From the NCBI GenBank assembly GCA_015060835.1, contig SUXT01000006.1, positions 1-56,739 on the forward strand: a stretch of 56,739 bases of DNA, in the 5' to 3' direction. The notes under the pieces are model-generated. The model ran no database searches and had not been told where the DNA came from. It was given only the letters and a program-made list of their open reading frames with translations. This DNA is from Bacteroidales bacterium. Its GTDB lineage: Bacteria > Bacteroidota > Bacteroidia > Bacteroidales > Bacteroidaceae. This document shows positions 1 to 56,739 of this stretch, in pieces; position 1 is the stretch's first letter, and each line of letters starts with the position of its first letter. The translations under genes and the position numbers were made by a program.

Positions 1-2
1 CC

Positions 3-128
3 TTTAAGGGCAGGAGCTTTTTTAATAAGCTTTTTTGCTGATATTTAAAAGCATAGCATATATTGATTTAAAATAAATGTGTCCAAAGATTAGCTTAAAG
101 GGCAGGAACTTTTTAGAATAGTTTTTTA
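3..128. repeat. Pair of direct repeats at window edge
   Basis: Two imperfect copies of an AT-rich unit built on AAGGGCAGGAGCTTTTTT (near 3-36) and AAAGGGCAGGAACTTTTT (near 95-128), about 92 bp apart. The 20 bases at 78-97, TGTGTCCAAAGATTAGCTTA, recur exactly at 33614-33633 and with one change at 33865-33884, so this is a fragment of the interspersed repeats seen later in the window. No coding potential is visible here; the unit may continue outside the window. Confidence 0.55.
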
Positions 129-184
129 TCTATTGAAGGATGGGGGTGTACTTTTTAGGTATAATATCGCATAATCATTTAATA

Positions 185-223
185 TAAAAAGAGTCCCGAC
201 AATGCGATGTCGGGACTCTTTTG
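185..223. terminator. Bidirectional intrinsic terminator after rpmE2
   Basis: Perfect 12-bp stem (AGAGTCCCGACA at 190-201 and TGTCGGGACTCT at 208-219) with a 6-base loop. It is preceded by five A and followed by a T-rich stretch, so it can act on either strand. It lies 22 bases past the stop codon of rpmE2. Confidence 0.8.
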
Positions 224-241
224 TGTTTGTAGTTAAAAGAA

Positions 242-496
242 TTACTTCTTCAAGTTCTTTCCGTAACGGCTCATGAACTTGTCTACGCGACCTGCTGTGT
301 CAACGAGCTTAGCCTTACCTGTGTAGAAGGGGTGAGATGTGTTAGAAATCTCAAGCTTGATGAGGGGGTAAGTCTGACCTTCGAACTCGATTGTGTCCTT
401 TGTGTTGCATGTAGACTGTGAAAGGAAGCAGTCGCCGTTTGACATATCCTTGAATACTACGGGACGGTAACCTGCGGGATGAATCTCTTTTTTCAT
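242..496 (-). CDS. rpmE2: 50S ribosomal protein L31 type B
   Basis: Component of the large ribosomal subunit. The 84-residue protein begins [17 protein letters not shown] and ends in the basic tail RYGKNLKK, typical of L31. It has only two cysteines (Cys23, Cys30) and no CxxC pair, so it is the zinc-free B form, which in many bacteria replaces the zinc-containing A form when zinc is scarce. Here it appears to have its own promoter and a strong terminator, a monocistronic unit. No zinc-dependent operator could be recognised upstream, so regulation by zinc is only a family-level expectation. Identity is very secure. Confidence 0.96.
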
Positions 497-572
497 GGTG
501 TTATATTATTTTTTTATTTTTCTTTATATGAGTTTGGTAACTTATAAAAGTGTGTAATGGCTTAACAGTTTG

Positions 573-604
573 CAAAGATAGACATTATCTGTGATTTGGC
601 AAAA
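573..604 (-). promoter_or_regulatory. Bacteroidota-type promoter of rpmE2
   Basis: Read on the minus strand: -33 box TTTTG (604-600), 19-base spacer, -7 box TATCTTTG (580-573). This matches the TTTG / TAnnTTTG consensus of the Bacteroidota primary sigma factor. The start codon follows about 75 bases downstream. Confidence 0.7.
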
Positions 605-658
605 CTTTTTTGTGAGATTTTTCCGCTTTGAGACAATTTCGCATCCTGGTTCCGTCTA

Positions 659-1960
659 TTAGTCAAGTTCTTGGTCGGCTTCGTAGCCTGCCATCACTCT
701 TATTGCATTCTTCAGCATGGCAAACTGTTTGAACAGGTCGTGTACGGGGGTGTCGCCCTCCTTGTGTATGGGTGCCTTGCTGTAGAATGAGAGGAATTTT
801 TGTATTCCGCTGTATCCGGCACGCTGTGCGAGGTCGCTGAAGAGGACAAGGTCGAGTGCCAGCGGTGCTGCGAGTATAGAGTCGCGGCAGAGGAAGTTTA
901 CCTTTATTGTCATGGGGTAGCCCATCCAACCGAATATGTCGATGTTGTCCCAACTCTCCTTTTCGTCGCCGCGGGGAGGGTAGTAGTTGATTCTTACCTT
1001 GTGGTATATGTCTGAGTAGAGGTCGGGGTATATCTTGCTGTCGAGTATGTTTTCTACTGCCGACATTTTGCTACGGCGCTTGGTTTCGAAGTTTTCGGGG
1101 TTGTCGAGCACTATACCATCGCGGTTGCCGAGTATGTTTGTCGAGAACCAGCCTGTTACTCCCAACTGTCTGGTGAAGAATGCAGGGGCAAGTACTGTCT
1201 TCATCATAGTCTGTCCGCTCTTGAAGTCCTTGCCGGCTATGGGCACCTGCATCTCTTCGGCAAGCTGCCACAGGGCGGGAATCTCTATACAGAGGTTGGG
1301 GGCGCCCATTATGAAGGGACAGCTTTCGCGTATCGCAGCGTATGCGTAGCACATGCAGGGGGCGATGCGTTCTGTGTCGTTGGCCTTCATGGCAGCCTCG
1401 AATGCAGCTATCGAACCGTGTACCTCTTTGTCAAGGGGGATGTATTTTTCGGTACTTGCTATCCATATTACCACCACGCGGTCGCACCCGTTTTCTGCTT
1501 TGAAACGGCGAATGTCCTCGCGTACCTGATTGGTGAGATCCCATCTGCTTTCGCCGCTCTTTACGTTGGGGCCGTCGATGTTGGAAGCGTAGCTCTTGTC
1601 GAAGAGGGCGGGGATGGGGCGTATTGCCTCAAGCTCCTCGCGTACCGGCTCAATATCGGCGGGTTTCAGCACAGCGGCCTTTACAGCTGCCTCGTAGGCG
1701 TTGTCGGGGAAGAGGTCCCATGCACCGAACACTATGTCGTCGAGCTCTGCTATAGGGACAATGTCCTTCACCTCCTTGTATATTTTGTCTTTTCCTTTGC
1801 CCAGGCGCATCATACCTTTGCAGGCGAATGAGCCTATAGGTTGCGAAAGGCCTTTGCGCGACATGAGCGCTCCTATTATTGTGGTAGTTGTTACTGCTCC
1901 GAGTCCGATGCACATTACACCCAACTTGCCGGTAGCAGGTTTTACATTGATCTGTTCCAT
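659..1960 (-). CDS. ino1: myo-inositol-1-phosphate synthase
   Basis: NAD-dependent enzyme that turns glucose-6-phosphate into myo-inositol-3-phosphate, the first step of inositol lipid synthesis. The 433-residue protein carries the N-terminal Rossmann loop GLGAVTTTTIIGAL (about 19-32), the segment NIDGPNVKSGESRWDL, and the family hallmarks KDFKSGQTMMKT and GNRDG followed by the NF-KRRSKM region. Length fits the short bacterial form. It starts 9 bases after the lpdA stop, so the two genes are probably cotranscribed. The lipid-type genes between 3.4 and 6.6 kb lie just upstream on the same strand, so its product most likely feeds them. Inositol phospholipids and inositol sphingolipids are known in gut Bacteroidota. 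Identity is secure; the lipid destination is inferred from context. Confidence 0.93.
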   Translation of the reverse strand: MEQINVKPATGKLGVMCIGLGAVTTTTIIGALMSRKGLSQPIGSFACKGMMRLGKGKDKIYKEVKDIVPIAELDDIVFGAWDLFPDNAYEAAVKAAVLKPADIEPVREELEAIRPIPALFDKSYASNIDGPNVKSGESRWDLTNQVREDIRRFKAENGCDRVVVIWIASTEKYIPLDKEVHGSIAAFEAAMKANDTERIAPCMCYAYAAIRESCPFIMGAPNLCIEIPALWQLAEEMQVPIAGKDFKSGQTMMKTVLAPAFFTRQLGVTGWFSTNILGNRDGIVLDNPENFETKRRSKMSAVENILDSKIYPDLYSDIYHKVRINYYPPRGDEKESWDNIDIFGWMGYPMTIKVNFLCRDSILAAPLALDLVLFSDLAQRAGYSGIQKFLSFYSKAPIHKEGDTPVHDLFKQFAMLKNAIRVMAGYEADQELD

Positions 1961-1969
1961 ATTTTTGTT

Positions 1970-3319
1970 CTATATTTCAAAAAGTCCTTCTTTGAGTATT
2001 TCGCTTACTGTGGGGTGGGGGAACACCGTGCGGCGCAGGTCTGTTACGGTCAATCCGTTTGTGATTGCCATGCAGGCTGCACAGATGAATTCGCTTGACG
2101 GGTTGCCGAGCATATGCACACCGAGTACTTTGCCTTCGGGGGTTGCAAGTATCTTGCATAGTCCTGTCTGGCCCTCGTTTTCTGCTACGAAGCGGCCTGC
2201 GTATGTCATGGGCAGTTTGCTCAGTCTGTATTCTATGCCTTGCGACTGTGCCTGTTCCTCGGTGAGTCCCACACCGCTTACTTCGGGGTTGGTGTAGACA
2301 ATGCCGGGGATTGCGTTATATTCCATCTTGTCCTCGATGCCGAGCATGTGGTTGACGGCTACTTCTGCTTCGCGGCTTGCAGTGTGTGCGAGCAGCGAGA
2401 AGCCTGTAACATCACCCGCTGCGTAGACATTGGGCATGGTCGTCTGCATATATCCGTTTACCTTTATTCCGCGTTCAGCCTCTACAGGTATATTTTCGAG
2501 TCCGAAACCTGCGAGTGTGGCGCGGCGTCCTACGCTCATAAGTATCTTGTCGCCTTCGATGCTCTGCTCGTTGCCTTCGGCATCTGTGAAGTGCACTGTG
2601 TTGCCCTCTATGGCTGTAACTTTGCATTGCAGATTGAATTTTACGCCACGTTTTGCATATATGCCGCGCAGCGCTGTGCTTATTTCACTGTCAAGTCCTC
2701 CGAGTATTTCGGGTAGCATCTCTATTACCGTTACAGGTATTCCCAAACTGTTGTATAGGCTTGCAAATTCCATGCCTATCACACCGCCTCCTATTACCAC
2801 AAGGCTTTGGGGTGCTTCTGTCAAGGCCAAAATCTCGCGGTTGGTGAGCACTGCTTCGTTGCCTTGTGTGCCGGGGATTGGGGGTACGAATGCCTCGCTA
2901 CCGGTGCAGATGAGCAGGCGTGCGGCTGTGTAGGTCGTTTCGCCACAAGCGATGGTGATGCTGCCGGTGTCTCCTCCGGTGATTGTTGCCTCGCCTTTTA
3001 TCACCTCTACATTGTTATGCTCCATCTTCATTTTTATACCTGCCACAAGTTTGCGCACGACTTTTGTCTTGCGGTCAACCATTTTTTTGTATTCGAAGGC
3101 TACGTTTTCGGCTGTTACGCCATATTTCTTGCCTCCTGTGGCATGGTCGTACATCTTTGCGCTGTAAAGCAGTGTCTTTGTAGGGATGCAGCCTTCGTTA
3201 AGGCACACTCCGCCAAGTTCTCTTTTTTCGAAAAGGATTGTCTTTAGTCCTCTTGCTCCTGCATTTTCGGCAGCCACGTATCCTGCGGGGCCTCCTCCAA
3301 GTATGGCTAAGTCGTACAT
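1970..3319 (-). CDS. lpdA: Dihydrolipoyl dehydrogenase (E3)
   Basis: FAD flavoprotein that reoxidises dihydrolipoamide of 2-oxoacid dehydrogenase or glycine-cleavage complexes with NAD. The N-terminal FAD loop is GGGPAGY, the redox-active disulfide is C39-LNEG-C44 in CLNEGCIPTK, the NAD loop is GGGVIGMEFASL, and the C-terminal catalytic His-Glu dyad is in FPHPTVSE. I chose the start at MYDLAILGGG because the open frame upstream of it (to 3562) shows no similarity to the family and runs over a promoter-like region; this gives the usual 449 residues. No E1/E2 or glycine-cleavage genes are nearby, so which complex it serves is open. It probably has its own promoter and is cotranscribed with the inositol-phosphate synthase gene. 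Confidence 0.95.
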   Translation of the reverse strand: MYDLAILGGGPAGYVAAENAGARGLKTILFEKRELGGVCLNEGCIPTKTLLYSAKMYDHATGGKKYGVTAENVAFEYKKMVDRKTKVVRKLVAGIKMKMEHNNVEVIKGEATITGGDTGSITIACGETTYTAARLLICTGSEAFVPPIPGTQGNEAVLTNREILALTEAPQSLVVIGGGVIGMEFASLYNSLGIPVTVIEMLPEILGGLDSEISTALRGIYAKRGVKFNLQCKVTAIEGNTVHFTDAEGNEQSIEGDKILMSVGRRATLAGFGLENIPVEAERGIKVNGYMQTTMPNVYAAGDVTGFSLLAHTASREAEVAVNHMLGIEDKMEYNAIPGIVYTNPEVSGVGLTEEQAQSQGIEYRLSKLPMTYAGRFVAENEGQTGLCKILATPEGKVLGVHMLGNPSSEFICAACMAITNGLTVTDLRRTVFPHPTVSEILKEGLFEI

Positions 3320-3364
3320 GATGATGTTTTTTTTAGAATTGGTGAGGAAATAATTATCTTCTTG

Positions 3365-3372
3365 CAAACTTA
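3365..3372 (-). promoter_or_regulatory. Candidate -7 box for lpdA
   Basis: TAAGTTTG on the minus strand, 46 bases before the lpdA start, in the 121-base gap that separates lpdA from the HAD gene. No good TTTG -33 box was found at the expected distance, so this is a moderate call. Confidence 0.4.
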
Positions 3373-3441
3373 CATAAAAAAAAGAATTTTTACGATTGTT
3401 TGGTGAAGAAAGTATCTCTTTGCGAAAGAAAAAAGTCTCTT

Positions 3442-4146
3442 TTACGAATTTTCTATAATTTCGGGCAAATGTGCGATGTCGCTTATAATGGCAGTGGGTT
3501 CTGCGCCGGGGATTACGGGCTCCTCTTCCCAGCAGAGCTTTTTCAGCCACACAGCCTTGCAACCGAGCGATAGGGCGGGGAAAATATCCTTGCGGTAAGA
3601 GTCGCCGACTACAATAACCTCTTCCGGGGCAAGCGAAAGTGCCTCTACTCCGAGGGCGAATAGCCGGGCATCGGGCTTGCGTATGCCCACTACTGCCGAT
3701 TCCACTATGGTACGGAAATATTTGTCGAGTGAAAATTCCTTAAGCACAACGGGCATATTGCCGTAGAAATTGGTTACAAGCACTGCCGGGTATCTGTCTG
3801 ATAGTTCCCTTACTATTTTGCAGCTTTGCTCTATGGTTTCTTTTACCTGTGCGTAGCAGCCTTCGACTATTGTCTGTCTTGTACTTTCGTCAATTTCAAT
3901 GCCCATGGTGGCAATGTGGTCGGCCTGTATCGCTATTTTCAGTTCCAGCAAGCGGTGAAAGGTGTGCTCAGGTTCTATTATGCGGTTCTTGCCCAATGTG
4001 CGCTCGGCATGCACATATGCTTCGCGGAACTCTTCTTTGTTTATCTGTACATTGGCTGCGAGATACTGCTGCCAAATTACTTCGCTCCAATGTATGCCGT
4101 TGGTGTCGATGGTACCGCCGTAGTCGAAAATTATACCTTTAATCAT
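3442..4146 (-). CDS. HAD-superfamily hydrolase, atypical motif I
   Basis: Haloacid-dehalogenase-fold protein of 234 residues. Motif I is FDYGGTID with the nucleophile Asp8, but the second Asp of the usual DxDGT phosphatase motif is replaced by Gly10. Motif II Thr is in VLVTNFYGN, motif III Lys in GIRKPDARLF, and motif IV is VVGDSYRKD, so the rest of the site is intact. An alpha-helical cap sits between motifs I and II. It overlaps the CDP-alcohol phosphotransferase gene by 8 bases and closes a run of tightly coupled genes. It could be the phosphatase acting on inositol phosphate or a phospho-lipid intermediate, but loss of the general-acid Asp makes a standard phosphatase role uncertain. Fold assignment is firm; substrate is unknown. 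Confidence 0.8.
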   Translation of the reverse strand: MIKGIIFDYGGTIDTNGIHWSEVIWQQYLAANVQINKEEFREAYVHAERTLGKNRIIEPEHTFHRLLELKIAIQADHIATMGIEIDESTRQTIVEGCYAQVKETIEQSCKIVRELSDRYPAVLVTNFYGNMPVVLKEFSLDKYFRTIVESAVVGIRKPDARLFALGVEALSLAPEEVIVVGDSYRKDIFPALSLGCKAVWLKKLCWEEEPVIPGAEPTAIISDIAHLPEIIENS

Positions 4147-5089
4147 ATATGCCCTCCTCGATCTCTTTTGTCAGTCTTTTGCAGAGCGCTTCGTGGCGGT
4201 GGCGCATATATATGAAAAGTGCCCCTAAGATGAAAATCTCAAAGAACAGATAGAGCCACAGATGCCCTATGAGCATTGTGAACCACAGGAAGAGTGCGCG
4301 GCTGTTGAATGTGAGTATGTTGGTGTACTTCATCAGTGGCAGACTGCATCGGCGGAACTCCTCACGCAGTTTTGCGGGGATTGCGCTGTGGTATCTTTCG
4401 TTCACTCTCTTTATGAATATTTGGAATGCGGGCGACATACGCTCCTGATTGGCTGTGTAGCCTATGTAGGCGTTTAGGAATATCTTCCAGAAGAAATTGC
4501 CCTTCCACGGAGTCTCCTTGTATCTTATGCGCTGCGCGTCGGAATTGTCAAATTCGTTGCCGTTCTCCTCTTTTATGAAGTAAAGGTGTATGTTGCGGTA
4601 GTAGTCGGCAAGCTGGCACTGCGAACCGTGTATCCAGAAACCTGAAAATGAGCATAGTATCCATATTATCACTCCCCATTGGTATTCGGGGGCGAAGGGG
4701 ATGGGTGTAAAGGTCTCTCTGACGGCTATAGCAAAGTATATCATGAAGAACCATACATCGCCGGCAAAGCCGTCGAGTATGCGTCCCCAGCGTGTCTTCT
4801 GCCCGGTTAGGCGTGCCAACTGTCCGTCGGTGCTATCGTATAAATTAGCCCATAGCAGGAAGAATATGCCGAGAATGTTCCATCTCAGCTCCGTAGAGAG
4901 GAAGCATATTCCTGCTGCTATTCCCAGGAATATCGATATTATGGTTATTGCATTGGGGTGTATGCCGCGGTTGCGGAAGAACAGGGCGCAACGGTATCCG
5001 TAGGGGCGGTATATCCAAAGGTCGATGAATTCCTCGGTATCGTATGATTTTATGGTAGATTTGTATGCCTTAAGCTCTTCTTGATTCAT
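4139..5089 (-). CDS. CDP-alcohol phosphatidyltransferase family protein
   Basis: Membrane enzyme of the family that joins a CDP-linked alcohol to a second alcohol. The 316-residue protein has about six hydrophobic segments. The signature starts at Asp85: D85-ST-D88-G-QL-A92-R93 then G102-RIL-D106. The final Asp of the classical D-x3-D pair is displaced: the next Asp is D111, giving D-x4-D. An extra cytoplasmic-looking stretch (about 165-225) is longer than in PgsA or PssA. It overlaps its neighbours on both sides (8 and 4 bases), next to a nucleotidyltransferase, and near an inositol-phosphate synthase. It is plausibly a phosphatidylinositol(-phosphate) synthase or an enzyme using a CDP-polyol made by the neighbouring nucleotidyltransferase. 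Family is secure; substrate pair is inference. Confidence 0.85.
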   Translation of the reverse strand: MNQEELKAYKSTIKSYDTEEFIDLWIYRPYGYRCALFFRNRGIHPNAITIISIFLGIAAGICFLSTELRWNILGIFFLLWANLYDSTDGQLARLTGQKTRWGRILDGFAGDVWFFMIYFAIAVRETFTPIPFAPEYQWGVIIWILCSFSGFWIHGSQCQLADYYRNIHLYFIKEENGNEFDNSDAQRIRYKETPWKGNFFWKIFLNAYIGYTANQERMSPAFQIFIKRVNERYHSAIPAKLREEFRRCSLPLMKYTNILTFNSRALFLWFTMLIGHLWLYLFFEIFILGALFIYMRHRHEALCKRLTKEIEEGIYD

Positions 5090-5913
5090 TTTTTGCTTGT
5101 TATTAGCCGTACAATCTCTTCGGCGGCCTCTTCTCTGTATGCCGAAAAACTTGGACAGTCGTTAATGTCTATTATGTATATTCTTCCGTCGGGGCTTATG
5201 ATGCAGTCGCCGCCAAATATTTCTACACCTATGGCAGCTGCAGCCTTGAAGGCTGTTGTCCGCAACTTCTCTTCGTCAAACGGGTATTTGTGTGGTACAC
5301 CGTTTATCTTTTCGTGTCCGAATTTCCCATCTGTAGGGTAGTGCAGGCGGAAGAATTTATCTCTGTTATCATTGCGGCCGATGCCGTAGAATTTTACAAT
5401 GTCGCCCTCAATGTGTTCACTATATATTGCTTTGTCTATGCCCCGTGTGCGGAGATTCCCGATGGCATTTATCAGTGCTTCCTTTGTGGCAATGTACTGC
5501 ACATCGTCGGGGTGGGACGACCATCCGTCGCTCTTTTTGAGCCATCCGGGAAAACGCAATGCGGGAGTGGTGCTCATGCTTGTGTCGAGCAGTGTGTAAT
5601 GCGGTTGTTCTATCCCTTCGCGTGTGAGTATTTCTGTGAAGGTGATGCGCGAGCAGTTGCGTGTGGCGGCTGCGCTGTTTATGGCGGCTGCACCCTCCTT
5701 TTCGCGTGCGGCTATCCGGTCGAGCATCTGCGCTGTGCGCGTCATGTGGAAGATTGCATCGCATCCCGCGGGAATCTCATCGCCATCTTCGATTACAACC
5801 GTGCAATGTCCCTCCTCTGACAACTTTTCTACGGTCAGACGGAACAGTGCCATGTCTTTTTCTGACATGTTTGGCGAATCAGCCAATGCTCTCGGAATTG
5901 CAGCTATCTTCAT
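5086..5913 (-). CDS. ATP-grasp superfamily ligase-like protein
   Basis: A 275-residue soluble protein with a C-terminal ATP-grasp signature: VEIFGGDCIISPDG followed by the metal-binding Asp249 and Asn251 in IIDINDCPSF. The central KKSDGWSSH and IYSEHIEGD segments resemble the lysine-containing ATP-binding strands of RimK-like enzymes. ATP-grasp enzymes usually join a carboxylate to an amine or thiol through an acyl phosphate. The gene overlaps the genes on both sides by 4 bases (ATGA), so it is translated with the nucleotidyltransferase and CDP-alcohol enzyme. No peptide or amino-acid substrate gene is near. A ligase that decorates a lipid head group, or an unusual kinase, would fit; I cannot assign the substrate. 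Confidence 0.72.
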   Translation of the reverse strand: MKIAAIPRALADSPNMSEKDMALFRLTVEKLSEEGHCTVVIEDGDEIPAGCDAIFHMTRTAQMLDRIAAREKEGAAAINSAAATRNCSRITFTEILTREGIEQPHYTLLDTSMSTTPALRFPGWLKKSDGWSSHPDDVQYIATKEALINAIGNLRTRGIDKAIYSEHIEGDIVKFYGIGRNDNRDKFFRLHYPTDGKFGHEKINGVPHKYPFDEEKLRTTAFKAAAAIGVEIFGGDCIISPDGRIYIIDINDCPSFSAYREEAAEEIVRLITSKK

Positions 5914-6608
5914 CTTATGTCTAAGAATTCTTCTGCCTTTGCAATGTCGCTTGCGTGATCGATATCTATAATCTTCGCCATCGGATAGGCTTTTAATTTA
6001 AGCCCATCGGCTATGAGGGCACGCTGGAAACTGCGCATTCTGGTCTTTCCCTCCTTCATGCAATGTTCGAGTGTGTCGAGTGCCTTTTCGTTGAGCCCGT
6101 ATATGCCGCCTGAGATGTATCGGCTGTCGGCTTGCGGGGTGTCGTGGAAGCCTGTTATGTCCAATGCTTCGTTAGTGCTCACATATAGTGGCTTTTCATC
6201 GTCGATGTATGGGGTTACTGCCATCGTGCCGTCGCCGCCGTCGTTTGTGAAAGCTGCAATGTATTCCTCAAAATCCTCTTCTCTGAAGATTGTGTCGACG
6301 GTGGTGAGGCAGAATTTTCCACCACGTAGCAGAGGACTCAGTTCGTAAAGGCTGTGCATGGAGCCGGGAGTGTCCTTCACGACAATATCGATGGGGTACT
6401 CCTTGCGCAGCTCTTCCAGCAGTTTGAGTGTTTCGGGCTGTCGGCTGTTTATTATTATGCTTATCGACTCGGCATTGTGGCTACTGAATATTTTTATAAG
6501 GCGCTCTATAATGGGTGTACCATTAAGCGGCACAAGAGGCTTGGGGTATGATACTCCTTCTTGTGCCAGCCGTGAGCCTTCGCCTGCCGAAATTATTGCA
6601 AATTTCAT
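5910..6608 (-). CDS. NTP transferase (sugar/alcohol-phosphate nucleotidyltransferase family)
   Basis: Rossmann-like nucleotidyltransferase of 232 residues. The N-terminal nucleotide loop is AGEGSRL (8-14), followed by YPKPLVPL (21-28) with the conserved PKPL, and a metal-binding Asp105 in LTTVDTIF. Such enzymes transfer NMP from CTP, UTP or GTP to a phosphorylated sugar, polyol or choline-like alcohol. Because a CDP-alcohol phosphotransferase and an inositol-phosphate synthase are in the same neighbourhood, CDP-inositol (or another CDP-polyol) is a reasonable but unproven product. Its start overlaps the stop of pdxA by 4 bases, so it belongs to the operon begun by rlmN. Confidence 0.8.
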   Translation of the reverse strand: MKFAIISAGEGSRLAQEGVSYPKPLVPLNGTPIIERLIKIFSSHNAESISIIINSRQPETLKLLEELRKEYPIDIVVKDTPGSMHSLYELSPLLRGGKFCLTTVDTIFREEDFEEYIAAFTNDGGDGTMAVTPYIDDEKPLYVSTNEALDITGFHDTPQADSRYISGGIYGLNEKALDTLEHCMKEGKTRMRSFQRALIADGLKLKAYPMAKIIDIDHASDIAKAEEFLDIR

Positions 6609-7702
6609 TCGTCGTCGTTTTGTTGCAGATTCAGACGGTTGCTGTCGTCGCGCTTTTCGAAATATTGCTTGCGCAGGGGATTGCGGTGGGCGTATGCGTC
6701 GTTGCGGCGATTGCGGAAAATATCTATTGCTGCATATATCGCCTGACGGAACGAATTTTCATCGGCGCATCCCTTACCTGCAATGTCGTATGCCACTCCG
6801 TGGGCAGGTGATGTGCGCACGATGGATAGTCCGGCGGTGAAGTTCACTCCGTCGTCCATTCCTAAGGCTTTCATGGGGGCGAGGCCCTGGTCGTGGTACA
6901 TTGCAAGTATGCCGTCGAAGCGGGCGTAGTTGCCGCTGCCCATGAATCCGTCTGCGGGGAAGGGGCCGTAGCAGAGTATGCCCTCTTCGCTCATCTTCTT
7001 GATGACGGGTTTTATAATCTCCTCCTCCTCAGTGCCTATAAGTCCGTTGTCGCCTGCGTGGGGGTTAAGGGCAAGCACTGCAATCTTGGGTGCATTGATG
7101 TTGAAGTCAACCTTAAGGCTTTCGTTGAAAAGAGTGATCTTCTCTTCGAGCAGTTCGGGGGTAATTGCCGCCGGTACTTCGCGCAGTGGCAGATGCGATG
7201 TTGCGAGTGCAAAGCGCAGGTCGCCGCTGCACAGTATCATCAGTGCCTTCTCCTCTTCATCCATGCGCTCCTGTAAATATTCGGTGTGTCCGGGGAAGTG
7301 GAACTCCTCGCTATGTATAGCCTCTTTGTTTATCGGGGCAGTAACAAGCACATCCACCTCGCCATTCTTGCAGGCGGTGATAGCCTTTTCGAGTGCTTCG
7401 AATGCAGCCTTGCCGCTCTCCTTGGTTACCGAACCGAGTTCTATGTGTACTTCATCGTCGTTGCAGTTGATGATGTTGAGACGGTCGCCGAGGGCTTCGG
7501 AGATATTTTCGATAGCGTTGTATTGTGTCTGTAATTCAAGTGCTTTTCTATGATAAGCAGCCAATTTGGGCGAACCGTAGACGATGGGGGTGCAGAGTTC
7601 GAATATTTCAGGGTCTGCGAAGGTCTTGAGGATTACCTCGTAGCCTATTCCGTTGATGTCGCCTTGTGTGATGCCTATGCGTATTTTGCGTTCTTCGCTC
7701 AT
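6605..7702 (-). CDS. pdxA: 4-hydroxythreonine-4-phosphate dehydrogenase
   Basis: NAD-dependent oxidative decarboxylation of 4-phosphohydroxy-L-threonine in the DXP-dependent route to pyridoxal 5'-phosphate. The 365-residue protein begins with RIGITQGDINGIGYEV. The three metal-binding histidines are visible in FPGHTEYL, LNPHAGDNG and AMYHDQGL, and the C-terminal region has SPAHGVAYDIAGKG. The last 30 or so residues are a charged, Asn/Arg-rich extension beyond the usual family end. It lies 5 bases after the DUF4837 gene and overlaps the nucleotidyltransferase gene. The rlmN-DUF4837-pdxA order is, from memory, common in Bacteroidales. Identity is secure. Confidence 0.94.
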   Translation of the reverse strand: MSEERKIRIGITQGDINGIGYEVILKTFADPEIFELCTPIVYGSPKLAAYHRKALELQTQYNAIENISEALGDRLNIINCNDDEVHIELGSVTKESGKAAFEALEKAITACKNGEVDVLVTAPINKEAIHSEEFHFPGHTEYLQERMDEEEKALMILCSGDLRFALATSHLPLREVPAAITPELLEEKITLFNESLKVDFNINAPKIAVLALNPHAGDNGLIGTEEEEIIKPVIKKMSEEGILCYGPFPADGFMGSGNYARFDGILAMYHDQGLAPMKALGMDDGVNFTAGLSIVRTSPAHGVAYDIAGKGCADENSFRQAIYAAIDIFRNRRNDAYAHRNPLRKQYFEKRDDSNRLNLQQNDDE

Positions 7703-7707
7703 GGTTG

Positions 7708-8781
7708 TTATTCTTTTATGTCGTTTTTAACAGTGTCTTCTATTATTATAAGAGGTATTTGCAGGCTGTTCTCAATCTGTCTGTCTGCCGGTAGTTTCAG
7801 TGAGAAAAGTGCTGCTTCCAGCTGGCGCATCATTTCGCGCTTCTTGGTGCTGGGAGCATATACAAATGCTTCCGCAACGATTACTCTGCCGTTTACTTTG
7901 TCAACGAAGGAGTGTGATACGAATGGGCCGCCCATCATGTCATTCTCCATTGACCAAAGGCCGCGTGCCTCCTGCATATAGTTGTCGCGGAAGGATTTGT
8001 CCTTAACTGTTACCAACATCGAGTCGGTGGTCATGTATCTGTCCGCTTTTCCGCGTATGTGCTTCTTGAGTATCTCGTTGCGCTTCTTTACAAAATATTC
8101 GTGTGTGAATGTGTTTGTGTCGGTGTAAGGGAAACTGTAGACAACAATATTCATTATTGTCTCCTTGCTGGCATTGTTCATGTCCGATGCCCACAGAAAG
8201 TTGTCGCGGCTTTTTATTGCTGTCAGCGATGCAGGTATGTGCATGTCGCAGTCGAACTTCTTCTGTATTGAATCGAGGAACGGGCGATTGTATGTCTTTT
8301 TCAGTTCGTCAAGTTCGCGGTTCATCTCAGCCGAGGTGAAAAAGTCGATGATGACCTGTCCCTGTTCCTCTACGAATGACTGAAAATCGGTGGCATTGGG
8401 GCTCTGTATGGTCAGCACCATCTGCGGCGATGCGTATTTGTCGCGTGTGTACTTGAACTTCGATTGTGTGTAGCGTGTGGGATCTATTTGCACATCTATT
8501 ATATTGCGATAGGGCTTGAACAGGTGCGAGAATGCCGAAGGACTTGTCTGCGACACACGGAATGATGCTTCGGGCTGCGGCAGTCCGGGGACATCATCGG
8601 TGAGCACTGCGTTGAGGGCACGTCCGGCAGGGGCTTCCCACAAGTCGTGGTTGCAAACTACAAGAAGTTCGTAGGGCATTCCTACAGAGGTCTGTGTGAA
8701 TAGTCCTGCACCGGCTCCGGAACCGCCGTTGCATCCTGTCAGTATTATTGCTGCAAACAGTGAAAATATAATTTTCTTCAT
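7708..8781 (-). CDS. DUF4837-type lipoprotein
   Basis: Predicted envelope lipoprotein of 357 residues with a short signal peptide and lipobox LTGC (Cys17), then a Gly/Ala-rich linker. The mature part (SVGMPYELLVVCNHDLWE onward) contains repeated segments rich in aromatic and charged residues and no recognisable catalytic motif. From its position between rlmN and pdxA and its sequence style I place it in DUF4837, a Bacteroidota family without known function. It is separated from its neighbours by 12 and 5 bases, so it is cotranscribed with them. Function unknown. Confidence 0.8.
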   Translation of the reverse strand: MKKIIFSLFAAIILTGCNGGSGAGAGLFTQTSVGMPYELLVVCNHDLWEAPAGRALNAVLTDDVPGLPQPEASFRVSQTSPSAFSHLFKPYRNIIDVQIDPTRYTQSKFKYTRDKYASPQMVLTIQSPNATDFQSFVEEQGQVIIDFFTSAEMNRELDELKKTYNRPFLDSIQKKFDCDMHIPASLTAIKSRDNFLWASDMNNASKETIMNIVVYSFPYTDTNTFTHEYFVKKRNEILKKHIRGKADRYMTTDSMLVTVKDKSFRDNYMQEARGLWSMENDMMGGPFVSHSFVDKVNGRVIVAEAFVYAPSTKKREMMRQLEAALFSLKLPADRQIENSLQIPLIIIEDTVKNDIKE

Positions 8782-8793
8782 GATTCGTATTTT

Positions 8794-9831
8794 TTATCTC
8801 TTTTCGTTATTCTGTTTCAGTGTGGAGAGCATTCCGCAGGCTGCGAAAATATCCTCGCCGCGTGATGCTCTTATTGTAGTAAAAATTCCGTTCTTTGTCA
8901 AATAATCGCGCAAGCGCACCATTGTCTCCTCGGGCACACCTTCCAACGGCACCGAAGGGATTGCATGGTAGCGTATCAGATTTACACGGCAATCGAGGCC
9001 TTCGAGCAGTTTAAGCAGTTCGCGTCCATGATAAAGCGTCTCGTTAACCCCTTTGAATACGATATATTCAAATGTGAGCCTTCTCTGATGGCTGAAGTCG
9101 TAGCCGCGCAACAATTCTATTACCTCTTTGATAGAATAACCCCTCTCAGCAGGCATTAGTTCGCCACGTTTTTCGGGGATAGGGTGGTGCAGACTAACTG
9201 CAATATGGTAGTCACCGGCATCAAGCAGAGGCTTTAATCCCTTGCGTATTCCCACAGTGGAGACGGTTATGCGGTGTGGACTCATTGCCGTACCATAGTC
9301 TGATGTGAGAATCTTTATAGCCTGTAACAGATTGGACAGATTGTCGCATGGTTCGCCCATACCCATGAATACAAGGTTTGTGAGCTTGTCAAATTCCGGC
9401 AGGGCATAAATCTGGTTGAGAATCTCATTGGCGGTGAGGTTGGCAGTGTAGCTCTGCTTACCGGTCATGCAGAAGAGACAGTTCATCTTGCAGCCCACCT
9501 GCGACGATACGCAGAGGGTAGCCCTATCGCCGTCGGGGATATAAACAGCCTCGACGTATCGGTTGTCGCTTGTCGCGTACAAATATTTCACAGTACCGTC
9601 CACAGAGCGCGCAGCCTCTACAGGAGGCTTGATTCCGACCTCGTACGACGCAGCAAGCTTTTCGCGGTTCTTGGCCGACAGATTCGACATCTTGTCAATT
9701 GAATCCACCCGTTTCTTGTATATCCAATCAGCAATCTGCTTGGCAGTAAAACGCGGCATACCCTCTTCGGCAACTACATCTTGCAGTTGCTCAATGGTCA
9801 TTCCCAATAGATATTTTTTTTCTTCGCTCAT
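8794..9831 (-). CDS. rlmN: 23S rRNA (adenine2503-C2)/tRNA methyltransferase
   Basis: Radical SAM enzyme that methylates C2 of A2503 in 23S rRNA and of A37 in some tRNAs. The 345-residue protein has the CxxxCxxC cluster motif in CKMNCLFCMTG, the family segment FMGMGEPCDN, and the C-terminal RASRGEDIFAACGML containing the second catalytic cysteine. It is the first gene of the minus-strand operon, and the start at MSEEKKYLLG fits the family. Promoter signals lie in the repeat-derived DNA just upstream. Identity is secure. Confidence 0.96.
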   Translation of the reverse strand: MSEEKKYLLGMTIEQLQDVVAEEGMPRFTAKQIADWIYKKRVDSIDKMSNLSAKNREKLAASYEVGIKPPVEAARSVDGTVKYLYATSDNRYVEAVYIPDGDRATLCVSSQVGCKMNCLFCMTGKQSYTANLTANEILNQIYALPEFDKLTNLVFMGMGEPCDNLSNLLQAIKILTSDYGTAMSPHRITVSTVGIRKGLKPLLDAGDYHIAVSLHHPIPEKRGELMPAERGYSIKEVIELLRGYDFSHQRRLTFEYIVFKGVNETLYHGRELLKLLEGLDCRVNLIRYHAIPSVPLEGVPEETMVRLRDYLTKNGIFTTIRASRGEDIFAACGMLSTLKQNNEKR

Positions 9832-9874
9832 CTAAAATCAAGTAATAATAACAGAAGTCAACGAACTTCGCTTG

Positions 9875-9882
9875 CAAATATA
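9875..9882 (-). promoter_or_regulatory. Candidate -7 box for rlmN operon
   Basis: TATATTTG on the minus strand, 43 bases before the rlmN start; a TTTG at 9907-9904 lies 21 bases upstream and could be the -33 box. Both boxes are part of the repeat unit. Confidence 0.5.
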
Positions 9883-10020
9883 CTAACAAACGAGCGAGAT
9901 AAACAAAGTTTACTTTGTTATTTTGCAGCGAGTGCAGTGTATATTCGAGATTTTCTCAAATATACAAACAAACGAGCGAAAGTTTGTATACGCTTCTGAA
10001 TAAAAGTTTGCTTTTATTTC
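9875..10020. repeat. CGAGCGA / GCAGCGAGTGCA repeat, copy A
   Basis: Composite repeat shared with 51051-51279. It is built as CAAATATA..AAACGAGCGA, a short hairpin (AACAAAG / CTTTGTT), TTTTGCAGCGAGTGCA, then ATATTCGAGA..TCTCAAATATA and a second CGAGCGA unit ending in an AAAAGTTTGCTTTT hairpin. The CAAATATA unit occurs at 9875-9882 and again at 9957-9964. In copy B the first hairpin is made of different but still complementary bases. Confidence 0.75.
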
Positions 10021-10167
10021 AAACAACGCAAAGAACTGCGGAGAAAAAGTTTACTTCGATGTTTCTCTATCAATGCATGGAGTGTTTTTTGTAAAAATTA
10101 GTTCTCTAAAAAATGTTAACTACAACAATAGCTTGATAAAATTATATTTAATATGAAAAAAAAAACC

Positions 10168-10175
10168 TACCTTTG
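10168..10175 (+). promoter_or_regulatory. Candidate -7 box for the coiled-coil lipoprotein gene
   Basis: TACCTTTG, matching TAnnTTTG, 72 bases before the start codon. The -33 box is not clear. An A-rich tract precedes the box. Confidence 0.5.
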
Positions 10176-10247
10176 CAAGTCTAAATTTGTTGTGTATAAT
10201 CGAAACAGATATATAAATAGGAAATTTTTTAACTAAAAGTTTAATTT

Positions 10248-13200
10248 ATGAGAAAACTAATTGTGAACGTGCTTACTGTAGCAATGCTTGCGCTTACAGT
10301 GGGAACAATCTTCTCTTCTTGTAAGGACTACGATGATGAGATGTATGCAGACTTGAATGGTCAGATTGTTGACGTTAATTCAAATCTGAGCACCCTTATC
10401 AATGCGCAGGCTAAGGAATTAGAGAGTTTGAAAGTAGCATTGGAGGCCGCAAAGACCGATTGTGAAGCAAAATATAGCGCTACACAGGCATCTTTGAAAA
10501 ACAAGCAGGACTCTATCAATGCACTTCAGAGTGATGTAGATGTACTCCAGCAGAGTGTTAATGATCACGAGGCTCGTATCAAGGCCTTGGAAGAAGAAGT
10601 TAAGGCAAATAGCGCCAATCATGCAACAAAAGCAGAACTCGAAGCTGCAAAGGAAGAATTGCAGAAACAGATAGATGCACTTGAGATTGCAAAAGCCGAA
10701 CAACAACTTAAGATTGAAGCCATCGAAAAAGATATCAAAGACCTCCAGAGCCAGATGGCAACAAAGAAGCAGTTGGATGACGCAATCGCAGCAGTTAATC
10801 AGTCTATCGCCGAGACAAATGCAAAATTTGACGGTGAGATTCTCAAGGCTAACGAAAGAATCGATAGCGTAATTGCAAATATGCAGGCGAATGTTGTTAA
10901 CGTAACATCGGCTCTCACAACATTGCAGACTGCTACTCAGAACCTTGCACAGGCTGATGAAGAGATAAAGGACAGCATAGCAAGCATTCAGCAGCAGATG
11001 GAAACTGCACAGGCATACTTTACAAGCGAAGTTTCAAAGGTGGCAACTGCTGCCGCACAGGCTGCAACTCAGGCTGCGGCAAACAAGGCTGAGATTGATG
11101 CACTCAAAGAGATTGTTAACAATATCAAGCAGTGCACCGACTGCGATGCATTGAAAGAGCGTTGCACAGTGCTCGAGACAAAGGTTGCTGCAATCGAGAA
11201 CGAGATAACAGCCATCAAGGAGCAGGCTGAGGCTAATCTTGCAGCGGCAAAGAAGTATACAGATGATGCAGTGAAGACAGTAGCAGACGAACTTGCAACA
11301 TTGAAGAGCCAGTTCGAAGCAACTGTAACAGCCTTCAATACAAAAATTGCAGAAATGGAAACTGCATACAAGGCTGCCGATGCAGAACTTCAGAACCAGA
11401 TTAACGAACTTAAGACTAAGGACGCAGAACTCGAAGCTAAAATCGAGGAGAATGCCAAAGCTATCGAAGAGCTTACAGACGAGATGGACGATGTTAAGGA
11501 TGCCCTTAACAAGCGTATCTCAAGCGTAGTTCTCCAGGGTGCATACAGCCCCGTTGTAGGTTACTTCGCTATGCCTACAGGTATGAAATCAAACATCCTC
11601 GCAACATACTATGGTATGCCCATGTACGATGTAAACTTCCCCACTGCATCTACAATCCGTTATGTTGACGGTATCGTTGCATTCGATGAGAGAGTAATGG
11701 AACTTCTCGGTTTCGACGACAATGACGGTAGCTTCCCCGCAGGTGTTTCTTATCCCGCTAACCAGCCTCTTGTAGCTGATACTGCAAATGCCGGTAAACT
11801 CTACATGACAATCAACCCCAACGATGTTGATCTCAGCGAGACTGCATTCAAGTTGGTGAACAGTCTTGGCGAGGAGTCTCCCGCAATTTTGGGCGAGGTC
11901 AAGAAGTCTTCAGAGAAACTTTCATTCGGTTACACACGTGCCGGTGCAAACAATGGTTTCTATGAGGTAACTGCTAACATCGCTCCCGCAGATGTTGAGA
12001 ATGCAACCATAAGAATCAACAAGAGCGACATCAAGGATATTGTAAGCGAGTTCAAGAACTTCTCTGATGGTATCAATGTCAACGAAGTTGCTACAAAATT
12101 CTACTCTATTATAAACGATATTGCCGATGCTAACGCAATCGAGGCAACATGGACCGACTCACTTGGCGAACACAGTGTTTACTCAGATTATGGCATTGCG
12201 GCTGTAGCAGTAGAGCCCCTCTCATACAACTTTATGGCAGATGTCAACATGACTTCATTCCCCGGTCTCAACAGAGTAAGCAATCTTGTCAATAATATTA
12301 TTGATAAGGTAAACATCTCAATTCCTGACTTCGGAATCGGTTCAATCAAAGTACCCGAGATTACAAAAATCGAGATAAAGGATCTTACACCTGAATTGTT
12401 GGCTAAGTTTAATGTAACAATCAAGGATACAGTGACATACGAACTCGATCTCAATTTGGATGTTCCTGTTGACGATGTAGTAATCGATGGTGACAGCGTT
12501 GCTGTTCCCGGAACAGAAGTTACTGTTCCCGCACAGACAGTAACAGTACCCTCTAAGAAGGTAGATGTGTATTTCGAAGATACAGATACATGGGGTACAA
12601 CAACAATCCCTGCACAGACAGTTGATATTCCTGAACAGAAGGTAACTGTCGGTGGTCAGAAAGTTTGGATCGAAGGCCAGACAGTTAAAATCCCCAACGT
12701 AAAGGTAACATATCATGATGTTCTTGAAATCCCCATCGAAGTATCTTACGATATGCGCGGTGCAGTAGAGGATCTCTACGGTGAAATGACAGGCTCAATC
12801 AAGGATGTAAACAAGATGCTCGGCGAACTTGAGGACTTTATGGACGACATTAACGACATCTTGAGTGACCTTAAGAAGATCGAGGATATTGAGACATCTA
12901 TTGTTGATGCAAAAGATAAGATCAAGAGCGAACTCAACAAGTATATCGACAAGCTCAACAACAAACTTTGTGGTCTTGTAAATTCTATCAATGGTAAGAT
13001 GCAGCCCACAATGCTTGTGAAGACAACTGACGGATTCAGCATGTTGAGCACAATCAAGGGCAAGCCCTCTGTATTCAACAGCGCAAGCGCAGTTCTCGTT
13101 CCCACAAGCTTCAATGCCGAGATTCTCGCACCCGCATTCAAGAAGTATGTTGCAGTAAGCAATGTTATCGACGCTGCTACAGGCAAAAATGCATACGATG

Positions 13201-13385
13201 GCGACGCAACTTGTGTAAACGTCCTTAAAGCAGCCAACAGCGGTGATTTGAACAAGGTACTTGAGGGTTCTACAAGAGAGGTTGCATTCAACGGTCAGGC
13301 AGGATACATCTACGAGATAACATACTCGGCAGTTGACTACGACGGCTTTATCTCTAACTCTAAGTATTATATTACTATCAAGTAA
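10248..13385 (+). CDS. Large coiled-coil surface lipoprotein
   Basis: A 1045-residue lipoprotein: signal peptide, lipobox ending at Cys25 (IFSSC), then the acidic KDYDDE stretch that in Bacteroidota often marks export to the outer surface. Residues 30 to about 420 are almost continuous heptad-type coiled coil rich in Ala, Glu, Lys and Gln. The rest is predicted beta-rich, starting KRISSVVLQGAYSPVVGYFA, and includes an unusual stretch (about 750-825) of repeated V-P-x-Q-x-V units such as VPAQTVTVP and IPAQTVDIPEQKV. Towards the C-terminus there is a second short coiled coil (about 845-920). It is followed by an OmpA-type gene that appears to be cotranscribed. I know long coiled-coil lipoproteins of this style from Bacteroidales but no proven function; a structural or adhesive surface role is an inference. 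Confidence 0.75.
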   Translation: MRKLIVNVLTVAMLALTVGTIFSSCKDYDDEMYADLNGQIVDVNSNLSTLINAQAKELESLKVALEAAKTDCEAKYSATQASLKNKQDSINALQSDVDVLQQSVNDHEARIKALEEEVKANSANHATKAELEAAKEELQKQIDALEIAKAEQQLKIEAIEKDIKDLQSQMATKKQLDDAIAAVNQSIAETNAKFDGEILKANERIDSVIANMQANVVNVTSALTTLQTATQNLAQADEEIKDSIASIQQQMETAQAYFTSEVSKVATAAAQAATQAAANKAEIDALKEIVNNIKQCTDCDALKERCTVLETKVAAIENEITAIKEQAEANLAAAKKYTDDAVKTVADELATLKSQFEATVTAFNTKIAEMETAYKAADAELQNQINELKTKDAELEAKIEENAKAIEELTDEMDDVKDALNKRISSVVLQGAYSPVVGYFAMPTGMKSNILATYYGMPMYDVNFPTASTIRYVDGIVAFDERVMELLGFDDNDGSFPAGVSYPANQPLVADTANAGKLYMTINPNDVDLSETAFKLVNSLGEESPAILGEVKKSSEKLSFGYTRAGANNGFYEVTANIAPADVENATIRINKSDIKDIVSEFKNFSDGINVNEVATKFYSIINDIADANAIEATWTDSLGEHSVYSDYGIAAVAVEPLSYNFMADVNMTSFPGLNRVSNLVNNIIDKVNISIPDFGIGSIKVPEITKIEIKDLTPELLAKFNVTIKDTVTYELDLNLDVPVDDVVIDGDSVAVPGTEVTVPAQTVTVPSKKVDVYFEDTDTWGTTTIPAQTVDIPEQKVTVGGQKVWIEGQTVKIPNVKVTYHDVLEIPIEVSYDMRGAVEDLYGEMTGSIKDVNKMLGELEDFMDDINDILSDLKKIEDIETSIVDAKDKIKSELNKYIDKLNNKLCGLVNSINGKMQPTMLVKTTDGFSMLSTIKGKPSVFNSASAVLVPTSFNAEILAPAFKKYVAVSNVIDAATGKNAYDGDATCVNVLKAANSGDLNKVLEGSTREVAFNGQAGYIYEITYSAVDYDGFISNSKYYITIK

Positions 13386-13413
13386 TCAGGAGTATACGAA
13401 AGTCTATTTCATT

Positions 13414-13445
13414 GAAAAGGTGAAATTGCAAGGTTTCACCTTTTC
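13414..13445 (+). terminator. Intercistronic hairpin before ompA-like gene
   Basis: Perfect 12-bp stem (GAAAAGGTGAAA / TTTCACCTTTTC) with an 8-base loop. The downstream T-run is short, so it is either a weak terminator or an mRNA-stabilising hairpin that lowers expression of the next gene relative to the lipoprotein. Confidence 0.5.
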
Positions 13446-13470
13446 ATAAAATCAATAAAAACAAAAATTT

Positions 13471-14589
13471 ATGAGACTGAAGAATTTTATATTGTCTTGC
13501 CTTGCTGTGGTTGCCGCTTTTTCGGTAAATGCGCAGGAGGTAGAAAAGACTGAAAACATTTTTAAACCTCATTGGTATCTTCAGGGACAGATTGGTGCTC
13601 AGTATACACTCGGCGAAATTTCTTTCGGTGACTTGATTTCTCCCAATGCTCAGATAGGTGTAGGTTACAATTTCAATAAGGTCCTCGGTGCCCGCTTCAG
13701 CGTAAATGCTTGGCAGAGCAAGGCCGGATGGGATACAGAAGGCAACAACTATGAGTGGAAGTGGAAATATGTAGCTCCTGCATTGGATGTTACAGCCAAT
13801 CTCTCTAATCTTATCTGTGGATACAATCCCAACCGCATCCTTAATATCGGTGTTTTTGCCGGCATCGGTGCAAATATAGCATTTGACAACGGTGAGGCAG
13901 GCGATGTTAACGGTGAACTCAAATCGTTGCACCAGTACAGCGACGATTTCCAGCCCCTCTCATATCTTTGGGACGGAACAAAGACTCGTGTAATGGGTCG
14001 TGCCGGAATCACAGCCGACTGCCGCATCAACGATGTAATCAGCGTAGGACTTGAGCTTCAGGCAACAACCCTTAACGACCACTACAACTCCAAACGTGCA
14101 AAGAATGCCGATTGGTATTTCAACGCACTTCTCGGTGTAAAGATTAACCTTGGCAAGACACATACAACACGTGTAGTACCCGCTGTTGTTCCCGTGAAGG
14201 AGGTTGAGCGCGTAGTAGAGAAGGTTGTTTACAAGGAGTGCACACCCGACACTGTTTATGTAGTGGAGCCTTTGCGTCGTGACATATTCTTTACAATCAG
14301 ATGCACAAAGATTGTTCCCGACGAAATGAAAAAGGTAAAGGATATTGCCGACTACCTCAACAAATATCCTAAGGCTACTGTGAAAATCACAGGTTATGCC
14401 GACAAGGGTACAGGTAATGCCAAAATAAACGCATCTCTCGGTGAGAGACGTGCTCAGGCCGTAGTTGATGCTTTGGTGAATGATTTCGGTATTTCCGCTT
14501 CACGCATCAAGGCGGATAGCAAGGGTGATACAGAGCAGCCTTTCAAAGAGAATATTCTCAACCGTGTAAGTATCTGTATCGCTGAATAA
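13471..14589 (+). CDS. OmpA-family outer membrane protein
   Basis: A 372-residue envelope protein: signal peptide ending ...SVNAQ (about residue 21), an N-terminal domain resembling an eight-stranded beta-barrel (HWYLQGQIGAQYTLGE, GVGYNFNKVLGARFSVNAW), a Val/Glu-rich linker (VVPVKEVERVVEKVVYKE), and a C-terminal OmpA/peptidoglycan-binding domain. In that domain the diaminopimelate-binding Asp is in GYADKGTG and the Arg in NASLGERRAQAV. It probably anchors the outer membrane to peptidoglycan. The gap to the preceding lipoprotein gene is 85 bases and has no promoter, so they are likely one transcript and may act together at the surface. Confidence 0.88.
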   Translation: MRLKNFILSCLAVVAAFSVNAQEVEKTENIFKPHWYLQGQIGAQYTLGEISFGDLISPNAQIGVGYNFNKVLGARFSVNAWQSKAGWDTEGNNYEWKWKYVAPALDVTANLSNLICGYNPNRILNIGVFAGIGANIAFDNGEAGDVNGELKSLHQYSDDFQPLSYLWDGTKTRVMGRAGITADCRINDVISVGLELQATTLNDHYNSKRAKNADWYFNALLGVKINLGKTHTTRVVPAVVPVKEVERVVEKVVYKECTPDTVYVVEPLRRDIFFTIRCTKIVPDEMKKVKDIADYLNKYPKATVKITGYADKGTGNAKINASLGERRAQAVVDALVNDFGISASRIKADSKGDTEQPFKENILNRVSICIAE

Positions 14590-14616
14590 TCAGTGAATAT
14601 TAACAACTAATCCAAT

Positions 14617-14664
14617 AAAGACTCCATGAACCGCTTTTATGGGCGGTTCATGGTCTTGTTTTTT
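14617..14664 (+). terminator. Strong terminator hairpin lying directly before the next start codon
   Basis: Stem CCATGAACCGC (14624-14634) / GCGGTTCATGG (14643-14653), extended by AAGA/TCTT, followed by six T at 14659-14664. The next ATG is at 14670, and no TAnnTTTG box lies between the hairpin and that start. It may therefore act as an attenuator for the next gene rather than a simple end-of-operon terminator. Confidence 0.75.
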
Positions 14665-14669
14665 CGATT

Positions 14670-15779
14670 ATGAAGAATATTTTTTCGCTTCTATTTGCAA
14701 TATTGTTTTCCTGCACAGTGATGGCGCAGATGCCTGCCGATGGATATTACAGAATACGTAACATCGGTTCTACAAGATACCTGACAGTCAAGGACAATAA
14801 GGGTAGCATAGATGTAAGTTCCACATCAGCCGATCTTGGCGCCGTGGAACTGTACAAAAAATTCACAAGTGTCGTTTCCGATCCGGGTTCGGTACTGTAT
14901 ATCGACAATGTAAACTCTGTGAATTACAAATTCATAGCCCAGGGAACAGACACATACAAGATTATAGGCTATTATCTTAAACTGAAGAGAAACAGCGACG
15001 GCTCATACAAGGCTTATCAGGAGAAATCGATGATGGTTATGTATCTGTGCGATGCAGAAAAGGGTACATTCAACAAAGGTGCTCTTGGAACAAATGACAA
15101 AGGCACAAACTACCGCGACTGGAATTTCTTGCCGATGGATGTTAACGGCGAAAACTATTTCGGCCTTACCCCCGAGGTGACTTCGGGCAGCGATTATTAT
15201 GCTTCGTTCTACGCATCGTTCCCCTTTACAACCGTCTCAGCGGGAATGAAGGTGTATTATATATGCAAAGTCGATGGCGACAAGGCAGTGTACAAAGAGG
15301 TTGAAGGTAACGCAGTGCCCGGAGGAATGCCTATTTTTGTAAAGTGCTCATCAGCCGATGCTACCGACAACAGGGTGGATATTGCCGCGAACAGCGCAAA
15401 ACTGCCCACTGACAACCAGCTTGGCGGAGTATACTTTTGCAACACCACCACTGCCCACAAGAATGTAACTCCTTACAATGCACAGACAATGCGTGTATTG
15501 GGCATAACATCAACAGGTGAACTTGGTTATGTGAAGGCCAATATTACCAACCTTCCTGCAAACAAGTCGTATTTGAAGGTACCCGCAGGTGCTCCCGACG
15601 AACTTACCCTAATCTCATACGACGATTATATCACAGCGATAGATGATGTTGAGAGCGACGAAGTTGACTATTCGGCTGTTTACAATCTGAGAGGAATAAA
15701 GGTTGCAAGCTCCGAAGATGAGTATAACGCCCTTCCCTCAGGCATATACATTATAAACGGTGTCAAGGTTCGCAAATAA
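14670..15779 (+). CDS. Secreted protein with sorting-like C-terminal domain
   Basis: A 369-residue exported protein: signal peptide ending ...CTVMAQ, then MPADGYYRIRNIGSTRYLTV, a start seen in ricin-type beta-trefoil or related carbohydrate-binding domains of Bacteroidales. The middle part has no motif I recognise. The end, SAVYNLRGIKV...LPSGIYIINGVKVRK, is the pattern common at the C-termini of secreted Prevotella-type proteins and resembles a type IX secretion sorting domain. The start codon sits 5 bases after a terminator T-run. The N-terminal style recalls the front domain of the sialidase at 46.5-48.8 kb. Surface or secreted glycan binding is possible but unproven. Confidence 0.65.
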   Translation: MKNIFSLLFAILFSCTVMAQMPADGYYRIRNIGSTRYLTVKDNKGSIDVSSTSADLGAVELYKKFTSVVSDPGSVLYIDNVNSVNYKFIAQGTDTYKIIGYYLKLKRNSDGSYKAYQEKSMMVMYLCDAEKGTFNKGALGTNDKGTNYRDWNFLPMDVNGENYFGLTPEVTSGSDYYASFYASFPFTTVSAGMKVYYICKVDGDKAVYKEVEGNAVPGGMPIFVKCSSADATDNRVDIAANSAKLPTDNQLGGVYFCNTTTAHKNVTPYNAQTMRVLGITSTGELGYVKANITNLPANKSYLKVPAGAPDELTLISYDDYITAIDDVESDEVDYSAVYNLRGIKVASSEDEYNALPSGIYIINGVKVRK

Positions 15780-15790
15780 CATTATATACC

Positions 15791-15824
15791 AATAAAAAAA
15801 GAAGCCCTCGGGCTTCTTTTTTTA
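15791..15824. terminator. Bidirectional terminator between convergent genes
   Basis: GAAGCCC (15801-15807) / GGGCTTC (15810-15816) flanked by seven A and seven T, which extend the stem. It can end transcription of the secreted-protein gene on the plus strand and of the oxalate operon on the minus strand. Confidence 0.85.
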
Positions 15825-15839
15825 TTGATGAACAATCGG

Positions 15840-16787
15840 TTATGCAACCATCCGTGCCACCCATATCCAGAACGGAGCGGCTACGACGAATGCGAAGATG
15901 CTGAATGCCAGCGATGATGTTCCGGTGCGCACATAAAGTTGGTAGCGGCTGCCGATAATGATTCCCGAAAAGGCCGGAGGTAATGCACCGGCAAGAACCA
16001 TCATTTGCAGATTTGCAGCATTCATCTTGAATATAAGTCCTACCACAAGCAGTATTGCCGGCATAATAAGCAACTTTACCACAGCGTTATATGCCACCTC
16101 CTTGTCCATCTGGAATTTCATACCCGACAGAGTAAGTCCTGCCGCAAACACCGCAACACCTGAGTTGGCTTTGGCGATAAGTTCGAAGTTGGGGTCGAGT
16201 ACAGCCGGGAACTTGATGCCAAGAAGCACAAGTATCACAGCGAGAATCGGCGCCCAGCATACAGGTTGTGCAAGCGCACTAAGCACAGGGTTGCTCTTCT
16301 TGCCATCTTTCTGCTCACTACTGTTGCCACCCGCATTCATCAGCGCCATGCCAATGGGGATGTTGATGGCATTTACTACAATAGAGATAATCGCAACCAC
16401 AAGTCCTGTACTTGCCGTAGCACCATAGATGGGCTCCAACACTGCGAATCCCAAAAAACCGATTGTTGGCGAACCTGAAATAAGGGCACATACAGCCGCT
16501 TCACTCTTCGTGTGCTTGAAGAACTTGTAGCACGAAAAATAGGACCATAGAAACACTCCGGTGATAATAACAAAACTTATGATTGTCAGTTTGATGTCAC
16601 CGAAAAGCATTGTGCGGTCGGCCTTCACTATTGATACGAAAAGTGCCGCGGGAAGCGCATAATTAAGCACCAATTTGTTCAGAATCTGCGCATCCTCGTA
16701 TTTGAATGCCTTGCTCTTGCCCGAAGCGAATCCCAAGAACATTATTACGAATATCGGCAGAATATCTTTAATAAGAATGTCAAGCAT
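15840..16787 (-). CDS. AEC-family transporter, likely oxalate-linked (YfdV-like)
   Basis: Auxin efflux carrier (AEC) family permease of 315 residues with about ten membrane segments in two five-helix halves, beginning [20 protein letters not shown]. The inner loop (about 150-165) is charged and Ser-rich. AEC proteins move organic acids. It is the last gene of frc-oxc-AEC and overlaps the oxc stop by 8 bases. The same order frc-oxc-transporter occurs in the E. coli yfdWUV genes, where yfdV is an AEC protein. Import of oxalate or export of formate are the likely roles; direction and substrate are inferred from the operon. Confidence 0.82.
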
Positions 16788-18489
16788 GGTTGTTGTTTAT
16801 TGTAGATTTTGGATTAAGATTGCCTATATGTCCGCTCTCGGCACCAACAGCGGGGTCAATCACACAGTTCACAAGAGTAGGCTTGCCCGATAAGATACCT
16901 TTGTTTACAGCCTCACGTAGCTCATCGGGGGTGGTAGCATTGAATGCCGTTCCGCCGAAAGCCTCTATCATCTTGTCGTATCGGGCACCGATGGTCAGAG
17001 TAGTGGGCGAGGGGTCGCTGCCACCGCTGAGATTCTTGTCAGTGCCACGGTAGATGCCATTGTTGTTGAACACCACTATTGTTACGGGTAACTTGTAGCG
17101 GCAGATAGTCTCAATCTCCATGCCGCTGAAGCCGAAAGCGCTGTCTCCCTCTATGGCAACCACAGGGCGTTTGCCGCTGACGGCAGCAGCAATGCTGTAT
17201 CCCATACCTATGCCCATCACACCCCATGTGCCACAGTCGAGGCGACGACGCGGATAGTACATGTTTATCACATTGCGTGCATCATCGAGAGTATTTGCAC
17301 CCTCGTTGACAACATAAATGTCCTTGTGGTTCTCAAGCACATCGCTGATAGCCTTCAGAGCATTAAAGTAGTTCATCGGCGAGCTTGTACTGTTGAGTTT
17401 GGCAGCCATCTTTGCACTGTTTCCCGCCTTAATCTTGTCTATGCTCTCTAACCACTCCTTGCATGGCTGCAAGGGCGCACTTTTCAACTTTTCGAGCATA
17501 AGTCCGAGCGACGAACCAATATCACCCACCACAGGCGCAGCAATCGGACGGTTACTGTCAATCTCCACAGCGTCAATGTCAAGCTGTATGAACCGTGCAT
17601 CGGGGTTCCACTTTTTGCCCTTGCCGTGGGTGAGTAGCCAGTTGAGGCGAGCGCCGATGAGCATGACAGTGTCGGCGCCCCCAAGTACAAAGCCGCGTGC
17701 CGAGGCTGCACACAATTTGTGGTCGTCGGGCAGCAATCCTTTTGCCATAGACATTGGCAGGTATGGGATACCGCTCTTCTCCACAAACTCCTTTACAAGT
17801 TCATCCGCTTGTGAATATGCAGCCCCTTTTCCTATGATTATCAACGGCTTTTTTGCATCAGCCAGTATGCGCATGGCGCGCTCAACGGAAGTTGCCGATG
17901 GTATCTGTGCAGGTGCAGGTTCTACAGGTGTAAAAAGAGACTTCTGTGCAGCATCGGCATCCATTGTCGTCGACAGCATTGCTGTGGTAATGTCAAGATA
18001 GACACCGCCGGGACGCCCCGATAATGCAGTACGTATGGCACGTGCAACGCCCACAGCAATATCTTCCGGGCGATTGATACGGTAAGCAGCCTTAGCAAAA
18101 GGCTTTGCGATGTTCATTTGGTCGAGTCCCTCATAGTCGCCTTGAGCAAGGTCGATTATGTTGCGGTCGCTCGACCCGCTGATCTGTATCATCGGAAAAC
18201 CATTTATGGTAGCGCAAGCGAGGGCTGTCAATCCATTCAGAAATCCCGGAGCGGAGACCGTGAGGCAGATGCCCGGCTTTTTGGTAATATATCCGCTTAT
18301 GGCAGCAGCATTGCCTGCCGACTGTTCGTGACGGAACCCGATGTAGCGTATCCCCGACTCTTGCGCATGTCGCGCAAGGTCGGTTACAGGGATACCTACA
18401 ACTCCGAATATTGTCTCTACTCCATTTTTTTTCAGAGCATCGACCATCAGATGCATACCATCTGTAAGTTTAATGTCTTCGGTAGCCAT
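16780..18489 (-). CDS. oxc: Oxalyl-CoA decarboxylase
   Basis: Thiamine-diphosphate enzyme that converts oxalyl-CoA to formyl-CoA and CO2. The 569 residues match the family length. The ThDP-activating Glu55 is in FRHEQSAGN; the active-site pair Tyr119-Glu120 lies in [11 protein letters not shown], as in the Oxalobacter enzyme; the metal/ThDP motif GDSAFGFSG runs to NNNGIYRG; and the C-terminus [12 protein letters not shown] is characteristic of this enzyme and separates it from acetolactate synthases. It starts 11 bases after frc and overlaps the transporter gene, so the three genes form a translationally coupled operon. Identity is secure. Confidence 0.95.
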
Positions 18490-18500
18490 AGTGTGGTATT

Positions 18501-19772
18501 TTATTTACAAACAACATGTTTCTTTCTCAGAGCGGCAATTTCGTCGGCAGTGTAGCCAACCTCTTTCAACACCTCGTCAGTATGCTCGCCGAGCATAGGA
18601 GCAGCCTTCACCTCGGGTTTGTAGTTCGAGAATTTGGGAGGACAGCCTATGGTGATGAACTTTCCGCGTTTAGGTTGGTCGACCTCAACTATTGTGCCGC
18701 ATTTGCGCAACGACTGGTCATTCTCAATTTCGAGCATGCTGAGTACCGGGCCACAGGGCACGCCTGCCTTTCCAAGCTCTTCGACCACCTGAAGTTTATC
18801 TTTTGTCATAGTGAACTTCTCTATGGCTGCATAAATCTCCTCCTTGACCTCTTGGCGTGCCGCCGGAGTGTTGAATTTCGGGTCGGTTATCCACTCAGGC
18901 TTTCCTATGGCATTGCAGGCTGCGGCAAAGGGCTTCTCCTCGTTTTGCAACACAATGTAAACGAATGCATTGGGGTCGTTCTCCCAGCCTTTGCAGCGGT
19001 AGCACCATCCGAGTACCTGACCACCCTCCACGTTTCCGCCGCGGGGAACAGTATTACCGAATTTCTCTTTGGGGTATTGAGGCAGATGCTTCAGTACACC
19101 TGTATGTTCGAGAATTTGCTGGTCGCGCAGTTTGATTCGACAGAGGTTGAGTACAGCATCCTGCATCGACTGCTCCACGAAGCAGCCCTCGCCGCTCTTT
19201 TCGCGTCCCATGAGCGCTGCGAGAATACCGATGAGCAGGTGCATGCCTGTGTTGCTGTCGCCAAGCGCTGCTCCCGACTGTGTGGGTATGTTGTAGTCGC
19301 CTTTCCACCATCCGGTAGTGGCAGCTGCGCCTCCGGCACATTGTGCCACAGGTTCGAATGCTTTGACGCTTGCGAAGGGCGAATCGTCGTTGAATCCCTT
19401 GATTGTACCATAGATTATACGGGGATTGATTTTGTGTACCTCCTCCCACGAAAATCCCAATTTGGCAACAGCGCCGGGGTGAAGATTTTCAACGAAAACA
19501 TCGGCGCTTTTCAGCAGGCGGGTGAGAATCTCTTTTCCTTCGGGCGTCTTCATGTCCAGTTCAATGGAACGCTTGTTGCAGTTCAGTTGCAAGTAGTAGA
19601 TGCCGTCGAGTCCGGGCTTGTCGAGAAGTTCGGTGCGCGTGGGGTCTCCCAATCCTACACGTTCGATTTTAACAACATCTGCGCCCAACCATGCGAGCAT
19701 CTGAGTACATGAGGGGCCCGACTGCACTTGTGTCCAGTCAATCACTTTGATTCCTTTTAATGGAGCTGTCAT
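18501..19772 (-). CDS. frc: Formyl-CoA:oxalate CoA-transferase
   Basis: Family III CoA-transferase that moves CoA from formyl-CoA to oxalate, closing the cycle with Oxc. The 423-residue protein starts [18 protein letters not shown]; Gln17 and the catalytic Asp172 ([11 protein letters not shown]) match the formyl-CoA transferase active site. The glycine-rich loop reads RGGNVEGGQ, one residue shorter and less Gly-rich than the tetraglycine loop I recall from Oxalobacter. It is the first gene of the operon. With oxc and the transporter it gives conversion of oxalate to formate and CO2. No promoter box was clear; the 465-base upstream region holds a short mobile-element-like repeat. Confidence 0.93.
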
Positions 19773-19959
19773 AATTCGTTTGTTTTTTAGTTAATGAATA
19801 TTTCTGCGCATTGCGCTTTGGAAATATTCAACGGCAATTAGCAGGTTATTGTTTGTGAGCTTCTGAGTGGAAGTCTATGAAAATTCTTGAAAATTGTACT
19901 GATTTTATAATTTCTTCCCTTTTTTTTATAGTTGACAGCCAAATGTTCTGCAATAGTTC

Positions 19960-20155
19960 TTAGAAGCTGTTTAAATTTTATTTCGGAATTATTTGAGAGC
20001 TATTTTAGAGTAGATTTTCTTTGTTATCTTGCAGGGAATAGCGGGCTATTTCCAAAAGATAAGAAAGGAAAGATGCCTAAAATAGACTCAAAGAAACCGA
20101 AACCAACTTAGCAATTATAAAATATTTTTTCAATAAAATTCAAACAGCTTCTTAA
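19960..20155. mobile_element. 196-bp MITE-like element with 24-bp terminal inverted repeats
   Basis: The left end begins TTAGAAGCTGTTTAAATTTT and the right end closes ATTCAAACAGCTTCTTAA; the two ends are inverted copies differing at two positions over 24 bases. The inside has no open frame. Single copies of the same end occur at 38647-38669, 42702-42714 and 46403-46426, so it is a dispersed end sequence. A transposase in trans would be needed. A target-site duplication was not clear. Confidence 0.6.
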
Positions 20156-20172
20156 AATAGATTGTTTTTTTG

Positions 20173-20180
20173 TAATTTTG
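20173..20180 (+). promoter_or_regulatory. Candidate -7 box for TIGR02757 gene
   Basis: TAATTTTG, fitting TAnnTTTG, 57 bases before the start codon and just outside the right end of the MITE-like element. No clear -33 box. Confidence 0.5.
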
Positions 20181-20237
20181 CAAGGTTTTTTGTAGTCGTA
20201 AACAACGCATTTTATTTGTAAAGGAGATACCTCTGAA

Positions 20238-21011
20238 ATGGATGATAATCTGAAATATTACCTTGATGAAAAAGTGCTGCGCTATAACCGTAAGGAGTTT
20301 ATTGCAGATGACCCGGTGCAGTTTCCGCATGCCTTTTCCGAAAAACGCGATGTGGAGATTGCTGCACTTTTTGCCTCGGTGATAGCGTGGGGTAACCGTC
20401 GCATGATTATCAATTCAGGCAACAGGATTTTCCGCGACATAATGCAGGGCGAACCTTACAAATATGTGATGTGTGGCAAATGGGAGAATGCCGACGGTGC
20501 GACAAATATTCACCGCACATTCTTCATGCGCGACTTTCAGTACATTTGTCGCGGATTGCGCAGCATATATTCGGCTTACGACACTATGGAGCGCATTTTC
20601 GATGCGGATGATATGTGGAACGGGATAGCTGCTTTCCGCGCTGCACTTGCCGATGCAAACAGTCTGGAAACTACACGCCATATTTCCGACCCGATAGGTG
20701 GCAAAGGCCGTCCGGCATCAGCATGCAAGCGTCTGCACATGATGTTGCGTTGGCTGGTGAGGCGCGACGGAATTGTCGACTTGGGAATATGGCAGAATAT
20801 CTCCCCGGCGAAACTGATGATACCTCTGGATGTCCATGTGGCACGCATCAGCCGAGGGCTCGGACTGCTGCAACGCAAGCAGAACGACCGTCGCAGCGTC
20901 GAGGAACTTACTGCGGCATTACGCACCTTCTCGCCCGATGATCCTGTAAAATACGATTTTGCACTCTTCGGCGCAGGAGTGGATGAAAAGAATACAAACA
21001 ACTATATTTGA
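20238..21011 (+). CDS. TIGR02757 family protein (DUF2400)
   Basis: A 257-residue soluble protein typical of Bacteroidota and some other anaerobes. Recognisable features are the N-terminal VQFPHAFSEKRDVEIAALFAS, the central DLGIWQNISPAKLMIPLDVH and the C-terminal VEELTAALRTFSPDDPVKYDFALFG; the last parts recall helix-hairpin-helix DNA glycosylase-like folds, and the conserved Asp in IPLDVH sits where such enzymes have a catalytic Asp. No function is established. Its TGA overlaps the ATG of the protease gene by one base (TGATG), so the two are translationally coupled. Confidence 0.85.
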   Translation: MDDNLKYYLDEKVLRYNRKEFIADDPVQFPHAFSEKRDVEIAALFASVIAWGNRRMIINSGNRIFRDIMQGEPYKYVMCGKWENADGATNIHRTFFMRDFQYICRGLRSIYSAYDTMERIFDADDMWNGIAAFRAALADANSLETTRHISDPIGGKGRPASACKRLHMMLRWLVRRDGIVDLGIWQNISPAKLMIPLDVHVARISRGLGLLQRKQNDRRSVEELTAALRTFSPDDPVKYDFALFGAGVDEKNTNNYI

Positions 21012-24000
21012 TGAAAAAGATTGTATTATCATTGATGTTTGCACTCTGTGCAACAATCCTTTCGGCAGACGAAGCACGTCTGTTGCGTTTCCCCGCAGTA
21101 GGCGGCGAAACAATAGTCTTCAGCTACGCAGGCGACCTCTACTCGGTTCCCGTGGCAGGTGGTGAGGCAAAAAAACTCACATACGGTGACAGTTACGACA
21201 TGTTTGCACGCGTGTCGCCCGACGGCAAGACCATCGCCTTCACAGGACAGTACGATGGCAATACCGAAGTCTACACAATGCCCATTCAAGGTGGCGAACC
21301 CAAGCGCGTAACATACACAGCAAAAGTGGAACGCGATAATGTGGGCGACCGCATGGGCCCCAACAATATAGTTATGGGCTGGACACCCGACGGTAAAGAG
21401 ATAATCTTCCGCAGCAAATGGTACGCTTTCTGTGGCACACGTGGATTGGTCTTCAAGGTAAATGCCGATGGCGGCCACCCCACACAGATACCCATGACAG
21501 AGTGCTCATGGTGCTCATACTCCCCCGACGGCAAGCAGTTTGCCTTCAACAGAATGTTCCGCGAATTCCGCACATGGAAACACTATGCAGGCGGACAGGC
21601 CGATGAAATATGGCTCAACAAGACAGGCACCACAGAGATGAAGAAACTGACAGACAACAGCAATCAGGATCTCTTCCCCATGTGGGTAGGCAGCGACATC
21701 TACTTCATCAGCGACCGCGACTACACAATGAACCTCTTCAAGTACGACACAAAGAGCGGAGCAACAGCCAAACTTACCGACTTTAAGGAATACGACATTA
21801 AATTCCCCTCATTCTCGGATAAATACATAGTGTTTGAGAATGGCGGCTATATATACAAATATACCCTCGCCACAGGAAAGTGTGACAAGGTGAATGTATC
21901 ATTCAGCGACATAAACCTCGCCGGCCGTTCCGAATTCCGCACCGTAAGCGGTTCAGCATCAGCTATCTCTCCCGACGGCGAGAGGGTACTTGTGCAGGCA
22001 CGCGGCGAAATTTTCTCAGTGCCCGCAAAGAACGGTGCAATCTATAACCTCACAAATACACCCGGTGCCCACGACCGCGACGCATCATGGTCGCCCGACG
22101 GCCGTTGGATAACATACTTCTCTGACAAGAACGGTGAGTATCAGCTCTATCTGCTCCCCACCGAAAAGCTTGCAACCCTGCCCGAAGCAAAGGCTGTAAC
22201 AACCTTCAAGGAGGGATACCCCACAACCCCCGTATGGAGCAGCGACAGCCGCTTCCTCCTCTTCAAGACCGACAAACGCGAGGTTTATCGCTACGATGTA
22301 TCTTCAAAGTCGCTCAAACGCATCCTTGCAAGCAACGACGGAAACATCTACGATATAAAACTCTCGCCCGACAACAACTGGCTGGCTTACACCATGCCCG
22401 GCGAAAATGACATGACACGCATATACATCCTCAATCTCTCGACAGGAAAGAGCCTGCCCGTAACCGTGAAATGGTTCGATGCCGGTTCGCCCCGCTGGTC
22501 CGAGGATGGAAAATACCTCTTCTTCCTCTCCGACCGCACATACAACATCAACTACTCGTCGGTGGAGTGGAACACCAGCTTCAGCAAGAGCAACCACCTC
22601 TTCGTGCTTCCTTTGCAGAAGGATACACCCATGCCCAACCAGCTTAAGGCCAATGAATTTGTGCTTGCCGATAATGAGAAGAAAACAGAAAGCAAACCCT
22701 CAAAGAAAGACGACAAACAAAAAGCAGAAACCGGCATCTCGATAGACTTCGACGGAATAGAAGAGCGCGCATCAGTACTCTTCGACGAAGCAGGCGGATA
22801 TTCGCTCAACGGAATGTACAACGGCAAGCTCTACTATTCGCATGGCGGCAAGCGCAAGAGCCTCGACCTCAGCACAATGGAAAGCAAAAATGCCGAACTT
22901 GGCAGTGTGATATGCTATTATCCCTCAACCAAGAAAGCGCTCACATACGGTGCAAAAATTGCCGACCTCAACAACCTTTCGGCTACAATAACAGTAAAGA
23001 CAGACAATCTGCCCATGACCATTGACCACCGCGCAGAGTGGAACCAGCTGTTCAACGAATCGTGGAGAGTGTTCCGCGACGGATTCTATGTCAAGAATAT
23101 GCACGGTGCCGACTGGAAGGTAATGCACGACCGCTATGCTGTGATGTTGCCTTACGTTAACCACCGCCACGACCTCACATACCTCATCAGTGAAATGATA
23201 GGTGAAGCAGGCGTAGGACACGCTTATATAACCTCCGGCGAAACCCCCGCTCCCAAAGGAGTGTCGGTCGGTCTTCTTGGTGCAAAGTTCAGCAAGGACG
23301 GCAACGGCAACTACCGCATTGAACATATATTCGAGGGCGAGGATTGGAACAATGGCACAAAATCGCCTCTGCGTGCTCCCGGAGTGAACGTGAAATGCGG
23401 AGACTACATTGTAGCAGTAGACGGAGTGCCCCTAAACAAATACAGCGACATCTACGAAGCACTTGTAGGAAAGACAGATATGACAGTAGCCCTCGATGTA
23501 AACACAAAATCCTCGACCGACGGTGCCCGCCGCGTTTATGTGAAGCCGATAGCTTCGGAGCAAGGACTCGCTTATCACGACTGGGTAATGCGCAACATTG
23601 CAATCGTGGATTCACTCTCAGGCGGCAAGGTAGGCTATATCCACATCCCCGATATGGGAGCAAACGGCATGACAGCCTTCACAAAATACTACTACCCGCA
23701 GCTCGAAAAGAAAGCACTTCTCATTGACGACCGCATGAATGGTGGCGGCAACGTATCCCCCATGATACTTGAGCGCCTGCAACGCGAGGTCTACCGCATA
23801 ACGATGGGACGCAACCGCAAGGGTGGAGTGGTGCCCGCCGAAGCACACTACGGTCCCAAGCTCTGCCTTATGGACAAATACTCGATGTCCGACGGCGACC
23901 AGTTCCCCCACGGCTTCCGCAAATTGGGTATAGGCAAACTGATGGGCTGCCGTACATGGGGAGGTATCGTGGGTATTTCAGGCTCGCGTCCCTACATCGA

Positions 24001-24232
24001 CGGACAGGATATGCGCACTCCCTTCTTCACCTCCTATTCAAAAGAGGGAGAGTGGTTGATAGAGGGTACTGGTGTTTCGCCCGACTTCGAGGTGGACATC
24101 AACCCGTTCGAGGATTACAAAGGCAACGACAACCAGATAAACAAGGCAGTGGAGTATTTGTTGAAAGAGATAGAGAAATATCCTGCTCTTCCCGATGTAC
24201 CCGCCGACCCTGTAAGAGTAAGAAAAAAATAA
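21011..24232 (+). CDS. Tricorn-like S41 protease with beta-propeller
   Basis: Large exported peptidase of 1073 residues. After a signal peptide (ending ...TILSA) come repeated PDG-type beta-propeller blades (SPDGKTIAF, TPDGKEI, SYSPDGKQF, ISPDGERV, WSPDGRWI, LSPDNNWL), a Lys/Glu-rich linker around 558-580, a core domain, a PDZ-like segment (about 755-835) and a C-terminal S41 serine protease domain. The catalytic Ser is probably Ser960 in YSMSDGDQFP; His is in GVGHAYI, and DDRMNGGGN is the conserved substrate-binding strand. Bacterial homologues are thought to digest peptides in the periplasm. I start at the ATG at 21011; the TTG three bases earlier is in frame but less likely. Confidence 0.9.
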   Translation: MKKIVLSLMFALCATILSADEARLLRFPAVGGETIVFSYAGDLYSVPVAGGEAKKLTYGDSYDMFARVSPDGKTIAFTGQYDGNTEVYTMPIQGGEPKRVTYTAKVERDNVGDRMGPNNIVMGWTPDGKEIIFRSKWYAFCGTRGLVFKVNADGGHPTQIPMTECSWCSYSPDGKQFAFNRMFREFRTWKHYAGGQADEIWLNKTGTTEMKKLTDNSNQDLFPMWVGSDIYFISDRDYTMNLFKYDTKSGATAKLTDFKEYDIKFPSFSDKYIVFENGGYIYKYTLATGKCDKVNVSFSDINLAGRSEFRTVSGSASAISPDGERVLVQARGEIFSVPAKNGAIYNLTNTPGAHDRDASWSPDGRWITYFSDKNGEYQLYLLPTEKLATLPEAKAVTTFKEGYPTTPVWSSDSRFLLFKTDKREVYRYDVSSKSLKRILASNDGNIYDIKLSPDNNWLAYTMPGENDMTRIYILNLSTGKSLPVTVKWFDAGSPRWSEDGKYLFFLSDRTYNINYSSVEWNTSFSKSNHLFVLPLQKDTPMPNQLKANEFVLADNEKKTESKPSKKDDKQKAETGISIDFDGIEERASVLFDEAGGYSLNGMYNGKLYYSHGGKRKSLDLSTMESKNAELGSVICYYPSTKKALTYGAKIADLNNLSATITVKTDNLPMTIDHRAEWNQLFNESWRVFRDGFYVKNMHGADWKVMHDRYAVMLPYVNHRHDLTYLISEMIGEAGVGHAYITSGETPAPKGVSVGLLGAKFSKDGNGNYRIEHIFEGEDWNNGTKSPLRAPGVNVKCGDYIVAVDGVPLNKYSDIYEALVGKTDMTVALDVNTKSSTDGARRVYVKPIASEQGLAYHDWVMRNIAIVDSLSGGKVGYIHIPDMGANGMTAFTKYYYPQLEKKALLIDDRMNGGGNVSPMILERLQREVYRITMGRNRKGGVVPAEAHYGPKLCLMDKYSMSDGDQFPHGFRKLGIGKLMGCRTWGGIVGISGSRPYIDGQDMRTPFFTSYSKEGEWLIEGTGVSPDFEVDINPFEDYKGNDNQINKAVEYLLKEIEKYPALPDVPADPVRVRKK

Positions 24233-24284
24233 TTTTCCCTATAACATCCCTATAACAACAATAGTAGATAATATATATAAGAAG

Positions 24285-26564
24285 ATGACAAAGATTACAA
24301 AAGAAGAGGCACTTAAATATCATGCCGGCAAACGCCCCGGTAAGATAGAGGTTGTGCCCACGAAGCCCTATTTTACACAGATGGACCTGAGCTTGGCCTA
24401 CTCACCCGGAGTAGCAGAGCCTTGTCTCGAAATTCAGAAAGATCAGGAAAATGCATATAAATATACCGACAAGGGCAACCTTGTGGCGGTAATCTCCAAC
24501 GGTACGGCAGTGCTCGGTCTTGGAGACATAGGCGCCCTCAGCGGAAAGCCTGTGATGGAAGGTAAGGGACTGCTGTTCAAGATTTACGCAGGTATAGACG
24601 TATTCGATATTGAGGTTGACGAGAAGAATCCCGAAAAGTTCATCGAAGCTGTAAAGGCCATCTCCCCCACTTTCGGAGGTATCAACCTTGAGGACATCAA
24701 GGCGCCCGAATGTTTCGAAATCGAGCGCCGTCTGAAAGAGGAACTTGATATTCCTGTTATGCACGACGACCAGCATGGTACAGCCATAATCTCGGCCGCA
24801 GGTCTTCTTAATGCCCTTGAAGTAAACGGCAAGAACATCGCAGATGTAAAGGTTGTAGTCAACGGAGCCGGTGCTGCAGCAATCTCATGCGCACGTCTCT
24901 ATGTGGCAGTGGGTGTAAGGAGAGAGAATGTGGTAATGCTCGACAGTCGCGGTGTAATCAGCGTTGACCGTCCTTCGCTCACTCCCGAAAAGCAGGAGTT
25001 TGCAACCACCCGCACCGACATCCGCACACTCGAAGAGGCAATGGTGGGTGCAGATGTATTCCTCGGTCTCTCAAAGGGCAACATCCTCTCTCAGGATATG
25101 ATACGCTCTATGGCGAAAGACCCCATCGTCTTTGCCCTTGCTAACCCTGTACCCGAAATTACATACGAAGAGGCAATGGCGAGCCGCCCCGATGTGCTCA
25201 TGAGTACAGGACGTTCCGATTATCCCAACCAGATAAACAACGTAATCGGATTCCCCTATATCTTCCGTGGTGCCCTCGACACTGCTGCAAAGGCTATCAA
25301 CGAGGAGATGAAGATTGCAGCCGTTCATGCAATTGCCAATCTTGCAAAGCAGCCCGTTCCCGAAATTGTGAACAAGGTATACCATGTTAGCAATCTCAGT
25401 TTCGGCCGCGACTATTTTATTCCGAAACCCGTAGATCCCCGTCTGCTTACCGAGGTGTCCACAGCCGTAGCAAAGGCTGCCATCGAGAGCGGTGTTGCAC
25501 GTAAGGTCATCACCGACTGGGATAAGTATAAGGAGGGACTGCTCGAACTTATGGGCCGCGAGTCTAAGCTCACACAGCAGATACACGAAATGGCACGTAC
25601 CAATCCCCAGCGTGTGGTATTTGCCGAGGGCATGCACCCCACAATGTTGAAGGCAGCCGTAGAGGCTAAGGCTATGGGTATCTGTTACCCTATCCTTCTC
25701 GGAAACGAGGAGCGCATAGCGAAACTTGCTGCGGAGCTCGACCTCAATCTCGATGGTATTGAGATTGTAAACCTCAGACACGACCGCGAGGCTCCGCGCC
25801 GCGAAAGATACGCAAAAATCTTTACCGAAAAACGCTACCGCGAGGGTTATACCTTCGATGAGGCAAACGACAAGATGTTCGAGCGCAACTACTTCGGAAT
25901 GATGATGGTGGAGGTAGGCGATGCCGATGCGTTCATCACAGGTGTATATACAAAATACTCTAATACCATCAAGGTTGCACGCGAGGTAATCGGTCTTCAG
26001 CCGGGCTTCAACACCTTTGCTACAATGCACATCCTTAACTCTAAGAAGGGTACATACTTTGTAGCGGATACTCTTATCAACCGCCATCCTTCCAAGGAGA
26101 TTATGAAGGATATTGCCCGCCTGACCGAAAAATCGGTTCGCTTCTTCAACCACACTCCTGTAACAGCGATGGTCTCTTACTCTAACTTCGGAACAGACAA
26201 GAATGGAAGTGCCGAGGCTGTGCACCGCGCAATCGAGGAGTTACAGCGTGAGTATCCCGACTGGGCAATCGACGGTGAAATGCAGGTTAACGTGGCTATG
26301 GATAAGGAGTTGCGCGATACAAAGTATCCTTTCACCCGCTTGAAGGGCCTCGATGTAAACACCCTTGTATTCCCCAACCTTACATCGGCAAATGCATCGT
26401 ACAAGTTTGTGCAGGCAATGAGCCCCGATACAGAGGTAATCGGCCCCATCCAGATGGGATTGAACAAGGCCATCCACTTTATCGACTTCGAAAGTTCGGT
26501 TCGCGATATTGTCAACGTAACAGCTGTTGCTGTTATCGATGCAATGGTCAATAAGGACAGATAA
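24285..26564 (+). CDS. maeB: NADP-type malic enzyme with phosphotransacetylase-like domain
   Basis: Oxidative decarboxylation of malate to pyruvate with NAD(P)H. The 759-residue protein has the malic enzyme domain (about 1-430: [17 protein letters not shown], the metal-binding [10 protein letters not shown], and the nucleotide loop [10 protein letters not shown]) and a phosphotransacetylase-like C-terminal domain (about 431-759: [16 protein letters not shown]...[12 protein letters not shown]). In enteric homologues the second domain is regulatory, sensing acetyl-CoA. A 52-base gap with no clear promoter follows the protease gene. Identity is secure. Confidence 0.96.
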
Positions 26565-26580
26565 GTCATAGTACTACATA

Positions 26581-26622
26581 AATAATGCGAGCTTACTGTC
26601 TTGGCAGTAAGCTCGCATTATT
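26581..26622. terminator. Bidirectional hairpin between convergent genes
   Basis: Perfect 18-bp stem AATAATGCGAGCTTACTG / CAGTAAGCTCGCATTATT with a 6-base loop. T-runs are weak on both sides, but its place between two convergent genes and the very long stem point to a terminator. Confidence 0.7.
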
Positions 26623-26644
26623 TATGTATGTAATCTGTAGTTAC

Positions 26645-28225
26645 TTATTTCTCTTTATTGATAAGCTCGTCCATTCTTATAAGTGTCTGCACAGAGAGCA
26701 GTGTGCAGTTAATCCAGTCTGTGCCGACAAGGAAGTTGCGCCAGAATGTTGCGATTTTGCCGGTGTTGGGGTTCTGCATGATTGTCAGCATGTCTATCAG
26801 CGCCTTTGCCTTTGTGAATGCAAGCTCATCGCCGGTCTCTTCGTAGAGGCTGAGCCATGCATTTGCCACGTTGCAGGCGCTGTGGTCGATGGGTACCATA
26901 TATTTGTACTGCTCTGTTACGCAGGGAGTGTGGTTCACCTTTATAATACCATACTTCTTTACAGGTGTGTCCCAGAATACAAACTGGTCTTCGCAGAAGC
27001 GTACAAGGTCAATCGCATCCTGCAATTCGCTTTTTGTGGTATTCTCTTTGCCAAGCAGATATGTTGCGTAGGGGGCTGCGGTACAGTTGGTCAGGTTTTC
27101 ATAGGGCTGAAGGCCAAGCACAGTACCGTCCTCAAACTGTCCTGTCATGTCAAACGACTTCAGCGCTCCCTCCTGCATCCATTTTTCGGAGAGTGCGAAC
27201 ATCTTGTCGTATTTCTTTATGCCATATTGCTGCTGCAGACGTTGCAGATATTCGAGCATTGGGTGGAGCAGGGCGCGTACCTCGTTTACGGGTTCTCCGG
27301 TGGCAAAATCCATCTTAATAGGGAATGAACCGTCTTCGGCCTGAATCCGTGCGTATGTGTCTGTGATGTTCATGGCGCGGTCATAGTATTCCTTCTTCCC
27401 TGTTGCATCGTATAGGTCGAGGAAGGCATTCGCTGCGCTCAGGGCTTCCATGGCCATTGTCTTGCCTTTGTTGCGCTTTGCTCCCGATGTTACATAGTTG
27501 CCATAATAGGTGGGAGGGAAGAATGCGAGCGGGTCGCCTTCGGGACGGCTCTCGTTGATGAGGAACTGTGCCGCATTTTCCGCAATCTTCAGAGCGTCCT
27601 CCTTAAGCTCCGGACAGAGACGGGCGAGCATAACCTCAACGCTTATTGTGGCGCCAATTATCTTGCAGGGGTAGGTATTGAGTTCGTAGGACATATCAGG
27701 AGTAGGGCCTTTCTTCCAATTCTGTATAGCGGGCATATTGTGTATGTAGAGCAGTGCCAGCAGTGCCGACTCCTTGTATCCGCGAACGGCACCATGATAG
27801 GGGCCTGTGAAGGGTGTGTCGCGGTAGAATTTGCGCTCGCCTACAGTGGCGATGCTCTTGCCCGCCTTGTCAAGTGCCTCAATTGTAAGTATCACATTGC
27901 CGACCTCAATCTGTTGCCAAATTGGTGCAAGTGAACGGTTGGGGGCCTTTTCGGTGAACGACCATTTTTTTGCATTCTCTTTTACGTTCTGCGTTACTGT
28001 GTATCTGTATTTCACAGCACCCTCAACCTCCTTGAAGTCGAATGCAGGGGCATACATGAATTTGTTGGAGAATCTGTTCCAATAGGGGTTTCTGCCTTCG
28101 TATCCGGGGCGGATAGGGGTGTTGTACTCGGCTTTTGCCTTTTTGTTGAGTGTGGCGAATTTGTCGGCAGTCCTGCACGATGTTATTGCAAGGAGTGCAA
28201 CGAGTGTAAGGATAATGTTTTTCAT
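26645..28225 (-). CDS. Lipoprotein with probable (alpha/alpha) barrel, glycan-active enzyme?
   Basis: A 526-residue lipoprotein with lipobox at Cys17 (ITSC). Residues 40-130 look like a beta-sandwich (fibronectin-like: VKYRYTVTQNVKENAK, ILTIEALDKAGK). The rest (about 145-520) is a series of paired helices with aromatic-rich loops (FFPPTYYGNY, YDRAMNITDTYARIQAEDGSFPIKMD, STACNVANAW-like), the style of six-hairpin glycosidases, lyases or epimerases. I could not recognise a specific family or catalytic pair. It lies 20 bases after the YhhN gene and is probably cotranscribed. A glycan-related role is an inference from fold style only. Confidence 0.55.
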   Translation of the reverse strand: MKNIILTLVALLAITSCRTADKFATLNKKAKAEYNTPIRPGYEGRNPYWNRFSNKFMYAPAFDFKEVEGAVKYRYTVTQNVKENAKKWSFTEKAPNRSLAPIWQQIEVGNVILTIEALDKAGKSIATVGERKFYRDTPFTGPYHGAVRGYKESALLALLYIHNMPAIQNWKKGPTPDMSYELNTYPCKIIGATISVEVMLARLCPELKEDALKIAENAAQFLINESRPEGDPLAFFPPTYYGNYVTSGAKRNKGKTMAMEALSAANAFLDLYDATGKKEYYDRAMNITDTYARIQAEDGSFPIKMDFATGEPVNEVRALLHPMLEYLQRLQQQYGIKKYDKMFALSEKWMQEGALKSFDMTGQFEDGTVLGLQPYENLTNCTAAPYATYLLGKENTTKSELQDAIDLVRFCEDQFVFWDTPVKKYGIIKVNHTPCVTEQYKYMVPIDHSACNVANAWLSLYEETGDELAFTKAKALIDMLTIMQNPNTGKIATFWRNFLVGTDWINCTLLSVQTLIRMDELINKEK

Positions 28226-28245
28226 TTGTATTTATTTTGGTGATT

Positions 28246-28914
28246 CTATTCTTTTTCCATGAGTCGTCCCCACCATTTTGTAGAGCGTATGAACAGCAAC
28301 CATTGCGAAAGGAAGTATGGTGCAAGTATATAGTAGGTTGCACCGGGAATGTGTTCTACGAACTTGTTCCATGCGAGTATCATGTCCGAGGCAAGGAAAA
28401 GTGCTCCGCCGAGGGCAAAGAGTGCGCTTCGCTGTTGCAGTGCGCACCACAGCATGAAGGATATGAGAAGTGAATATATGAGCACTCCATAGCTCATTAT
28501 GCCATCGGGGACACGCGGGAATATCTTCAACAGAGCGAATGTTATTAGCGGCAACACTATAATTGTTGCGGCTATCTTGTATCTCAGTGAATATCTGCCA
28601 TATTTGCGTCGTTTCACACCTAATCTGTAGCGCGACAGGAAGTAGAGTATGAGAAATACATGGGCGAGTGCGAAGGCTCCCATCTGTCCCATAAAATTAC
28701 CGATGGCTCCCATGTAGTCTCCTGCGCAGGAGAAGAACATGGCAAAAGACATTTGCCATGGCAACAGCTTGAACGAGGCAAGAAACAGCAGTGCTACCGG
28801 CAGTGCGAGCTTGCATTGCAATGCCAACGGCAGAAAATATATGGCCACTGCTACGAAGTAGAGGATAGATATAGTCATAACCTCCATTTTTGTCCTATAA
28901 AAAGTGTTGCTCAT
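28246..28914 (-). CDS. YhhN / TMEM86-like membrane protein (putative lysoplasmalogenase)
   Basis: Integral membrane protein of 222 residues with about eight hydrophobic helices. The family signature is recognisable in ALFALGGALFLASDMILAWNKF and the final YYILAPYFLSQWLLF. Animal members hydrolyse lysoplasmalogens; bacterial members are mostly uncharacterised. The open frame extends upstream to 29046, but a -7 box at 28981-28974 overlaps that extension, so I start at the Met at 28914; starts at 28887 or 28878 are also possible. It lies downstream of the nitronate monooxygenase-like gene and just before the lipoprotein gene. Confidence 0.75.
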   Translation of the reverse strand: MSNTFYRTKMEVMTISILYFVAVAIYFLPLALQCKLALPVALLFLASFKLLPWQMSFAMFFSCAGDYMGAIGNFMGQMGAFALAHVFLILYFLSRYRLGVKRRKYGRYSLRYKIAATIIVLPLITFALLKIFPRVPDGIMSYGVLIYSLLISFMLWCALQQRSALFALGGALFLASDMILAWNKFVEHIPGATYYILAPYFLSQWLLFIRSTKWWGRLMEKE

Positions 28915-28973
28915 ATTCTGATGGGTGTATATGTTCTCGCTTTTTTCAAACAGTTTATCTTTGCGGTATACTG

Positions 28974-28981
28974 CAAAGATA
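28974..28981 (-). promoter_or_regulatory. Candidate -7 box for YhhN gene
   Basis: TATCTTTG on the minus strand, within a short palindromic stretch (TATCTTTGCGGTATACTGCA). It lies 59 bases before the chosen start and decides between the long and the short start. Confidence 0.5.
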
Positions 28982-29099
28982 TAAACTATTTTCAACAAGA
29001 TGTTACACTCCAATATTTTTTTTGTATATTTTTTGTAATAAACCAACCGCTCTATTGATTGATGGCTTTCTCTGCAAACTCCCTATACTCTTTTCTGAG

Positions 29100-30137
29100 C
29101 TACTCCATAAGCTCTTTGACAGAGACAATCTTGTCGCATTTCCACGCATTTGCGCCACTGAAGGCATATCCGTGCTCCATGCGCCCTTTGTAGGCGTTGT
29201 AGAGGGCGAGCATGATGCAGTAGGGTGTCTTCTCGAAATCGCAGGTTTTTAGACAGTTGAATGCGCATTTCTTCGGACGGCAGAGACCATCAGCCACTTT
29301 GTCGAGGAAGCCGTTGCCAATGGCGCGTCCGGGCAGTCCCACGGGGCTCTGTATGATGCGTACGTCTTCTTTACTTGAGTCTATATATGTCTGTTTGAAT
29401 GTCTCCGATGCGTCGCACTCTTCAGTGGTGACGAATCGTGTTCCCATCTGCACGGCATCTACTCCCAACGACAGGATCCTGTATATGTCTTCACCGCTGT
29501 ATACACCTCCGCCAGCAATTATAGGGATGGTGCAGTTGTGTTTTTGGGCAAACCTCTTTACCTCTGCCACCACCTGAGGCAGAATAGCTTCGAGTGAGAA
29601 GTTTTCGTCCTCCACCTGTTCGCGCTTGAATCCCAAGTGTCCGCCCGCTTTGGGACCTTCAACTACTATGGCATCGGGTATATATCTGTATTCCGAATAC
29701 CATTTTGTGCAGATGAGTTTCGCGGCACGCGCCGATGACACTATCGGTGCCAGTTTTGTTGTGGCTCCCTCAGTGAGATACGAGGGTAGATTCAACGGCA
29801 AGCCTGCGCCTGCAAAAATAATGTCAGCCTTCTCTTCGATGGCTGTTCTTACAAGTTCGGGAAAGTGTGTGAGTGCTACCATTATGTTTACTCCGATGAT
29901 ACCTTTCGAGGCTTCGCGTGCCTTGCGTATCTCCCGGCGCATCCCCCAGATGCCTGCTTCGCTGTAATCGTGCGAGTATTCGTTATATAATATTCCGAGT
30001 CCTGCTGCCGAAATTACTCCGATACCCCCTTCGTTGGCAACTGCCGACGCAAGTCCGGATAGTGATATTCCTACTCCCATACCTCTTTGTACAATGGGTG
30101 TCGTAGCTGTGAGGTTGCCTACTTTCAGTGCTTTCAT
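29100..30137 (-). CDS. Nitronate monooxygenase-like FMN enzyme
   Basis: TIM-barrel flavoprotein of the 2-nitropropane dioxygenase / FabK-like family, 345 residues. FMN- and substrate-binding segments include IVQRGMGVGIS near the N-terminus, DIIFAGAGLPLNLP, the family hallmark VVEGPKAGGHLG, PIIAGGGVYSG and AVQMGTRFV. An unusual Cys-rich segment near the C-terminus (about 286-308, CRPKKCAFNCLKTC...C) could bind a metal or iron-sulfur cluster. Members oxidise nitronates or reduce enoyl groups; the substrate cannot be told from sequence. A well-formed promoter lies directly upstream. Confidence 0.85.
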   Translation of the reverse strand: MKALKVGNLTATTPIVQRGMGVGISLSGLASAVANEGGIGVISAAGLGILYNEYSHDYSEAGIWGMRREIRKAREASKGIIGVNIMVALTHFPELVRTAIEEKADIIFAGAGLPLNLPSYLTEGATTKLAPIVSSARAAKLICTKWYSEYRYIPDAIVVEGPKAGGHLGFKREQVEDENFSLEAILPQVVAEVKRFAQKHNCTIPIIAGGGVYSGEDIYRILSLGVDAVQMGTRFVTTEECDASETFKQTYIDSSKEDVRIIQSPVGLPGRAIGNGFLDKVADGLCRPKKCAFNCLKTCDFEKTPYCIMLALYNAYKGRMEHGYAFSGANAWKCDKIVSVKELME

Positions 30138-30163
30138 ATATTGTGTGTTTTTTAATTTGCAGG

Positions 30164-30195
30164 CAAAAGTATTTTGCCCAAAATTCTTTGCAAAA
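30164..30195 (-). promoter_or_regulatory. Bacteroidota-type promoter of the nitronate monooxygenase-like gene
   Basis: Minus strand: -33 box TTTTG (30195-30191), 19-base spacer, -7 box TACTTTTG (30171-30164). The start codon follows 26 bases after the -7 box, implying a short leader. Confidence 0.7.
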
Positions 30196-30296
30196 TATAT
30201 GTGTTCTATGGGCTCGGGAGTGGTAAAATGGGTTATTTAGGGGCGAAAATCCGAAAATAGGAGCAGGGTACGCTTGTGCGTATTGTCGTCGCTGTC

Positions 30297-31739
30297 CTAT
30301 AAAATGGGTGAGAAGAGCCTTGCCACCGACTCCTTGAGTCTTTGCGGCAGGCTGCGTTGCTCTTTCAGTTCCTTATATGTCAGTTGACGGCAGTTGCGTA
30401 TGTCGTCCATGAATATCTCTTTCAGTTGTCGGGCAATATTGCCATCGTAAACAAATGTGTTTATTTCGAAATTACATTCGAAACTTCTGAAGTCTATGTT
30501 TGCCGAACCTATCGAGGCAAGCGAGTCGTCGCTCACAAGCATCTTGGAGTGCAGGAATCCCTTTTGGTAAAGATAGACCTTTGCTCCGGCTGACATAACA
30601 TCGGCAAGGTATGAACGCGATGCCAACTGTGTCATGATGTTGTCGCTCTCTTCGGGTACCATAATCCTTACATCTGCTCCGGCAAGTGCAAGGTTCAGTA
30701 TGGCTGTGAGCACATAGTCGCTGGGCATGAAGTAGGGCGTCTGTATGTAGAGATAGTCGCGGCTGCATGATATTGCGTATGCCATTCCCTGCAACATTTC
30801 GCGCCATACACCAATAGGGTTCGACGACACAGTCTGTGTGAGTATCCTACCCTCAGTCTCTGCTGCTGGATAATAGCGTGAGCCGCTTATCAGCGAGCGG
30901 TCGGCAAAGTACCAGTCGACAAGGAAAGAGGTCTGCATACTGTATACTGCTTCGCCGCTTACAAACAGCATTATGTCGCGCCATGCGCCCCATTTTCCGC
31001 CGTCTACGTATCTGTCGGCAACGTTCATGCCTCCGATGAATGCCCGCTTTCCATCAATTATCACCAGTTTGCGGTGGTTGCGGTAGTTGACCTTGCCGGG
31101 TGAAAATGGGAAACGTACCTTCAGGAATCCTTTTACATACATTCCGGCGCAACGCATCTCTTCGAAAAATTCATCGTCGGTGCTCCAGCAACCTACATCA
31201 TCGTAAAGCAACCGTACCTCTACACCCTCTTCGGCCTTAGCCATGAGCGCTTCGCGGACTCTACGCCCGGTAGCATCGTCGCGGAAAATGTAGAACTGTA
31301 TGTGTATATGATCCTTTGCCCGCCCTATTTCGCTTATCAGGCGGTCGAAAAATTCAGTACCGTCTGAGATTATTTCAATATCGCTCTTTTCGGTAGGATA
31401 AGCATCGGCAATATTTTCAAAGAACTGTATCAGCCGAGAGTATTTTTCGGGTATATTCAACTTCTGCTCGGAATGGGCACAGATGAGAAGGCTTTTCTTC
31501 TGAATCTGTGTGAGGAAGCGGCGGTTAATCAGTCGCCGTCTGCGGTTGTCTCTGCCGAAGATGAAGTATATTATCAGTCCAATGAACGGCAGGGCGAGTA
31601 TGACCATTACCCATGCTATTGTCTTGATGGGTATCCGATTGTTCAGCACTACGTTCAGCGAAGTGATGATTGCCGCTATCATATATAACCAATAGAGGCA
31701 ACTGATAATTTCCCGGAAGGTTATTGCGTCGGCCGGCAT
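30297..31739 (-). CDS. cls: Cardiolipin synthase
   Basis: Phospholipase D-type enzyme that joins two phosphatidylglycerol molecules. The 480-residue protein has two N-terminal membrane segments (about 10-30 and 40-62), then two HKD motifs: HRKLVIIDGKRAFIGGMN (about 224-241) and HSKMLVSDDSLASIGSAN (about 398-415). The conserved HIQFYIFRDD and YIQTPYFMPSD stretches are present. It appears to be a single-gene unit ending 157 bases before the next gene. Identity is firm. Confidence 0.93.
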   Translation of the reverse strand: MPADAITFREIISCLYWLYMIAAIITSLNVVLNNRIPIKTIAWVMVILALPFIGLIIYFIFGRDNRRRRLINRRFLTQIQKKSLLICAHSEQKLNIPEKYSRLIQFFENIADAYPTEKSDIEIISDGTEFFDRLISEIGRAKDHIHIQFYIFRDDATGRRVREALMAKAEEGVEVRLLYDDVGCWSTDDEFFEEMRCAGMYVKGFLKVRFPFSPGKVNYRNHRKLVIIDGKRAFIGGMNVADRYVDGGKWGAWRDIMLFVSGEAVYSMQTSFLVDWYFADRSLISGSRYYPAAETEGRILTQTVSSNPIGVWREMLQGMAYAISCSRDYLYIQTPYFMPSDYVLTAILNLALAGADVRIMVPEESDNIMTQLASRSYLADVMSAGAKVYLYQKGFLHSKMLVSDDSLASIGSANIDFRSFECNFEINTFVYDGNIARQLKEIFMDDIRNCRQLTYKELKEQRSLPQRLKESVARLFSPIL

Positions 31740-32044
31740 CTTGTTTTCTGTTTCTATTTGCGAAAGTAACGTTTTTTTTACACTTCTGCAACAAAATAGT
31801 TTTGGTGTTTTGTTTTTTTACTAATTTATCTAATCATCTTAAATATATTCTTAAATATATTCTCAATTGATTGATAAAAAACGATAAAATAGTTTTTTTT
31901 ACCGTTGGATTGAGTTAATTTTGCAGTCGTTTTGCCAAAAATATTTTTATTTGTGCTTTTTTGGCAATAATTTCAAATTATTTGCGTTTTTGAATAAACG
32001 GCTTTTGCGTTTTGTGACGCGACAATGATTGAATGTTTTAAAAG
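31740..32044. other. AT-rich divergent intergenic region
   Basis: 305 bases between cls and the glycosyltransferase gene, very AT-rich, with no gene. It includes the direct repeat TTAAATATATTC near 31839-31862, and a plus-strand -7 box TAATTTTG at 31916-31923. Confidence 0.5.
31916..31923 (+). promoter_or_regulatory. Candidate -7 box for the GT4 gene
   Basis: TAATTTTG, fitting TAnnTTTG. It would give a leader of roughly 115 bases before the GT4 start. No clear -33 box. Confidence 0.45.
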
Positions 32045-33241
32045 ATGAAGATATTATTTTTAACAGATAATTTTCCACCCGAAGTAAATGCGCCTGCAAC
32101 ACGCACATTGGAGCATTGTAAAGAGTGGGTAAAGTCGGGACACGAGGTTACGGTTATTACTTGTTTTCCGAATTATCCGACGGGTATAGTATATCCCGGG
32201 TACAAAAATTCTCTGTATAAGGTTGAACGGATCGAAGGTATGAAGGTTATCCGCGTGTGGAGCTATATGGCTGCAAACAAAGGATTCATAAAACGTATAG
32301 CCGATTTTGTTAGTTTTTCAGTAACCTCGTTTATAGCGGGACTTTTCCAAAAGTGCGACATTATAGTTGCAACCTCTCCACAGTTCTTTACTGCGCTTTC
32401 GGGACGTACCCTGCACTTCTTCAAGCGCAAGCCGTGGGTGATGGAGGTGCGCGACCTTTGGCCCGATTCCATCAAGGCGGTGGGAGCTATGAAGGAGAGC
32501 CCTGTGCTGAAATATTTCTCTATGGAGGAGAAATGGTGCTACAAGTCAGCCGAAAAAATAGTAGTGGTTACAAACTCTTTTAAACGCGAAATTATAAAGA
32601 TGGGTATTCCTGCCGAAAAGATTTACGTAGTAAAGAACGGTGCGAATACCGAACTTTTCCGTCCGCAAGCAAAGTGCGAGGAACTGCTCTGTAAATACAA
32701 GATGGAGGGCAAACGCGTGCTCGGTTACGTAGGTACGTTGGGTATGGCACACAAGATAGACTTTCTTATTGATTGTGTCAAGGGGCTTGACGATTATGTG
32801 CTGATGATTCTTGGCAATGGTGCAGAGCGCGACAATATAAAGGCCAAGATTGAGGAAGAAAATATTAAAAACGTTATTCTTGTAGACACCGTACCCAAAA
32901 GCGAGGTTGTGAAATATGTGGCGCTTCAGGATGCTGCATTGGTCAATTTGCGTCGCACCCCGTTGTTTACCACAGTTATACCTTCAAAGATATTTGAGAC
33001 AGCGTCTATGCGCATTCCCATTCTTTTGGGTGTAGACGGCGAGGCGCGAGCAATGGTTGAGGAATTTGGTGCAGGTCTCTATTACGAACCCGAAAACAAA
33101 GAGGATTTTCTTGATAAACTGAATAAGCTCTTTTCGTCGGATGATGTCTATAAAGCATGCTGCGACGGTGGCGCAAAGCTTGCCGAGACTTACGACAGAA
33201 AGCGTCTGGCTCAGGAGATGTTGAGTATATTACAGAAATAA
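32045..33241 (+). CDS. Glycosyltransferase family 4 (WbuB-like)
   Basis: GT-B retaining glycosyltransferase of 398 residues. The N-terminal LFLTDNFPPEVNAPATRTLEHCKEW and VITCFPNYPTGIVYPGYK are typical of WbuB-like enzymes, followed by VMEVRDLWPDSIKAVG. The C-terminal nucleotide-sugar half has VLGYVGTLGMAHKID, IPSKIFETASMRIPIL and the E-x7-E type region. Such enzymes add a sugar (often N-acetylfucosamine or related) in O-antigen or capsule synthesis. No other polysaccharide genes are near, so its pathway is unclear. It has its own promoter candidate and terminator. Confidence 0.88.
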   Translation: MKILFLTDNFPPEVNAPATRTLEHCKEWVKSGHEVTVITCFPNYPTGIVYPGYKNSLYKVERIEGMKVIRVWSYMAANKGFIKRIADFVSFSVTSFIAGLFQKCDIIVATSPQFFTALSGRTLHFFKRKPWVMEVRDLWPDSIKAVGAMKESPVLKYFSMEEKWCYKSAEKIVVVTNSFKREIIKMGIPAEKIYVVKNGANTELFRPQAKCEELLCKYKMEGKRVLGYVGTLGMAHKIDFLIDCVKGLDDYVLMILGNGAERDNIKAKIEEENIKNVILVDTVPKSEVVKYVALQDAALVNLRRTPLFTTVIPSKIFETASMRIPILLGVDGEARAMVEEFGAGLYYEPENKEDFLDKLNKLFSSDDVYKACCDGGAKLAETYDRKRLAQEMLSILQK

Positions 33242-33255
33242 AAGGATAGTTGAAA

Positions 33256-33300
33256 TACTTTAAACGGGTCAGGAGCAATGCTTCCGACCCGTTTAAAGTA
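33256..33300 (+). terminator. Terminator after the GT4 gene
   Basis: 15-bp perfect stem TACTTTAAACGGGTC / GACCCGTTTAAAGTA around an inner GGAGC/GCTTCC hairpin, 14 bases past the stop codon. There is no classic T-run, but the stem is long and well placed. Confidence 0.65.
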
Positions 33301-33401
33301 TATGCAAGGAGAATTTTCAAATACAACTCTTCGGTAAACGCATTTAAACTCTTTAATGTGAACTCGATATAAGCCCCCTCTGTCCTTCTGCAATTTATAT
33401 A

Positions 33402-33649
33402 AACTCCTCCTCTATTTAAGAGGAGGTGGATTCAAAAACGAGTTTTTGAAGACGGAGGAGTTCTCTTCTCATCGCATGTTTTTTGCTCTACGATAGATTT
33501 TAGAACTCCCTCCGAACTTTTTTCTTGAAAAAAGTTCTCGTCCCTCTTCAAGAGGGACAGTGTTTTTAGTATGTTTTTTTAAAGAGATTAGCAAAGGTGT
33601 AAAAGCTGAAAGATGTGTCCAAAGATTAGCTTATCCAAAAGGGAGAGTA
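33402..33649 (+). repeat. Folded repeat, modules A and B, tandem unit 1
   Basis: Module A (33402-33462): AACTCCTCC, hairpin CTCCTCT/AGAGGAG, hairpin TTCAAAAAC/GTTTTTGAA (33431-33450), GGAGGAGTT; the outer arms pair, so it can fold as a three-way junction. Module B (33503-33561): AACTCCCTC, hairpin GAACTTTTTT/AAAAAAGTTC, hairpin TCCCTCTT/AAGAGGGA. The unit ends with the TGTGTCCAAAGATTAGCTTA motif and AAAAGGGAGAGT. It is followed by a second near-copy. Confidence 0.8.
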
Positions 33650-33655
33650 TTATTA

Positions 33656-33899
33656 TTCCTCCTCTTGAAGAGGAGGTGGATTTGAAAAACGAAGTTTTTT
33701 GAAGACGGAGGAGTTCTCTTCTCATCGCATGTTTTTTGCACTACGATAGATTTAGAACTCCCTCCGAACTTTTTTCAAGAAAAAAGTTCTCGTCCCTCTT
33801 CAAGAGGGACAGTGTTTTTAGTATGTTTTTAAAAGAGATTAGCAAAGGTGTAAAAGCTGAAAGATGTGTACAAAGATTAGCTTATCCAAAAGGGAGAGT
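33656..33899 (+). repeat. Folded repeat, modules A and B, tandem unit 2
   Basis: Near-identical duplicate of the preceding 248-base unit. The module A inner stem is changed but still pairs (TTTGAAAAAC / GTTTTTTGAA, two G-T wobbles). The module B hairpin loop is CAAG here and CTTG in the first copy. The duplication looks recent. Confidence 0.8.
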
Positions 33900-33940
33900 C
33901 ATTTTTGTTATTTTTCAACGGATTCAATAAAGATTGTATA

Positions 33941-34039
33941 AACTCCTCCTCTTGAAGAGGAGGTGGATTCAAACGCAAAAGCGGTTGAAGACGGAGGAGT
34001 TCAAAACATAAGCAGAATAAATATCTACCGGGCACTTGT
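33941..34039 (+). repeat. Folded repeat, module A with degenerate element end
   Basis: Module A (33941-34001) with inner stem TTCAA-CGC/GCG-TTGAA, followed by AAAACATAAGCAGAATAAAT and CTACCGGGCACTTGT. The last part is a decayed version of the TTACCGGACACTAAT terminal repeat of the larger elements at 41 and 46 kb. Confidence 0.7.
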
Positions 34040-34090
34040 AAAAGAAATCAGGCTGCGCCTCCATTAAAGGAACGCAGCCTGATTTCTTTA
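34040..34090. terminator. Terminator after the BspA-like gene
   Basis: 17-bp perfect stem AAAGAAATCAGGCTGCG (34041-34057) / CGCAGCCTGATTTCTTT (34073-34089) with A/T-rich outer ends, 42 bases past the stop codon of the minus-strand gene. Confidence 0.75.
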
Positions 34091-34131
34091 TATTGCACGA
34101 CACTCGGTGCTGTGTCGATGCAAGCAAACTG

Positions 34132-37100
34132 TTACTTCTTCAGTACCTTCTTGCTTTCTATTCTTCCGCCGGCATATTCGGTAACGACGATGTTGATGCC
34201 CTTCTGAGGCTCGTCGAGTTCCGCACCTGCTTCGTTGAAGTAGCGTACGGATACTATCTCCTCTGCTGTGCCGCCGATGCCGGTGGTACCGTTGACATCT
34301 GCCGACGTGCCGCCGATTGAGGTCTCAACGCCGTCGGTGGTTGCCACGCTTACGTTGTCGACTGAGATTGTGCCGTTGGCATTTTCCACTTCAAGGGTGA
34401 GCAGTGTCTCGCCATCGAAGGTTGCGCTGCTGAGCGAGTAGGCTACTATGCGTACGGTGCCGTTGTCGAGACGGTTCCATGCGATTGTGTGGCTGTCGTC
34501 GCCGGATGTTGCAGCTACGAGGGTTGCTCCTTCGGGCAGCTCTACATCCATCTGCATAGCGGTGTATGCTGCGCTGCCGTTGAGGCTCAGAGACATCAGG
34601 GTGTTGTCTCCGTCGGTGCTTACTTCGCTGCGGATGCTTTCGCCGTTGGCTGCGGCGCGGATGCGTGCGCGGGTATTGTCGCTAACGGCGGGGGTGGCGA
34701 TGATGGCATTGACAATGTTGACTACATCTACGATGCTTATCTCGCCGTCGCCGTTCATGTCGGCTGCGTCGAAGCTGAAGGCAGCTTGTGGCTTGCCGAA
34801 CATCTGGTTGATGGTTGCTACGATGTCGCTTACTGTCACTGTTCCGCTCATGTTGGCGTCACCGGGGATGAATGTAAGGGGACGGATGTTCAGTGTGGCT
34901 TCTGCATCGGTAACTTTAATCTCGCGTGCATCGGGTGTTACCACTCTGATGTTGCTGAGAATGATGGTGCCGGACTCGGTGGTTTCATCTGGTAGGACGT
35001 GTACCTTTAGGGTTACGATGGTGCCGTTACTGTTCTTCAACGGTGCGTTATCCGATGAGAATACTACAACCTTTACGGTGCCGTCTGCCATCTGTGATGC
35101 GGTGATACTGTGGCTGTCGGTTGTGCGGTCGGGGTTGAGTGTGGCAATGATTGTGCCGTCGTCATCTGTTACGGGTGTTATGCCTTCGGGCAGGGTGATG
35201 TCCATCTGCATGGCGGTAACATCGTAGGTGTTGGTCATGGCGATGGGCAGGTCAATCATTGCTCCGAATGTGGTTGTTACATCGTCGAGGGTGATTGTGC
35301 AGTTGTCTGCTTTTTCGAATTCTACTGCGATTGCTATGTTTTCTTCAACCGGGGCGATGGTGTATGTGCCATCATCTTCGACAAAGGTAGTTACATCTGT
35401 GCCGTTGACGATGATTGTCTTCAACTTGTAGTTTTCGGCGGGTGTAATCTGTACTGTTGCCGATGAGCCGTAGTTGACTACGCTGTCGGAGAGTGCCACG
35501 CTGCCCATTGCCGCATCGTTGACTGTGGCGGTCAGTGTGCAGGGTGAGATGATGTTGGTGAACATTGTCCAGCCTGCGGCTTTGTATGCCTTGACGGTTC
35601 CTGCGGGCAGGTGGAGGGCTGCTGTTGCGGATGTATAGGCAAAAGCGGAGGTTCCGAGCGTGGGGGGTACTTCGGCTCTGAGGGTGATGGTTGCGAGTGA
35701 GCGGTTGCCGTTGAAGGCGCTGTTCTTGATAGCCTTAAGACCGCTGCCGAGAGTGACGGTAGCGAGTTTGCCGCAGCCGTCGAAGGTCTTTTCTTCGATG
35801 CTTGTTACTGCGTCGGGGATGGTGATGGCTGCGAGTGATGAGCAACCGAAGAAGGCGCGGTGGCCTATCTTTGCTACGCTGGCGGGGATGCTGATGCTTG
35901 TGAGCTTGGTGCAACTGTTGAAGGCGCGTACACCGATGCTTGTTACGCCATCTTCTATCACTACGTTGTTGATTTGGGTGTTGTAGCTGTTCCACGGTGT
36001 TGCTACGCTACCAAAGTCGGTCATTGCGCCGCTGCCTATGATGGTAAGGGTGCCGTCGCTTGTGAGTCCCCATGCGAGGTTGTCGCCGCAGGTGCCTTCG
36101 GCTACTGCTCCATAGAAGGCGGGAACGCTTTTTCCAAAGTATTCTTTCCATGCGCTGTAGTCGCTGCCGTAGGGGTAGCGGAGGGTGGCGGTGGTGGGGA
36201 TATTTGTAAATGCGTCGCTGCTTTGGAGCGTGGGAGCTGTGATTGCGAGGGAGTTTGTGGTGGCAAGGTTGCTGCAATAGTAGAAGGCTTTTGTGCCGAT
36301 GGTTGTCAGGCTTGCGGGCAGTGTGAGGCTTGTGAGGGCGCGACAGCCGTAGAAGGCGCTGTTCTTGATGGTCTGCACTCCGCTGCCGAGGTTAACTTCT
36401 GCGAGCTTACCGCAGCCGTCGAAGGTCTTTTCTTCAATGCTTGTCACTGCGTCGGGGATGGTGATGGCGGCGAGTGATGAGCAGCCGAAGAAGGCGCGGT
36501 GGCCTATCTTTGCTACGCTGGCGGGAATGCTGATGCTTGTGAGCTTGGTGAGGCTGTTGAAGGCGCGTACACCGATGCTTGTTACACCGTCTTCTATTAC
36601 CACGTTGGTAATTTGGCTGCTATAGCTGCTCCACGGTGTTGCACCGCTGTTATAGTCGGTCATTGCGCCGCTGCCGCTGATGGTGAGGGTGCTGTCTGAC
36701 ATTAGCGTCCATGTGAGGTTGTCGCCGCAGGTGCCTTCGGCTATTGCTTCGTAGATGGGTTCGCTCTTTGCAAAATAAGGCTCCCATGCGCTATAGTCGC
36801 AGCCTGCAGGATAGCGAAGAATAGCGGTTTTAGAGATTCCTGTAAACACACTACCATAATTATCACTAAGAAGCGAGGGTGCAGGCTGTACATATGAAGT
36901 TACAGTATCAAGTTTACTACAATAAGCAAACGCTCTTGGATATATCTTACTAATATTTCCTGATATAGTAATATTTGTTAGGTTGCTGCAAGATTCGAAG
37001 GCATAATCAGCTATAGTTGCACCTTTGATAGTGACGCTTTTGAGACTCGAACAATAATAGAACGCATGACGACCTATATCAAATACGCTTTCGGGGATAT

Positions 37101-37506
37101 TGATATCTGTGAGGCTTCCGCAGCCCTTGAAGGCTTTTTCACATATCATCTTTAAGCCTTTGGGAAGGGTGACGCTTACAACGTTGACATAGTCTTCGAA
37201 TGCTCTTTCTCTTATTTTTGGAATACCAGATGATATAACTATTTTTTTTGTAGCTGCTGTATATTCGCGCCACGGCTGTGAGTCCATTAGGTATTTTGGA
37301 TTATATGCAGGAATTTCAGCTGTACCGCTAAAAGTAAGCACACTGTCGCTTGTTAACTTCCACCAGAGATTATTAATATAGCCACTGGCTACGACCGTTA
37401 TATCGTCCGAAGAAGCTCCGTCTGTTTCTATGCCACGAGCAGAGGCCGACAAACTACACAATAGCACTGCCATTGTTAGCAATAAATTTTTAAAATTTAA
37501 TTTCAT
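34132..37506 (-). CDS. Secreted BspA-like LRR protein with cohesin-like and dockerin-like domains
   Basis: A 1124-residue secreted protein. Signal peptide ends ...SLSASA. Three modules follow (about 35-255, 256-470, 471-660), each with a short beta domain (GTCGDNLTWTLMSDSTLTISGSGAM) and LRR_5 repeats of BspA type (AFxxCxxLxxIxIPxSVxxIGxxAFFGC). Modules 2 and 3 are nearly identical over long stretches, with a DNA period of 639 bases. Then a beta domain (about 660-740), a cohesin-like domain (MQMDITLPEGITPV), a dockerin-like Ca-binding pair (GDANMSGTVTVSDIVATINQ and ADMNGDGEISIVDVVNIVNA, about 890-945), a second cohesin-like domain, and a short tail. BspA proteins mediate adhesion and coaggregation in oral and gut Bacteroidales. 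No cellulosome genes are near; the dockerin is more likely structural. Confidence 0.85.
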   Translation of the reverse strand: MKLNFKNLLLTMAVLLCSLSASARGIETDGASSDDITVVASGYINNLWWKLTSDSVLTFSGTAEIPAYNPKYLMDSQPWREYTAATKKIVISSGIPKIRERAFEDYVNVVSVTLPKGLKMICEKAFKGCGSLTDINIPESVFDIGRHAFYYCSSLKSVTIKGATIADYAFESCSNLTNITISGNISKIYPRAFAYCSKLDTVTSYVQPAPSLLSDNYGSVFTGISKTAILRYPAGCDYSAWEPYFAKSEPIYEAIAEGTCGDNLTWTLMSDSTLTISGSGAMTDYNSGATPWSSYSSQITNVVIEDGVTSIGVRAFNSLTKLTSISIPASVAKIGHRAFFGCSSLAAITIPDAVTSIEEKTFDGCGKLAEVNLGSGVQTIKNSAFYGCRALTSLTLPASLTTIGTKAFYYCSNLATTNSLAITAPTLQSSDAFTNIPTTATLRYPYGSDYSAWKEYFGKSVPAFYGAVAEGTCGDNLAWGLTSDGTLTIIGSGAMTDFGSVATPWNSYNTQINNVVIEDGVTSIGVRAFNSCTKLTSISIPASVAKIGHRAFFGCSSLAAITIPDAVTSIEEKTFDGCGKLATVTLGSGLKAIKNSAFNGNRSLATITLRAEVPPTLGTSAFAYTSATAALHLPAGTVKAYKAAGWTMFTNIISPCTLTATVNDAAMGSVALSDSVVNYGSSATVQITPAENYKLKTIIVNGTDVTTFVEDDGTYTIAPVEENIAIAVEFEKADNCTITLDDVTTTFGAMIDLPIAMTNTYDVTAMQMDITLPEGITPVTDDDGTIIATLNPDRTTDSHSITASQMADGTVKVVVFSSDNAPLKNSNGTIVTLKVHVLPDETTESGTIILSNIRVVTPDAREIKVTDAEATLNIRPLTFIPGDANMSGTVTVSDIVATINQMFGKPQAAFSFDAADMNGDGEISIVDVVNIVNAIIATPAVSDNTRARIRAAANGESIRSEVSTDGDNTLMSLSLNGSAAYTAMQMDVELPEGATLVAATSGDDSHTIAWNRLDNGTVRIVAYSLSSATFDGETLLTLEVENANGTISVDNVSVATTDGVETSIGGTSADVNGTTGIGGTAEEIVSVRYFNEAGAELDEPQKGINIVVTEYAGGRIESKKVLKK

Positions 37507-37827
37507 TTCTTTATATTTTTATAGTTAGTATTCTCATGTTATCAATAGAAGACATTTCTAGAAGCAACATACGCACGAGTTTTTATTCATGCCCACACGC
37601 GATGAGATAGAAATATGGTTAACACTTGTCAATCAAATGTAGCCATACATTTATATAACTTTTCAAGTTATTTTTTTGCAAAGTAATCACAAATAAACTT
37701 ATTTTTCTTGGTACATTTTGGTACATTTTTAACACTTAATATGTTTTTCTGCCCTACTTCATAGGAATACAAACAAATGTTGCATACTTTTGCGTAAAGT
37801 TTATTAAAGCATAAACAGCAAGCACCA
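37507..37827. other. Divergent intergenic region between BspA-like gene and regulator-like gene
   Basis: 321 bases, AT-rich, no gene seen. It contains a minus-strand TACATTTG at 37641-37634 that could be the -7 box of the BspA-like gene and a plus-strand TACTTTTG at 37785-37792 for the next gene. A short direct repeat TTGGTACATTTT lies around 37710-37730. Confidence 0.45.
37785..37792 (+). promoter_or_regulatory. Candidate -7 box for the small regulator-like gene
   Basis: TACTTTTG, fitting TAnnTTTG, 35 bases before the start codon. No clear -33 box. Confidence 0.5.
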
Positions 37828-38400
37828 ATGGAACAAATAGACGAAATTTACAAGAGATTGCAGACTGCGGTTGAAAAGGCTGTGGGCAGGGAAATGCGTA
37901 CGCCACGCGACTTTGATTATCTGTCGGCACGCATATATGATGTTATCGGCGAAAATCTAAGTGCCATGACCTTGAAGAGATTCTGGGGCTATCTGGGCGA
38001 GAAGAACATGAGGCAGTTGCGTCTAAGTACACTAAACTTGCTGGCACGTATGGCGGGATACACCGACTGGGTAACATACTATAAGGAATCGAGCGCGCAA
38101 GGAGACATTGAAAGCGACTTTCTCAGAAACAATTCATTGGTTACAAATTCGTTGCAGAAGGGATGCATGGTGCAACTGATGTGGCACCCCGACCGAGTGG
38201 TTACCATCAGACACGATGGTTACGAGGTATTCACCGTGGTAGAATCGGTGAACAGCAAGTTGAGCGTGGGCGACACCTTCCGCTGCGGACTGATAGTGGA
38301 GGGCGAGGCGCTGTACCTCTCAGGGCTGATACACGAAGGCAGCGAGCCTATGAGTTATGTGTGCGGCAGAGAGGGTGGAGTGAAATTCAGGGTGTTGTAA
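37828..38400 (+). CDS. Small regulator-like protein of unknown function
   Basis: A 190-residue soluble protein. The N-terminal part (about 1-90) is helical, with TPRDFDYLSARIYDVIGENLSAMTLKRFWGYL and RLSTLNLLARMAGYTDWVTYY, a pattern I recognise from Bacteroidota proteins and which resembles a helix-turn-helix or death-domain-like bundle placed before sensor domains. The C-terminal part (about 105-190) is beta-rich (GCMVQLMWHPDRVVTIRHDGYEVFTVVES, YVCGREGGVKFRVL). No catalytic motif is seen. It lies upstream of the receptor-like kinase and shares strand, separated by a repeat and the kinase's own promoter. A role in signalling with the kinase is only suggested by proximity. Confidence 0.6.
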   Translation: MEQIDEIYKRLQTAVEKAVGREMRTPRDFDYLSARIYDVIGENLSAMTLKRFWGYLGEKNMRQLRLSTLNLLARMAGYTDWVTYYKESSAQGDIESDFLRNNSLVTNSLQKGCMVQLMWHPDRVVTIRHDGYEVFTVVESVNSKLSVGDTFRCGLIVEGEALYLSGLIHEGSEPMSYVCGREGGVKFRVL

Positions 38401-38483
38401 GGCTGTTGAAATAGTAGTTATAAGTGTTCGTTCAAAATCCATCCCCAAAAGGGAGAATAATTCATAATCAATAGTTTACAACA

Positions 38484-38630
38484 ATTCATCCTCTTGAGGA
38501 GGAGGTGGATTCAAGAGCGAATAGCGATTGAAGACGGAGGAGTTCTGAATGCAACAGCAATGGCAAGCGGAAAGGCGCGGGATTCGAGAACTCCATCCCC
38601 TTGCGGGGACTCCCTCTTTAACTTTAGAGT
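38484..38630 (+). repeat. Folded repeat, diverged copy of modules A and B
   Basis: Module A with AACTCCTCC arm decayed on the left, inner hairpin only five base pairs (TTCAA / TTGAA, loop GAGCGAATAGCGA), closing GGAGGAGTT. Module B (38589-38630) has AACTCCATC then a CCCC/CGGGG hairpin (CCCCTTGCGGGG) and ACTCCCTCTTTAAC, different in sequence from the other copies but still paired. Confidence 0.7.
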
Positions 38631-38646
38631 ACTACCTTTGTGGAAA

Positions 38647-38669
38647 AATAAAATTTAAACAGCTTCTAA
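38647..38669. repeat. Solo terminal repeat of the GAAGCTGTTT element
   Basis: AATAAAATTTAAACAGCTTC with TAA following, matching the right end of the 196-bp element at 19960-20155. No partner end is close by. Confidence 0.6.
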
Positions 38670-38960
38670 AATCCAAACTACTTCTTATCTTCTATAATCA
38701 CAAAGACTTAGTTCGCTATTCAAAAAGTGAGCAAAAGTTTTGGCTATCGGTATAAAAACTATCAGCACCCATTTATACGCTCGTGGGCAAACAAGAAAGA
38801 AGCCGCATCTTTGCGGCAAACTTACTCATCAAAGTATTCTCTTACGTAAATTGTGGTTTCTGACGTTCGACTTGAACCACATAATCGGTACACTTTAGTA
38901 CATTTCCCAACAAACACGAACTTTTCTCCGCTACGAAGATAAAATTCAAAATATGTTACA

Positions 38961-38968
38961 TAACTTTG
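38961..38968 (+). promoter_or_regulatory. Candidate -7 box for the receptor-like kinase
   Basis: TAACTTTG, fitting TAnnTTTG. It lies 46 bases before the ATG at 39015. A transcript starting about 7 bases after it would leave almost no leader for the alternative GTG start at 38979, which supports the ATG. Confidence 0.5.
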
Positions 38969-39014
38969 CAATTCCAGTGTGCAACACACTACATGTACTA
39001 GGTTTCTTAAAAAA

Positions 39015-40652
39015 ATGAGCTATATATTTAAAGGAGATGCCAATTCTGTGGCTATCGGCGACAGCAATACCCAGGAGGTGATACCCTTGAACAGAAAGGG
39101 TGCTACCTCCAATGTATACATTGTGCGCATTGACGGCAAGGAGTACTTCATGAAACAGTTGCGCCCGGAACTGAAGGATGATTGGCGTTACCGTTCGGCC
39201 TACCGCAAGGAGTATGAGGTGGGACACGGCATCGACAGCAAATATATTGTGAAATACGAGGTTATCGGAGAGAACGCCGAGGGCACATACATACTGATGG
39301 AGCATGTGAACGGCCTGACGATTGACGAGAAATTGGCCTCGGAACCCGAATACTTTGCCAAGGAAAAGAACTTCGAGAAACTGTTCGTTCAGCTGTTGCA
39401 CGGTCTGAAAGCGCTGCACGCGGCAAATGTGGCACACCTCGACCTTAAACCCGAAAATGTGATGCTCACCCAGGTGAACAACGATGTGAAGATTATCGAC
39501 CTGGGATTCTGCTTCGCCGATGCCTACAGCCACACATCAGGCACGAACAAAAGCTTTTCCGCACCCGAACTATGCGATGGCGGCAACAAAGAGGTGGACG
39601 CGCGGACGGATATTTACGCGTTGGGACTATTGATGCGACACATAAAGGAGGCGGCATGCGTGAACGTAACGCCTCGCATAGAGCGCATTATAGAGCGATG
39701 CACGCAGCCTGCCAAGCAGGACAGATATGCGAATGTCGACGAGGTGCTGAGGGCTATGGTTAAAAAGCGCAAATGGGTGCGTTGGACGCTGATAGCCCTT
39801 GTACTTACGCTATTAACGGTAATAGGCACGGAACTATATGAATTTAGTTTGACCGCCGATTATGCCATTCAGAAACAGCGTCTGCAATGGTATCTCACCC
39901 CGTTGGAGTACGACTTTGAGCATGAGAATACGCACTACCGCATATTGTCGGAGGATAGTCTCACTTGCATGGCTGTTGGCGGCAAGCGAGTAGATGGCAT
40001 ATACATACACGACAAGGCACCCTACAAGGGTAAGGAGTACACGACGGTGGCCATTGCCGACAGGGCTTTTGCATGGCGTGACGCGGGGTCGGTGTATGTC
40101 CCTATGGGGGTGAAGGAGATTGGCAACTATGCGTTCGCACATTGCAAGAGGATACAGTCGATGCATCTCCCTGAGAGTGTGGAGAAGATTGGCGAGCACT
40201 GCTGCGAGAGTATGCATACACTGATGAGCCTGCGTCTGTCAAGCAACCTCAAGGAGATTCCCAAGAATGCTTTTGTTGAATGCACATGGCTGAAGAAGGT
40301 GCAGATTCCCGAAGGTGTGGAGAGGCTGGGACTGGATGCCTTTGCCCTCTGTACAAGACTGGAGGAGGTTTCATTGCCATCGACCTTGAAGGCGATAGAC
40401 CGAGGTGTATTCTGGCGATGCAGGAGCCTGAGGTCGTTCACCATCCCTGCTTCGGTGGAGACGATGGGCGAATATATTCTGTTCGAATGTGATAGTCTGA
40501 AGGATGTCTATTGTCCTCATGCAGTGCCGATGCAGATTCCGCCTCTGTACTACAATACTAATGCCACACTGCACGTTCCCCGCGGCTCGGAAGAGCTTTA
40601 CCGCGAGGTGGAATATTGGGCGAAAGCCGCGAAGATTGTAGGGGATATGTAG
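39015..40652 (+). CDS. Receptor-like Ser/Thr kinase with BspA-type LRR ectodomain
   Basis: A 545-residue membrane protein. Residues 20-245 form a Hanks-type kinase: Lys47 in YFMKQLR, catalytic loop HLDLKPEN (141-148, Asp143), metal-binding DLG (162-164, for DFG), APE at 183-185, and TDIYALGLLM. The Gly-rich loop is reduced (RKGATSNVYIV). One membrane helix follows (about 255-273, WTLIALVLTLLTVIGTEL), then a predicted outside domain with LRR_5/BspA-like repeats (about 350-530: AFAHCKRIQSMHLPESVEKIG, AFALCTRLEEVSLPSTL). The kinase is thus inside and the LRR outside, like plant receptor kinases. The stop codon is the TAG at the edge of an interspersed repeat, so the C-terminus may have been trimmed by that insertion. 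The nearby secreted BspA protein has the same repeat type. Confidence 0.85.
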   Translation: MSYIFKGDANSVAIGDSNTQEVIPLNRKGATSNVYIVRIDGKEYFMKQLRPELKDDWRYRSAYRKEYEVGHGIDSKYIVKYEVIGENAEGTYILMEHVNGLTIDEKLASEPEYFAKEKNFEKLFVQLLHGLKALHAANVAHLDLKPENVMLTQVNNDVKIIDLGFCFADAYSHTSGTNKSFSAPELCDGGNKEVDARTDIYALGLLMRHIKEAACVNVTPRIERIIERCTQPAKQDRYANVDEVLRAMVKKRKWVRWTLIALVLTLLTVIGTELYEFSLTADYAIQKQRLQWYLTPLEYDFEHENTHYRILSEDSLTCMAVGGKRVDGIYIHDKAPYKGKEYTTVAIADRAFAWRDAGSVYVPMGVKEIGNYAFAHCKRIQSMHLPESVEKIGEHCCESMHTLMSLRLSSNLKEIPKNAFVECTWLKKVQIPEGVERLGLDAFALCTRLEEVSLPSTLKAIDRGVFWRCRSLRSFTIPASVETMGEYILFECDSLKDVYCPHAVPMQIPPLYYNTNATLHVPRGSEELYREVEYWAKAAKIVGDM

Positions 40653-40775
40653 GAGGTGGATTCAACCGCATCAGCGGTTGAAGACGGAGGAGTTTGAAAC
40701 ATCTGCATGCGTATTCATTCAAACTCCCTCCCCCTTCGGGTACTCCCTCTTATCCAAGAGGGAGAGTATTCATTC
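40650..40775 (+). repeat. Folded repeat overlapping the kinase stop codon
   Basis: Truncated module A (from AGGAGGTGGATTCAA, the left arm missing) with a perfect inner stem TTCAACCGC / GCGGTTGAA (40661-40682) and GGAGGAGTT, then module B (40726-40772) with AACTCCCTC, a CCCC/GGG hairpin (CCCCCTTCGGG) and CTCCCTCTTATCCAAGAGGGAG. The TAG stop of the kinase is the first codon of this repeat. Confidence 0.75.
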
Positions 40776-40961
40776 TCAACAATTTACACAAGTGTCTGCT
40801 ATCCAACTGTCCATCCGCATTTGTAATGCGCTTACATTATCTATCCAATTGAACTGATTTAAGCGACGGATTGCATAAGCTATTGTCCCAAAGGCAAATA
40901 TTTATACCAAAGCTGACAAAGGCTTCATTTTTTTTAAGCGCATCACAGATGCTTATACTCA

Positions 40962-41235
40962 ATTATTGGTGTCCGGTAAACGTGTTTAAGTCGTTTAAAA
41001 TTCAATATTTAAGTAGCTACAAGCCACATTCTTTATGAAGACAAATTTAAGTCAATGATTGGAACTCCCTCGCCCTTTGGGCACTCCCTCTTGAAGAGGG
41101 AGAATGTCGTATATTAGTAATTTTCAATAATTTATATTCCTCCTCTTGAAGAGGAGGTGGATTCAAAAACAGTGTTTTTGAAGACGGAGGAGTTCAAAAC
41201 ACAAGCAGAAGAAATTTTTACCGGACACTAATAAT
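40962..41235 (+). mobile_element. 274-bp MITE-like element with TGTCCGGTAAA terminal repeats
   Basis: Left end ATTATTGGTGTCCGGTAAA (40962-40980), right end TTTTTACCGGACACTAATAA (41215-41234), inverted relative to each other. The interior carries module B (41071-41106, hairpin GCCC/GGGC) and module A (41137-41195, inner stem TTCAAAAAC/GTTTTTGAA). A second copy with the same ends and order lies inverted at 46063-46405. No transposase gene is present, so movement would need an enzyme in trans. Confidence 0.7.
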
Positions 41236-41258
41236 ACTCAATCCTTCGCGTTACAAAC

Positions 41259-41306
41259 TGAAGTGCCCCCCAAAAGTTTTGTGTCTAACTTTTGGGGGGC
41301 ACTTCA
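41259..41306. mobile_element. Head-to-head IS3/IS150-type ends, also a terminator-like hairpin
   Basis: 20-bp perfect inverted repeat TGAAGTGCCCCCCAAAAGTT / AACTTTTGGGGGGCACTTCA separated by 8 bases. The right arm with TTTTGTGTCT before it reads, on the other strand, like the left end of an IS3/IS150-group insertion sequence (TGAA.TG.CCCCAAAAGTTAGACAC). Abutting ends with nothing between suggest an internal-deletion relic. It sits 34 bases past the merR stop and could now serve as its terminator. Confidence 0.55.
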
Positions 41307-41340
41307 ATCAAAGTCAATAGGAGCATAACCTTACACCCGC

Positions 41341-41682
41341 CTATAGTTCCCCTAACGCATCGCGCAGGGCTACAAGTTCTTCCCTGATAGCTCGCAGACG
41401 CTCCACAACAGAGGCTGCAACATCGGCTTCCTCCATCTTTTTGTTATCTTTGAGATAGGCTTTTGCGCCGGCAAGCGTCATTCCTTTATCTTTCACAAGA
41501 TGATAGACGAGCTTAACCATCTTCAGGTCTTTAGGGGTGTATCGGCGCGCGCCGCCGGTGCCTTTGGCAGGGGCTATCTGCTTGAAGACACTCTCCCAAT
41601 AGCGCAGGGTGCTCTCGGTAACACCGACCTCCTGGGCTACCTCGCTGATGGTGTAGTACAATTTTCTGCTGCTTTCGTCCAT
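41341..41682 (-). CDS. MerR-family transcriptional regulator
   Basis: A 113-residue DNA-binding protein. The winged helix-turn-helix is KLYYTISEVAQEVGVTESTLRYWE (about 7-30) followed by KGTGGARRYTPKDLKMVKLVYHLV and a short coiled coil. The C-terminus has no effector domain. I start at MDESSRKLYY, 10 bases after the M23 gene stop; the open frame upstream of it overlaps the M23 coding region and has no family similarity. In many Bacteroidales this gene follows an M23 peptidase gene divergent from alaS, as here. Its regulon is unknown. Confidence 0.88.
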   Translation of the reverse strand: MDESSRKLYYTISEVAQEVGVTESTLRYWESVFKQIAPAKGTGGARRYTPKDLKMVKLVYHLVKDKGMTLAGAKAYLKDNKKMEEADVAASVVERLRAIREELVALRDALGEL

Positions 41683-41692
41683 CGTACGGATG

Positions 41693-42661
41693 TTAATCGA
41701 ATACCTTGCCGTGATTTTCGGCCATACGGAGCAATTCGTCGTAGCCGTCGGCATCAAGATCCATAAAGTAATAGTTGATGGGGTTCACCTTGCGGCCTTT
41801 ATAAACAACCTCGTAGTGAAGGTGGGGACCGGTGCTCTTGCCCGAGTTTCCGCTGTCGGCAATATGCTCGCCGCGTACCACCTTCTGTCCCACTCTTACC
41901 TTTGAACTGTGCAGGTGGGCATAGCGTGTCCTATAACCGTATCCGTGGTCGAGTTCCACTGTGTAGCCGTATCCCGTCTCCCACTTCGAAGAGACAACTA
42001 CAGCATCACCTGTGGCATAGATAGGTGTGCGCATGTCGCACGAGAAGTCCATTCCCGAGTGGAATTTGGTGGTCTTGTAGACTGGGTCGATGCGATAGCC
42101 GTATCCCGATGCTGCCCTTTTGAGGTCTCTGTTGGCAATGGGCTGTATTGCAGGCAGGTGCTTCAGATAGTCCTCCTGCTCCTTGCTCAGCTCTACAATC
42201 TCGTCGAACGACTTTATCTGCAGGTAGAGCTGCTTGGCAAGCATATCCACCTTCTGTGTCGTCTCAACGACAAGGGCGGCATTGTCCATGTTCATGAGCT
42301 CGTCGTAACGGTTGGTGCCTCCGTAGCCCGATGTACGTGCCGCCTCTGCCACCGGCTCGGTGTTCAAGAGCACACGGTAGAGGTTGTCGTCGCGTTGCTG
42401 TATGTTTGCAAGCACCTCCATGGCATCGTCGAGACGGTGCGATAGGATGCGATACTGTGCAAGCAACTTTGAGTTCTCGTCCTGCACCTCCTTGAGAGAG
42501 GGAGTCTGAATGCAAAGGTAGAAAACAAGGAACGACACTCCGCCGAATATCAGATAATAGAGTATGCTGCGCAAAAAGGTAAGGAACTTTTGCGCCACAT
42601 TGGGGTACACTCTGTCGTATGTGCGTGTTTTGGGATTGAATATATAATATACCTTGCGCAT
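41693..42661 (-). CDS. M23-family membrane-anchored endopeptidase
   Basis: Cell-wall peptidase or amidase activator of 322 residues. One N-terminal membrane helix (about 27-51), a coiled-coil region (about 57-95 and 130-165), then a C-terminal LytM/M23 domain. Zinc ligands are His and Asp in FHSGMDFSC and His in the GPHLHYEV motif. All catalytic positions look intact, so it is probably an active DD- or DL-endopeptidase in the periplasm. It is followed by the merR gene (10-base gap) and is divergent from alaS. Confidence 0.9.
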   Translation of the reverse strand: MRKVYYIFNPKTRTYDRVYPNVAQKFLTFLRSILYYLIFGGVSFLVFYLCIQTPSLKEVQDENSKLLAQYRILSHRLDDAMEVLANIQQRDDNLYRVLLNTEPVAEAARTSGYGGTNRYDELMNMDNAALVVETTQKVDMLAKQLYLQIKSFDEIVELSKEQEDYLKHLPAIQPIANRDLKRAASGYGYRIDPVYKTTKFHSGMDFSCDMRTPIYATGDAVVVSSKWETGYGYTVELDHGYGYRTRYAHLHSSKVRVGQKVVRGEHIADSGNSGKSTGPHLHYEVVYKGRKVNPINYYFMDLDADGYDELLRMAENHGKVFD

Positions 42662-42701
42662 TTATGCCTGATAGTATTCCAAAATAGATTTAATGAGTTT
42701 C

Positions 42702-42714
42702 TTAGAAGCTGTTT
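42702..42714. repeat. Solo end of the GAAGCTGTTT element
   Basis: TTAGAAGCTGTTT, matching the left end of the element at 19960; it lies in the 181-base divergent region between the M23 gene and alaS. Short, so moderately supported. Confidence 0.45.
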
Positions 42715-42726
42715 TTCACTCAAACT

Positions 42727-42759
42727 TTTGGCAAAAATAATAAAACTGACGTATCTTTG
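42727..42759 (+). promoter_or_regulatory. Promoter candidate for alaS
   Basis: -7 box TATCTTTG (42752-42759) with TTTG at 42727-42730 as a possible -33 box (21-base spacer, slightly long). The alaS start follows 83 bases downstream. Confidence 0.55.
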
Positions 42760-42842
42760 CAAATTATTGCATAATGTTTCAGTTTTCTTCACTTTTGAGA
42801 GAGAAGAAGAGTATTGGATTTGAATTTTAAAGAATAAAGAAT

Positions 42843-45461
42843 ATGCTTACATCCAAAGAGATAAGAGAATCATTCAAGGAGTTCTTCAAAAGCAAGGAAC
42901 ACCTTATCGTACCTTCGGCACCCATGGTTGTCAAGGACGACCCCACACTTATGTTCACCAACGCAGGCATGAACCAGTTCAAGGATATTATCCTCGGCAA
43001 CCGTCCGGCAAAGAGCAAACGAGTAGCCGACTCACAGAAGTGTCTGCGCGTGAGCGGAAAGCACAACGACCTTGAGGAGGTGGGACACGACACCTATCAC
43101 CACACAATGTTCGAGATGCTCGGCAACTGGTCTTTCGGCGACTACTTCAAGAAGGAGGCAATTTCGTGGGCATGGGAATATTTGGTAGATGTACTTAAAC
43201 TGAATCCCGAAATCCTTTATGCCACCGTATTCGAGGGTAGTGCAGAGGATGGACTGGAGCGCGACAACGAAGCTGCGGGCTATTGGGAGAAATATCTGCC
43301 CAAAGACCATATTATCAACGGCAACAAGAAGGACAACTTCTGGGAGATGGGCGACACAGGTCCCTGCGGTCCCTGCTCTGAAATCCACATCGACCTTCGT
43401 TCAGCCGAAGAGCGTGCACAGATAAGCGGACGCGACCTTGTGAACCACGACCATCCTCAGGTAATAGAGATATGGAACCTCGTGTTCATGCAGTTCAACC
43501 GTAAGGCAGACGGTTCTCTCGAAGGACTCCCTGCAAAGGTTATCGACACAGGTATGGGATTCGAACGTCTCTGCATGGCTTTGCAGGGCAAGCGTTCGAA
43601 CTACGACACCGACATTTTCCAGCCCGTCATCAAGAAAATCAGCGAACTTTCGGGCAAGAACTATGGCGACGATGCACAGGTGGATGTTGCCATGCGCGTA
43701 ATTGCCGATCACATACGCACAATATCATTCTCTATCACCGACGGCCAGCTGCCCTCAAACGCAAAAGCAGGCTACGTGATACGTCGCATCCTGCGCCGCG
43801 CTGTACGATACGCATACACATTCCTGGGACAGAAGCAGGCATTCATGTATAAGCTCATCCCCACACTCATTGAGAACATGGGCGACGCTTATCCCGAACT
43901 TGCACAGCAGCAGGAGCTTGTAACAAAGGTGATGAAAGAGGAGGAGGAGGCATTCCTCCGCACGCTGGAGACCGGTATCCACATGCTCGACAAGATTATT
44001 GCCACAGCAAAAGCCGAGGGCAAGGAGGAGATAAGCGGTGTTGAAGCATTTACACTCTACGATACATTCGGTTTCCCCATCGACCTCACACAGCTTATCC
44101 TCAGAGAGAACGGGCTCACTGTAAATATGGCGCAGTTCGACGAGGAGATGCTCAAACAGAAGACACGTGCCCGCAACGCTGCTGCAGTAGAGAACAGCGA
44201 CTGGGTGAACATTGCCGAGGGCGAGAGCAAATTCGTGGGTTATGACTTCACTGAGTGCAACACACAGATTCTGCGCTACCGCCAGACAAAGCAGAAGAAC
44301 CAGACACTCTATCAGATTGTACTTTCCGAGACACCCTTCTATGCAGAGAGCGGTGGTCAGGTGGGCGACACAGGTCTGCTTGTTTGTGGCGATGAGCGCA
44401 TTGAGGTCATCGACACCAAGAAGGAGAACAACCTGCCCATACACATTACAAAGAAGCTTCCTTCGAACCCCGAAGCCACATTCAGAGCCGAGGTGAACAT
44501 TGCCAAGCGCAATGCATGCGCAGCCAACCACTCGTGTACTCACCTTATCGACCAGGCATTGCGCGAGGTGCTCGGCACACACGTAGAGCAGAAAGGTTCA
44601 CTCGTAACCCCCGAAGGCATCCGTTTCGACTTCTCTCACTTCCAGAAGCTGACAAACGAAGAGATTATAAAGGTTGAAAAGGCTGTAAACGCACGCATAC
44701 GCGCAAACATCCCCTTGACCGAGTACCGCGAAATTCCCATTGGCGAGGCACGCGAGCTTGGCGCAATAGCCCTCTTCGGCGAGAAGTACGGCGACAAGGT
44801 GCGCGTGATAAAATTCGACAACTCTGTTGAATTCTGCGGCGGTACACACGTTGCAGCAACAGGACAGATTGGAATGGTGAAGATTATCTCTGAAAGCTCT
44901 GTAGCTGCCGGTGTGCGTCGTATCGAGGCAATCACAGGCGAGGCTCTCGAAGAGAACATCATCAAGATGCAGGATATGATGGCAGAGATAAAGGCGCTCT
45001 TCAACAATGTACCCAACCTGAAGGCTACCATCGTCAAAGCAATAGCCGAGAACAACGAACTGAAGAAACAGGTCGAGGAGTATGCACGCGAAAAGGCTGT
45101 CAGCACCAAAGAGAAGCTCATGGGCGAGATTAAGGAGCGTAAGGGCATCAGAGTAATCAGCGCCATCCTCCCTTTGCCCGCAGCTACAGTTAAGGATATT
45201 GTATTCATGCTCCGCAGCGAAATGCCCGATAACCTCTTCTGTGTAATCGGCAGCGTAAGCAACGACAAGCCCCAACTTACAATCTCGGCAAGCGGCGACC
45301 TTGTGGAGGCAGGTATCAATGCCGGCAAACTCGTTGGTCAGGCTGCAAAAGAGATGCAGGGTGGCGGTGGCGGTCAGGCACACTTCGCAACTGCCGGCGG
45401 AAAGAATATCGACGGACTGAAGAATGCCATAAGCAAGGTATTTGAACTCGCTGATATTTAA
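42843..45461 (+). CDS. alaS: Alanyl-tRNA synthetase
   Basis: Class II synthetase, 872 residues, full length. Class II motif regions are visible at the N-terminus ([34 protein letters not shown]); the editing domain has the zinc-binding HxxxH in AANHSCTHL and the CxxxH in FCGGTHV; the C-terminal domain has [15 protein letters not shown]. Identity is secure. Confidence 0.98.
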
Positions 45462-45474
45462 TTGGTTGACGGCT

Positions 45475-45960
45475 ATGAACAGCCACAAAGAGAGAATATC
45501 AATAAAATTTCATTGGAACGCTACCGTGTGGATTGTAACCGCATTGGTAGCGGTTCCATTTATTGTCCTATGGATTCTTACCGATGCACACCTACCGGGC
45601 GATTGGCTGAAGTATCTGCTTGCGGGAATCTTTCTTGTGGTCCTTATCATTGTGGCAGGGCTTATGCCACTCAGTTTAGAGGCAGACAAGGCGGGGGTGA
45701 GGTTGCGCAGAGTGTTCGGTTCACTGGTTATTCCTGCAAGCGCCATTGTGGAGTGCAGAAGAATCGACAATTCCTATTTTGAGGGTTCAACAAAGGTATT
45801 CAGCATAGGGAAAATAAAGAAAAGCAGCAACGGCAGGTGGTACACCATGTATGCAACAGAATTCAAGAATCTTGTTCTTGTACAGACTGAGAGGATGGAT
45901 TATATATTCAGCTGCACAAAGCAGGATGAATTTGTGGAGTTTGTCAATGGGCTGAAATAA
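45475..45960 (+). CDS. Membrane protein with bacterial PH-like domain
   Basis: A 161-residue protein with two adjacent membrane helices (about 18-36 and 45-64) and a C-terminal cytoplasmic domain (about 70-160) resembling bacterial PH domains (MPLSLEADKAGVRLRRVFGSLVIPASAIVECRRID, ending KQDEFVEFVNGLK). The start at MNSHKERISI avoids overlap with alaS; an upstream in-frame Met inside alaS is possible. Function unknown; it follows alaS by 13 bases and is probably cotranscribed. Confidence 0.72.
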   Translation: MNSHKERISIKFHWNATVWIVTALVAVPFIVLWILTDAHLPGDWLKYLLAGIFLVVLIIVAGLMPLSLEADKAGVRLRRVFGSLVIPASAIVECRRIDNSYFEGSTKVFSIGKIKKSSNGRWYTMYATEFKNLVLVQTERMDYIFSCTKQDEFVEFVNGLK

Positions 45961-46062
45961 TTTGCGTCATACGCTTAAATATCAGCAAAATAGCGTATCG
46001 TTGCAACTCCTGATCTTCAAGGGAGATCTCTTCAAAAACTATTGCTGTCCGGTAAATTCAAA

Positions 46063-46405
46063 AATATTAGTGTCCGGTTAATTTTTATTCTGCTGATGTT
46101 TTGGAACTCCTCCGTCTTCAAAAACAAGTTTTTGAATCCACCTCCTCTTCAAGAGGAGGAATGTAAATCTTTGAAAATTATTAACATACAACATTCTCCC
46201 TCTTGAAGAGGGACATTGCGTAATAAGCAATGTTTGCGACGACGAAAGCTTTAGCTTTCCAAAGGAGTGCCGAGCTTGCGAGGTTTAGCAGGGCGAGGGA
46301 GTTCCAATCATTGACTTAACTTTGTCTTAATAATGAATTGGGGCTTGTAGCCACTTAAATATTGAATTTTAAACGACTTAAATACGTTTACCGGACACTA
46401 ATAAT
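46063..46405 (-). mobile_element. 343-bp MITE-like element, inverted second copy
   Basis: Ends ATATTAGTGTCCGGTTAA (left) and TTTACCGGACACTAATAAT (right). Read on the minus strand it matches the element at 40962-41235 in order and sequence: AAACG..TTTAAGTCGTTTAAAATTCA, GTGGCTACAAGCC, module B, module A. Its module B hairpin has been expanded by about 70 bases of further inverted repeats (AAAGCT/AGCTTT, CATTGC/GCAATG). An additional element end lies just outside at about 46043-46058. Confidence 0.7.
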
Positions 46406-46426
46406 AAAATTCAAACAGTTTCTTAG
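46403..46426. repeat. Solo end of the GAAGCTGTTT element
   Basis: AATAAAATTCAAACAGTTTC then TTAG, one mismatch from the right end of the 196-bp element at 20 kb; it directly abuts the TGTCCGGT-type element. Confidence 0.55.
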
Positions 46427-46453
46427 ACAAAGTCGAAAATATAAATAAAGAGA

Positions 46454-46506
46454 CTTCATTAAACAACAAAGACGACCGATTCGGTCGTCTTTGTTGTTTA
46501 ATGAAG
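46454..46506. terminator. 53-bp near-perfect palindrome after sialidase
   Basis: 26-bp perfect arms (46454-46479 and 46481-46506) around a single central T, with core GACGACCGA/TCGGTCGTC. It lies 10 bases past the sialidase stop and is the likely terminator. Confidence 0.75.
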
Positions 46507-46516
46507 CATAGGGCAA

Positions 46517-48769
46517 TCACTTAGCCGTAAGTGGCGCAATTACATTCTTGTAAAGATAGAGGGCGCGATTCTCATTTTTGTCCAAAGAGTATTTGCCGTC
46601 GGTTATCTTCTCAATAGTATAGGACTTATAGGCTATCGTGTAACCGCCGCCACTTGTGCCGTATGTATCCTCTTCGTAGATGAATGCCAATGCGCCATCG
46701 GCCTGAAGAGTCATTGTTGAATAGGCCGAGCCGGTGATGCTGCTACGGTAACTGCCGTCCCAATCTTTCGCAAAATGCGCAGGGGTAAGGAAGTCGTTGT
46801 AATCGTCAAGCTCCTTGTAATATATTCCTACGTTGCTGCGTCCGCTACCGAAAGGCAGTGATTGCAATGCTAAATAGAGCTGTTTACCATCGCTGTTGCG
46901 CACTGCGGGGAGTATCATTATCTCGCCATTGCATGAGTTGTTCAGTGCTGTTACGCCGTTGTTCTTTGCGCCGGAGAATGCCATTTCGCCCCAACTGCCT
47001 GTTGCAGCCTCTGTATCGTCGAAGCGGAAGATGTTGTAGTAGCGTCCGCCGCCGCAACGCGAACTTATGACGATGCTGCCATCGGGAAGCTCCTCGGTCT
47101 TGGGCTCGTCTCCACTATGGGGGATGGCGCCCTTGTCGGTGCTGCCGAGCACTTTCCACTGTCCGCCGAAGTCGTCGGAATAGACTACAAAGTTACAGAA
47201 CGTGCCATCCTTGTCGCGGGCAAGCATGGCTGCATAGAGACGGTAGTAGTCGCCTACTTTTGTAAGGCGGCTCTGGAATATGCGTCCTGAACCGATGAAC
47301 ATTGAGCGTATGGGACCTACATTGCTGTTGTCGAAGGGGGTGTAGAACTGCTCGGTGATAACTTCGGGCTTGCTCCATGTTACACCGCCGTCCTCGCTGT
47401 AGAGACGTGCCACCTGATTGGGAATCTCGCGTGTGGAGTAGAAGAATACCTGATAGCCGCACACGCAGAGCATAAGCACGCGGTTGCTCTCTCTGTCGGC
47501 AACAATGGCAGGGTCGCCGTAACCTGCGCTAAGGGAGAGGTTGCGGTTGTTGTCGACGAGTTTACCGTCGCCCTCGATGATGGTAAAGATGTCGCCCCAT
47601 GTTTTTCCGTTGTCCTTACTGATGCGTCCGTGCAGGTCGATGCGTCCGTTACCTATGTCGTAGCGACAGTGACGGTAGTCAGCTACGGCAAGAAGATCGC
47701 CGTTTGCAGTAGTGGTGATTGCGGGAATGCGGTAAGGGATTGCAGCAGAAGTGGGTGTGGGGAAGAGCTCGAAGTGAGGCTCGGGCTTTTCGAAGTAACG
47801 AACCACTGTTACAGTCAAGTCTTTCAGGATAATGCCGCTGTTCTTGCTGTCGCTGAGGGTTACAGAGATGCTCTGTTCAGGATTTTCATCTGCTGTGTAG
47901 CTGAGAGTATTATCCAGTGGGAGAGTGTTTCCTTTATACTCTATTTTAATGTTGTCGGCTGTTGCATCCTTTATTGCCTTGCCAAGTTTTATTGCCTCGA
48001 TGCGGTAGCCTTTGGGGGCGCTGATGGTGTATGTGGCGCTATTCGCCGAACCTGTGTAGCAGGCAATGTCGTTGCCGACATTCTTCATGTTATTGGCACT
48101 GCTGCTGAGTGTAACAGGTGTCTGTTTGTCGTTGCTCACCCATTTCGAGAACCATGTACCGGCAGCATTACCTGTGGTAAATGTACCGTTGAGAGCATCA
48201 ATCTTCACTTCGTTGCGGCAGATGGCAATCACAACTGCCGAACCTGTGTCGGCACCGGTTGTCCAGAATGCGAGCTTTCCACTGCGGTTGTTCACAATAT
48301 TCTTGCTTGCGCCTTTGGGGGCAAGATAGAATGCACTTACATTGGCTCCGAGGTCGTTCGAAGGGGCAAATGTCCACTCTGTGCTATATGCGGGTGTACC
48401 TTCCTCTTTCAGCACCACATAGGCTGTGCTGCCTGCATCGCCGCTCATTTTCGTGGGCGCTGCAAGAACTTTGCCGGGACCTGCCTGTTTGTTGTATATC
48501 TTGTAGCCGCTCTTCTCGTCGCCTGCAAAACACCAAAGGTCGGCATCGGCAAATTCACTGCGGTTGCTCTTTACAGAAATGAATTCATTGCCGGCATTGT
48601 CGGATATGAAGAGTCCCGAACTGCCTATCGTCATTGTGTACCACTCGGTGCCTGCAGCAAAGCCATCTTTTGTAACGGTGGTTACACGGAAAGGCACTTC
48701 GCACCACGCAACGCTGCTGCACAATAGCATCAGCAGGGTTGCCATAATTTGTGAATGTCTTTTCGTCAT
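46517..48769 (-). CDS. Exported sialidase (GH33)
   Basis: Neuraminidase that releases terminal sialic acid from glycans. Of 750 residues, the signal peptide ends near ...VAWC, residues 25-190 resemble a beta-trefoil/lectin-like domain, 190-325 a beta-sandwich, and about 335-740 the six-bladed sialidase propeller. The Arg of the YRIP motif is Arg347 (IPYRIPAI); Asp-boxes are SKDNGKTW (384-391), SEDGGVTW and SDDFGGQW. Catalytic Asp is likely in the ADYRH region. It lies 66 bases downstream of an alpha-galactosidase gene on the same strand. The signal peptide has a terminal Cys-Glu that could also be a lipobox-like cleavage site. Secure at family level. Confidence 0.9.
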   Translation of the reverse strand: MTKRHSQIMATLLMLLCSSVAWCEVPFRVTTVTKDGFAAGTEWYTMTIGSSGLFISDNAGNEFISVKSNRSEFADADLWCFAGDEKSGYKIYNKQAGPGKVLAAPTKMSGDAGSTAYVVLKEEGTPAYSTEWTFAPSNDLGANVSAFYLAPKGASKNIVNNRSGKLAFWTTGADTGSAVVIAICRNEVKIDALNGTFTTGNAAGTWFSKWVSNDKQTPVTLSSSANNMKNVGNDIACYTGSANSATYTISAPKGYRIEAIKLGKAIKDATADNIKIEYKGNTLPLDNTLSYTADENPEQSISVTLSDSKNSGIILKDLTVTVVRYFEKPEPHFELFPTPTSAAIPYRIPAITTTANGDLLAVADYRHCRYDIGNGRIDLHGRISKDNGKTWGDIFTIIEGDGKLVDNNRNLSLSAGYGDPAIVADRESNRVLMLCVCGYQVFFYSTREIPNQVARLYSEDGGVTWSKPEVITEQFYTPFDNSNVGPIRSMFIGSGRIFQSRLTKVGDYYRLYAAMLARDKDGTFCNFVVYSDDFGGQWKVLGSTDKGAIPHSGDEPKTEELPDGSIVISSRCGGGRYYNIFRFDDTEAATGSWGEMAFSGAKNNGVTALNNSCNGEIMILPAVRNSDGKQLYLALQSLPFGSGRSNVGIYYKELDDYNDFLTPAHFAKDWDGSYRSSITGSAYSTMTLQADGALAFIYEEDTYGTSGGGYTIAYKSYTIEKITDGKYSLDKNENRALYLYKNVIAPLTAK

Positions 48770-48788
48770 AATGTCCTTTTAAAAGAAT

Positions 48789-48819
48789 AGAGTGCCACCA
48801 TACACGATGGCAGCACTCT
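48789..48819 (-). terminator. Intercistronic hairpin between alpha-galactosidase and sialidase
   Basis: 13-bp stem with two G-T pairs (minus strand AGAGTGCTGCCAT / ATGGTGGCACTCT), T-rich downstream. It may partly end or stabilise the upstream message; sialidase expression could depend on read-through. Confidence 0.5.
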
Positions 48820-48835
48820 TTTGGGGGTTATTATA

Positions 48836-51004
48836 TTACTGGGCAATAAGTTCGTAAACTGCACTGCCAAGCTCTTTCTCTATGTTCAGGTAGAAGCCCT
48901 GAGTCATAAGAGTCTTACCGCTGATTACCTTACCCTCAAGTGAGCTGTTGCGCTTGGGGTTCTCCTTGTTGAGTTCGCGGAACATGTACTTCTTGTCGGG
49001 GTCGAGACCTTTGAGGATTCTTGACTCAGCAGGATAGCTGCGAACGTACTGTGTGCGATAGAGGAAGTAAACGGCACGATCCTTTTCGGGTGTTACATAC
49101 ATTACAGAAACATAAGGTTTCTTCTCGTAGGGAGAGATGAGACGGTAGAGGTCGCCCTGCTGTATAACGGGACGGATGTTCTTGTATGTAGCGATGGCGT
49201 TCTTTGCAAACTCCTTCTCCTTCTCTGTGAGGTCTGAGGGTTTCATCTCCATACCCAAACGACCTGTCATTGCAACATCGAAACGGAACTTCAAAGGAGT
49301 AACGCGTTTTGTCTGATGGTTGGGAGATGCACTCACGTGAGCTGCCATCACGTTAGAAGGATAATACTGTGACACACCCCACTGGATGAAGAGACGCTGT
49401 ATAGCATCTGTATTGTCGCTTGTCCAACACTCGTTGAAGTAGGGGAAGTAAGCGTAGTTGAGACGACCGCCACCACTTGCACAGAGCTGGATTACGAGGT
49501 CGGGATATTTTGCACGGATGCGCTCAAGAGTCTTGATAAGGCCTCTGTGATATTCGATGTAGAGGTGTGACTGTTTTTTCTTGGGCAAATAGAGTGAAGC
49601 TGCGTTTTCGATAGAGAAGTTTGCGTCCCACTTCATGTAGTAGATTTCGGGATTAGCCTGCATCAGGTCATCGACTACCTTGAATACATGTTCCTGAACT
49701 TCGGGGTTTGTCATGTCGAGCATCAACTGTGTACCGCCACGACCCATAACAGGTTCACGCCCCTCTTGACGAAGAATCCAATCGGGATGTTTCTCGTAGA
49801 GTTCACTCTTTGAGTTTGTCATCTCAGGCTCAATCCAGATACCGAATTTAATACCGAATTTCTTTGAAGACTCGATAAGTCCCTCAACGCCCTGAGGCAA
49901 TTTCTTCTTGCAAACCATCCAATCGCCGAGTGATGTCTCACCATTGTCACGAGGATATTTATCGCCAAACCAACCGTCGTCCATAACGAACAATTCGCCA
50001 CCGATAGCAGAGAACTCTTTCATCATTTGGTCCATACCCTCTTGGTTCACTCTGAAGTAAACACCTTCCCAGCTGTTTAGCAAGATGTCGCGTTCTTGAG
50101 TACCACCAATAATCTGGTATTTGCGGCCCCAACGGTGGAAGTTGCGGCTTACACCACCCTTACCCTCTGTGCTACATGTAAGTACAAGTTCGGGAGTGGT
50201 AAATGTCTCTTTTGGCTCCAATGTGTATGCCGATGCTTCGGGGTTGATTCCGGCAACAATCTCCAAATAGTTTGAGTTGCTCTCGTTGAGGAAAGAGAGT
50301 TCGTAGTTACCTGTCCACAAAAGTGTACCACCGACTACAAAGCCGCAGTGCTCGTTGGGCTCGCCACGTGAAATCATGAACGAGGGGTGTGTAACGAATG
50401 ATGTACGTGCACCGTCGTGGTTACCTACAACCTTGCGACCGCGATGGATGGGCTCCTCGACGAGCTGGCACTCTGCGCCCCAACCGCCAACGAGGTATGA
50501 AAGCCACAATTCATTTGACTTCATGGGAAGGTAAGCCGATGCGAAACGGTTGAGTGTAACAGCCTTCTTCTCCTTATTGGTGATGACTGTAGAAACCTTG
50601 ATTACATCAACATCAGGGATAGCTTTGTAGAGTACACTTACATAGAAGGGGAACACTTTATCCTTCATTACAAACTCAGTAACGTTGGCTTCGTTCTCCT
50701 TGTACTGCTTAACCTCTTCGATGGCAAGTTCAAGTGAGTTGTCACCACTGGGGTGTGTAACGAGCATTGCGTGCTCTGCTGTACAGTGTGTACCGAATGT
50801 AGGGTATGCGCCCCAGTTTACGGCATTGCCTGTCGCACGGATTTCGTCGATGGGTGCTGTGGGACCGTAGTAGACAAAATTGAGGCGTTCGCCCTTCTTG
50901 CCGCTCAACACCATTGTGGTGTTCTTTGTCGAGATAACATAATCCTCGGCATGTGCAGCCAATGCAAAGATGGCGAGCACCAACAAAGAAAAGAATTTTT
51001 TCAT
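48836..51004 (-). CDS. Alpha-galactosidase (GH36)
   Basis: Exported glycoside hydrolase of 722 residues that removes alpha-linked galactose. Signal peptide MKKFFSLLVLAIFALAAHA; an N-terminal beta-supersandwich, a catalytic (beta/alpha)8 barrel and a C-terminal beta domain. The nucleophile is Asp460 in YMKWDANF and the acid/base Asp530 in CWTSDNTDA; the hallmark CASGGGRLNYAYF lies between them. I start at the Met at 51004, because the ten residues before it would spoil the signal peptide. It leads a two-gene unit with the sialidase. Confidence 0.93.
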   Translation of the reverse strand: MKKFFSLLVLAIFALAAHAEDYVISTKNTTMVLSGKKGERLNFVYYGPTAPIDEIRATGNAVNWGAYPTFGTHCTAEHAMLVTHPSGDNSLELAIEEVKQYKENEANVTEFVMKDKVFPFYVSVLYKAIPDVDVIKVSTVITNKEKKAVTLNRFASAYLPMKSNELWLSYLVGGWGAECQLVEEPIHRGRKVVGNHDGARTSFVTHPSFMISRGEPNEHCGFVVGGTLLWTGNYELSFLNESNSNYLEIVAGINPEASAYTLEPKETFTTPELVLTCSTEGKGGVSRNFHRWGRKYQIIGGTQERDILLNSWEGVYFRVNQEGMDQMMKEFSAIGGELFVMDDGWFGDKYPRDNGETSLGDWMVCKKKLPQGVEGLIESSKKFGIKFGIWIEPEMTNSKSELYEKHPDWILRQEGREPVMGRGGTQLMLDMTNPEVQEHVFKVVDDLMQANPEIYYMKWDANFSIENAASLYLPKKKQSHLYIEYHRGLIKTLERIRAKYPDLVIQLCASGGGRLNYAYFPYFNECWTSDNTDAIQRLFIQWGVSQYYPSNVMAAHVSASPNHQTKRVTPLKFRFDVAMTGRLGMEMKPSDLTEKEKEFAKNAIATYKNIRPVIQQGDLYRLISPYEKKPYVSVMYVTPEKDRAVYFLYRTQYVRSYPAESRILKGLDPDKKYMFRELNKENPKRNSSLEGKVISGKTLMTQGFYLNIEKELGSAVYELIAQ

Positions 51005-51050
51005 AGTGTGTAATTTAATATTTAAGTTGTGCAATTTTGCTAAATTATGG

Positions 51051-51058
51051 CAAATATA
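51051..51058 (-). promoter_or_regulatory. Candidate -7 box for GH36 within the repeat
   Basis: TATATTTG on the minus strand, 46 bases before the GH36 start, at the same place in the repeat as the rlmN -7 box in copy A. No clear -33 box. Confidence 0.45.
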
Positions 51059-51279
51059 GTAAAAACGAGCGAAATAATATCAAGCTTGCTTGATTATTTT
51101 GCAGCGAGTGCATTAGATATTCGAGATTTATCTCAAATATAGTAAAAACGAGCGAAAGTTCGTATAAGCGAGCGAATAAAAGTTTAACTTTTATTTCCAA
51201 CGAGCGAAATAGAACTTCGGCGAAGCCAAAAAAATCAAGCTTACTTGATTATTTTGCAGCGAGTGCAATAAAAAAAGGG
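51051..51279. repeat. CGAGCGA / GCAGCGAGTGCA repeat, copy B
   Basis: Same architecture as copy A at 9875-10020: CAAATATA..AAACGAGCGA (51051 and again 51134), hairpin ATCAAGC/GCTTGAT, TTTTGCAGCGAGTGCA, ATATTCGAGA..TCTCAAATATA, CGAGCGAAAGTT, AAAAGTTTAACTTTT. It then adds another CGAGCGA unit and a third hairpin/GCAGCGAGTGCA unit (51235-51268). Confidence 0.75.
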
Positions 51280-51402
51280 GGGGGGTAAGGTCTTTAGGGA
51301 GTTTAGAGTCTTTAGGGACCTTAAAGACCTTAGAGACCTCAAAAAACTTCAAGGCAATTATCAAAGAGTACACTGCGCTCGCCGTAAAATACCAAAGCAA
51401 GC

Positions 51403-51433
51403 TTTGTATTTTGCTCGCTTGTTTGTACCTTTG
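51403..51433 (+). promoter_or_regulatory. Bacteroidota-type promoter of the PASTA-rluD operon
   Basis: -33 box TTTG (51403-51406), 19-base spacer, -7 box TACCTTTG (51426-51433). The start codon is 33 bases downstream. The -33 box is inside a CAAAGCAAGCTTTG palindrome of the repeat-rich leader. Confidence 0.7.
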
Positions 51434-51466
51434 CAATTATAAATTTTATGGGGTAAACCACAGAAT

Positions 51467-52051
51467 ATGAAAAAGAGCACAAAAAGAACAATTCTAATAA
51501 ACTTGATTGCAATGGCGGCAGTTGTCATTGCCACTCCGTTTGCTGTACTTGAATGGTTGGACAGCTACACTTTACACGGCAAGGCAATAGAGGTACCCGA
51601 TGTATGCGGACAGACACTGGACGAAGGCGCTGCAATTCTGCAAAAAAGCACTCTCGGCTACGAAATCATAGATTACAAATACCAGAAAGGGGCTAAAGAG
51701 AACGAGATTCTCGAACAGCGTCCTGCGGCAAACTCCAAAGTAAAGAAAGACCGCAAGATAGCCCTCACTCTCAACTCGAACAAGGAGCCGACCATTGCTC
51801 TGCCCGACGTTGCCGACAACTGTTCGTTGCGAGAGGCTGTTGCTCGTCTGCGTGCAGCAGGCTTCAAGCTGACTCCGCACGACACTATCACCGGCGAGAA
51901 GGATTGGGTGTACTCTGTCAAGATGGGAGAGGATACGCTGCGCAACGGCGAACAGATTGCCATAGGCACCACCCTGACACTTGTCATCGGCAGCGGCGAC
52001 GAGAAAGAGGAGGCCGATTCTGTAGTAGTTGAAGATTCATGGTTCGAATAA
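51467..52051 (+). CDS. Membrane-anchored PASTA-domain protein
   Basis: A 194-residue protein with an N-terminal membrane helix (about 9-28) and two PASTA domains (about 41-105, IEVPDVCGQTLDEGAAIL...; about 110-178, IALPDVADNCSLREAVARL...), then an acidic tail. PASTA domains bind peptidoglycan or muropeptides, but this protein has no kinase or transpeptidase part. It is followed by rluD after 9 bases, an arrangement I know from Bacteroidales. Role unproven. Confidence 0.88.
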   Translation: MKKSTKRTILINLIAMAAVVIATPFAVLEWLDSYTLHGKAIEVPDVCGQTLDEGAAILQKSTLGYEIIDYKYQKGAKENEILEQRPAANSKVKKDRKIALTLNSNKEPTIALPDVADNCSLREAVARLRAAGFKLTPHDTITGEKDWVYSVKMGEDTLRNGEQIAIGTTLTLVIGSGDEKEEADSVVVEDSWFE

Positions 52052-52060
52052 CGCATTACA

Positions 52061-53137
52061 ATGACAGAAAAAGAGATATACGACGAGGAACTTTTAGACT
52101 TCCCCTTGACCGATGCGAACGACGACGAAACACTGTTCAAGGAACACCGCTGCGTAGCCGACAAGGGGCAGGCACCCATCAGGGTTGACAAATTCCTTGT
52201 CGACCACATTGCGCACATGTCGCGCAACAAGATACAGCAGGCGGCAGACGCCGGCTCGCTCACCGTCAACGGCAAGGTCGTAAAATGCAACTACAAGGTG
52301 AAGCCTTGCGACGTGGTTGTCATAACGATGGATACCCCGGCATACGACAACACCATTATTCCCGAAGAGATCCCGCTCGACATTGTATATGAAGACAGCG
52401 ACCTGATGGTGATAAACAAACCTGCGGGCCTTGTCGTGCACCCAGGATGCGGTAACACACACGGCACACTCATCAATGCCATCGCATGGCATCTGCGCGA
52501 GGACAGCAGTTTCGATGCCAATGACCCGCAGGTGGGCCTTGTGCACCGAATAGACAAGAATACTTCGGGGTTGTTGGTAATAGCAAAAACCGTACACGCA
52601 AAGGCACACTTGGGAATGCAGTTCTTCAAAAAGACAACCAAACGCACATACAATGCCGTTGTGTGGGGAAGAGTAAAGGAGGACACGGGCACCATCGAGG
52701 GAAACATCACACGCAATCCCCGCAACAGATTGCAGATGTGCGTGTCGCCCGACCCGGAGATTGGCAAAAGCGCCGTAACTCACTATCGCGTGATAGAGCG
52801 CATGAGTTATGTAACTCTTGTAGAGTGTAATCTTGAAACGGGACGCACCCATCAGATAAGGGTGCACATGAAGCACATAGGACACACGCTATTCAACGAC
52901 GACTGTTACGGCGGCGACGAGATACTGAAGGGTACGCACTTCAGCAAATACAGCCAGTTTGTGCGCAACTGCTTCAAGATGTGCCCGCGACAGGCACTCC
53001 ATGCAAAGACATTGGGATTCATACACCCCACCACAGGCAAAGAGATGTTCTTCGACTCGGAACTGCCCGAAGATTTCAAGAATCTGATAAATGCATGGCA
53101 GGTGTATTCAGCCGCAAGCGCAAACTACACTGAATGA
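52061..53137 (+). CDS. rluD: 23S rRNA pseudouridine synthase (RluD family)
   Basis: Pseudouridine synthase of 358 residues. An S4 RNA-binding domain (about 42-100, RVDKFLVDHIAHMSRNKIQQAADAG) is followed by the catalytic domain, with NKPAGLVVHPG and the signature VHRIDKNTSGLLV containing the catalytic Asp. The C-terminal GRTHQIRVHM is intact. RluD-type enzymes modify helix 69 of 23S rRNA; the exact sites (RluD or RluC-like) cannot be decided here. Cotranscribed with the PASTA gene. Confidence 0.92.
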   Translation: MTEKEIYDEELLDFPLTDANDDETLFKEHRCVADKGQAPIRVDKFLVDHIAHMSRNKIQQAADAGSLTVNGKVVKCNYKVKPCDVVVITMDTPAYDNTIIPEEIPLDIVYEDSDLMVINKPAGLVVHPGCGNTHGTLINAIAWHLREDSSFDANDPQVGLVHRIDKNTSGLLVIAKTVHAKAHLGMQFFKKTTKRTYNAVVWGRVKEDTGTIEGNITRNPRNRLQMCVSPDPEIGKSAVTHYRVIERMSYVTLVECNLETGRTHQIRVHMKHIGHTLFNDDCYGGDEILKGTHFSKYSQFVRNCFKMCPRQALHAKTLGFIHPTTGKEMFFDSELPEDFKNLINAWQVYSAASANYTE

Positions 53138-53173
53138 ACAGATTGAAGGGGTAGAATTGTTTATAACAAAAGT

Positions 53174-54244
53174 ATGCAGCAAGAGAGAGTATTGCTCGGA
53201 ATGAGCGGAGGAGTAGACAGCACAGCCGCGTGCAGGATATTGCAGGAGCGCGGATACGAGGTTGTGGGCCTCACACTGCTCACCTGCGAAAAATCCCTGT
53301 CAGCCTGCGAAGAGGCTGCCGCGCTTGCAGCACGTTTCGGCATAGAGCACCACATTGCAGACATACGCGAGGAGTTCCAAGCGAATGTAATCGCCCCATT
53401 TCTGCAAAGCTATCTTTCGGGCATCACCCCAAACCCTTGTATCGACTGCAACCCTACAATAAAATTCAGGATACTGATGGAAGAGGCCGACAGACTCGGC
53501 TGTAAATATATTGCCACAGGCCACTATGTGCGTACCGTACGCGACGGCGAAAATGTATTCATAAAACAGGGAGCGGACAATAAAAAAGACCAGAGTTACT
53601 TTCTGTGGCGACTTTCGCAGGAGCAGTTGCGCCGCACACTCTTTCCATTGGGAGAGATGACAAAAGAGGAGGCACGCACACTGCTGAAGGAGGTGGGACT
53701 AACCGAAAAGGCAAAAGATGGCGAGAGCATGGAGATATGTTTCTTCGAGGGCGACTACCGCGACTATCTTCGCAGCGCAATCCCCGATGCCGACAGCAGG
53801 ATAAAGCCCGGCTACTTCGTCGACAGCGAAGGACGCAAGATTGGCGAGCACAAAGGATTCCCCTACTACACGATAGGCCAGCGCAAAGGACTCAACATAG
53901 CCTTGGGACACCCCGCATACGTACTTAAAATAAATGCAGCAAAGAACACTGTAATGCTCGGTGAGGCATCGCAACTGCTCGCACAGTATATGATAGTGGA
54001 AAAACCCGAATGGGTGGACGGAATCCCCGCAGAGGGAATGAGCGCACGCATACGCCACCGCAGCACCCCCGCCCCATGCAGAATAGAACGAGAACTGCCC
54101 GACGGCAGATGGCTCGTGCGTTTCGACGAGCCGGTATCGGCTGTAACACCGGGGCAATCGGCAGTATTTTACTGTGGCGACGTTGTTGTCGGCGGTGCCT
54201 ACATTTCATCGCAACGAGGCATTAACCAATGGATAACAGAATGA
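53174..54244 (+). CDS. mnmA: tRNA 2-thiouridylase
   Basis: ATP-dependent thiolation of U34 in Glu, Gln and Lys tRNAs. The 356-residue protein has the P-loop GMSGGVDST, the catalytic cysteines in TPNPCIDCN and SMEICFFEG, and the C-terminal beta-barrel. It starts 36 bases after rluD, and its last codons overlap xseA. Bacteroidota often carry two MnmA-type genes; this may be one of them, so exclusive function is not certain. Confidence 0.92.
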   Translation: MQQERVLLGMSGGVDSTAACRILQERGYEVVGLTLLTCEKSLSACEEAAALAARFGIEHHIADIREEFQANVIAPFLQSYLSGITPNPCIDCNPTIKFRILMEEADRLGCKYIATGHYVRTVRDGENVFIKQGADNKKDQSYFLWRLSQEQLRRTLFPLGEMTKEEARTLLKEVGLTEKAKDGESMEICFFEGDYRDYLRSAIPDADSRIKPGYFVDSEGRKIGEHKGFPYYTIGQRKGLNIALGHPAYVLKINAAKNTVMLGEASQLLAQYMIVEKPEWVDGIPAEGMSARIRHRSTPAPCRIERELPDGRWLVRFDEPVSAVTPGQSAVFYCGDVVVGGAYISSQRGINQWITE

Positions 54245-55443
54245 CAGGCTACGACAACCCACTCACACTCTCCACGCTCAACAGCCAAGTGAGAGCAGCC
54301 ATAGAGGAGCAGTTGCCCATGCGCTATTGGGTAACCGGCGAACTTTCCGAAGTGCGCACAGCGGCAAACGGACACTGCTACATCGAGCTTGTCGAGCGCA
54401 ACGAAGCCACCGGTGAACTTATGGCAAAGGCACGCGGCACAATATGGTCGCGCGTATATTCACTCCTGCGCCCCTACTTCCTCGAACAGACAGGCAGCAA
54501 CCTTTCGGAAGGGATGAAGGTGTTGCTGCAGGTAAAAATAAATTTCCACGAAGTTTACGGTTATTCGCTCGATGTGTGCGACATTGAGCCCGCATACACA
54601 CTCGGTGAGATGGCACGCCGACGGATGCTGATAATAAAAAGGCTCACCGACGAAGGTGTCATCGACCTTAACAAGGAGCTTCCTTTTCCGCTGCTCCCCA
54701 AGCGCATAGCTGTAATTTCATCGGCAACGGCCGCGGGATACGGCGACTTCTGCGACCAGCTGAACAACAACCCCTACGGTTTCCACTTCGGCACAGCGCT
54801 CTTCGCTGCCCCCATGCAGGGAAACAAGGTTGAAGAGGGGATAATTGCTGCACTGAATGCCATTGCGAGCGACATAATCCCGTGGGATGTGGTGGTGATT
54901 ATACGCGGAGGAGGAGCCACAAGCGACCTCAGTTGTTTCGACACCTACGACCTTGCCAACAACTGCGCACAATTCCCTATACCTATTATAACAGGCATAG
55001 GACACAGACGCGACGAGACACTGCTCGACACTGTGGCACACATTGCAGCAAAGACACCTACGGCAGTAGCAGAGGTGCTGATACACTCCATGCTGATGCA
55101 GGCCGAAAGGGTAGCCTCTCTGCAACAGGCAATTTCAGAGGCTGCCACACGCCGGCTCACTGATGAGCGCCATCGTCTGCAAAGCCTGCTGCACCGTCTG
55201 CCAAGCGTAGCAACACTTCTGTTACAACAGCAGCGCCACCGCATCGACATTTACGAGGAGCGCCTGAGGGCATACTCTCCCGACAACATACTGGCACAAG
55301 GATACACGCTCACACTCAGCGGCGGGCGTATTATAAAATCGGCAGCAGAGCTTTACGAGGGAGACACCATCGTAACCCGCTTCGCCGACGGAGAGACCAT
55401 AAGTGAAATTATTGATACAAAAGTAAAGGAATATGACGAATAA
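54241..55443 (+). CDS. xseA: Exodeoxyribonuclease VII large subunit
   Basis: Single-strand-specific exonuclease subunit. The 400-residue protein has an N-terminal OB-fold domain (LTLSTLNSQVRAAIEEQLPMRYWVTGELSE), the catalytic core (LPKRIAVISSATAAGYGDFC, VVVIIRGGGATSDLSCFD, ITGIGHRRDETLLD) and a shortened coiled coil before GDTIVTRFADG. I prefer the ATG at 54241, whose ATGA overlap with the mnmA stop is typical; an in-frame ATG at 54229 would add four residues. Confidence 0.92.
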   Translation: MTGYDNPLTLSTLNSQVRAAIEEQLPMRYWVTGELSEVRTAANGHCYIELVERNEATGELMAKARGTIWSRVYSLLRPYFLEQTGSNLSEGMKVLLQVKINFHEVYGYSLDVCDIEPAYTLGEMARRRMLIIKRLTDEGVIDLNKELPFPLLPKRIAVISSATAAGYGDFCDQLNNNPYGFHFGTALFAAPMQGNKVEEGIIAALNAIASDIIPWDVVVIIRGGGATSDLSCFDTYDLANNCAQFPIPIITGIGHRRDETLLDTVAHIAAKTPTAVAEVLIHSMLMQAERVASLQQAISEAATRRLTDERHRLQSLLHRLPSVATLLLQQQRHRIDIYEERLRAYSPDNILAQGYTLTLSGGRIIKSAAELYEGDTIVTRFADGETISEIIDTKVKEYDE

Positions 55444-55648
55444 CGGAGAATACAGCTACAGTCAGGCGGTAGCACGACTCGAAGATATAATGCAGGCAAT
55501 TCAGAGCGGCAGCGTGGAGATTGACACTCTTTACCGACTGCTGAGAGAGGCGGACGAACTTATAAAATTCTGCCGCACGCGCCTTTATGAGGTAGACGAG
55601 GAGGTAAAGATGCTGCTCGACTCCATGAACGAGGAGAGTGCTATGTAA
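55433..55648 (+). CDS. xseB: Exodeoxyribonuclease VII small subunit
   Basis: A 71-residue partner of XseA, with the family start YSQAVARLEDIMQAIQSGSVEIDTL and CRTRLYEVDEEV. It overlaps xseA by 11 bases, so the subunits are translationally coupled. Identity is secure. Confidence 0.92.
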   Translation: MTNNGEYSYSQAVARLEDIMQAIQSGSVEIDTLYRLLREADELIKFCRTRLYEVDEEVKMLLDSMNEESAM

Positions 55649-55692
55649 TAAATAATATTTATGCCATAAAACAGCGAACAATAACTATCATA

Positions 55693-56700
55693 ATGAGATT
55701 ACTACTTTCCATCAGCCAATACCTGTCTCGATATACGAGCCTATTCATCATCATCGTAGCCATCATTGCCTTCCTCATGCCCGAGACATTTGCATGGGTA
55801 CAGCAGGGGCAGCGCGCTTCAGTCATTCTGGGACTTATCATGCTGACGATGGGCTGCACACTCTCCACTAAAGACTTCCGCATCCTGCTATCCCGCCCCA
55901 TAGACATCCTTATCGGGACAGCAGCACAGTACACCATCATGCCCATCGTAGCATGGGGGCTGGCCCGTATTTTCCATCTCGATGCGTTCATGACAGCAGG
56001 CATCATTCTCGTCGGTTGCAGCCCCGGTGGCGTGAGCAGCAATCTCATGAGTTTCCTTTGCAAGGGCGATGTCGCATACAGTGTTGGCATGACAACCGTC
56101 AGCACCTGCCTTTCACCCTTCGTGACACCCCTGCTTGTGCTTTGGCTGGCAGGAGCAGAGATTGAGGTCGATGCATGGGGAATGTTCCAGAACATCTTGT
56201 TAGTGACACTTATCCCCGTTGCGCTCGGAGTTGCCTTCAATTACTTTCTGGGCAAGAGGAAAGACTTCCAGCAGATACAAGGCATTATGCCCGGTATCAG
56301 CGTTCTGTGCCTGGCCTGCATCGTGGGTGGCGTCATCTTCACTGTACACCCGCAACTCAAGGAGAATGGACTACAACTCATTCTGCTCACACTTGCCGTC
56401 GTCACCCTCCACAACGGCGCCGGTTACCTATTGGGCTACATGGCAGGAAAGGCATTCCGCTTCGACACCGCCAAACGTCGTACGCTCTCCATAGAAGTAG
56501 GCATGCAGAACGCAGGAATGGCTACTGTGCTGGCGCGTAACTTCTTCGCATCTCCCGCCATGATAGCAGCAAACCCTATGGCTGCCCTTGCCGTCATCCC
56601 CTGTGCCATCTCCTGTGCCTATCACAGCATCTCAGGCACCCTGCTGGCCGGCTTCTTCCTTTGGAAAGATACACGCAACCGGCAAAAGAACAAGCTTTAG
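55693..56700 (+). CDS. Bile acid:sodium symporter (BASS) family transporter
   Basis: Membrane transporter of 335 residues with about nine to ten helices. Family motifs are VGCSPGGVSSNLMSFLCKGD (about 109-128) and the sodium-site segment SIEVGMQNAGMATVLA. Bacterial members carry bile acids, pyruvate, pantoate or other organic anions with sodium. It lies 44 bases after xseB with an AT-rich gap; no promoter box was clear. Substrate unknown. Confidence 0.85.
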   Translation: MRLLLSISQYLSRYTSLFIIIVAIIAFLMPETFAWVQQGQRASVILGLIMLTMGCTLSTKDFRILLSRPIDILIGTAAQYTIMPIVAWGLARIFHLDAFMTAGIILVGCSPGGVSSNLMSFLCKGDVAYSVGMTTVSTCLSPFVTPLLVLWLAGAEIEVDAWGMFQNILLVTLIPVALGVAFNYFLGKRKDFQQIQGIMPGISVLCLACIVGGVIFTVHPQLKENGLQLILLTLAVVTLHNGAGYLLGYMAGKAFRFDTAKRRTLSIEVGMQNAGMATVLARNFFASPAMIAANPMAALAVIPCAISCAYHSISGTLLAGFFLWKDTRNRQKNKL

Positions 56701-56739
56701 GATATAGCAATAAAGATGCCGCCCCACTCCATGAATTAA

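Follow-up and report, generated by a model that had tools for sequence, protein, structure and literature searches.

REP-like hairpin doublets of the CGTC-tagged type in a Bacteroidales genome and their apparent carriage in IS4-type MITEs

Arrays of alternating inverted palindromes are known from E. coli as BIMEs, which differ from the modules described here in sequence and tag. The CGTC-tagged REPs of Di Nocera et al. 2013, which include Neisseria dRS3 and Rickettsia RPE-4/6, are short palindromic repeats of a type for which no mover is known (PMC3733652). Judged by their sequence, the modules found in a 56,739-nucleotide stretch of Bacteroidales DNA (the window) are REP-like hairpin doublets of this type, whose shape is kept while the letters change. 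Like CGTC-tagged REPs (PMC3733652), they place a CGTC tag beside a short palindrome, carry a CCA tail (inner hairpin H2 read backwards), form dimers, occupy intergenic positions and have no associated transposase, as far as Y1 genes are concerned. The tag, GACGG (CCGTC backwards) after H2, was imposed by the pattern in the main searches and was also seen by eye in many covariance model (CM) matches found without the pattern, with variants such as GCTGACTGAGG. The tail, GGTGG (CCACC backwards), was likewise imposed by the pattern and has CM variants such as GGTGTC and GGTGCC. In contrast to CGTC-tagged REPs, whose stems are 8-9 bp and loops 4-5, H2 has stems of ~2 to 13 pairs and loops of mostly 3-5 by eye, and the modules have H1 as a further conserved hairpin, as well as pairing arms GGAGGAGTT/AACTCCCTC. 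The inverted doublets and the GTGG foot of the hairpin also recall GTAG/GTGG REPs and REPINs (PMC6006769), GT[AG]G on the 5' side of the hairpin being part of our search pattern. Unlike in TnpA-REP/RAYT systems (PMC6006769), no Y1 gene was found linked to A modules. A literature search that included module sequence words returned nothing relevant.

The module is a pair of predicted hairpins in the order H1-GTGG-H2-GACGGAGGAGTT, with the A and B forms facing opposite ways (Table 1). The initial annotation had placed seven A and six B copies in the window, described their stem sequences and proposed a covariance-model search. The stem sequences are as described, and a model built from A recovered every one of the seven A copies, the weakest at E 2.1e-11. 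On the opposite strand it also matched B, in four of six copies (two of them at E < 0.01, two weakly), so B is the inverted partner of A; the two that it missed are the degenerate and the insert-bearing one. The window has nine occurrences of the arm AACTCCTCC, where 0.25 would be expected, and six of AACTCCCTC, where 0.26 would be. One of these six matches (36247-36255) is a bare 9-mer within a BspA-like ORF. As the degenerate B at ~38589 takes its place, six remains a fair count. B copies 1 and 2 are 98% identical across 80 nt, the ~70-bp palindromic insert of the last B, which accounts for the long compound stem of the initial annotation, recurs in other copies, and the first base of A copy 5, which has lost H1, is the final base of the TAG stop of a kinase-LRR ORF.

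Table 1. Hairpin modules and TIR-bounded composites in the window
Feature	Positions	Strand	Evidence and remarks
Decayed TIR composite (probable) around A1-B1-A2-B2-A3	33328..34036		ends approximate, by eye; likeness to intact TIR ends
A copy 1 (H1, GTGG, H2, GACGGAGGAGTT)	33406..33462	+	CM E 4.6e-20; outer AACTCCTCC from 33402
B copy 1, inverted partner of A1	33504..33557	-	weak CM match, E 0.045
A copy 2, H2 wobble-paired	33658..33715	+	CM E 6e-19
B copy 2, second copy of ~252-bp tandem unit	33756..33809	-	weak CM match, E 0.063
A copy 3	33945..34001	+	CM E 2.5e-20
A copy 4, H1 degenerate	38489..38544	+	CM E 2.1e-15
B partner of A4, degenerate	38589..38629	-	read from sequence; missed by model
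A copy 5, without H1	40652..40694	+	CM match 40646-40694, E 2.1e-11
B partner of A5	40722..40764	-	CM E 2.4e-5, model positions 1-56
270-bp MITE-like composite	40964..41233		TIRs TATTGGTGTCCGGTAAA / TTTACCGGACACTAATA
B inside 40964..41233 composite	41063..41102	-	CM E 0.00099
A copy 6 inside 40964..41233 composite	41139..41194	+	CM E 6.5e-21
339-bp TIR composite	46065..46403		TIR pair
A copy 7	46105..46159	-	CM E 6.6e-21
B with ~70-bp palindromic insert (CATTGCG...GAGG) in inner hairpin	46190..46303	+	read from sequence

The same genome holds 110 A cores by pattern count, of which 57 distinct copies entered the own-genome statistics. Pattern matches with 32 upstream bases numbered 162; the group 'other' contained 65, from which 41 were removed by hand, on the grounds of no H1 or coding-looking DNA, leaving 121 in total. 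Within one genus, A copy number ranged from 0 to at least 67 per genome in a CM search with stricter filters that scored up to 67 candidates each, so that high counts are lower bounds. A-type modules occur in records of Bacteroidota, Clostridia and Alphaproteobacteria, including 19 copies of the same module in a non-MAG Butyricimonas genome. Six pattern-matching stretches in viral contigs were not retained as module members.

Paired changes were originally proposed to preserve the stems, and for H2 this holds. Across 34 distinct sequences its covariation score was 0.406, compared with 0.098 after shuffling (0.406 reached in 0/500) and at most 0.081 for slid versions, and 9 of its 10 pairs vary on both sides (shuffles mean 6.6; 15/500 reach 9). 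Among 35 distinct cores of the own genome, 85% of pairs were Watson-Crick versus 69% after re-dealing the arms (0/2000). As stem types follow subfamily, independent covariation events within a genome are fewer than copies. For H1 the outcome depends on the set: no covariation was detected in the pattern-selected copies, while 6 of 8 pairs covary once diverged copies are added, in an alignment that was fitted to the model. Wobble beyond the first pair of H2 comprised nine G.T and no A.C on one strand, judged to represent 5-6 independent changes, which fits a fold used as single-stranded DNA or RNA. Mismatches of G.A persist in stems, and the Butyricimonas stems show single base-pair exchanges with neighbours fixed (CTGC, CAGC, CGGC).

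It was also suggested that a three-way junction is the fold being kept. The junction is indeed the best fold of copy 33402-33462 taken alone (-20.2 kcal/mol, z -2.10; equalled by 9/200 shuffles), whereas copy 41136-41194 alone does not form it. Its outer stem needs AACTCC, present in the 32 upstream bases of only 13 of the 57 own copies read. The doublet 33402-33560 (A1+B1) instead adopts a five-helix fold, H1-H2-central stem-H2'-H1' (RNA z -5.97, ssDNA z -7.42), where the GGAGGAGTT arm of A is able to pair with the AACTCCCTC arm of B. With the outer 5' strand missing from most copies and the doublet folding differently, the three-way junction is not the kept fold. Nor can both hairpins stand together with a complete outer stem: the full AACTCCTCC/GGAGGAGTT stem and the full hairpins share bases, so that all three are incompatible at full length, and 5' AACTCCTCC is present in only two of the seven window A copies (33402, 33941).

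Many module copies lie inside composites of ~270 bp with IS4/DUF4372-type inverted repeats, and the right TIR sequence comes after 30 of 74 copies from the own genome and G021. The composite at 40964..41233 is bracketed by 9-bp direct repeats ATACTCAAT (40955-40963, 41234-41242). For one insertion, a sister-species contig (L145) carries the empty site with a single ATTTGTAAT. At the 339-bp composite no 9-bp duplication was found (4/9 bases agree), and no TIR was seen around A copy 4. The ends of the first cluster (left CGGTAAACG, right CTACCGGGCACT), compared with intact TIR elements, indicate that it is probably a decayed composite; the sister species has the same outer flanks with different inner modules. 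Perfect 9-bp duplications flank 9 of 21 candidate TIR pairs in G000 and G021, a set that includes overlapping pairings of the same ends, against 0 of 420 mismatched flank pairs; some of the 12 pairs with no perfect duplication are such overlapping pairings.

The composite TIR, TATTRGTGTCCGGTAAA, is 1-2 bases off those of two same-genus DUF4372 IS (G003, TATTGGTGTCCGATAAAA; G034, TATTACTGTCCGCTAAA), and G069 and G052 have DUF4372 genes enclosed by such ends. IS loci of this type also show direct repeats, of 9 bp by eye at L100 and of 9 to 11 bases, depending on end placement, at L099. Paired TGTCCG ends ~1.3-1.4 kb apart were found at only 5 of 24 DUF4372 loci read. Unlike these IS4-type elements, the composite encodes no transposase but carries hairpin modules. 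It thus resembles a MITE in sharing TIRs with an autonomous IS and in its target duplication, while an autonomous element in the same genome was not found: DUF4372 (PF14294) had no match in the TIR-rich G000, G021, G013 and G016, all incomplete MAGs (85-86% completeness). Given the TIR bounds, duplications and empty site, the hairpin modules look like passengers in MITEs of IS4 type. The suggested link to transposition stands to this extent; a single-strand route by a Y1 enzyme is not supported, as discussed below. The MITE route cannot be general, as G040 has A modules with no exact TIR and, in Butyricimonas, inspection by eye showed no such TIR at the copies.

Comparison with the sister species revealed further rearrangements. 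An apparently inverted doublet adjoins the empty site, with apparent breakpoints at H1. A copy 5 is also present there with a different partner, the swap ending at 40694, i.e., at the GGAGGAGTT that ends A. An H2 presumed to be orthologous has differences in both of its arms. None of the loci compared showed a free-standing doublet inserted at a site that is empty elsewhere. Two further genomes (G002, G025) were unusable as empty sites for window copies, as their neighbouring genes differ.

We consider it probable that these opposite-facing two-hairpin modules owe their distribution and form jointly to MITE spread, recombination and fold recognition. In this lineage, doublets would have been captured between IS4/DUF4372-type TIRs, giving ~270-bp MITEs, which the TIRs, duplications and empty site document and which a DUF4372-type transposase may have moved in trans. 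Modules would further be exchanged, inverted and duplicated through recombination at short palindromes, a route suggested by the partner swap at GGAGGAGTT, the apparent H1 inversion and the 252-bp tandem. The hairpins would persist because their fold is recognised on the strand reading GTGG..GACGG, by a host or mobile-element protein or by RNA processing at gene 3' ends; covariation and strand-biased wobble point to such recognition. Palindrome-templated repair could likewise yield paired changes.

A less likely, though still credible, reading is that one enzyme keeps the strand-specific fold of this DNA module and is also responsible for its copying, swapping and inversion. If so, the doublet would amount to a minimal mobile element that has a mover of its own, and MITEs would be only one vehicle.

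That the doublets are classical REPINs, with a Y1 tyrosine transposase that reads the GTGG foot and hairpin and moves them in single-stranded form, seems unlikely. GTGG directly 5' of H2 and the inverted dimers match the REP description (PMC6006769), the wobble bias agrees with it, and in one Clostridia genome with A modules (G085) there is a Y1 gene. However, no Y1_Tnp was detected in the incomplete MAGs G000, G021 and G040 or in either Butyricimonas genome, one of which has 19 copies, and, within the genus, Y1 genes were present in 2 of the 14 genomes that had 10 or more A matches compared with 3 of 30 others. None of 23 Y1 loci, a part of all Y1 matches, had an A-type module below E 0.49; five of them are in A-bearing genomes (L043, L045, L047, L239, L318). 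A RAYT as mover is thus not supported.

We give the same low probability to host RNA elements, i.e., hairpins in 3' UTRs that serve in mRNA protection or processing and are selected on the transcript. Besides the wobble bias and the very stable folds, gene context speaks for this: 26 of the 57 own copies lay between convergent ORFs, 11 between co-directional and 1 between divergent ones, while 4 were ORF-internal and 15 were at an edge, compared with 23 convergent, 26 co-directional and 12 divergent background gaps at the same loci (a crude ORF caller was used, and the background includes gaps bearing elements). In Butyricimonas (n=17), however, 12 co-directional, 3 convergent and 2 divergent copies resemble the background (19, 4 and 3), and the swings in copy number within one genus also argue against it. 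No Rfam family reached the gathering score in the window, and sub-threshold matches were judged to be chance.

Neutral upkeep, in which arm-to-arm template switching or conversion maintains pairing with no selection on the fold, would suit the many perfect stems, the repeated short palindromes and the presumably orthologous H2 changed in both arms, but appears the least probable given the one-strand G.T excess, the persisting G.A mismatches and the single-pair exchanges in Butyricimonas.

Overall, one pair of sister species resolves three events to the base: an insertion for which the empty site is seen, a swap of partners and what appears to be an inversion. The strong stem covariation makes a covariance model usable where sequence searches miss such modules. 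As the Butyricimonas genome with 19 copies is not a MAG and has no detected Y1 gene, the question of the mover is testable in culture.

Module A comprises, in order, a first hairpin (H1; CCTCCTCT-loop-AGAGGAGG), GTGG, a second hairpin (H2) and GACGGAGGAGTT. All seven copies listed in the initial annotation were matched by a covariance model (CM) made from A copies (weakest E value, 2.1e-11), and its count of six B modules stands if a degenerate copy at ~38589 is included and position 36247, a chance 9-mer within a BspA-like open reading frame (ORF), is excluded. On the opposite strand, the A-derived CM also recovered four B copies, two of them at E < 0.01 (40722-40764, E = 2.4e-5; 41063-41102, E = 0.00099) and two weakly (33504-33557, E = 0.045; 33756-33809, E = 0.063), so B is an inverted A-like module; the remaining two B copies in the window were missed. 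Where A precedes B, GGAGGAGTT of A is able to pair with AACTCCCTC of B, and a central stem is present in the predicted folds of both A-B doublets listed in the table.

Features of the window, with predicted folds of two doublets
Feature	Coordinates	Description
Doublet	33402-33560	Predicted fold H1, H2, central stem, H2', H1'; z -5.97 (RNA), -7.42 (ssDNA)
Doublet	40646-40768	Predicted fold (z -5.34) retains H2, central stem, H1'; H1 lost, B-side inner hairpin absent from fold
MITE composite	40964-41233	Holds B and A between inverted repeats TATTGGTGTCCGGTAAA; ATACTCAAT on either flank
ORF	38979-40652	Protein-kinase domain and BspA-type LRRs; final base of TAG stop is opening base of a truncated A module
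Inverted repeat	41261-41306	GAAGTGCCCCCCAAAAGTT...AACTTTTGGGGGGCACTTC; presumably resembles ends of another insertion sequence
Palindrome	46454-46506	Near-perfect, 53 bp, convergent genes either side; weak sub-threshold CsrC match; probably a terminator

Paired changes were proposed to preserve the stems, and for H2 this was borne out. Among 34 distinct sequences, 9 of 10 H2 pairs were changed on both sides (shuffled mean, 6.6; 9 reached in 15 of 500 shuffles), with a covariation score of 0.406 versus 0.098 when shuffled (0/500) and at most 0.081 when slid; the foot pair was unpaired in 21 of the 34. H1 in the same set scored 0.135 versus 0.126 (61/500), with nothing above the shuffles, as expected, its 3' arm being largely set by the search pattern. 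In 112 distinct CM-aligned rows, an alignment fitted to the model, both-side changes occurred in six of eight H1 pairs and all eight pairs of the main H2 helix, so that H1 covariation is present in the model-fitted rows and absent from the 34-sequence set. Dealing the arms anew lowered Watson-Crick pairing of H2 cores from 85% to 69% in the source genome (35 cores, 0/2000) and from 90% to 73% in Butyricimonas (10 cores, 1/2000). Wobble changes past the first H2 pair were G.T in nine cases and A.C in none (67 distinct cores), and in the main H2 helix 10 versus 0 (112 rows); as several of these cells are one lineage, we judge the G.T cells to represent five or six independent changes. The H1 counts (G.T 24, A.C 9) are not interpretable, since the 3' arm is fixed by the pattern.

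The same proposal held that a three-way junction is itself the kept fold. Folded singly, 33402-33462 does form such a junction (-20.2 kcal/mol; z = -2.10; 9/200 shuffles equally good), and 41136-41194 folds into two hairpins. The outer stem requires AACTCC 5' of H1; AACTCCTCC lies upstream of H1 in two of the seven A copies in the window, and AACTCC was found within 32 bases upstream in 13 of 57 copies in the source genome. The modeled junction is possibly an alternative fold for some copies and not the kept one: conservation of the fold applies to H2 and in part to H1, not to the junction.

In the source genome, a 2.64-Mb metagenome-assembled genome (MAG) of 158 contigs (86% complete), a pattern search for the A core, GGAGGTGG-N6-36-GACGGAGGAGTT, gave 110 occurrences, and none when the pattern was read backwards. 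Counts in the sister species (G021) and G040 were 47 and 12, and 9 of 81 genomes had the core at all. The CM search, with stricter filters and at most 67 candidates scored per genome, gave matches at E ≤ 0.01 in 30 of the 44 genus members (the source genome among them) and in 2 of the 37 remaining genomes. Among the pattern matches listed for named genomes, those recognized by eye as true A modules came from Butyricimonas, MAGs of Alistipes and Clostridia, and three records of Alphaproteobacteria; many of the matches in high-GC genomes look like chance. On an Oscillospiraceae MAG contig (L194, 4587-4628), the A core and downstream bases fit the Bacteroidaceae type, and the contig is likely misbinned. 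With a crude ORF caller, 57 copies in the source genome were assigned to convergent (26), codirectional (11) and divergent (1) gaps, ORFs (4) and edges (15), the convergent, codirectional and divergent background gaps of the same loci being 23, 26 and 12; the corresponding gap counts in Butyricimonas were 3, 12 and 2 (17 copies), with a background of 4, 19 and 3.

No REP-type transposase (Y1_Tnp) was found in the source genome, G021, G040 or two Butyricimonas genomes having 19 and 3 A copies, and one of eight A-bearing genomes examined, the Clostridia MAG G085, encoded one. Among genomes of the genus, Y1 was present in 2 of the 14 that had 10 or more A matches and in 3 of the 30 others. None of the 23 Y1 loci examined, a subset of all Y1 matches and five of them in genomes with A matches, had an A match below E = 0.49. 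One Y1 gene of another genus (L042, 1-2600) is flanked by several palindromes ending AACTCC...GGAGTT, which did not match the A model.

The core of the terminal inverted repeat (TIR) enclosing doublets, GTGTCCGGTAAA, occurs 87 times in the source genome. Perfect 9-bp duplications flanked 9 of 21 candidate TIR pairs at source-genome and G021 loci, versus 0 of 420 mismatched flank pairs. On contig C80 of the source genome, a TIR element has ATTTGTAAT at both sides, and the site is empty, with a single ATTTGTAAT, on a contig of MAG RGIG7201 (L145), which was equated with G021 on the basis of agreeing match coordinates. The same TIR ends flank DUF4372 plus DDE_Tnp_1 reading frames in G069 (split, two frames) and G052, as do close variants in G003 and G034, which belong to the genus; overall, paired ends were found at 5 of 24 DUF4372 loci read. 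Judged by eye, the flanking repeat is 9 bp long at one locus (L100), and at another (L099) 9 to 11 flanking bases are identical, depending on placement of the ends. Exact TIRs also occur in G013 (20) and G016 (15), neither of which has the A core pattern; loci there (L097, L098, L103 and others) carry different palindromic cargo (CCTACTTTTCGTGCCGACGAAAAGTAGG). No DUF4372 gene was found in the source genome, G021, G013 or G016, all MAGs 85 to 86% complete. Longer inverted repeats (GCGTTAGGGACTGTATTCCAGCTC...) seem to enclose the Butyricimonas doublets (L245-L263 flanks) and may represent a second carrier type.

Doublets also differ between the sister species. Alignment to G021 (97% over 1.85 kb) ends at 40694, at the close of GGAGGAGTT, beyond which G021 carries another spacer and another B; around 33.4-34.0 kb the outer flanks are common to both and the interior differs. 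At the C80 locus, the source genome and G021 have the A-B doublet in opposite orientations, the breakpoints falling at H1. Inversion is the simplest reading of these sequences, though not the only one, because G021 has an additional unit and a different H2. Across 74 copies from both species, a given H1 loop usually goes with a particular H2 type and spacer, with some mixed combinations.

No description of the two-hairpin module was found in the literature searched, which included PMC12306157, most subscription papers being outside its reach. According to PMC3733652, CGTC-tagged REPs have tails mostly fitting CCA, form dimers, lack a dedicated transposase and include Bacteroidetes among their hosts; PMC6006769 describes atypical flanking structures for Bacteroidetes Y1 subclass 2.6. 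Overall, the analysis places the element among CGTC-type, REP-like doublets; it has an additional hairpin, and IS4-type MITEs carry part of the copies.
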